From: a virus
Length of the DNA stretch: 24,016 bases
Virus record (IMG/VR): IMGVR_UViG_3300042463_001124
Span: 1 to 24,016 of that record
Direction: 5' to 3' (one strand)
This document shows positions 1 to 24,016 of this stretch, one piece after another. The notes beneath the pieces are model-generated. The model ran no database searches, was not told where the DNA came from, and saw only the letters and a program-made list of their open reading frames with translations. Both the position numbers and the translations under genes were made by a program. The stretch's first letter is position 1; each line of letters starts with the position of its first letter.

Positions 1-112
1 CACCTAATACTTTTTTAGTTAAACTACCTATACCTTGTTCCATAATTAAATTTAACCCCATCATTTCTCTGATTCGGTTAACCTCAACTAGTAAATTTCC
101 TTTATTTTTCAT
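1..112 (-). CDS. partial hypothetical protein, N-terminus only (runs off left edge)
   Basis: An ATG at 112 opens a frame that stays open to the window edge, giving 37 residues that start MKNKGNLLVEVNRIREMMGL. It begins 5 bases after the stop of the upstream gene, so it is probably the last visible member of the minus-strand operon that starts at 1920. The N-terminal NRIREMMG piece resembles the C-terminal NEHIQRIKSIMRL of the right-edge gene, and it carries (L/I)-x-E triplets (LVE, IRE, IME). I do not recognise the family and the fold cannot be judged from this fragment. The frame is seen directly; that it is a real gene is inferred from spacing and strand. Confidence 0.6.
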   Translation of the reverse strand, partial: MKNKGNLLVEVNRIREMMGLNLIMEQGIGSLTKKVLG

Positions 113-117
113 ATTTT

Positions 118-744
118 TTAATTTAATTCAACACTAAATGAATCACCATATTCCGGACCTTTACCACCTTCAATACCTTCCTTACCACCTTTATCGTCAA
201 ATCTACGAGATGATACTTCTCTATAATTTTCCATACCCATCCATTTATAGCCATTACAACCAAGACTATCACTTCCTAGATATTGTGATTCAGTTCCAGT
301 TTTTGTATAATACCCAGCCATTCTTATATTTTTTGGTTCGACATATTTACCGTCTTTTTTAATTGAAAAACAAGCTTTATAGTCAAGTCCATCTAGCTTA
401 AAAGACCTTACACTATTCTCAACACATTTGTCAATAAAGGAGTTAAAATAGTCTAACTGACAACTATCAATTTCATTTTTTTTAGTGAATTTTTGTTGAC
501 AAGGTTTTAAATAGGGCCATGATTTTTGTATTAGCTCAATATTATTACCATAATAACTTTTTGTTGATGAACATTTTGTCCTTGATGTAACTTCTGTTGT
601 TTTTGGTAAAACCAAATCAAGACCGTCAGCACCCTTTTCAATAATATAATCTAGTACATTATTTTTATTTTCAGACAAAGTCTTTCTTGAGTCATATTTC
701 ATACCCAATAATATTTTTTCAATATTTTTATTTAAATCCATCAT
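118..744 (-). CDS. hypothetical Cys-rich protein, 208 aa, C-terminal ELN motif
   Basis: The start is the first of two adjacent ATGs, one base after the upstream stop, so it is probably translationally coupled. The N-terminus contains KILLGMKYDSRKTLSENKNN, with the LSEN core seen in the signal of other proteins here. The middle (about residues 58-125) has six Cys, which would suit disulfides if the protein is exported. The C-terminus is Gly/Lys-rich and ends in DSFSVELN. The upstream neighbour ends in DDSFTLELN, so the two share a C-terminal tag although their bodies look unrelated. I do not recognise the domain. A virion-associated role is only inferred from context. Confidence 0.75.
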   Translation of the reverse strand: MMDLNKNIEKILLGMKYDSRKTLSENKNNVLDYIIEKGADGLDLVLPKTTEVTSRTKCSSTKSYYGNNIELIQKSWPYLKPCQQKFTKKNEIDSCQLDYFNSFIDKCVENSVRSFKLDGLDYKACFSIKKDGKYVEPKNIRMAGYYTKTGTESQYLGSDSLGCNGYKWMGMENYREVSSRRFDDKGGKEGIEGGKGPEYGDSFSVELN

Positions 745-745
745 A

Positions 746-1675
746 TTAGTTTAATTCTAGAGTAAAACTATCATCTTTACTTTTATTATTAGTATTTGGA
801 GTTAAGATATTAGTACTCCCAAAGTCACTTTTTTTACCACCGTCAACACCTAAATCTGTGCCTTGTTTTTCTGTTGTTTTTGAGTCATTCGGTTTATTTG
901 TTGACCCCTTTGTCCCGGTAATTTCAATGTCACCCAAATCCATACTCAATTCTTTTTCTTTTGGTTTTGGTGTTTGTTTTTTTATTTGTTGTTGTTGTGT
1001 TGTTTTTGTTCTAACTGACAACCATTTATCCGTTGACCAATTATAATAACCACGTTCTCCAATAATATTATTTGTATTACAAGCGTCATAGTAAATTCTT
1101 TTACCACCATCACTACCCATACCTTGAGGTGTCGGGCCCCATTCACCACATTGGAAATACAAATAAAATAAATCTTTTGATCCTTGTGAGATTAGGAATG
1201 GTGCGGTTTTATTTAAAGAACTTAAACTTTTTTTACTATCTGAAATACAGTTTGTTATTTCTTTATTTTGGAAATACATATTTTCATTTGACCTTGAATA
1301 ACTTGATAATGATGCGTAGCACATTGAGTATATTCTACCACCTAACGTTGTTTTGTCGGATCCTAAATCTTGGTAATATTTTACGGTGGCGTTTGGGTCA
1401 TTTGTATTTAAAAAAACTTTTGTTAGTGCATCACCAAATGTTTGTTTAATTTCACCATAAAAAGTTAATGGTGAGCCTTTAATATCAACAGTTTTTGTTA
1501 ACGGTTGACAACCATTAAGTTCTTTTTTACCAGGAACATCAGGACAGTTATCATTTTTATCCAAAACACCATCACGATCACGATCTTGTTCTAAAATAAT
1601 TTTTTTATCTTCATAAAGAACTTTCTTTACAATTTTAATTATATCATTTTCCGTTAATGTAATTATTCTACTCAT
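746..1675 (-). CDS. hypothetical protein with TEN signal and thrombospondin type-3 calcium repeat, 309 aa
   Basis: The N-terminus MSRIITLTENDIIKIVKKVL is a clear copy of the recurrent signal, followed by LYED and ILEQ as possible (L/I)-x-E cleavage sites. Residues 31-56 (DRDRDGVLDKNDNCPDVPGK and the next few) form a thrombospondin type-3 repeat, a Ca2+-binding motif known from OmpA-type and secreted Bacteroidota proteins. Residues 60-220 are an unrecognised domain with several Cys. The tail (about 225-309) is low-complexity Thr/Lys/Gly-rich and ends in DSFTLELN, as in the next gene. The start overlaps the upstream stop by 4 bases (ATGA). Function unknown; calcium binding follows from the repeat family. 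Confidence 0.8.
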   Translation of the reverse strand: MSRIITLTENDIIKIVKKVLYEDKKIILEQDRDRDGVLDKNDNCPDVPGKKELNGCQPLTKTVDIKGSPLTFYGEIKQTFGDALTKVFLNTNDPNATVKYYQDLGSDKTTLGGRIYSMCYASLSSYSRSNENMYFQNKEITNCISDSKKSLSSLNKTAPFLISQGSKDLFYLYFQCGEWGPTPQGMGSDGGKRIYYDACNTNNIIGERGYYNWSTDKWLSVRTKTTQQQQIKKQTPKPKEKELSMDLGDIEITGTKGSTNKPNDSKTTEKQGTDLGVDGGKKSDFGSTNILTPNTNNKSKDDSFTLELN

Positions 1676-1920
1676 AAAAGTGTATTTGCTTTTCCTCTTG
1701 TGATTTTATATAGTGACGACCAAGTAACTTTATCATCGATTGTATTTGCAACACTTCTTGTTAAACCGGTTTCCCACTTTGTAACAGTTGGGTACGCGGC
1801 CCCACCTCCTCCTCCTCCTCCACCACCTGCGGCTGGAGCATCTTGTTCACCTAATTCACCATCAACATCACTATTAAAGGTATATTTTTCCATTAAACCA
1901 ATTAGTTCTTCAAGTTGCAT
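1672..1920 (-). CDS. small hypothetical protein with nine-Gly linker and two W/TR-AN repeats, 82 aa
   Basis: First gene of the minus-strand unit, with a TATTTAT box 13 bases upstream of the ATG. The N-terminal helix MQLEELIGLMEKYTF is followed by an acidic stretch, then a run of nine Gly (about residues 33-41). After the Gly run come two imperfect copies of one motif: TKWETGLTRSVANTI and TWSSLYKITRGKANTL (W, then TR, then AN). The Gly run is encoded by a GGA/GGT microsatellite. The layout, an N-terminal helix, a flexible linker and paired Trp motifs, suggests a small structural or linker protein, but I do not recognise a family. Confidence 0.7.
   Translation of the reverse strand: MQLEELIGLMEKYTFNSDVDGELGEQDAPAAGGGGGGGGGAAYPTVTKWETGLTRSVANTIDDKVTWSSLYKITRGKANTLL
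1805..1830. repeat. CCT trinucleotide microsatellite (poly-Gly codons on minus strand)
   Basis: Five perfect CCT units are followed by CCA, CCA and CCT on the plus strand. On the minus strand they encode most of the nine-Gly run of the 82-residue protein. Slippage would change linker length in frame. On the minus strand the run resembles a Shine-Dalgarno sequence but lies inside a gene. Confidence 0.8.
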
Positions 1921-1933
1921 AAATTATTTCTTT

Positions 1934-1940
1934 ATAAATA
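1934..1940 (-). promoter_or_regulatory. TATTTAT box upstream of 1920 gene
   Basis: Reads TATTTAT in the gene direction, 13 bases before the ATG at 1920. It is one of a family of identical boxes before transcription units in this window and is the proposed phage promoter element. It lies next to the divergent host-type promoter of the lipoprotein gene. Confidence 0.5.
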
Positions 1941-1941
1941 G

Positions 1942-1970
1942 TTGTAGGTTTAAAAAAAATACTATCTTTG
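1942..1970 (+). promoter_or_regulatory. Bacteroidota-type promoter (TTG / TAnnTTTG) for lipoprotein gene
   Basis: TTG at 1942-1944 and TATCTTTG at 1963-1970 are separated by 18 bases. This matches the Bacteroidota primary sigma consensus (-33 TTG, -7 TAnnTTTG). The ATG follows at 1992, leaving a short leader. The motif is seen directly; its activity is inferred. Confidence 0.75.
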
Positions 1971-1991
1971 TAGATATATAAATAATACAAT

Positions 1992-2495
1992 ATGAAAACC
2001 ATTTTTAAACTTTTTATTCTTTTAATTTCTTTAAGTTCTTGTGTTAAGTATACACAACCAAAACTTTTATCTTTGAGTGGTGAATATCGTATTGATAAAA
2101 TCACATATGAACAAACAGATAATAGTTCATCACCACAATCTATGGTTTTCTATCCTGGTGACTTGTATGTTAACCCAAATGATATTTCACCATTTGATTC
2201 AATCCCTATTGGATTTTTCAAATTACATATGGATTATGTACAAATTAGATTTTCACCAAGTCCAATGCCAGATGGTTCAACTGTTTGGAATAAAGCTTAC
2301 TTTTATAATGTTGTTGGTGAAACAAACACAGCTTTAGGTAATTTAATTATTGAATTTGAAGGAACAAGAAAAGTTTTTCACATAATTGAAGATGGTGCTG
2401 AAACTTTGGTTTTACGTTCAACAGGACAGTGGGCTTATGGTTCATCTGGTCCAAATGAATCAATAACACTATTTTTAACAAGAGTAGGTCCGTAA
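1992..2495 (+). CDS. secreted lipoprotein of unknown function, 167 aa
   Basis: The N-terminus MKTIFKLFILLISLSSC is a typical type II signal peptide with lipobox LSSC; cleavage before Cys17 and lipid attachment would place the protein in the host envelope. The mature part looks beta-rich (repeated FKLHMDYVQIRF and LIIEFEG-type strands, Gly/Ser/Pro turns) and ends in SITLFLTRVGP, much like small beta-barrel or lipocalin-like lipoproteins of Flavobacteria. It is a single-gene plus-strand unit between two minus-strand operons, with its own host-type promoter and terminator. No signal of the TES type is present. A phage lipoprotein in the host envelope could act in superinfection exclusion, but this is speculation. 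Confidence 0.85.
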   Translation: MKTIFKLFILLISLSSCVKYTQPKLLSLSGEYRIDKITYEQTDNSSSPQSMVFYPGDLYVNPNDISPFDSIPIGFFKLHMDYVQIRFSPSPMPDGSTVWNKAYFYNVVGETNTALGNLIIEFEGTRKVFHIIEDGAETLVLRSTGQWAYGSSGPNESITLFLTRVGP

Positions 2496-2513
2496 GAAAT
2501 TACGGACTTTTTT
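2488..2513 (+). terminator. intrinsic terminator after lipoprotein gene
   Basis: An 8-bp perfect stem, GTCCGTAA / TTACGGAC with a GAAA loop, is followed by six T. The stop codon of the lipoprotein (2493-2495) lies inside the left arm. The T tract runs into the 3' end of the convergent minus-strand gene. Confidence 0.9.
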
Positions 2514-2814
2514 ATATTACCTCAACTTTTGGTAATTTGTCTGTATGTACAATATAATATTCATTTAAAAAAGACAATAATAAATCCTCATCTATTGATT
2601 GAAAATCTGAATCGTCTTCGTCAAAATCGTCATCATCAAAATTAAAAAAATCTGTACTTTCTTGTATTAAATTGTAACCAAACTCTTTTGATTCGTCCAA
2701 GTTAATAACATCATTTCTAATTTCATCTTCAGAATCGGTTGTAAGCCTAAATGAAACTTCAACCCTTTTTGTATCTTCGTATAAGTAGTAAGAAACAATT
2801 TCTTGTATTTCCAT
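2512..2814 (-). CDS. small acidic hypothetical protein, 100 aa
   Basis: I start it at the ATG at 2814, one base after the stop of the upstream gene (MEIQEIVSYYLYEDTKRVEV). An in-frame TTG at 2850 would extend it into the upstream gene and is less likely. The N-terminal IQEIVSYYLYED resembles the helix part of the recurrent signal. The sequence is very acidic with an Asp-rich run around residues 60-70. I do not recognise a domain. It is the last gene of the unit 2512-3736. Confidence 0.75.
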   Translation of the reverse strand: MEIQEIVSYYLYEDTKRVEVSFRLTTDSEDEIRNDVINLDESKEFGYNLIQESTDFFNFDDDDFDEDDSDFQSIDEDLLLSFLNEYYIVHTDKLPKVEVI

Positions 2815-2815
2815 T

Positions 2816-3424
2816 TTAGTTATATTTCTTAAATCTTTTAAACATATCAAGTGATTCGTTTAATTTTTCCATAAGATTAGGTAGCTCTTCATCATCAACC
2901 TCATCTTTAAAACTATCACCAGTAACTTCATAATTCATTGGGCCAGCCAAGTCTTCTTCAAAGTCTCTATCAATATCATATTCATAGTCTTCACCTATCT
3001 CATCAAAATCAATTACAATACCCAAAGAATCTTCATCCTCATCGTCATTTTTTAGACCAAGTGAAACGTATTCATCCTCATCTTCCTCATCATCACCATA
3101 ATACGGATCATACATACTTCTGTCTTTATAATCATCACTTTGTCCGTGTAAATCAACAGTTCCACCTTTTAAATCTGTAGGACCATCACCGATTCTATCT
3201 CTTCTATCAATGTCTTCGTTGATATTCATATTCGTATATGATTTAACTTCACCTTTGTTGTTTACAGTAATACCACCTTTATCATTTGCAAAGTCTTGTA
3301 CATATAAAGGTTGTGTATTTGGTTGTTGACCATATTGTGTTACATAACCGTCATAAATTGTTTTATGTTTATCTAAAATGTCATTTTTTTCTGCTTGTGA
3401 CATTTTGAAAAAGTATTGTGCCAT
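2816..3424 (-). CDS. acidic hypothetical protein with S-x-x-EK-x-x-IL-x-x-H N-terminus, 202 aa
   Basis: The N-terminus MAQYFFKMSQAEKNDILDKH is a version of the second signal type (EK..IL..H) also found at 15551 and 16520. Residues 34-75 (LYVQDFANDKGGITVNNKGE onwards, up to NINED) look like a conserved linker. Residues 105-180 are extremely Asp/Glu-rich and probably disordered. The C-terminus LNESLDMFKRFKKYN is an amphipathic basic helix. It lies between the DUF4314-like gene and the 100-residue acidic gene, all close-packed. An acidic body with a basic tail would suit a scaffold, core or DNA-displacing virion protein, but no family was recognised. Confidence 0.8.
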   Translation of the reverse strand: MAQYFFKMSQAEKNDILDKHKTIYDGYVTQYGQQPNTQPLYVQDFANDKGGITVNNKGEVKSYTNMNINEDIDRRDRIGDGPTDLKGGTVDLHGQSDDYKDRSMYDPYYGDDEEDEDEYVSLGLKNDDEDEDSLGIVIDFDEIGEDYEYDIDRDFEEDLAGPMNYEVTGDSFKDEVDDEELPNLMEKLNESLDMFKRFKKYN

Positions 3425-3427
3425 ATC

Positions 3428-3736
3428 TTATTTTTTTATTTCTTTTATTATTGCTCTTTTTGTTGTAAAGAACATAAAACCCTCATTTAGTGTTTCTTCG
3501 TCATCACCTTCTTTTTCAACCTTTCTCCATTGGTCAACACCTTCAAGAAGTGCCAAACTTGATCCACTATCCCATTTAACATAGTAAACATTACTACCTT
3601 GTACATTACTTACAGATTTAACAACACCTGTTGTTCCTGCCTTTACTGGTGAAAATTGGTCATCCATATTAACACAAACTACTTCGTCACCAACACTAAG
3701 TGGTGCGTTTTTTAAATATTTTACTCTCTTTGCCAT
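3428..3736 (-). CDS. DUF4314-like SH3/KOW-fold small protein, 102 aa
   Basis: Residues 13-75 (VGDEVVCVNMDDQF, GTTGVVKSV, YVKWDSGSSLALLEGVDQWR) show the DUF4314 pattern: GD.V..V.MDD...P...GT.G.V followed by V.WD.G.SLAL..GVD.W. These are small SH3-like beta barrels found in phages and plasmids; their role is not established. A short helical tail, LNEGFMFFTTKRAIIKEIKK, follows and resembles the signal helix placed at the C-terminus. It is the first gene of its unit, with a TATTTAT box 6 bases upstream. Confidence 0.75.
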   Translation of the reverse strand: MAKRVKYLKNAPLSVGDEVVCVNMDDQFSPVKAGTTGVVKSVSNVQGSNVYYVKWDSGSSLALLEGVDQWRKVEKEGDDEETLNEGFMFFTTKRAIIKEIKK

Positions 3737-3742
3737 ACAAAT

Positions 3743-3764
3743 ATAAATATAGCGAAATATTTAT
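3743..3764. promoter_or_regulatory. divergent pair of TATTTAT boxes
   Basis: A 33-base gap separates two divergent genes. It holds one box for the minus-strand gene (3743-3749, 6 bases from ATG 3736) and one for the plus-strand gene (3758-3764, 5 bases from ATG 3770). There is no room for conventional leaders or Shine-Dalgarno sites. Confidence 0.55.
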
Positions 3765-3769
3765 TTGTT

Positions 3770-4387
3770 ATGAAGATAATAATATCAGAATCTCAATATA
3801 AAAAAATTTTATTAGAAGAAAGACAAAATAGTCTATTAGGTAAACTAAAAGGTCTAAAATCTTTTTTTAAAAAGGTTAGTGAAGAAACAAAAAATCAAGT
3901 TGGTTTGGATTTAAACTTTCTTACAACCTGGGGTGTAACTATTGCAGGTTTTGTAATGCCAGTTTCTGATTTTATTGAGGGTAAATTTCCAGAAATGACC
4001 TCTACTGATTTATCATTAATTGCTACTGGTATAATTTTAACTTACTACCATTCAAATAAAGAAATGTTGGGTAAGGTTTTAAATAAGATAAAAGAAAAAG
4101 AACTTGTTTTTGAATTTGATAGTGCTTTAAAGGTTGCAGATAAATTAAAAAATGTTTTTTTGTCTTTCGTTGAAAGTTTAGCAATACCAACTTCTAAAAT
4201 ATCAAATATGTTAGCTTACACATTTTTAATTCCGATATTACCTGAATTATATGAAGCGGCGCAATCTGGAAGTTCTATTGATGTAAAAGAAATGGTTGTG
4301 CGTAGTCTTGCTTTTTTAGCTGTTAGTTTTGGTGGTAATTTTGTAAAAAGATTGATGATGGAAATAGTAAAAAGGTTTAAATCTTAA
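3770..4387 (+). CDS. polytopic membrane protein with TES signal, 205 aa
   Basis: It starts MKIIISESQYKKILLEERQN, a clear copy of the recurrent signal with ISE and LLE triplets. Hydrophobic segments lie at about residues 50-66, 80-94, 146-160 and 176-193, separated by charged helices, and the tail is basic (KRLMMEIVKRFKS). The size and membrane layout would suit a holin, a spanin-like helper or an injected channel protein, but no family was recognised. It is a one-gene plus-strand unit with a box 5 bases upstream and a 4-base convergent overlap with the next minus-strand gene. Having the same signal as soluble enzymes here argues against the signal being an ordinary export peptide. Confidence 0.8.
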   Translation: MKIIISESQYKKILLEERQNSLLGKLKGLKSFFKKVSEETKNQVGLDLNFLTTWGVTIAGFVMPVSDFIEGKFPEMTSTDLSLIATGIILTYYHSNKEMLGKVLNKIKEKELVFEFDSALKVADKLKNVFLSFVESLAIPTSKISNMLAYTFLIPILPELYEAAQSGSSIDVKEMVVRSLAFLAVSFGGNFVKRLMMEIVKRFKS

Positions 4388-4788
4388 TACTCTTCTCCCG
4401 CATCATAAAAAATTCCAAATGTTAGTTCTTGAAATTCATTCCTCCAAATTTTACAATCATAAAATAATACACCCCTAAGAGAACTTTGATTACTTTTTAA
4501 CTCTAATTTTGGTGAAATATAAAAACTACAAGCATTTTCTAATTTATTTTTTATTTCTAAAATAGTTTCACTAATTAATTGTGGTTCAAAATCACATTCA
4601 TCACATACAACATCATTTAATCTAAGACTAAATACAATTTCAGAAACATCACCGTTATCAAATTCGTAAAATTCATCAACTTCGAATTTAATATTATTAA
4701 CACCATATTCTGATATTAGACCAGATCTTGATAAAATAACATTTTTTATTTTTTCAACTTTAGCTGTATATTGTGGTGGAACTCTCAT
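4384..4788 (-). CDS. hypothetical protein, 134 aa
   Basis: It begins MRVPPQYTAKVEKIKNVILS; the start ATG overlaps the stop of the upstream metallopeptidase by 4 bases (ATGA), so the two are probably translated together. The body alternates acidic loops and beta-like strands (VSEIVFSLRLNDVVCDECDF, SFYISPKLELK), with a DVVCDEC motif around residue 75. I do not recognise a family. Its tight coupling to the HExxH protein suggests a partner or accessory role, which is inference. Confidence 0.75.
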   Translation of the reverse strand: MRVPPQYTAKVEKIKNVILSRSGLISEYGVNNIKFEVDEFYEFDNGDVSEIVFSLRLNDVVCDECDFEPQLISETILEIKNKLENACSFYISPKLELKSNQSSLRGVLFYDCKIWRNEFQELTFGIFYDAGEEY

Positions 4789-5384
4789 TTTTTATAATTT
4801 AATATTTTACTTATAACATCTTGTGCTTGTTCGTCTGTAAGTCTATGAACATCCCCATGTGTTTTAAACCACCTTTTAACAACAACATCCATTGGTGTTT
4901 TTGTTATTTTTGCCAGTCGTTTAAAACCAAAAACTTGAGCATCAAGTTCGTGTGGTTGTGTGTAATATTTATATGGGTCCTTTTCTTCTGGACCATCCAA
5001 ATTAAATGTACCTTTTACTTTTTGGTCAATATGTCTTATTTCGTGAGCGATAACCTCGTTTAATTCACCAACCAAATCATAGGTCATTCTTGTTTTATTA
5101 TTTGGGTTATATTCAATAGTTACTTCAATTATATCTTCATTATGGTAGTAATTAGCATTTACCTTAAAACTTTCTAAATCTTCATTTTGTTCTAATACAA
5201 CTTCCACAACAAAAGCTTCCCCTAAATTTGGAAACTCATAAAAATCATTTTCCTCGTCATAATAATTAGGAAGATAAAACTCACCTTCGTCTTCATCCTT
5301 ATATAATTTTATAATATCTTTAACAACAGCACGAATAACATCCCTTCTTCTACCGTCTTCCAAAATTAAATTTTTAAATCTCAT
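4785..5384 (-). CDS. putative phage zinc metallopeptidase (HExxH), 199 aa
   Basis: Residues 106-120 read GELNEVIAHEIRHID, with the zinc-binding motif H114-E115-x-x-H118. A conserved stretch about 27 residues later, YTQPHELDAQVFGFKR (141-156), offers Glu146 or His145 as a possible third ligand. The arrangement is that of gluzincin-like minimal proteases. The N-terminus MRFKNLILEDGRRRDVIRAV has an ILE-D site and a helix resembling the signal class. Residues 30-100 are acidic and may be a prodomain. First gene of a two-gene unit with a box 4 bases upstream. Candidate roles are virion-protein maturation, cell-wall or host-protein cleavage; the sequence does not decide between them. Confidence 0.75.
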   Translation of the reverse strand: MRFKNLILEDGRRRDVIRAVVKDIIKLYKDEDEGEFYLPNYYDEENDFYEFPNLGEAFVVEVVLEQNEDLESFKVNANYYHNEDIIEVTIEYNPNNKTRMTYDLVGELNEVIAHEIRHIDQKVKGTFNLDGPEEKDPYKYYTQPHELDAQVFGFKRLAKITKTPMDVVVKRWFKTHGDVHRLTDEQAQDVISKILNYKK

Positions 5385-5388
5385 AATA

Positions 5389-5395
5389 ATAAATA
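5389..5395 (-). promoter_or_regulatory. TATTTAT box upstream of metallopeptidase
   Basis: Reads GTATTTATTATTATG into the start codon in the gene direction, with only 4 bases between box and ATG (5384). It is among the shortest spacings in the set. Confidence 0.5.
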
Positions 5396-5446
5396 CTTTA
5401 TTTGACTATAAATTAAAATATATCTAATTTTTAATAAAATAAATAA

Positions 5447-5869
5447 ATGGAACTATTAAATTCACATCCAATTAAAAAATCAGACCTAGGTTTCCACGGT
5501 AATTTATTCGGTGGTAAATTACTTGCCTGGATTGATGCTTCAGCTGCCGGATATGCAATGCAGTTATGCGATACACCAAGAATGGTTACGGTGTCTATTG
5601 ATAAGTGTAACTTTGAGAAACCAGCAAGAGAGAGTCAATTACTTAAAATTTATGGGCAACCAGCATATGTTGGTCACACGTCAGTTACATTGTATATGGA
5701 GGCTAGAGCGCATAATGTATATACTGGAAAACAAGTTATAGTTTTAAGAACGAATATAAAATTTGTTCATATCGATGAAGAAGGTAACCCAATTCCAATT
5801 GGGGAAAAAGGAAAAAATAGAATCACAAAATTAATAGAAAAAAATAACGAGGATGAAAAAAATATTTGA
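5447..5869 (+). CDS. acyl-CoA thioesterase, hotdog fold (YciA-like)
   Basis: The 140-residue length and the segment GFHGNLFGGKLLAWIDASAA (residues 15-34) match the central helix of hotdog acyl-CoA hydrolases, with Asp30 in the catalytic position. A second conserved stretch is VGHTSVTLYMEARAHN (about 78-93). The family hydrolyses acyl-CoA to free acid and CoA in the cytoplasm. Its last 17 bases overlap the guaC start, so the two are co-transcribed. No TES signal and no TATTTAT box precede it, and no convincing TAnnTTTG is seen. This is an unusual cargo for a phage; it may alter host lipid or CoA pools. Family assignment is firm, substrate unknown. Confidence 0.9.
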   Translation: MELLNSHPIKKSDLGFHGNLFGGKLLAWIDASAAGYAMQLCDTPRMVTVSIDKCNFEKPARESQLLKIYGQPAYVGHTSVTLYMEARAHNVYTGKQVIVLRTNIKFVHIDEEGNPIPIGEKGKNRITKLIEKNNEDEKNI

Positions 5870-6818
5870 TTTTGATAATATAACATTACTACCAAACTTT
5901 AGTCGTGTTGAGAGTAGAAGTGATTGTGATACAACTTGTGTATTTGGTGGTCATAGGTTTAAACTACCTATTGTTCCTGCAAATATGGAAAGTATTATAG
6001 ATATTAATTTAGCAAAAAAATTAGCAAAAGATGAATATTTTTATATATTACACAGATTTAATATTGATGAGGTTTCTTTTGTGAGAGATATGAAAGAACA
6101 TAATTTAATTTCTTCAATATCTGTTGGTGTAAATGACGATTCGTATAAACTAATTGATGAACTTGTATTAGAAGATTTAATACCACACTTTATCACTGTA
6201 GATATTGCACACGGTCATTCTATTAAAATGAAAAAAATGGTTAAATACATCAAAAATAAAATGCCAGATGTATTTTTAATTGGTGGGAATGTCTGTACAC
6301 CAGAAGCCGTCACTGATTTGGAATCTTGGGGTTGTGACGCTGTTAAATGTGGTATTGGTGGGGGATCCGCTTGCACTACATATCACTCAACTGGTTTTGG
6401 TAATCGTGGTTGGCAGGCGTCAATGATTAAGAAGTGTGTTAAGGTAGCAAAAAAACCAATTATTGCTGACGGCTCAATAAAAGAACATTGTGATATTACA
6501 AAAAGTCTTGTTTTAGGAGCGTCTATGGTTATGGTTGGTGGTATGTTATCTGGATACATAGATTCACCAGGGGACAAACTTAAAAACAAAGTAGACGGTC
6601 ATTTCTACAAAGAATTTTGGGGTAGTGCATCATCTTCACAGTCTGGTAAGACAAATAGAATTGAGGGTATCAGAAAATTAGTACCATATAAAGACGTTTC
6701 TATTTTTGATAAATTAAATGATATTGAGGAATCACTACAAAGTGCAATTTCTTATGCTGGAGGAAATCCAAATACGATTGAGTGTTTAGGTAATGTAAAA
6801 TATGTTACACGTATTTAA
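5853..6818 (+). CDS. guaC: GMP reductase
   Basis: GMP reductase converts GMP to IMP with NADPH, releasing ammonia. The 321 residues form one IMPDH/GMPR TIM barrel with no CBS insert, which fits GMP reductase (about 325-345) rather than IMP dehydrogenase (about 480-500). Key segments are LPIVPANMES (38-47), VDIAHGHS (116-123), the phosphate and catalytic loop GIGGGSACTTYHSTGFG (167-183) with Cys174 as nucleophile, IIADGSIK (203-210), and a C-terminal flap with FWGSASSSQSGK and EGIRKLVPYK as in the Gram-positive GuaC type. Translationally coupled to the thioesterase; its end overlaps the convergent LDT-like gene by 4 bases. In a phage it would rebalance purine pools for DNA synthesis. Confidence 0.93.
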   Translation: MKKIFDFDNITLLPNFSRVESRSDCDTTCVFGGHRFKLPIVPANMESIIDINLAKKLAKDEYFYILHRFNIDEVSFVRDMKEHNLISSISVGVNDDSYKLIDELVLEDLIPHFITVDIAHGHSIKMKKMVKYIKNKMPDVFLIGGNVCTPEAVTDLESWGCDAVKCGIGGGSACTTYHSTGFGNRGWQASMIKKCVKVAKKPIIADGSIKEHCDITKSLVLGASMVMVGGMLSGYIDSPGDKLKNKVDGHFYKEFWGSASSSQSGKTNRIEGIRKLVPYKDVSIFDKLNDIEESLQSAISYAGGNPNTIECLGNVKYVTRI

Positions 6819-7690
6819 GTAATATTTGAATTATCGATGTTTGATGAATTTTTAACTAAATAATTTTCATCACCTAAACTAAAAATTCTATATTTGGATA
6901 TATCAATTCCTAAATTATTTAATTTATCCAAAAAACTTGTTGGTAAATTTATGCAACCACTAGATAAATCTAAATTCGTATCTTTAGTTAGTGTTGTACC
7001 ATTTACACATTTAAACGCTTCATTTCTTTCTTTAGTATCTTTAACTCCGTGTATTGCTTGTACTAATTCTTTACCTGAGTCATCAAAATAAGACCAAAGA
7101 TTTTTTTTGGGGTCTTCTTTTGTTCCTGCACCAGTATATTGTGTATAAGTTTGTCCTGGTCCAGTGTTAAAAACACCAGTTGGTGCAAATCTACCCCCAA
7201 CTCTAGATATTGGGTCACCAAGACCAGACTTTACTCTTTCATCATAACTCATTTTAGACCAAGCATCAAATTCTTTGGTTGGTTTATCTTTTCCCATAAT
7301 AGCTAAAGTCCCAGTTAAATATGTCCCACCATTATCAAAAAAATAAATAGTATTTTTAACCTGATCTATTATTAACCAAGGTTTATCTTGGTAATTTGGT
7401 CTTATAGTGTTTAAAGCAACTTGACAGGCAGACCTAAATTCAATATTTTCATTTTGATTTTTATTTTTTACATTCTGTAATATTTCTTTTGCTTTAGTTG
7501 TTAAAACTTCAGAAACTTTATTAAAGTCATTACCATATTTAGACATTATATCATTATAATCACTTAAACTGTTTTTATAAACATCACTAAAAGTACAACC
7601 AGTTGTATTGACCACCTCAACTAACAAACCATATAAATTTCTTATATGTTTTTTTTCATTTTCTGTTATTATAAATCTTTTTCTGTGCAT
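6815..7690 (-). CDS. L,D-transpeptidase-like (YkuD) cell-wall protein with TEN signal, 291 aa
   Basis: The N-terminus MHRKRFIITENEKKHIRNLY carries the recurrent signal, with LVE at 23-25 as a possible cleavage site. The YkuD-like domain spans about residues 103-275: KPWLIIDQVKNTIYFFDNGG (strands), GRFAPTGVF, AIHGV with His214, and LDLSSGCINLP with Cys246. The family consensus is S/T-H-G-C-x-N/R; here the His is Ser (S-S-G-C-I-N). L,D-transpeptidases cut and rejoin peptidoglycan stems in the periplasm. No export signal is seen, so delivery within the virion or release at lysis is more likely. The start overlaps the upstream stop (TAATG). Activity as transpeptidase, carboxypeptidase or endopeptidase is not resolved. 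Confidence 0.82.
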   Translation of the reverse strand: MHRKRFIITENEKKHIRNLYGLLVEVVNTTGCTFSDVYKNSLSDYNDIMSKYGNDFNKVSEVLTTKAKEILQNVKNKNQNENIEFRSACQVALNTIRPNYQDKPWLIIDQVKNTIYFFDNGGTYLTGTLAIMGKDKPTKEFDAWSKMSYDERVKSGLGDPISRVGGRFAPTGVFNTGPGQTYTQYTGAGTKEDPKKNLWSYFDDSGKELVQAIHGVKDTKERNEAFKCVNGTTLTKDTNLDLSSGCINLPTSFLDKLNNLGIDISKYRIFSLGDENYLVKNSSNIDNSNIT

Positions 7691-8925
7691 TACAATTCTT
7701 TAATTTTAACAATTAAATCACCTTGACCTTTTATTACTCTATGATAAACACCTTTTGGTATAAATATTGTTTGTCCTTCCTTTAATGGTTTTGGAATATC
7801 ATTATCCATCTGTAACATCCAGTTATTAGATTTCACAACTTTAACTTTTCTATCTTGTTTATCAAAATGCCATTTTAATTCACCATTATTAATATTTTCT
7901 TTAAACAATCTAGTTTTTATTCCGTTTTCTTTTACTTCTTCAAATGGTAAGTCATCATCTTTTTTAATTTGTTTTGATTCTAATGGTGGGTCCAATAAAA
8001 ACTTTTCATTAAGATATTTTCTTAATTCATTTTCAACAAAGTATTCTGGAACTTCCTCATCGTCTGGTTTTTCACTTGCAACTTCAGCAATATATCTAGC
8101 AAACTTAACTTTTAGTTTATCATCAAGCATAGTCATAAGACCATCTGATATAAAAAATATTTTTGATAATGGATCACCAACACCTAATTCACCCTCAACA
8201 AGGTTGAATATTGTCATAATAGTTTTACCCCACCAGGTTTTATACCCTGTTGTTTCTTCAAGTCCTGGTCTAAATATTTTATTAAATGCTCTTAGTATTG
8301 AACCAGTAAAACCAGCAATTGCTAATTGTGGGAAAAACCAAGGAAGTAGTCTTAGTGTTGCTTTATATCCACCTTCACCAATATGTTGATATAATCTTTT
8401 TGCTTTTGCGTTTGTAACAATTTCTCTTAATTGCCCAAATGTAATTTTTCCTTGCGCCTCACAGAATTTTTTTGAATCACAAATGTTTTTAACGGCTTTT
8501 GCAGATGGTTCAACTTCTTCAGTTAAACTATCTTCGGCAGCATAATCTAAAGGATAGAGTGGTCTTTTATTAAAATTAAGTCCAAGACGAAACTTTTCTG
8601 ATTTATAACCCAACCAGTCACCATCCTGTAATTGTAAAAAACTTCTACCTTTTAAAAAGATTAAATCTTCAATAAAATTAATGTTTTCTAGACGGTTACT
8701 TGGTTCAGAATCAATAAAAAAACTTACAGTGGCTTGTGAATCTAATAATTCTTCTTTAGGTATTGTTTCATAAACAGAACTTTTTGGTCGTACTGAAATA
8801 CCATAAAGTTTGAATTTAATTTTTTTATGGTTCTTATCATAAACCGCCGGTTCAACAACTTCTTTTAAAAAGTGATTGAATATTTTTACATATCTACGGT
8901 TAATGAATCTTTCGTAAGGTGTCAT
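7690..8925 (-). CDS. hypothetical protein with hydrophobic centre and cupin-like C-terminus, 411 aa
   Basis: Residues 1-22 (MTPYERFINRRYVKIFNHFL then KE) form an amphipathic helix with an LKE site. Residues 35-125 look like a mixed alpha/beta domain. Residues 185-215 are hydrophobic (LRLLPWFFPQLAIAGFTGSI), followed by a helical region with GDPLSKIFFISDGLMTML (250-267). Residues 375-411 resemble one cupin strand set: GQTIFIPKGVYHRVIKGQGD, with the P-x-G-x-Y-H motif. Whether metal binds cannot be told, as only one His is visible there. It sits between the LDT-like gene (1-base overlap) and the FRARHNC-domain gene (4-base gap). Family unknown; virion-associated by context. Confidence 0.75.
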   Translation of the reverse strand: MTPYERFINRRYVKIFNHFLKEVVEPAVYDKNHKKIKFKLYGISVRPKSSVYETIPKEELLDSQATVSFFIDSEPSNRLENINFIEDLIFLKGRSFLQLQDGDWLGYKSEKFRLGLNFNKRPLYPLDYAAEDSLTEEVEPSAKAVKNICDSKKFCEAQGKITFGQLREIVTNAKAKRLYQHIGEGGYKATLRLLPWFFPQLAIAGFTGSILRAFNKIFRPGLEETTGYKTWWGKTIMTIFNLVEGELGVGDPLSKIFFISDGLMTMLDDKLKVKFARYIAEVASEKPDDEEVPEYFVENELRKYLNEKFLLDPPLESKQIKKDDDLPFEEVKENGIKTRLFKENINNGELKWHFDKQDRKVKVVKSNNWMLQMDNDIPKPLKEGQTIFIPKGVYHRVIKGQGDLIVKIKEL

Positions 8926-8929
8926 AATA

Positions 8930-9538
8930 TTACCAATTTCTGGATGATTTAAGACCTAATTTTTTTGCATATCTTCCAACATTACAAGACCAATATCCTG
9001 CTGTAGTTCTATCTTTTTTCTGGTCACAATTATGTCTTGCTCTAAATGATTTTGCTCTTTTTTTATTTGCGTTTTTAACTCTTAAATTTGGATCTCCGAA
9101 TGTTACTTTTTTAACACCGCCACCTGGAGTTTTAACATATACGGCAAATTTCTTTGGTCCGCCTGGTGTTCTAAAAGGACTTCCAAGATTTACCTTCTTT
9201 CCTCTATGTACAGCTTCACTAATTGTTTCTTTTATTTCAAATGGAACATCTAACCAAACTGTCTTTCCATTATCAAGTGTTACCGATTCACCTAAATTAC
9301 TTTCAACAAGCCATAAGTCCTCATCGTTAACATCCATTAAACCATTATTATAAAGTGTTCTTACTTCATTTATTAATTCAAAATATGAGGATGAAAAAAT
9401 CCTAAAAACATTTTCAGATAAAGGTATTCTATTATCTAAATGGTATTTAAGGTTTTTAGAAATACTTACTGATTCAGTAAGAACCATAGGGTGGTTTAAT
9501 TCTTCATTTAAAACTCTTTTTATAATATTGTCTAACAT
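8930..9538 (-). CDS. phage protein with C-terminal FRARHNC/YWSC domain (DUF5872-like), 202 aa
   Basis: I start at ATG 9538 (MLDNIIKRVLNEELNHPMVL) rather than an in-frame TTG two codons upstream. The N-terminus has LNE and LTES. Residues 118-202 form a compact basic domain: GSPFRTPGGPKKFAVYVK, VKKVTFGDPNLRVK, KSFRARHNCDQKKDRT, AGYWSCNVGRYAKKLGL. The pattern K-S-F-R-A-R-H-x-C ... Y-W-S-C is one I know from many tailed-phage and some large-virus proteins (I believe DUF5872), where it often sits at the C-terminus of head-region proteins. His169, Cys171 and Cys185 could bind zinc. First gene of the 6815-9538 unit. Confidence 0.78.
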   Translation of the reverse strand: MLDNIIKRVLNEELNHPMVLTESVSISKNLKYHLDNRIPLSENVFRIFSSSYFELINEVRTLYNNGLMDVNDEDLWLVESNLGESVTLDNGKTVWLDVPFEIKETISEAVHRGKKVNLGSPFRTPGGPKKFAVYVKTPGGGVKKVTFGDPNLRVKNANKKRAKSFRARHNCDQKKDRTTAGYWSCNVGRYAKKLGLKSSRNW

Positions 9539-9564
9539 AATCAACTATTTAGATATTTATTAAT

Positions 9565-9602
9565 ATAAATACATTAAAATTGATTAAATAAAACATATTT
9601 AT
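9565..9602. promoter_or_regulatory. divergent TATTTAT boxes between 9538 and 9617 genes
   Basis: A minus-strand box at 9565-9571 lies 26 bases from ATG 9538. A plus-strand box at 9596-9602 lies 14 bases from ATG 9617. An additional plus-strand copy is at 9554-9560. The 78-base gap is almost entirely A/T and otherwise shows nothing. Confidence 0.5.
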
Positions 9603-9616
9603 TTTAAAATCCTCAT

Positions 9617-10168
9617 ATGAAAAAAATAAAATTAACAGAAAGTGAGCTTGTTGCTTTAATAGAAAAGGTAATTAAAGAAAATGGCGATGTTCAAATGGGT
9701 GGTGAACAAAAAGAAAATAAGAAAAAAGAACCACCAAAACCTAGATGTATGGAAGACAATATGATTCCACTTGATGAAATGGTTGGTCAAGCTGATGAAT
9801 TTGTAAAATATTCACCCGGAGTTTCAAAAAGAAGAATGGGTGTTAATTCAATGGTTGATACTTTAGGTATTCTAAATAATATAAGACTTTTTAAGGATGT
9901 TAAAGATGGTGGTGCACATTTAGCTTATGATATGATGCACAATCTTAATAGATTCAGAAATAAAAACTATCACGACGAAACAACTGGTGAATGCCATAAA
10001 GCGATGGATAAGATTGTTGAGTTATATAAAGAAAATGAACACGGAACAGAATTAGTTAAAGATATTGAAAGGGTTTTAGCGCTACAAACAAAGGATGACG
10101 AATATACACCGTCACCAAGAGCTAAAGAATATCTTAAACAATGTATTAATTTAGTTAAAGGACAATAA
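9617..10168 (+). CDS. helical hypothetical protein with TES signal, 183 aa
   Basis: It begins MKKIKLTESELVALIEKVIK, one of the clearest copies of the recurrent signal, with LTE, LIE and IKE triplets. A charged Lys/Glu/Pro linker follows (residues 25-43). The rest (about 44-183) reads as a helical bundle with SPGVSKRRMGVNSMVDTLGI and NYHDETTGECHKAMDKIVEL segments. I do not recognise the family. First gene of a plus-strand set, ended by a strong terminator 40 bases downstream. Confidence 0.8.
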   Translation: MKKIKLTESELVALIEKVIKENGDVQMGGEQKENKKKEPPKPRCMEDNMIPLDEMVGQADEFVKYSPGVSKRRMGVNSMVDTLGILNNIRLFKDVKDGGAHLAYDMMHNLNRFRNKNYHDETTGECHKAMDKIVELYKENEHGTELVKDIERVLALQTKDDEYTPSPRAKEYLKQCINLVKGQ

Positions 10169-10184
10169 AAACTTTGCTTAGGAC

Positions 10185-10237
10185 CATTACTGGTTATGGT
10201 AATGTTAAAGGGACAATTCGCTACTGTCCCTTTTTTT
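10185..10237 (+). terminator. intrinsic terminator with preceding small hairpin
   Basis: A 9-bp stem AAAGGGACA (10207-10215) / TGTCCCTTT (10225-10233) runs into a T tract. Just upstream is a smaller hairpin, CATTAC (10185-10190) / GTAATG (10199-10204) with an 8-base loop. The second hairpin could modulate termination or belong to a short stable 3' RNA. The remaining bases to 10306 hold no gene that I can see. Confidence 0.88.
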
Positions 10238-10306
10238 ATTCTTTAAAAATCAAACAATATATTACAAACAATTTTAAAGTAAACAGTTTTTTGTGAAAAA
10301 TAAAAA

Positions 10307-10313
10307 TATTTAT
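10307..10313 (+). promoter_or_regulatory. TATTTAT box upstream of holin-like gene
   Basis: AATATTTATT lies 15 bases before ATG 10329, in an A/T-only stretch. Confidence 0.5.
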
Positions 10314-10328
10314 TAAAAAACAAATATT

Positions 10329-10598
10329 ATGAAAAATTTTTTTAGACAACTATTCTGCGATAACAACTCAATTAATGAAAAATCTGTTGTTGGGTTTATT
10401 GCTTTTTTAATGATGTGTTTATTTGCTTGTGCAGACATCGTTACTGGTTTTATGGGTTTACCATTAGTAATTAATGAATTTATCTTTAATTCATTTTTGA
10501 TTTTGGTACTTGGTTCATTTGCAATTGGGTCTGTTGATAAATTTATCAACAAAAAACACGGATCTGAAAGTGAATCTGAAGAAGCGCCAGTAGAATAA
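10329..10598 (+). CDS. two-helix membrane protein, holin-like, 89 aa
   Basis: Two hydrophobic helices at about residues 19-38 (SVVGFIAFLMMCLFACADIV) and 51-70 (FIFNSFLILVLGSFAIGSVD) are joined by a short turn. An N-terminal positively charged segment (MKNFFRQLF) and a charged, acidic tail (KFINKKHGSESESEEAPVE) flank them. Length, two helices with a short loop and a charged tail fit class II holins and the small two-helix proteins common in Bacteroidota phages. Holins form the inner-membrane lesion that releases endolysin. The gene is bounded by a box and a strong terminator, so it is probably monocistronic. Holin function is inferred from shape only. Confidence 0.7.
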   Translation: MKNFFRQLFCDNNSINEKSVVGFIAFLMMCLFACADIVTGFMGLPLVINEFIFNSFLILVLGSFAIGSVDKFINKKHGSESESEEAPVE

Positions 10599-10623
10599 TA
10601 AAACATTTTATCAAATTTTTACT

Positions 10624-10650
10624 CCCCTCCGCAAGAGGGGTTTCTTTTTT
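10624..10650 (+). terminator. intrinsic terminator after holin-like gene
   Basis: CCCCTC (10624-10629), loop CGCAA, GAGGGG (10635-10640), then TTTCTTTTTTT. This GC-rich stem stands out in very AT-rich surroundings. Confidence 0.92.
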
Positions 10651-10664
10651 TAAATAAAATTTAC

Positions 10665-10672
10665 TATATTTG
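10665..10672 (+). promoter_or_regulatory. Bacteroidota -7 element (TATATTTG), near-leaderless
   Basis: TATATTTG matches TAnnTTTG exactly. The ATG at 10679 follows after 6 bases, so a start about 5-7 bases past the element would give a leaderless mRNA. A -33 TTG is not clear; only a T-rich stretch lies at the right distance. Confidence 0.55.
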
Positions 10673-10678
10673 TACCCT

Positions 10679-10834
10679 ATGAGTGATAAGAAAGTTAAAA
10701 AACAAGTAGAACGTAAGGTATTTGAACGTGTAATTACCCACGAAGACTGTACTTTAATCTGGAAATACGACAATTATAAGTCAAATACAGGACCTTATGA
10801 GGTAGAAATTAAACCCAATAAGAAAAAGGGTTAA
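10679..10834 (+). CDS. small basic hypothetical protein, 51 aa
   Basis: ATG at 10679 to TAA at 10832-10834 encodes a protein that begins MSDKKVKKQVERKVFERVIT and ends EVEIKPNKKKG. It is rich in Lys/Glu with a central hydrophobic strand (CTLIWKYDNY). A host-type promoter element directly precedes it, a terminator lies upstream, and a TATTTAT box for the next gene follows within 10 bases. The sequence resembles small phage proteins of unknown role. I judge it real because it fills the gap exactly between regulatory signals. Confidence 0.65.
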   Translation: MSDKKVKKQVERKVFERVITHEDCTLIWKYDNYKSNTGPYEVEIKPNKKKG

Positions 10835-10840
10835 ATATAG

Positions 10841-10847
10841 TATTTAT
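10841..10847 (+). promoter_or_regulatory. TATTTAT box upstream of 10852 gene
   Basis: AGTATTTATATATATG: 4 bases between the box and the start codon, in a 17-base gap after the 51-residue ORF. Confidence 0.5.
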
Positions 10848-10851
10848 ATAT

Positions 10852-11295
10852 ATGAAAATTTTACCCGTTTTAAGTGAAATAATTAATAAAAAAACCCTTA
10901 TTTCCACCCTAAAATCAATGGATTTTAGCCAAAAAGAGGCCGAAAATGAGGTAGAATACTACCTAAAATGGGCTAAAAACATACCAAAAACACAAAAAGG
11001 GTACCGAATTTTGGTCGTAAATGATAAAAAAGACATCAATTTAGACGAAATTGGGTCACATTTTAGTAAAAATAGGTCAGAATTACTGTCAAATCACTCA
11101 TTTTGTACTGGATGTGGTGAAAAATACTACCTAATTACGGCTGAAATACCTAAAAATGAGGTAGATATTGAAGAAACTATCAAAAATAACATACTTTACC
11201 CTAATGAAATGGAAATTACGGTCAAAAATAAGGGAAAAAACGTAAAAATACTTAAAATTCAAGAAATTAACACAGAAAATGACTATTTTTTGTAA
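10852..11295 (+). CDS. hypothetical protein with CxxC, 147 aa
   Basis: The N-terminus MKILPVLSEIINKKTLISTL has a helix similar in spacing to the signal but with LSEI in place of TES. Residues 20-50 look helical, then mixed alpha/beta with SFCTGCGEKYYLITAEIPKN around residues 83-102, where one Cys-x-x-Cys pair may bind metal. The C-terminal third is Lys/Ile/Asn-rich. Its codon use, with many ACC, CCC and GGG-adjacent triplets early on, looks slightly different from its neighbours. I do not recognise the family. Its end lies 14 bases from the convergent T9SS-domain gene, with no clear terminator between. Confidence 0.75.
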   Translation: MKILPVLSEIINKKTLISTLKSMDFSQKEAENEVEYYLKWAKNIPKTQKGYRILVVNDKKDINLDEIGSHFSKNRSELLSNHSFCTGCGEKYYLITAEIPKNEVDIEETIKNNILYPNEMEITVKNKGKNVKILKIQEINTENDYFL

Positions 11296-11309
11296 AAAAA
11301 ACAATCTTT

Positions 11310-11876
11310 TTACCTAATTAACGTTAAATGTCCGTGATTTGTGACTTTATCATCATTTCCAAAGACATTAAAGGTTAGTTTCCAGATATAAACACCTTCT
11401 GTACACATTTTATTATCAAAAGTACCATCCCAACGCCCATTTGGGTCATTAGATTCCCATACTATGTTACCCCAACGGTTAAAAATAAGGAACTCAAACC
11501 CATTTATATCATATCCATTAACCATAATTGGTCCATATAGTTGGTTATTCTCGTTTCCATCCGGTGTAAAACAGTTTGGCACCCAGTAAATAACCCCAGG
11601 ACAGTCATTAACAACAACTTGTATTGATTCTTCAACATAACAAATGACATTTTCACGTCTTAATACTATATTATATGTTCCTGTTTGTGTGAATGTGTAT
11701 GTTAAATCTTCCATAGCATACACAATTCCGTTAACTGTCCACGTATTTACACCAGCACCACCGTAATTTGAGGTGTATGTGACTGTTTTACTCTCCCCAT
11801 CACACAATTCAAACATATGTTGACTATATGTGACTAAGGAAAGACAGAAAAAATATACAAATAGTATTAATTTCAT
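11310..11876 (-). CDS. secreted protein with PKD-like domain and T9SS type B sorting (gliding-associated C-terminal) domain, 188 aa
   Basis: A Sec signal peptide (MKLILFVYFFCLSLVTYSQ) precedes a beta domain of PKD type (residues 20-91, with ELCDGESKTVTYTSNYGG and the Q-T-G-T-Y pattern). Residues 98-188 form a gliding-motility-associated C-terminal domain: VPNCFTPDGNENNQLYGP, FEFLIFNRWGNIVWESNDP, RWDGTFDNK, GVYIWKLTF and the end GHLTLIR. In Bacteroidota this directs proteins through the outer membrane by the type IX system to the cell surface or medium. Third gene of a three-gene unit, sharing one base with the previous stop. Finding it in a phage-like region is unexpected; it may be a host-surface decoration or exclusion factor, or an adhesin part. 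Confidence 0.85.
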   Translation of the reverse strand: MKLILFVYFFCLSLVTYSQHMFELCDGESKTVTYTSNYGGAGVNTWTVNGIVYAMEDLTYTFTQTGTYNIVLRRENVICYVEESIQVVVNDCPGVIYWVPNCFTPDGNENNQLYGPIMVNGYDINGFEFLIFNRWGNIVWESNDPNGRWDGTFDNKMCTEGVYIWKLTFNVFGNDDKVTNHGHLTLIR

Positions 11877-12457
11877 TAATTATGTTGTATAGGTGATAAT
11901 GTTGGTGTTCCATATACCGGTACAACAACAGATGTTGTGAATGTACAACCAGCAGAACCTACTGTATATGTAACAGTTGATGTTGCATTAGTCCCATTTG
12001 TTACGTTATCAGGACAAAACTGGTTACCAACTACTCCAGTACCAGACCAAGTACCTCCAACAGGTGTTCCTACAAGGTTTACACAAGGATCTGACTCACA
12101 AAATGGACCTAAAGCTGTGATTGTTGGTATAACTTGGTATATTAATACATTTAAATTGACTGGTGTTGCAGGACAGTTAGCTGGTGGAGGCGAAGAATAG
12201 GTTACAGATACACCATTTGGTATTAATCCTGGTGCTGCTGCCGACCAGTTCACTGAAATTGAGTTAGTTCCTTGACCTGCTGTTATAACACCGGGAGCCG
12301 TTATAGCCCAAGTATAAGTTCCTGACCCAACAGATGGTACTGTGTAGGTCGAAAGAGCTGTTGATTGATAACAAACTGTATCTGGATTTGTTGTTGTTAA
12401 TTGAGATAACGATATTGTTGAAATCATCGTCATTAAAACTAGTAAAATTCTTTTCAT
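11876..12457 (-). CDS. secreted Ig/PKD-like repeat protein, 193 aa
   Basis: The signal peptide MKRILLVLMTMISTISLSQ ends in the L-S-Q pattern common in Flavobacteria. The mature part has two beta-sandwich-like repeats: one with GSGTYTWAITAPGVITAGQG and ISVNWS, the other with PFCESDPCVNLVGTPVGGTW, SGTGVVGNQFCPD and VTYTVGSAGC. These are typical of modules in large flavobacterial gliding and adhesin proteins. It lacks a sorting domain and ends in LSPIQHN, close to the GPINHN end of the upstream neighbour. Seven bases separate it from that gene and it overlaps the next by one base. The three may act together as one surface complex. Confidence 0.83.
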   Translation of the reverse strand: MKRILLVLMTMISTISLSQLTTTNPDTVCYQSTALSTYTVPSVGSGTYTWAITAPGVITAGQGTNSISVNWSAAAPGLIPNGVSVTYSSPPPANCPATPVNLNVLIYQVIPTITALGPFCESDPCVNLVGTPVGGTWSGTGVVGNQFCPDNVTNGTNATSTVTYTVGSAGCTFTTSVVVPVYGTPTLSPIQHN

Positions 12458-12464
12458 TTTTTAT

Positions 12465-13058
12465 TTAATTATGGTTTATTGGTCCCAAAACTATTGGGAC
12501 TACGTTTATTGTTCCGTTAAATACGTTAAATGGTGTTGCCAAGTCACAAGAAGAACTATTATAACTTCCCCATAGACCATCAGAGCCTGGTGTAACTTGA
12601 ATTAGTAAGTTTTGGGGTGTACATACATTTGCAACGGTTAAAGTAACACAGAACGTCCATACACAGCTACCAGCATCACCAAAATCATTTCCTGGGTTTC
12701 CATCAACAGCCAAATCAAAAAAGTATCCCGGCCCTACCGTTACAATAGGTGTTGTTGTAGATGTTACAGAAGTCCTCCAAACCCATTGTCCTCCAGTTGC
12801 ATTACCACCACAGTTTGCTGGTGCTGTTTGTGGAGTAACTGATCCCCAACCAGGACCTAAGTTTAAATCAAACCCCTCAATCCAGTTAGTACCCGCTTGA
12901 GTATATCCATTCATTGTATAACACATAGTTACAACTTGACCGGCATTATATGTGTTTCCTACTGGTGGGGGTGTTAATGTAAAAGATTGCACACCATTAC
13001 ATTGTGTAAAGGCAAATACACTAATAAAAATTAAGACAATTGATAACAAAATTTTCAT
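12465..13058 (-). CDS. secreted beta-rich protein, N-terminal module of a flavobacterial surface-protein type, 197 aa
   Basis: The signal peptide MKILLSIVLIFISVFAFTQ is followed by a Gly/Thr/Cys-rich domain: NGVQSFTLTPPPVGNTYNAG, QVVTMCYTMNGYTQAGTNWI, FDLNLGPGWGSVTP, CVWTFCVTLTVANVC. Its six or more Cys suggest disulfides in the periplasm or outside the cell. I recall the same N-terminal domain at the start of much longer flavobacterial gliding-associated proteins, where it is followed by Ig-like repeats and a C-terminal sorting domain. Here these parts are in three separate genes. It ends in GPINHN. First gene of the unit, with a TATTTAT box 5 bases upstream. Confidence 0.83.
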   Translation of the reverse strand: MKILLSIVLIFISVFAFTQCNGVQSFTLTPPPVGNTYNAGQVVTMCYTMNGYTQAGTNWIEGFDLNLGPGWGSVTPQTAPANCGGNATGGQWVWRTSVTSTTTPIVTVGPGYFFDLAVDGNPGNDFGDAGSCVWTFCVTLTVANVCTPQNLLIQVTPGSDGLWGSYNSSSCDLATPFNVFNGTINVVPIVLGPINHN

Positions 13059-13063
13059 ATATT

Positions 13064-13070
13064 ATAAATA
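13064..13070 (-). promoter_or_regulatory. TATTTAT box upstream of secreted-protein unit
   Basis: TATATTTATAATATATG in the gene direction; 5 bases from ATG 13058. The same box as the virion-type genes precedes host-like secreted genes, which argues that they are resident phage genes. Confidence 0.5.
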
Positions 13071-13128
13071 TAAAGTAAATAACTTAATAGACGTAAAATC
13101 ACTTGTCAAATGAACATTTACTGGTTAT

Positions 13129-13135
13129 TATTTAT
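13129..13135 (+). promoter_or_regulatory. TATTTAT box upstream of 13139 gene
   Basis: TTATTATTTATTATATG; 3 bases between the box and the ATG at 13139. The rest of the 80-base divergent gap holds no gene. Confidence 0.45.
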
Positions 13136-13138
13136 TAT

Positions 13139-13417
13139 ATGAAGTACAAAAAATATCTACAAAAAATTATAGATAGACAATTTAAAATTGATTTAGAGGA
13201 ATTTTTTGGAAAAAAAAGTTATATATCAATAAGTAATGTAACTTATATAAGAAGTAAGGACTCATATTTAGTTAGTGTAAACCTATATTTAGATGAACCA
13301 GAAAAAATTGATTTATTATTTCCTTCCGCTCTTGAGCTGTTAGTACAAAGGGCCTGGAATGTTGTTGGTGATAAAAAACAAATTATACTTCAGTCTTCAT
13401 TTGATTTAATTCCGTAA
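13139..13417 (+). CDS. hypothetical protein, 92 aa
   Basis: I start at ATG 13139 (MKYKKYLQKIIDRQFKIDLE), just after the box; an upstream in-frame TTG at 13103 is less likely. The protein begins with a basic helix, then alternating strands (YISISNVTYIRSKDSYLVSV) and a helix ending in LLVQRAWNVVGDKK. Its last 35 bases overlap the 3' end of the convergent 64-residue gene. Not recognised; a small alpha/beta protein. Confidence 0.7.
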   Translation: MKYKKYLQKIIDRQFKIDLEEFFGKKSYISISNVTYIRSKDSYLVSVNLYLDEPEKIDLLFPSALELLVQRAWNVVGDKKQIILQSSFDLIP

Positions 13418-13577
13418 TAGAACCCATCTCAATTAGATTTTTAATCGTCTTATTTAATGGTGCTTTGATAAAATATTCACCATTTTCGTGTCTAAAAAAA
13501 CACCAACCAACAAGTAAAGAATTTAACTGGTTATACGTTTCTTTATCTTTTACTTTATACACATTTAGTCCCACCAT
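13383..13577 (-). CDS. small hypothetical protein, 64 aa
   Basis: The ATG lies inside the last codons of the upstream gene (13-base overlap, in another frame), which favours reinitiation. The sequence MVGLNVYKVKDKETYNQLNS is followed by LLVGWCFFRHENGEYFIKAP, then a helix. The strand-rich hydrophobic core looks protein-like and its frame is kept through a convergent overlap. Unrecognised; moderate confidence that it is expressed. Confidence 0.55.
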   Translation of the reverse strand: MVGLNVYKVKDKETYNQLNSLLVGWCFFRHENGEYFIKAPLNKTIKNLIEMGSITELNQMKTEV

Positions 13578-14140
13578 CCTTCTATTCTTTCGTTTAATAT
13601 ATTAAATAATAACTTTCTTGCCTTTTCTTGGTTGTGTCTTGCAACTAACATACAAAGAGTTTCTTTATCTATCTCACCTTCTTCTTTTAAAACTTTTCTA
13701 ACTGATGATTTGTACATGTTTAAATATTCATCATATCTTTCAGATAAAACATTAAATTTCATTTCTTTTAAACTTGTCCCATCAACCGGTATAGTCTCAA
13801 CTTCCATTTCATAATAATCTGTATGTTCACTTTCATAGTAACCATCTTTTACTCTTTGGAGTAAATTTAAAATTATTGTCATGTCTCGGTTATCTTGCCA
13901 AACTCTTGTGCTACGATTAGCATAGACAATTTCTTTTCTTTGAAATTCTATTTTCTTTTGAAGTATTGTGTAGATATGATATTGATCCCAATCTCTATCT
14001 TTAAATAAAGTGTGAGCCCATTTTATAATGTTATTACAACCAATTAAAAAATTACGGATTCTCCAGTGAAGTCTTTTCCAAATTGTACTTCTATCCCATA
14101 CTGAGTCTTTAGGTATTGTTAGTTTTTCGTAGTTTTTCAT
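13565..14140 (-). CDS. hypothetical Trp/Arg-rich helical protein, 191 aa
   Basis: The N-terminal region DSVWDRSTIWKRLHWRIRNF and the following IIKWAHTLFKDRDWDQYHIY form an aromatic, basic helical segment that may sit on membrane or nucleic acid. Residues 65-110 (FQRKEIVYANRSTRVWQDNR, then DMTIILNLLQRV) and 130-185 are helical. I have seen similar IWKR.HWRI / DRDWD proteins in large phages without assigned function. It carries no TES signal. It overlaps the membrane-protein gene upstream by 32 bases and the small gene downstream by 13. Confidence 0.78.
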   Translation of the reverse strand: MKNYEKLTIPKDSVWDRSTIWKRLHWRIRNFLIGCNNIIKWAHTLFKDRDWDQYHIYTILQKKIEFQRKEIVYANRSTRVWQDNRDMTIILNLLQRVKDGYYESEHTDYYEMEVETIPVDGTSLKEMKFNVLSERYDEYLNMYKSSVRKVLKEEGEIDKETLCMLVARHNQEKARKLLFNILNERIEGWWD

Positions 14141-14324
14141 TTTCTTCTTCTTTGTACTGTAAATATAAGGAAAATAAAACTAAAAAGTTAACACTTACAC
14201 ATAAAAAAGTTTCTAATAAATAGTGCCAGTCAGTTTGAGTCATAGATACGTGGGTTCCAAACCACATAAACGATCCGTACTTATTCATTAACTGTACAAT
14301 CAAATACTTAAAAAACTTTAACAT
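14109..14324 (-). CDS. small single-span membrane protein, 71 aa
   Basis: A hydrophobic span at about residues 36-56 (YLLETFLCVSVNFLVLFSLY) is preceded by an aromatic segment (FMWFGTHVSMTQTDWHYL) and followed by a charged Glu/Lys tail. The gene shares one base with the stop of the lysozyme-like gene (TAATG) and overlaps the next start by 32 bases. A one-span protein beside a cell-wall enzyme could be an antiholin or spanin-like part, but there is no lipobox or other proof. Confidence 0.62.
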   Translation of the reverse strand: MLKFFKYLIVQLMNKYGSFMWFGTHVSMTQTDWHYLLETFLCVSVNFLVLFSLYLQYKEEENEKLRKTNNT

Positions 14325-14872
14325 TACGTTACAGTTTTTGTTGTTGAGGTTGGTATTGGCGAAGGACTTAATTTACCACCATCTAAAACTTTTGCAACAA
14401 GTTCACCGGTACCCCAAGTTTTTAAAGCGTCTTTACATTGTCTTGCAATTTTTTTAGCACCAATATCATTTTTTAAACCATTTGTTATACAACTATAATA
14501 ACTTAAGTTTAAGGTTTCTATTGTCGCTTCAATACCTTCTTGTTGATTACTATAATTTATAACACCACCAACACATTTACCATCTTTTCTACTGAGACAA
14601 TTGTAGAATGTTGAGTTTTCTTTTTTCTTTGTTGTATTAAAAGGATTAAAGGCCGCTTTAGCACCCTCACCTTGCCTCCAAGCGTACATAAATTTCATAT
14701 TTTCGTTAGTAATTGGTGCACCAACACCAGTAAGTATTGCCTCATAAACATCATCATCAGGCATAGAAGGTCCAGAAGTTTGTACATCATCTTTTTCAAC
14801 ACCAGAGGATAAGTCACCTAAGTTTAATCCAGATGTTAAATAAGAAACTATTTTATCGATTAATGATTCCAA
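14324..14872 (-). CDS. lysozyme-like (glycan-cleaving) protein, 182 aa
   Basis: Residues 42-156 fit a lysozyme-like domain common in phage and actinobacterial proteins: ILTGVGAPITNENMKFMYAW (46-65), Glu69 in RQGEG as candidate catalytic acid, AAFNPFNTT (73-81), GGVINYSNQQEGIEATIETL (102-121) and TWGTG (152-156). The usual family order is W..AEG..A.FNPLNTT ... NY ... GI.AT..TL ... WGTG. Four Cys lie within it. The N-terminal 40 residues form a helix and acidic linker; the C-terminus is a Pro/Ser/Thr tail. It would cut peptidoglycan during entry or lysis. The upstream box is 34 bases away. Fold assignment is from pattern memory. Confidence 0.72.
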   Translation of the reverse strand: MESLIDKIVSYLTSGLNLGDLSSGVEKDDVQTSGPSMPDDDVYEAILTGVGAPITNENMKFMYAWRQGEGAKAAFNPFNTTKKKENSTFYNCLSRKDGKCVGGVINYSNQQEGIEATIETLNLSYYSCITNGLKNDIGAKKIARQCKDALKTWGTGELVAKVLDGGKLSPSPIPTSTTKTVT

Positions 14873-14905
14873 TTTTGATTTTTTATTATTTTATTGGTAT
14901 ATTAT

Positions 14906-14913
14906 TATAAATA
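14906..14913. promoter_or_regulatory. TATAAATA / TATTTATA box between divergent genes
   Basis: On the plus strand it reads TATAAATA, the T4 late promoter consensus, 9 bases before ATG 14923. On the minus strand it reads TATTTATA, 34 bases before ATG 14872. Either or both directions may be used. Confidence 0.45.
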
Positions 14914-14922
14914 CTTTTTATT

Positions 14923-15057
14923 ATGAAAAAATTTTTTTTAGATTTTTTATTTTTTAAAAAACCAGGAATATTATTTAAAACTGTTTCATTTTTAATTTGG
15001 TGTCAAATATTGAATATTATTTGTAACATTATTTTAATGATAATGTTTTACATTTAA
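14923..15057 (+). CDS. tiny membrane protein, 44 aa
   Basis: ATG at 14923 to TAA at 15055-15057 encodes MKKFFLDFLFFKKPGILFKT then a hydrophobic span with Trp26, Cys27 and Cys34, ending LMIMFYI. It has a basic-aromatic N-terminus, one strong transmembrane helix and almost no tail. The extreme A/T content makes hydrophobic codons easy to obtain by chance, so I am cautious. Its position after a promoter-like box and before the FKBP gene supports it. Confidence 0.45.
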   Translation: MKKFFLDFLFFKKPGILFKTVSFLIWCQILNIICNIILMIMFYI

Positions 15058-15091
15058 ATTTAAATAAACTATCATTTTTAAAAAAAATATT

Positions 15092-15517
15092 ATGAGTAAA
15101 GTTAGTCTAAACAGTACTGTGACTGTAAATTACACAGGTAGATTGGAAGATGGTTCTATTTTTGATTCTTCATTAAATGAAGGTCGTGAACCACTTAAAG
15201 CAACGTTAGGTCAAGGACAATTAATACCTGGTTTTGAATCTGGATTAATTGATATGACTATTGGCGATAAAAAAACGGTAGAAATTCCACATACTGAAGC
15301 ATATGGTAACTACAATGACGAATTGATTACTGAAATCCCTAAAGATCGTGTTCCAGAAGGAGTCGAAGAAGGTGCTATGTTACAAACATTTGGCCCTAAT
15401 GGTCCAGTAATTGTAAAAGTCGTTGAGGTAAAAGAAAGTGTTGTTGTTTTGGATGCAAACCATCCGTTGGCTGGGCAAAAGTTAATTTTTGATTTGGAAC
15501 TTTTGGAAGTTGAGTAA
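15092..15517 (+). CDS. slyD: FKBP-type peptidyl-prolyl isomerase, SlyD-like
   Basis: The split FKBP domain is clear: VTVNYTGRLEDGSIFDSS (10-27), GQLIPGFESGLIDMTIGD (42-59) and LDANHPLAGQKLIFDLELLE (120-139). Between about 72 and 120 lies the insert-in-flap (IF) chaperone domain typical of SlyD. The 141 residues match the family without the His-rich nickel-binding tail of E. coli SlyD. The enzyme speeds Xaa-Pro isomerisation and aids folding in the cytoplasm. It has no TES signal. It stands alone on the plus strand, ended by a strong terminator. A phage chaperone of this type could assist virion protein folding; acquisition from a host is likely. Confidence 0.92.
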   Translation: MSKVSLNSTVTVNYTGRLEDGSIFDSSLNEGREPLKATLGQGQLIPGFESGLIDMTIGDKKTVEIPHTEAYGNYNDELITEIPKDRVPEGVEEGAMLQTFGPNGPVIVKVVEVKESVVVLDANHPLAGQKLIFDLELLEVE

Positions 15518-15522
15518 AAAAG

Positions 15523-15549
15523 AAAAAGGGACTTAAAGTCCCTTTTTTT
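15523..15549. terminator. bidirectional intrinsic terminator
   Basis: GGGAC (15528-15532), loop TTAAA, GTCCC (15538-15542), flanked by AAAAA and TTTTTTT so the stem extends and works on both strands. It separates the convergent FKBP gene and the long minus-strand operon. Confidence 0.9.
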
Positions 15550-15550
15550 A

Positions 15551-16507
15551 TTATTGACCCAATCCTTGGTCTATCATTTCTTGATCTTCTCTACTTCTAG
15601 TTGTACGACCCTGCGTTGTAGTTCCTTGTGTTGGCATACCAGTGCCAACTGGTGTATTTGCAATTGAACTACTTGGTGGTATTGCCCCAGTAACTTCAGT
15701 ACCAGGAGCTGGTGCTCCAGAAACTGGATTATTTGCAGTTGGGTTTGTCGGTCCAGAACCTAATACTGTTTCTGGTTCAACACCTTTAGTTGAACAAAGG
15801 CCAACAAGAGCTGGTTGTTTTCCATTCTCAGTTAAAATGTTACAACAAGAGCTTAAGAATGTGGCGTAAGCTTTATAATTTGGTGATGTTTCTTTAACAA
15901 TAACTTGTAATGCTTCATCTTTTTGATTCCAGTCTTTTTCCCAATTTTTAAAATATGTTAAACAATTTTGTACATTTTTTCTATTTTCTTTTTTTAATTG
16001 TTTTTTTGCTGATTTTAACTCTCTTTTTAAAGTTTTTCTACCTTGTTTAATTTCTCTACCTGTCATCATATTTTGAGGTCCTGAACCAACAGTACTAGGT
16101 GTAGAGGTTAGGGTACTTGGACTTGCATTAGTTTGTAATTCAGTTGGTTTTAAAGTTGCCATTTTATCAAGAGCAACTTCGTCTGGACTTAATTGACCGT
16201 ACCATCTATTTGCTGCGGTATTACCAACAGAATCTTTTGCTGTACCATCAGCAAATAAATATAATGGTTTACCATCAGTACCTGTTATTTGATATGCAAA
16301 ATTACCTTTTCCATCGTAATCAATAACAGTTCCATTTGGTGGAAAATTTTTCATTTTTGTTTTTCTCTTATCAAAAAAACTTTGAGCTTCTTCTTGTGTT
16401 GCTTCCATAATTAAACCTCTCCACTCGGATTTTTTACGATTTTCGTGAAGATTTAAAATTCGTCTTTTTTCAGATTCATTTAATAAATTTTTTAAATAAT
16501 AACTCAT
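15551..16507 (-). CDS. hypothetical protein with ESEKRRIL signal and Pro/Thr-rich tail, 318 aa
   Basis: It begins MSYYLKNLLNESEKRRILNL then HENRK, the second signal type, nearly shared with its upstream neighbour. Residues 60-105 (GTVIDYDGKGNFAYQITGTD, PLYLFADGTAKD, NRWYGQLS) look like a small beta domain resembling part of that neighbour. Residues 145-195 form a strongly basic helix (GRKTLKRELKSAKKQLKKEN). Residues 195-245 carry Cys pairs, and the last 70 residues are low-complexity Pro/Thr/Gly. An ATAAATT near-match to the box lies before it, 12 bases after the upstream stop. Virion role inferred; family unknown. Confidence 0.78.
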   Translation of the reverse strand: MSYYLKNLLNESEKRRILNLHENRKKSEWRGLIMEATQEEAQSFFDKRKTKMKNFPPNGTVIDYDGKGNFAYQITGTDGKPLYLFADGTAKDSVGNTAANRWYGQLSPDEVALDKMATLKPTELQTNASPSTLTSTPSTVGSGPQNMMTGREIKQGRKTLKRELKSAKKQLKKENRKNVQNCLTYFKNWEKDWNQKDEALQVIVKETSPNYKAYATFLSSCCNILTENGKQPALVGLCSTKGVEPETVLGSGPTNPTANNPVSGAPAPGTEVTGAIPPSSSIANTPVGTGMPTQGTTTQGRTTRSREDQEMIDQGLGQ

Positions 16508-16519
16508 AACTATAAATTT

Positions 16520-17281
16520 TTAATCAGCTTTAGGTGTTTGACCAAATGTTGGTGTTAGATATTCTTCTGAATATTTTTTATCTTCTGTTTTAGTTTGAGT
16601 ACCGCCAGGTGTTACAGTTGCTCCTGGTATTGTACCTTGTAACCAATTACCAAGATTTTCCCAGATACTTTGGTCTGTTTTTGGGTCATAAGAGTATTTA
16701 AGTTTTCTACCGTCTGCTAGATAATACACATTTTCTTCTTTTTGGGTTGAAGAAAATGCCCAAATATATTTATTTGGGTCATCGAATGTCATATTATTTA
16801 TTTCCCCATAATAATAATTTGGCAATGTTTTAAATTTATCTAATATATCTTTAGGTAAACCTTCGGCAATCTTTCCTTGTTCCCATTCAGGAGTTACAAG
16901 CTGACCTTCAACATATTTATTTACGTCTTCTCCACTTACTTGTTGTTTTGATTGATCTGTTGTTGGTGTTGCAGTACCACCATCTTTAGAATCACCAATT
17001 CTCCAACCATCACACATAGCGTTTTTTAATTGTAAATTTTCTTGTGATGTTCCTTTTGACCCCCAACTTTTTTTGGCTTCATTCCAATTAATACCAAGTT
17101 TTGTCGCAACATTATATGGTAATTCTTTTTTACAAGCTTCAACACTATCATACCCTTCTCCAGCCTGTGCGCTATAAGCCTCTCTAATATTTAAAATCCT
17201 TGGGTTCTCTTTATACTTACTGTGCATACTTAAGATTCTTTTCTTTTCAGATTCTTCAATCAATCTTCTATAATAACTCAT
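16520..17281 (-). CDS. hypothetical protein with ESEKKRIL signal, 253 aa
   Basis: It begins MSYYRRLIEESEKKRILSMH, closely matching the start of the next gene (MSYY..L..ESEK.RIL..H). Residues 45-90 contain two Cys in a helical domain (GYDSVEACKKELPYNVATKL, LKNAMCDGWRIGDSKDG). A Thr/Gln linker follows. Residues 160-205 (YYYGEINNMTFDDPNKYIWA, ENVYYLADGRKLKYSYDP) resemble the strand motif in the paralogous neighbour. A box lies 15 bases upstream. The two genes look like diverged duplicates at the N-terminus and beta region. Function unknown. Confidence 0.78.
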   Translation of the reverse strand: MSYYRRLIEESEKKRILSMHSKYKENPRILNIREAYSAQAGEGYDSVEACKKELPYNVATKLGINWNEAKKSWGSKGTSQENLQLKNAMCDGWRIGDSKDGGTATPTTDQSKQQVSGEDVNKYVEGQLVTPEWEQGKIAEGLPKDILDKFKTLPNYYYGEINNMTFDDPNKYIWAFSSTQKEENVYYLADGRKLKYSYDPKTDQSIWENLGNWLQGTIPGATVTPGGTQTKTEDKKYSEEYLTPTFGQTPKAD

Positions 17282-17296
17282 AATTTTAATTTATTT

Positions 17297-17303
17297 ATAA
17301 ATA
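17297..17303 (-). promoter_or_regulatory. TATTTAT box upstream of 17281 gene
   Basis: CATATTTATAAATAAATT in the gene direction, 15 bases before the ATG at 17281. Confidence 0.5.
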
Positions 17304-17325
17304 TGTTATAAAAACCAAAAAAATA

Positions 17326-17865
17326 TTAATTTAAATCGGTTTTTGGTCTTGGTCTTCCTTTTTCAGATCTTACTTGAAATTTTATATCCGCGACTTTTAA
17401 CTCGGCAGCGTAATCTGTCATAGCTCTGTGTACACTCATTGTTAAATCAGTTAATTTATCAATGATATTTTCTTTTGATATTAGTTCTTCACCCATACCA
17501 AGCATCATTCTAATTTTTTCTTGATAGGACTCTAGTTTTCTGTGTAAAATTTTACCTGTTTTAATTACTTCCCTTTCAGTAAAATCTTTAAATACTATGT
17601 CCATAGCCGTATTAATTTCTGAAATTAATTCGATTACTAAATACAAATTTTCTTCTAAATCAACATATTCAATATTTCCAGATTTTAACATATGAACAAC
17701 ACCTCTAAGAACTTGTGATAAATCTGTAAGTGAGTCAACTAAAACTCTCATAGAAGCACCACCGTGTTGTGCCATAACATCAAAGTCGTCATATCCGGCC
17801 GCTTCTTCTGTTATCCTTTTCATTAACATTTGGAATTGTTCTTCGGTTACTAATATTTTTGCCAT
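17326..17865 (-). CDS. all-helical hypothetical protein with TEE signal, 179 aa
   Basis: The signal MAKILVTEEQFQMLMKRITE is followed by AAGYDDFDVMAQHGGASMRV. The remainder is predicted helical with heptad-like hydrophobics (LVDSLTDLSQVLRGVVHMLK, LYLVIELISEINTAMDIVF, KLESYQEKIRMMLGMGEEL, IDKLTDLTMSVHRAMTDYAA) and ends in a basic tail (SEKGRPRPKTDLN). ITE-E at residues 18-21 is a candidate cleavage site. It has the look of a coiled-coil core or tape-like internal protein. A box lies 17 bases upstream. Family not recognised. Confidence 0.8.
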   Translation of the reverse strand: MAKILVTEEQFQMLMKRITEEAAGYDDFDVMAQHGGASMRVLVDSLTDLSQVLRGVVHMLKSGNIEYVDLEENLYLVIELISEINTAMDIVFKDFTEREVIKTGKILHRKLESYQEKIRMMLGMGEELISKENIIDKLTDLTMSVHRAMTDYAAELKVADIKFQVRSEKGRPRPKTDLN

Positions 17866-17882
17866 AATTATTTTTTATATTA

Positions 17883-17889
17883 ATAAATA
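17883..17889 (-). promoter_or_regulatory. TATTTAT box upstream of 17865 gene
   Basis: TAATATTTATTAATA in the gene direction; 17 bases before ATG 17865 and directly after the stop of the upstream gene (17890). Confidence 0.5.
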
Positions 17890-18450
17890 TTACTCACTTT
17901 CCAATTCTTCAAAGACTATTTCACAAAAATCAATTATACCTTTGATATAATCATTTTCCATCCAATCTATTATCGCCTGGAAACTTTCAAATTCTGTTGG
18001 TAATTTATATCGTTCATAATAATCACCAGTTAGTTCTTCATCACCTGAATCACCATCGTCATCTGTAAAATTGTAATATTCAATATCAATTGGTAAATAA
18101 CAGTTACCATCCCAGTAAGGTGTTGCGTAACCATCAAGACTATTTGTTGTTTTTTTATCTGTAACTTTGAAATACACAGCACTTAAAAAATCGTCCATAT
18201 CTAACCAAATGTGATATTTTTCTGATATAAATTTTTTTCTTAAAACAGTATCATAAATAAGAACAGAACAAATTTGAAATAAATCATCACAACTAAATTC
18301 TGGTAATCTTGAATTTTTATAGATTATGTCAAGTTGAGGTATTGATAGTTTATATCTATCAATTGTTTCGGCAAAACCAATTTCATTAAATGACTGTGTT
18401 AATTGTTTTTTTAACCTTGAACCTTGTGATTCTGTAATTAGATATTTCAT
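17890..18450 (-). CDS. acidic hypothetical protein with TES signal, 186 aa
   Basis: The signal MKYLITESQGSRLKKQLTQS opens the protein. The rest is acidic and aromatic: FSCDDLFQICSVLIYDTVLR, KYHIWLDMDDFLSAVYFKVT, DGYATPYWDGNCYLPIDIEY, a DDDGDSGDEE loop near residue 132, and a helical end. The pattern of strands in the centre with helices at the end resembles the neighbouring small acidic genes, but I could not align it with confidence. The ATG follows the upstream TAA with no gap. Confidence 0.75.
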   Translation of the reverse strand: MKYLITESQGSRLKKQLTQSFNEIGFAETIDRYKLSIPQLDIIYKNSRLPEFSCDDLFQICSVLIYDTVLRKKFISEKYHIWLDMDDFLSAVYFKVTDKKTTNSLDGYATPYWDGNCYLPIDIEYYNFTDDDGDSGDEELTGDYYERYKLPTEFESFQAIIDWMENDYIKGIIDFCEIVFEELESE

Positions 18451-18777
18451 TTAATCGTCATCTTCATTTTCTTCATCACTACAATCGGCATCATCGTAGT
18501 ATTTTTTTATTGTTTTTAAAAATACTTTTTGAACTGTATCTCTTATAATTTCATTTTCTTCATCACCATCAGTTGCTGGATTATCTTTTGTATATACATA
18601 AAAAATAATATCTGTAAGACCATCAAGAACAACTTCTGTATATTTACCTTTTCCAAAATAACTACCAAATCTATTTCTATAATAACAAGGTTGCTGGTCT
18701 TCCATTTCCCCAGCCAATAATTGCTTCAAATAATCTGGCGTTATTCTTCTTAGTAAAAACTCTAAACCTTTATCCAT
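18451..18777 (-). CDS. small acidic LRR(I)T-family protein, 108 aa
   Basis: The start MDKGLEFLLRRITPDYLKQL shares the (F/L)L.RR(I/V/L)T core of the tandem paralogues at 21486-22599, but lacks the TES signal in front. The C-terminal helix IIRDTVQKVFLKTIKKYYDD aligns with the SLDKV..MYWELKPFLKKRY helix of those genes. It ends in a very acidic tail, DDADCSDEENEDDD. It overlaps the lysozyme stop by one base (TAATG). I read it as a distant family member; function unknown. Confidence 0.72.
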   Translation of the reverse strand: MDKGLEFLLRRITPDYLKQLLAGEMEDQQPCYYRNRFGSYFGKGKYTEVVLDGLTDIIFYVYTKDNPATDGDEENEIIRDTVQKVFLKTIKKYYDDADCSDEENEDDD

Positions 18778-19529
18778 TATATGTTAAGTTTTTGACCAAT
18801 AGTAATTTTATCAGATTTTAAACCATTCTTAGACTTTATTGCAGTTACTGTTGTATCGTATTTGGTTGCAATTCCCGACAATGTATCTCCAGATTTTACA
18901 ATATGTTGTTTTGTTTTAGGTTGTGTAGCTTTTGCAAGTTCTTTACTAACATAATCTATCGTTCCCATCAATGTGATATCTGGTTTAGATTGTGTTTTTT
19001 TGTCTGGTGTTTTTGACTGACTAACTTTGTCTGCTAAAAATAAATTATAAAATTTTTGGTTTCTGTCTGTTAATTCTTTTCCACCAGCATATCTTTTATA
19101 TTCTTTTTTTGCTGTTTCCCAATCCTTAGTAACAACAGCTTTAACAAAATTTGGAAATTTACTTAACCCAGGATTATAATTAAAATCAACCAACATTTTT
19201 AACTGTTTATCATTTAATGTATAACCAGGAAATTTTTTTGCAACATAAGAATTAACAACAGACTCATCAGTTTTTAAATCACTTTTTAAATAACTAATAG
19301 CTTTTGTTTCGGGAATCTTCATTCCGAGTTTAATATTTGGGTCCCTATTTTCCGAATGACCATAACCAATTGTTACAACACCAACATCATCTTTATATGC
19401 TTTATGTAGTCCAGTTTTTGAATCAATAACTTTCCCTTCAACATCCTTAATGTAGTTCAAAAATTCTTCGTCATCAGAAATTGATTCCGTTATCAATTTC
19501 AATTGTGTTTCTGTTATTATTATTTTCAT
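18777..19529 (-). CDS. T4-type lysozyme (GH24) with C-terminal LysM and TET signal, 250 aa
   Basis: I start at ATG 19529 (MKIIITETQLKLITESISDD), two bases after the upstream stop; a TTG at 19535 is less likely. The GH24 domain runs about 22-165: Glu31 (T4 E11), AYKDDVGVVTIGYGH with Asp47 (T4 D20) and Thr53 (T4 T26), then LVDFNYNPGLSKFPNFVKAV. A linker of Lys/Thr/Gln leads to a LysM domain at about 208-250 (HIVKSGDTLSGIATKYDTTV, ending ITIGQKLNI). It hydrolyses the MurNAc-GlcNAc bond of peptidoglycan. It has no export signal; the TET start instead groups it with virion-type proteins, so it may be packaged and used at entry, or act as endolysin. Confidence 0.93.
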   Translation of the reverse strand: MKIIITETQLKLITESISDDEEFLNYIKDVEGKVIDSKTGLHKAYKDDVGVVTIGYGHSENRDPNIKLGMKIPETKAISYLKSDLKTDESVVNSYVAKKFPGYTLNDKQLKMLVDFNYNPGLSKFPNFVKAVVTKDWETAKKEYKRYAGGKELTDRNQKFYNLFLADKVSQSKTPDKKTQSKPDITLMGTIDYVSKELAKATQPKTKQHIVKSGDTLSGIATKYDTTVTAIKSKNGLKSDKITIGQKLNI

Positions 19530-19531
19530 AA

Positions 19532-20293
19532 TCAAAATTTTATTTTAGTTAAATCAACAACTGGAATAAAAGTATCGGTTTTTAATTCAACTGGCTCTTT
19601 TTCATTTTGCCATCTTTTATAAAAATCTATATCTCTAATACTATCTTCGTCATTTTCAAAATCCTCATTAGAATAATCTTCAAATTTAGAGTATCTCATA
19701 TTTTCTGGTAAACGACTATAAAAATCATTCATATGGTTTTCTAAATCTTGATTAAATTCAATACCAAACTTATTTCTATATTCATCATCAACATATCTAA
19801 ATAAATACGATCCTTCAATTTCCAGATGAGGTAAAAGAAAATCAAATTCTTCGTAATCTTTTGGTGGTGTTACATTATAAAAATCATAAAACTTATTTAG
19901 ATTAAATTTAAAACTAACATAACCGAAAGTTCCATATTTTTTTTCATAGTTAATATCAATATCAATAACAAATGGATATTCGTCTTTAATGTGTCTTAGT
20001 AGGAGTTTTTTTCCGGCATCAACCCTTTTAATTTCGGATTCAAAAATTACTGGATTTTTTTTTTCACTTATTGATTCTTTAATATCAATAACACCGATGA
20101 TTTCTTTTTTTTTTGGAAGAGATTTTTTATAGTCTTGCCATTCTTGTTCGTCTTTAAATTCTAACACATTAGACTGATAAACTGGATCTTCACCTTTACC
20201 TGGTGAAAACTTAATTGCAACACCCTTTTTGATTGGTCTTTCTTCAGTTAATACCCTTGTTAATTGCTCTTCTGTTAGAATATATTTTTTCAT
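19532..20293 (-). CDS. acidic hypothetical protein with TEE signal, 253 aa
   Basis: The signal MKKYILTEEQLTRVLTEERP has LTE twice. Residues 25-70 (AIKFSPGKGEDPVYQSNVLE, FKDEQEWQDYKKSLPKKKEI) contain a small strand-helix unit. Residues 85-200 are rich in aromatic and acidic residues (FVIDIDINYEKKYGTFGYVS, DYEEFDFLLPHLEIEGSYLF). The C-terminus ends PVVDLTKIKF. First gene before the lysozyme, with a box 5 bases upstream of its ATG. Not recognised. Confidence 0.78.
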   Translation of the reverse strand: MKKYILTEEQLTRVLTEERPIKKGVAIKFSPGKGEDPVYQSNVLEFKDEQEWQDYKKSLPKKKEIIGVIDIKESISEKKNPVIFESEIKRVDAGKKLLLRHIKDEYPFVIDIDINYEKKYGTFGYVSFKFNLNKFYDFYNVTPPKDYEEFDFLLPHLEIEGSYLFRYVDDEYRNKFGIEFNQDLENHMNDFYSRLPENMRYSKFEDYSNEDFENDEDSIRDIDFYKRWQNEKEPVELKTDTFIPVVDLTKIKF

Positions 20294-20298
20294 ATATA

Positions 20299-20305
20299 AT
20301 AAATA
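20299..20305 (-). promoter_or_regulatory. TATTTAT box upstream of 20293 gene
   Basis: TAATATTTATTATATATG; 5 bases from ATG and touching the stop of the upstream gene at 20306. This gives lysozyme and its partner their own start within the long operon. Confidence 0.5.
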
Positions 20306-20599
20306 TTAGCCCATTGGGTATTCTTTTCTTAAGTTGTTATAATACAAATCCATTACTGGGTTAAAAATTTCAATAACATAATCAGTAATACCATCAATTT
20401 CTTCTTTTGTTAATTGTGTTTCTGGATCAATTCTATGTACCGTATATAATAAAGCATCAGCTGCCGATGATGCCAGTTCTTTTTTGAATTGTTCTCTATT
20501 AGTTGTATCAAAATATGCGTGAATAGCACCTTTTCTCATAATTTTTTCAAACTTATGACTATTAAATCTTCTTAAAAAAACTGGAGGTACTCTATTCAT
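20306..20599 (-). CDS. small LRRF-family protein, 97 aa
   Basis: It begins MNRVPPVFLRRFNSHKFEKI; the FLRRF core and later helix TDYVIEIFNPVMDLYYNNLR fit the layout of the tandem paralogues (RR(I/V/L)T ... D.L..L.HEFV ... YW.L.P.LK..Y). The middle FKKELASSAADALLYTVHRI, then DPETQLTKEEI, is helical. It lacks the TES signal. Two bases from the upstream gene. Function unknown; family membership is a weak pattern match. Confidence 0.72.
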   Translation of the reverse strand: MNRVPPVFLRRFNSHKFEKIMRKGAIHAYFDTTNREQFKKELASSAADALLYTVHRIDPETQLTKEEIDGITDYVIEIFNPVMDLYYNNLRKEYPMG

Positions 20600-20601
20600 A
20601 A

Positions 20602-21057
20602 CTAATAATCAAATTCATCATCAATATAATCTGAATCTCCATATTCAGTGTCACTAGACCAACTCCATGGATCAATTTCATCATTGTCTTTTAGGTGATA
20701 TAAATAACTTTGATCTATGTACTCATCAACATATGTTACTAAATCTTCACTATGTGTTGTATAAGTGATTTGTCTTTCTTTTACAATAAAATTAATAGTC
20801 CTTTCATTTAGTGTTGGTCTATTAATGTTTTCACCATCTAAATTTTCATTGTTTACATATAAATAAAAAAGATATTCCTTATCGAGTCTTGATAAGGAAC
20901 CGCCAATTGGTGCTGCAAGCTGTTTTTCGACTGGACCATATATTTCATCAGAAAAATATTCAATACGTCGGTCAAGTTCATCAAGAAGTGGTAAAGCATA
21001 TCGCATATACTTAATCATTTGTTTGTCCGAAAAGTTTTCAAATAAAGATTTTTCCAT
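20602..21057 (-). CDS. acidic hypothetical protein, 151 aa
   Basis: The start MEKSLFENFSDKQMIKYMRY is helical. A middle section has GGSLSRLDKEYLFYLYVNNE and NFIVKERQITYTTHSEDLVT strands, and the end is a disordered acidic tail (DPWSWSSDTEYGDSDYIDDE). No TES motif is present. It lies 6 bases downstream of the 21064-21465 gene. The family is not recognised. Confidence 0.75.
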   Translation of the reverse strand: MEKSLFENFSDKQMIKYMRYALPLLDELDRRIEYFSDEIYGPVEKQLAAPIGGSLSRLDKEYLFYLYVNNENLDGENINRPTLNERTINFIVKERQITYTTHSEDLVTYVDEYIDQSYLYHLKDNDEIDPWSWSSDTEYGDSDYIDDEFDY

Positions 21058-21063
21058 AATAAT

Positions 21064-21465
21064 TTAAAATTTAAATATTTTCATATGAAACTTAGGACCC
21101 ATTTTTAATTTTAATCCAAGACCAGACTCTTCCATAATTTTTGAAAGTTTATCAAAATAATTATCAAGTTTTTCAACACCATTTTCATAGTCGTGTCCCC
21201 AATTACGTGGGTTTCTAAAAAATTCCATAAGTTCTAACGATTTACCGTCTTCACTTAACATAAAATCAAGACCACCAAAAGGAAACACCATACTATCCAT
21301 ATCTGGATGACTAAAACTTTTATTTTCACGTCTTAATTTATACCAGATTTTTTCCCATTCTTCTGGTGATAATTCTTTTGGTTGCTCATCTTCCATTTCT
21401 TCATTAATTATTTTTTTAATGATAGTTATTAATTCATTTTCGGAAAGTCTTATAGTTTTTTTCAT
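21064..21465 (-). CDS. hypothetical protein with SEN signal, 133 aa
   Basis: The signal MKKTIRLSENELITIIKKII is followed by NEEMEDEQ, so INE-E is a candidate cleavage site. The mature part has PEEWEKIWYKLRRENKSFSH, FPFGGLDFMLSEDGKSLELM (a beta hairpin) and a C-terminal strand GLKLKMGPKFHMKIFKF. It looks like a compact alpha/beta domain of about 100 residues. A box lies 6 bases upstream. Not recognised. Confidence 0.78.
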   Translation of the reverse strand: MKKTIRLSENELITIIKKIINEEMEDEQPKELSPEEWEKIWYKLRRENKSFSHPDMDSMVFPFGGLDFMLSEDGKSLELMEFFRNPRNWGHDYENGVEKLDNYFDKLSKIMEESGLGLKLKMGPKFHMKIFKF

Positions 21466-21471
21466 AATATT

Positions 21472-21478
21472 ATAAATA
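21472..21478 (-). promoter_or_regulatory. TATTTAT box upstream of 21465 gene
   Basis: TATATTTATAATATTATG; 6 bases from ATG 21465, in the 20-base gap after the paralogue cluster. Confidence 0.5.
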
Positions 21479-21485
21479 TATCTAA

Positions 21486-21860
21486 TTATCGTTGTTTTTT
21501 TCTTTCCCAGGCTTGACGAAGTTTTATTTCGTATCTTTTTTTAAGAAAGGGTTTTAATTCCCAATACATTGATGCAACCTTATCAAGACTATTATCATCA
21601 TATATCAAACCATAATCCGGATCATCAACTGTATCAATCTCATCATCTTTTCTCTCCACCACAAATTCGTGAAGCAAATCACCAAGAACATCTTCACAAA
21701 AAGTATCAAAGTCTCCTCTTGTTGGCATTCCGTATATGTGGTCGGTTATTTCTTTATCTATCCATTCCAAATCAAATAGTGTGACCCTTCTTTTTAAAAA
21801 TGGTGGAAGTTCTGAAAACAAACCTTTAAGATATTCGGATTCTTTTAATAGTCTTCTCAT
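21486..21860 (-). CDS. tandem paralogue A, KES signal, 124 aa
   Basis: It begins MRRLLKESEYLKGLFSELPP, then FLKRRVTLFDLEWIDKEI, DFDTFCEDVLGDLLHEFVVE, DPDYGLIYDDNSLDKVASMY and WELKPFLKKRYEIKLRQAWE. These blocks are shared in order with the next two genes upstream. The start overlaps the upstream stop by 4 bases. The signal has drifted (KES for TES). The conserved HEFV and D-x-E/D-x-G-x-x-Y blocks look structural rather than catalytic. Function unknown; duplication is evident from the alignment. Confidence 0.82.
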   Translation of the reverse strand: MRRLLKESEYLKGLFSELPPFLKRRVTLFDLEWIDKEITDHIYGMPTRGDFDTFCEDVLGDLLHEFVVERKDDEIDTVDDPDYGLIYDDNSLDKVASMYWELKPFLKKRYEIKLRQAWERKKQR

Positions 21861-22225
21861 TTTCTACTTTTTTCCCATTCTTGACGAACCATTGGTTCAT
21901 ATATCTTTTTAAGATAAGGTCCTAATTCCCAATACAAACTAAGTACATTATCTAAACTTTCTTCGTTATAATATGGACCAGATTCCGGATCAATTTCAGT
22001 TTCAACTTCACTCTGTTTTCTTGAATGAACAAACTCGTTAATCAATTCGTGTATAAGGTCATTAAAATAGATTTTAAATTCATTTCTTCTTGAGGCATAA
22101 CGAAGATAGTTTTTAACCTCATTATCCATCCAATCCAAATCTTCCTGGGTAATTCTTCTTTTTAAAACTAATGGTAAATTACCAACCAGTCTTTCATATT
22201 GTGATTCAGTTATTATTATTTTCAT
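21857..22225 (-). CDS. tandem paralogue B, TES signal, 122 aa
   Basis: I start at ATG 22225 (MKIIITESQYERLVGNLPLV), which overlaps the upstream stop by 4 bases; an upstream in-frame start would lie inside the previous gene. The blocks are LKRRITQEDLDWMDNEVK, FNDLIHELINEFVHSRKQ, IDPESGPYYNEESLDNVLSL and YWELGPYLKKIYEPMVRQEW. The middle copy retains the intact TES signal. Nothing resembles a catalytic motif. It forms one family with A and C. Confidence 0.82.
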   Translation of the reverse strand: MKIIITESQYERLVGNLPLVLKRRITQEDLDWMDNEVKNYLRYASRRNEFKIYFNDLIHELINEFVHSRKQSEVETEIDPESGPYYNEESLDNVLSLYWELGPYLKKIYEPMVRQEWEKSRK

Positions 22226-22599
22226 CTCTTTTTTAAATGGTGTTCCCAAATTTCATATAGTTCATCATAAAATATATCTTTTAGAACAGGAATTAATGGC
22301 CAGTATATATCCATAACATCTGATTGACTTTTTTCGTCATATACATCACCCCATTCCTCGTCTGAAATTGTTTTAATCTCATAATTTCTTTTTTGCATCA
22401 CAAATTCATGCACCGTATCACCAAGAACATAATCACAAAATTCGTCAAAGTTTTTTATTTGTTTTGGACTATGAATTAAGTTAATACGAAATTCCTTTTC
22501 AATCCACTCAAAATCATCAGATGTTAATCTTCTTTGTAATATTGGTGAAACATTACCCAGTAGTTTATGATATTGTGATTCGGTTATGATTATTTTCAT
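22222..22599 (-). CDS. tandem paralogue C, TES signal, 125 aa
   Basis: I start at ATG 22599 (MKIIITESQYHKLLGNVSPI) rather than at 22617, because the TATTTAT box ends just 5 bases upstream. The blocks are LQRRLTSDDFEWIEKEFR, FDEFCDYVLGDTVHEFVMQK, DEEWGDVYDEKSQSDVMDIY and WPLIPVLKDIFYDELYEIWE. First gene after a terminator, so it begins a new transcription unit. Its first 29 coding bases are nearly identical to those of paralogue B. Confidence 0.82.
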   Translation of the reverse strand: MKIIITESQYHKLLGNVSPILQRRLTSDDFEWIEKEFRINLIHSPKQIKNFDEFCDYVLGDTVHEFVMQKRNYEIKTISDEEWGDVYDEKSQSDVMDIYWPLIPVLKDIFYDELYEIWEHHLKKR

Positions 22600-22604
22600 A
22601 TAAG

Positions 22605-22611
22605 ATAAATA
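22605..22611 (-). promoter_or_regulatory. TATTTAT box upstream of paralogue C
   Basis: GAATATTTATCTTATATG; 5 bases from ATG 22599 and 13 bases downstream of a terminator. A box placed directly after a terminator supports a promoter role. Confidence 0.55.
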
Positions 22612-22623
22612 TTCCATAAAACA

Positions 22624-22650
22624 AAAAACCCCAACTTTAAATTGGGGTTT
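22624..22650 (-). terminator. intrinsic terminator (minus strand)
   Basis: On the minus strand an 8-bp stem, AACCCCAA / TTGGGGTT, is followed by TTTTTTG. It ends the unit of the right edge just after the stop at 22654 and before the box of paralogue C. Confidence 0.9.
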
Positions 22651-22653
22651 AAA

Positions 22654-22833
22654 TTACAAACGAGAAGCCGTTTCCATAAGATATCTTAGTTTATTTTCTA
22701 GGTCTCTAATGGTTTTTAATTGACTTTCATTTAATTCAAGTGACTCACCTTTTATTGCTGAGATTTGATTTTGTGTTTTTGTATATTCATACATTAGTTG
22801 ATTATACCTCTGTGCTTTTAGTTCGTTATCCAT
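22654..22833 (-). CDS. small coiled-coil protein, 59 aa
   Basis: I start at ATG 22833 (MDNELKAQRYNQLMYEYTKT). A longer in-frame extension to 23025 would overlap the 60-residue gene and gives poor, shadow-like sequence. The protein is an almost continuous helix (SLELNESQLKTIRDLENKL), with the motif LNES inside and ending LRYLMETASRL. It may be a small coiled coil. Ended by the terminator above. Function unknown. Confidence 0.7.
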   Translation of the reverse strand: MDNELKAQRYNQLMYEYTKTQNQISAIKGESLELNESQLKTIRDLENKLRYLMETASRL

Positions 22834-22855
22834 AATTGTTATATAGTTAATAATT

Positions 22856-23038
22856 TTAAAAAGAAAATAAAACATTTTGTGTGTCAAAATGAATTTCTTC
22901 AATATAAACAACATCTCCTTCATTATACAATTCAAAGCCCAATTCATCAACCATCTTTTTTGGTAATTCCCAATATAAAACTTCAGTCTCGGTTGGTCCA
23001 GATTCTTCTTTAAGGGTTTTTCCAATTATAGATTTCAT
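22856..23038 (-). CDS. small hypothetical protein, 60 aa
   Basis: It begins MKSIIGKTLKEESGPTETEV, with an ATGA overlap with the upstream stop that indicates coupling. The rest, LYWELPKKMVDELGFELYNE then GDVVYIEEIHFD, is a small alpha/beta fold like the MazE/AbrB-type or other small swapped-hairpin proteins in length only. No family was recognised. The overlap makes it more credible than the competing frame. Confidence 0.68.
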   Translation of the reverse strand: MKSIIGKTLKEESGPTETEVLYWELPKKMVDELGFELYNEGDVVYIEEIHFDTQNVLFSF

Positions 23039-24016
23039 AATCTCATTATAGATTTTATTCGTTGGATGTGCTCGTTTAAATTTTGAGTTTTATTTAATTC
23101 TTCAAAAAACCAATTATATAATTTATTTTTTTTCATATTTTCAAGTGACTCATAATCTTCAAACTGAACATATCTATCATGAACATCTTTTAATGTTTCA
23201 AAAGAACAATCACATTTTTGACCTTCTTTATATAAATTATTTTCAAAATGGTCAAGTTGTTTTTTGTATTCACTGTTGTTAGGATTATAATCTAATAAAT
23301 TTTTCCAATATTTTATATTATCAATATAAGTATTATAGTCACTCATAGTATTATCTACAACAGCTTTCATACTACGAGGATTTTTACAAATTGGACAATA
23401 ATACCCATATGACCAATCAGGCATTTTACTTGGTTTTTCCCCTTCAGGACTACATCTTTTACAGACCTCAGATTTTTTTATCATTCCTTTTGGGTAATCA
23501 GCATCAGAACTTATCCATGGCATCTGATCATCAGATCTACATTGATTACAAACATCTCTATATTTTCCTTCTGCTCTATTTTGATAATATTCTTCGTCTT
23601 CCTTTTTTTTCCTATCTTGTTCTTTGTATGGTTTATAATGTCTACCACCAAATAAATAATCAAACATAAACCCCCAATGGGCATATTGCACAACATCATC
23701 ATTGGGTGTCCATATTGGAAGTTGCTCAATTTCCCTATACATATTATTGTCAGAGCCATCCACATCTTTGTGAGCCAAAAATTCACCCCTTGTTTTTAAC
23801 CATTCTTGATAAAACTTACCAGCAGAATCTTGATCACCATTAAAAAACTTATCAACCAAGATATCTTGCATAATATACCTATCAAGTGGTCTATCGGCCT
23901 TATCAGCTTTTAGTGCCTCAATAGCTTTAAAATTATTAAGCACCCTATCTTCATAGTCACCACTCGTATTCATACCAAAAGTGTTAGGTCTTTTTGGGTT
24001 ACTTGGCCCAGGATAA
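23035..24016 (-). CDS. partial large hypothetical protein with CxxC pairs (5' end beyond window)
   Basis: An internal ATG exists at 23973, but the frame stays open upstream to the right edge (YPGPSNPKRPNTFG before it), so the true start is probably outside. Counting from that ATG, Cys pairs lie at 142-145 (CNQC), 171-174 (CKRC), 193-196 (CPIC) and CDC at 254-256, a likely structural zinc site or pair. Other blocks are GFMFDYLFGGRHYKPYKEQD and a Lys/Glu-rich helix. The C-terminus LNEHIQRIKSIMRL echoes the left-edge protein start. Candidate virion or tail protein, unrecognised. Confidence 0.78.
   Translation of the reverse strand, partial: YPGPSNPKRPNTFGMNTSGDYEDRVLNNFKAIEALKADKADRPLDRYIMQDILVDKFFNGDQDSAGKFYQEWLKTRGEFLAHKDVDGSDNNMYREIEQLPIWTPNDDVVQYAHWGFMFDYLFGGRHYKPYKEQDRKKKEDEEYYQNRAEGKYRDVCNQCRSDDQMPWISSDADYPKGMIKKSEVCKRCSPEGEKPSKMPDWSYGYYCPICKNPRSMKAVVDNTMSDYNTYIDNIKYWKNLLDYNPNNSEYKKQLDHFENNLYKEGQKCDCSFETLKDVHDRYVQFEDYESLENMKKNKLYNWFFEELNKTQNLNEHIQRIKSIMRL

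Follow-up and report, generated by a model that had tools for sequence, protein, structure and literature searches.

Genes at the locus

The DNA analysed here (the window) is an IMG/VR virus record of 24 kb with a GC content of 30%. It belongs to a giant phage, relatives of which lie on contigs of up to ~300 kb, and since one of its proteins carries a CHU_C type IX secretion domain, the host of these uncultured giant phages is probably a member of the Bacteroidota. The window also encodes a 4HBT thioesterase, an IMP dehydrogenase/GMP reductase-like protein and an FKBP-type isomerase (5447-6818 and 15092-15517). Among annotated phage records, none came close to the window at the DNA level. Gene calls were made with a simple ORF script, and the genes that start with a tag, a short N-terminal peptide shared between proteins, are listed in Table 1.

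Table 1. Tagged genes and associated features of the window.
Feature	Position	Strand	Length (aa)	Tag or start	Remarks
Paralogue C	22222..22599	-	125	MKIIITESQYHKLLG	tag codons 22570-22599
Paralogue B	21857..22225	-	122	MKIIITESQYERLVG	tag codons 22196-22225
Paralogue A	21486..21860	-	124	MRRLLKESEYLKGL	diverged tag; start overlaps the stop of B
Lysozyme (PF00959) with LysM	18777..19529	-	250	MKIIITETQLKLITE	class 1
"Membrane protein" of the initial annotation	3770..4387	+	205	MKIIISESQYKKILLEE	class 1
Tagged protein	19532..20293	-	253	MKKYILTEEQLTRVLTEE	
Tagged protein	17890..18450	-	186	MKYLITESQGSRLKK	
Gene with tag-like start	17326..17865	-	179	MAKILVTEEQFQMLMKRITEE	
Class 2 tag gene	746..1675	-		MSRIITLTENDIIKIVKKVLYED	class 2
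Class 2 tag gene	9617..10168	+	183	MKKIKLTESELVALIEKVIKEN	class 2
Class 2 tag gene	21064..21465	-	133	MKKTIRLSENELITIIKKIINEE	class 2
Gene with YkuD-like (L,D-transpeptidase) body	6815..7690	-		MHRKRFIITENEKKHIRNLYG	class 4
CHU_C type IX secretion domain protein	11310-11876				
Upstream box (example)	3750-3769	+		ATATTTAT	
Upstream box (example)	22600-22624	-		ATATTTAT	

Paralogues B and C, the lysozyme and the 3770-4387 protein, for which no Pfam match was obtained, all begin with MKII(I)…, and the initial annotation described the bodies of the lysozyme and of the 3770-4387 protein as unrelated. The bodies of B and C are not unrelated: A, B and C are paralogues in tandem, each overlapping the next by an ATGA, with the start of B lying on the stop of C; B and C are therefore related along their whole length, with 30% amino-acid identity between their bodies. 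Neither the B/C families nor the family of the 3770-4387 protein had a match in annotated phage records, and the tag sequences were not found in the literature searched.

Tag classes, cleavage motif and upstream box

The tag genes studied were collected by scanning viral DNA with a fully degenerate tag pattern, neutral to synonymous choice, which gave 89 stretches; fetched relatives and whole contigs were added to these, and the related contigs in this sample are mutually non-independent. At least four tag classes were distinguished (MKIIITESQ…, MKKIIRLTESDLTRIVRRVIKE, MNLQENIRRILREE and MKKFIITEEEKSRIL…), the sizes of which hinge on the regular expressions used. The consensus peptide of class 1 is MKIIITESQ…[LI]xE, and 192 distinct class 1 tag genes fell by BLAST into 66 body families, so that a short N-terminal peptide is common to proteins with unrelated bodies; remote paralogy between some of these bodies is possible because non-homology was judged by BLAST.

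The motif [LI]xE occurs within residues 10-26 in 65%, 87% and 87% of classes 1-3, compared with 32-41% in shuffled sequences, and its preferred residue is 15/16, 22 and 13 in classes 1, 2 and 3, respectively. Class 4 is weaker, with [LI]xE in 53% of tags and no fixed position, and the tags of B and C have no clear [LI]xE, as is the case for roughly one class 1 gene in three. A Peptidase_S77 of the T4 gp21 type is encoded on 10 of 12 related contigs and on none of 14 controls; it is seen in the relatives, the window itself being a 24-kb fragment.

A strand-specific box, ATATTTAT, lies upstream of many genes, its first base mostly at a distance of 12-14 or 20-25 bases from the ATG. It precedes 40% of class 1, 53% of class 2 and 60% of class 4 genes against 16% of untagged genes, with frequencies of ~2% in shuffles and 3% on the reverse complement, and it resembles a phage promoter whose leader would be very short.

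Similarity of the 29-base starts

The initial annotation drew attention to the first 29 coding bases, which differ at 2 positions between B and C, at 3 between the lysozyme and B and at 4 between the 3770-4387 gene and B; these counts proved exact. They were compared with a null model in which the peptides were kept fixed and codons were drawn from the window's own usage. For B and C, 4.4 ± 1.7 differences were expected (P 0.13), which makes their likeness unremarkable; the expectations for the other two pairs were 5.9 (P 0.04) and 5.5 (P 0.30), respectively, and the results were unchanged when the usage of ordinary gene starts was taken instead. Summed over the six pairs of the four genes, 23 differences were seen against 34 ± 4.7 expected (P ~0.015), the genes having been chosen for their resemblance. 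Between B and C, synonymous codons are identical at 7 of 9 sites in the tag and at 19 of 30 in the body; between C and a relative in genome G009, with which nine tag residues are common, codons match at 3 of 9 tag sites and at 24 of 44 body sites. The DNA upstream of B is unrelated to that upstream of C. B and C thus need no explanation at the DNA level.

Synonymous variation of the tag across genomes

It had been proposed that the DNA of the signal is more conserved than the gene bodies, possibly through selection on the nucleotide sequence itself, for instance for translation initiation. Neither proposal was borne out: in the 192 class 1 genes synonymous sites vary freely, and codon variation in related phages is as high in the tag as in the bodies. 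Isoleucine in class 1 tags is encoded by ATA, ATT and ATC in proportions of 0.57, 0.29 and 0.14, and threonine by ACA, ACT and ACC in proportions of 0.58, 0.23 and 0.13. The ATA share is raised over that of bodies (0.34), but ordinary, untagged gene starts are likewise enriched (0.51); codon choice in the tag is approximately that of ordinary gene starts and not a fixed sequence.

Orthologous pairs were compared by taking the synonymous-codon identity of codons 2-12 minus that of the amino-acid-matched body, in bins of 45-60, 60-75 and 75-97% protein identity. Tag genes gave +0.09 ± 0.04, +0.01 ± 0.04 and -0.03 ± 0.03, and ordinary genes +0.05, +0.05 and +0.07, so that these pairs reveal no synonymous conservation of the tag beyond that of ordinary gene starts. 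Amino-acid identity in the same pairs is markedly higher in the tag than in the body in each bin (0.74 vs 0.51, 0.86 vs 0.65 and 0.94 vs 0.82). It is the peptide of the tag, not its DNA, that is conserved, and nucleotide selection on the tag was rejected on the orthologue test and the comparison with ordinary starts.

Movement of tag DNA in related phages

Within a genome, codon agreement between tag genes separated by more than 10 kb is at the level of chance (0.577 vs 0.595 expected). It is greater between neighbours that have unrelated bodies and lie within less than 100 bp of each other (0.692 vs 0.593 expected, z 3.6; contig bootstrap 0.61-0.76), and a regional effect present in untagged genes accounts for only ~0.03 of this excess. 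In class 1 (stretches L004-L110 and whole contigs) the codon chosen for Ile3 is strongly linked to that chosen for Ile4, with odds of 18 overall and of 7.4 (P 0.001) across body families with one gene per family; the linkage is not significant in other gene starts (odds 1.5), and none was found between Ile3 and Ile5 of class 1 tags. Reuse of tRNA was considered as the cause of the Ile3-Ile4 linkage and rejected, class 2 tags showing the opposite sign. Judging by the codon sharing of neighbours and by this linkage, the tag DNA retains some measure of shared descent.

Individual cases are clearer. The twin starts 5418/5832 of L070 agree at 44 of the 46 bases that follow from the ATG onward and diverge thereafter, and three pairs whose bodies have no BLAST match are alike across the start: G008 84368/84790 (91% over 141 bp), G015 37429/38740 (95% over 124 bp) and G005 144682/280211 (90% over 98 bp). 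Matching upstream DNA in front of different bodies was seen in 113 distinct cases; in 25 of them both genes carry a tag, where 5.5 would be expected, an excess that is inflated because tagged genes cluster. In the 17 upstream-matched cases of the same class, synonymous identity of the tags is 0.752, and matched pairs drawn at random give 0.654 (P 0.009). Upstream DNA is common to only 2 of 568 class 1 pairs within a contig, and copying of promoter and tag together was accordingly discarded as a frequent event in class 1 and taken to be rare.

Some candidates for exchange were not retained. How far the DNA match reaches into the coding region was set aside as swap evidence (P 0.10 against a peptide-matched null), and only the synonymous identity of the upstream-matched cases was relied on; the twin starts of L065/L078, in which nearly all first residues are common, look like a frameshift and were excluded; and L005 2151/3585, which by eye are diverged paralogues, were not counted as unrelated bodies.

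Further loci were noted beside these. At the locus of the window gene 746-1675, also present in G018, G016, G009 and G015, the end of the upstream gene is conserved and the body of the following gene varies, the replaced bodies coming with or without the same tag. The repeat of ~124 bp, 95% identical, upstream of 37429 and 38740 (G015:C1, L125) spans a gene end and the next start, so that C-terminal as well as N-terminal ends may be repeated elements there. In G008 (L114), at 74813/76354 and 77383/77843, the secretory-signal-like start MKTIFFIFTLFIVSFVNSQ and the start MPLKVDKLIASEIVLNGTEL are each common at the DNA level, and the bodies behind them are unrelated.

The lysozyme offers an example of body replacement. 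L094/L095 carry a relative of the window lysozyme at the site where related phages have a gene of 409-415 aa; homology to those phages extends over two upstream genes through coding base +47 and then ends. Compared with the window lysozyme, the gene agrees at 71-84% in bins from the tag onward, and its upstream region does not match. The best breakpoint lies inside the tag, at +23 (12-28), only 2.7 log units better than one at the ATG. The lysozyme of L093 has a third, unrelated upstream region. By these contexts, the lysozyme body has passed from one locus to another, and the junction falls at the tag or within it.

The suggestion that recombination or gene conversion moves the signal between genes thus stands for some genes of related phages, in which the tag has occasionally acted as a DNA module or recombination joint, uncommon as this is, and is unnecessary for B and C. 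Breakpoints at the end of the tag are clear in a few relatives, statistically modest overall and absent for B and C.

Interpretation

The reading that we favour, with a probability of roughly 0.7, is that the near-identical 29 bases are a by-product of a conserved tag peptide, that this tag probably targets proteins to the capsid, and that it serves occasionally as a swap point. A peptide of the MKIIITESQ…[LI]xE type, encoded in a genome of 30% GC with strongly biased codons, would yield similar DNA, and in B and C tandem paralogy would add to the likeness; selection would act on the peptide rather than on the DNA. Much as the capsid-targeting sequence of T4 does, the tag would draw unrelated cargo, the lysozyme among others, into the prohead core, where a gp21-type prohead protease would cut it off after [LI]xE. 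Computation shows the conserved peptide, the motif at a fixed position, the protease of the relatives and the absence of any additional synonymous constraint; packaging and cleavage of the tagged proteins are inferred. Now and then the tag start is also a point at which recombination swaps bodies, as seen in relatives and not in B and C, because many genes of a genome share the same short start, often behind a ATATTTAT box.

The tag could instead be some other N-terminal sorting or binding element, for example one that docks to a different part of the virion or to a host component. This we hold to be rather unlikely: the third of class 1 tags, including those of B and C, in which [LI]xE is missing from residues 10-26, the floating motif of class 4 and the two of 12 related contigs with no S77 match would be in keeping with it, but the constant placement of [LI]xE in classes 1-3 weighs against it, as does the S77 protease on the remaining contigs, and lysozyme and YkuD-like cargo suits virion proteins. 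A still less probable account has gene conversion or recombination spreading the tag among B, C and the lysozyme of this genome as a DNA module. It would explain why adjacent tag genes have more codons in common than expected, and it has precedents in the clean twin starts of L070 and G008, in the lysozyme body swapped at the tag in L094 and in the ipII/ipIII pattern of T4; against it, the likeness of B and C stays within what codon usage allows and is no better than paralogy predicts, their upstream DNA is unrelated, and pairs with common upstream DNA are very rare in class 1. That nucleotide-level selection on the start, such as for translation initiation, keeps the DNA alike is very improbable and largely refuted, the ATA enrichment that might suggest it being matched in untagged starts and synonymous conservation of tag starts not exceeding that of ordinary ones.

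Beyond the favoured reading of a capsid-targeting peptide, it is conceivable, if on balance doubtful, that promoter box and tag form a regular recombination joint, at which cargo bodies would be exchanged behind fixed tags and the set of head-carried proteins refitted. The few body swaps seen indicate how cargo sets could evolve. The claim of DNA conservation turns out to be ordinary, and what matters is the tag itself: if the capsid-targeting reading is true, at least four tag classes, found on many unrelated proteins in each genome, would mark, by sequence alone, the unknown proteins that uncultured giant phages carry in their heads.

Comparison with known systems

The closest parallel is found in the internal proteins of T4. 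At the N-terminus these carry a capsid-targeting sequence, some ten residues long, which is removed by cleavage (PMC9026906), and apart from it they are highly diverse (PMC3012670). As in ipI, ipII and ipIII, a short N-terminal tag sits here on diverse bodies, and the T4 tag is cut by the gp21 prohead protease. The present phages differ from T4 in that their tags fall into several classes and occur on some 20 to 40 genes in each genome; these tags, known here from genes alone, have ~13-25 residues and other sequences, and the T4 tag peptides look different. In the neighbouring T4 genes ipII and ipIII, 30 of 30 tag bases are identical and 10 of the next thirty, which suggests that bodies are swapped at tags in a model phage too. 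The giant phages SPN3US and phiKZ likewise have N-terminal propeptides on head proteins, processed by an S80-type prohead protease, and the SPN3US paralogues gp53 and gp54 have identical N-terminal residues (PMC5694885); protease family and cleavage motif are different there, whereas the relatives of the window match the T4 family S77. Lastly, the PeSLs of T4-type phages, mobile regulatory cassettes of repeated promoter-containing DNA, are reported to mediate gene shuffling among T4-like phages (cited in PMC4503421); a PeSL consists of a promoter and a stem-loop, while in the phages described here the common DNA extends from the upstream region into the coding tag.
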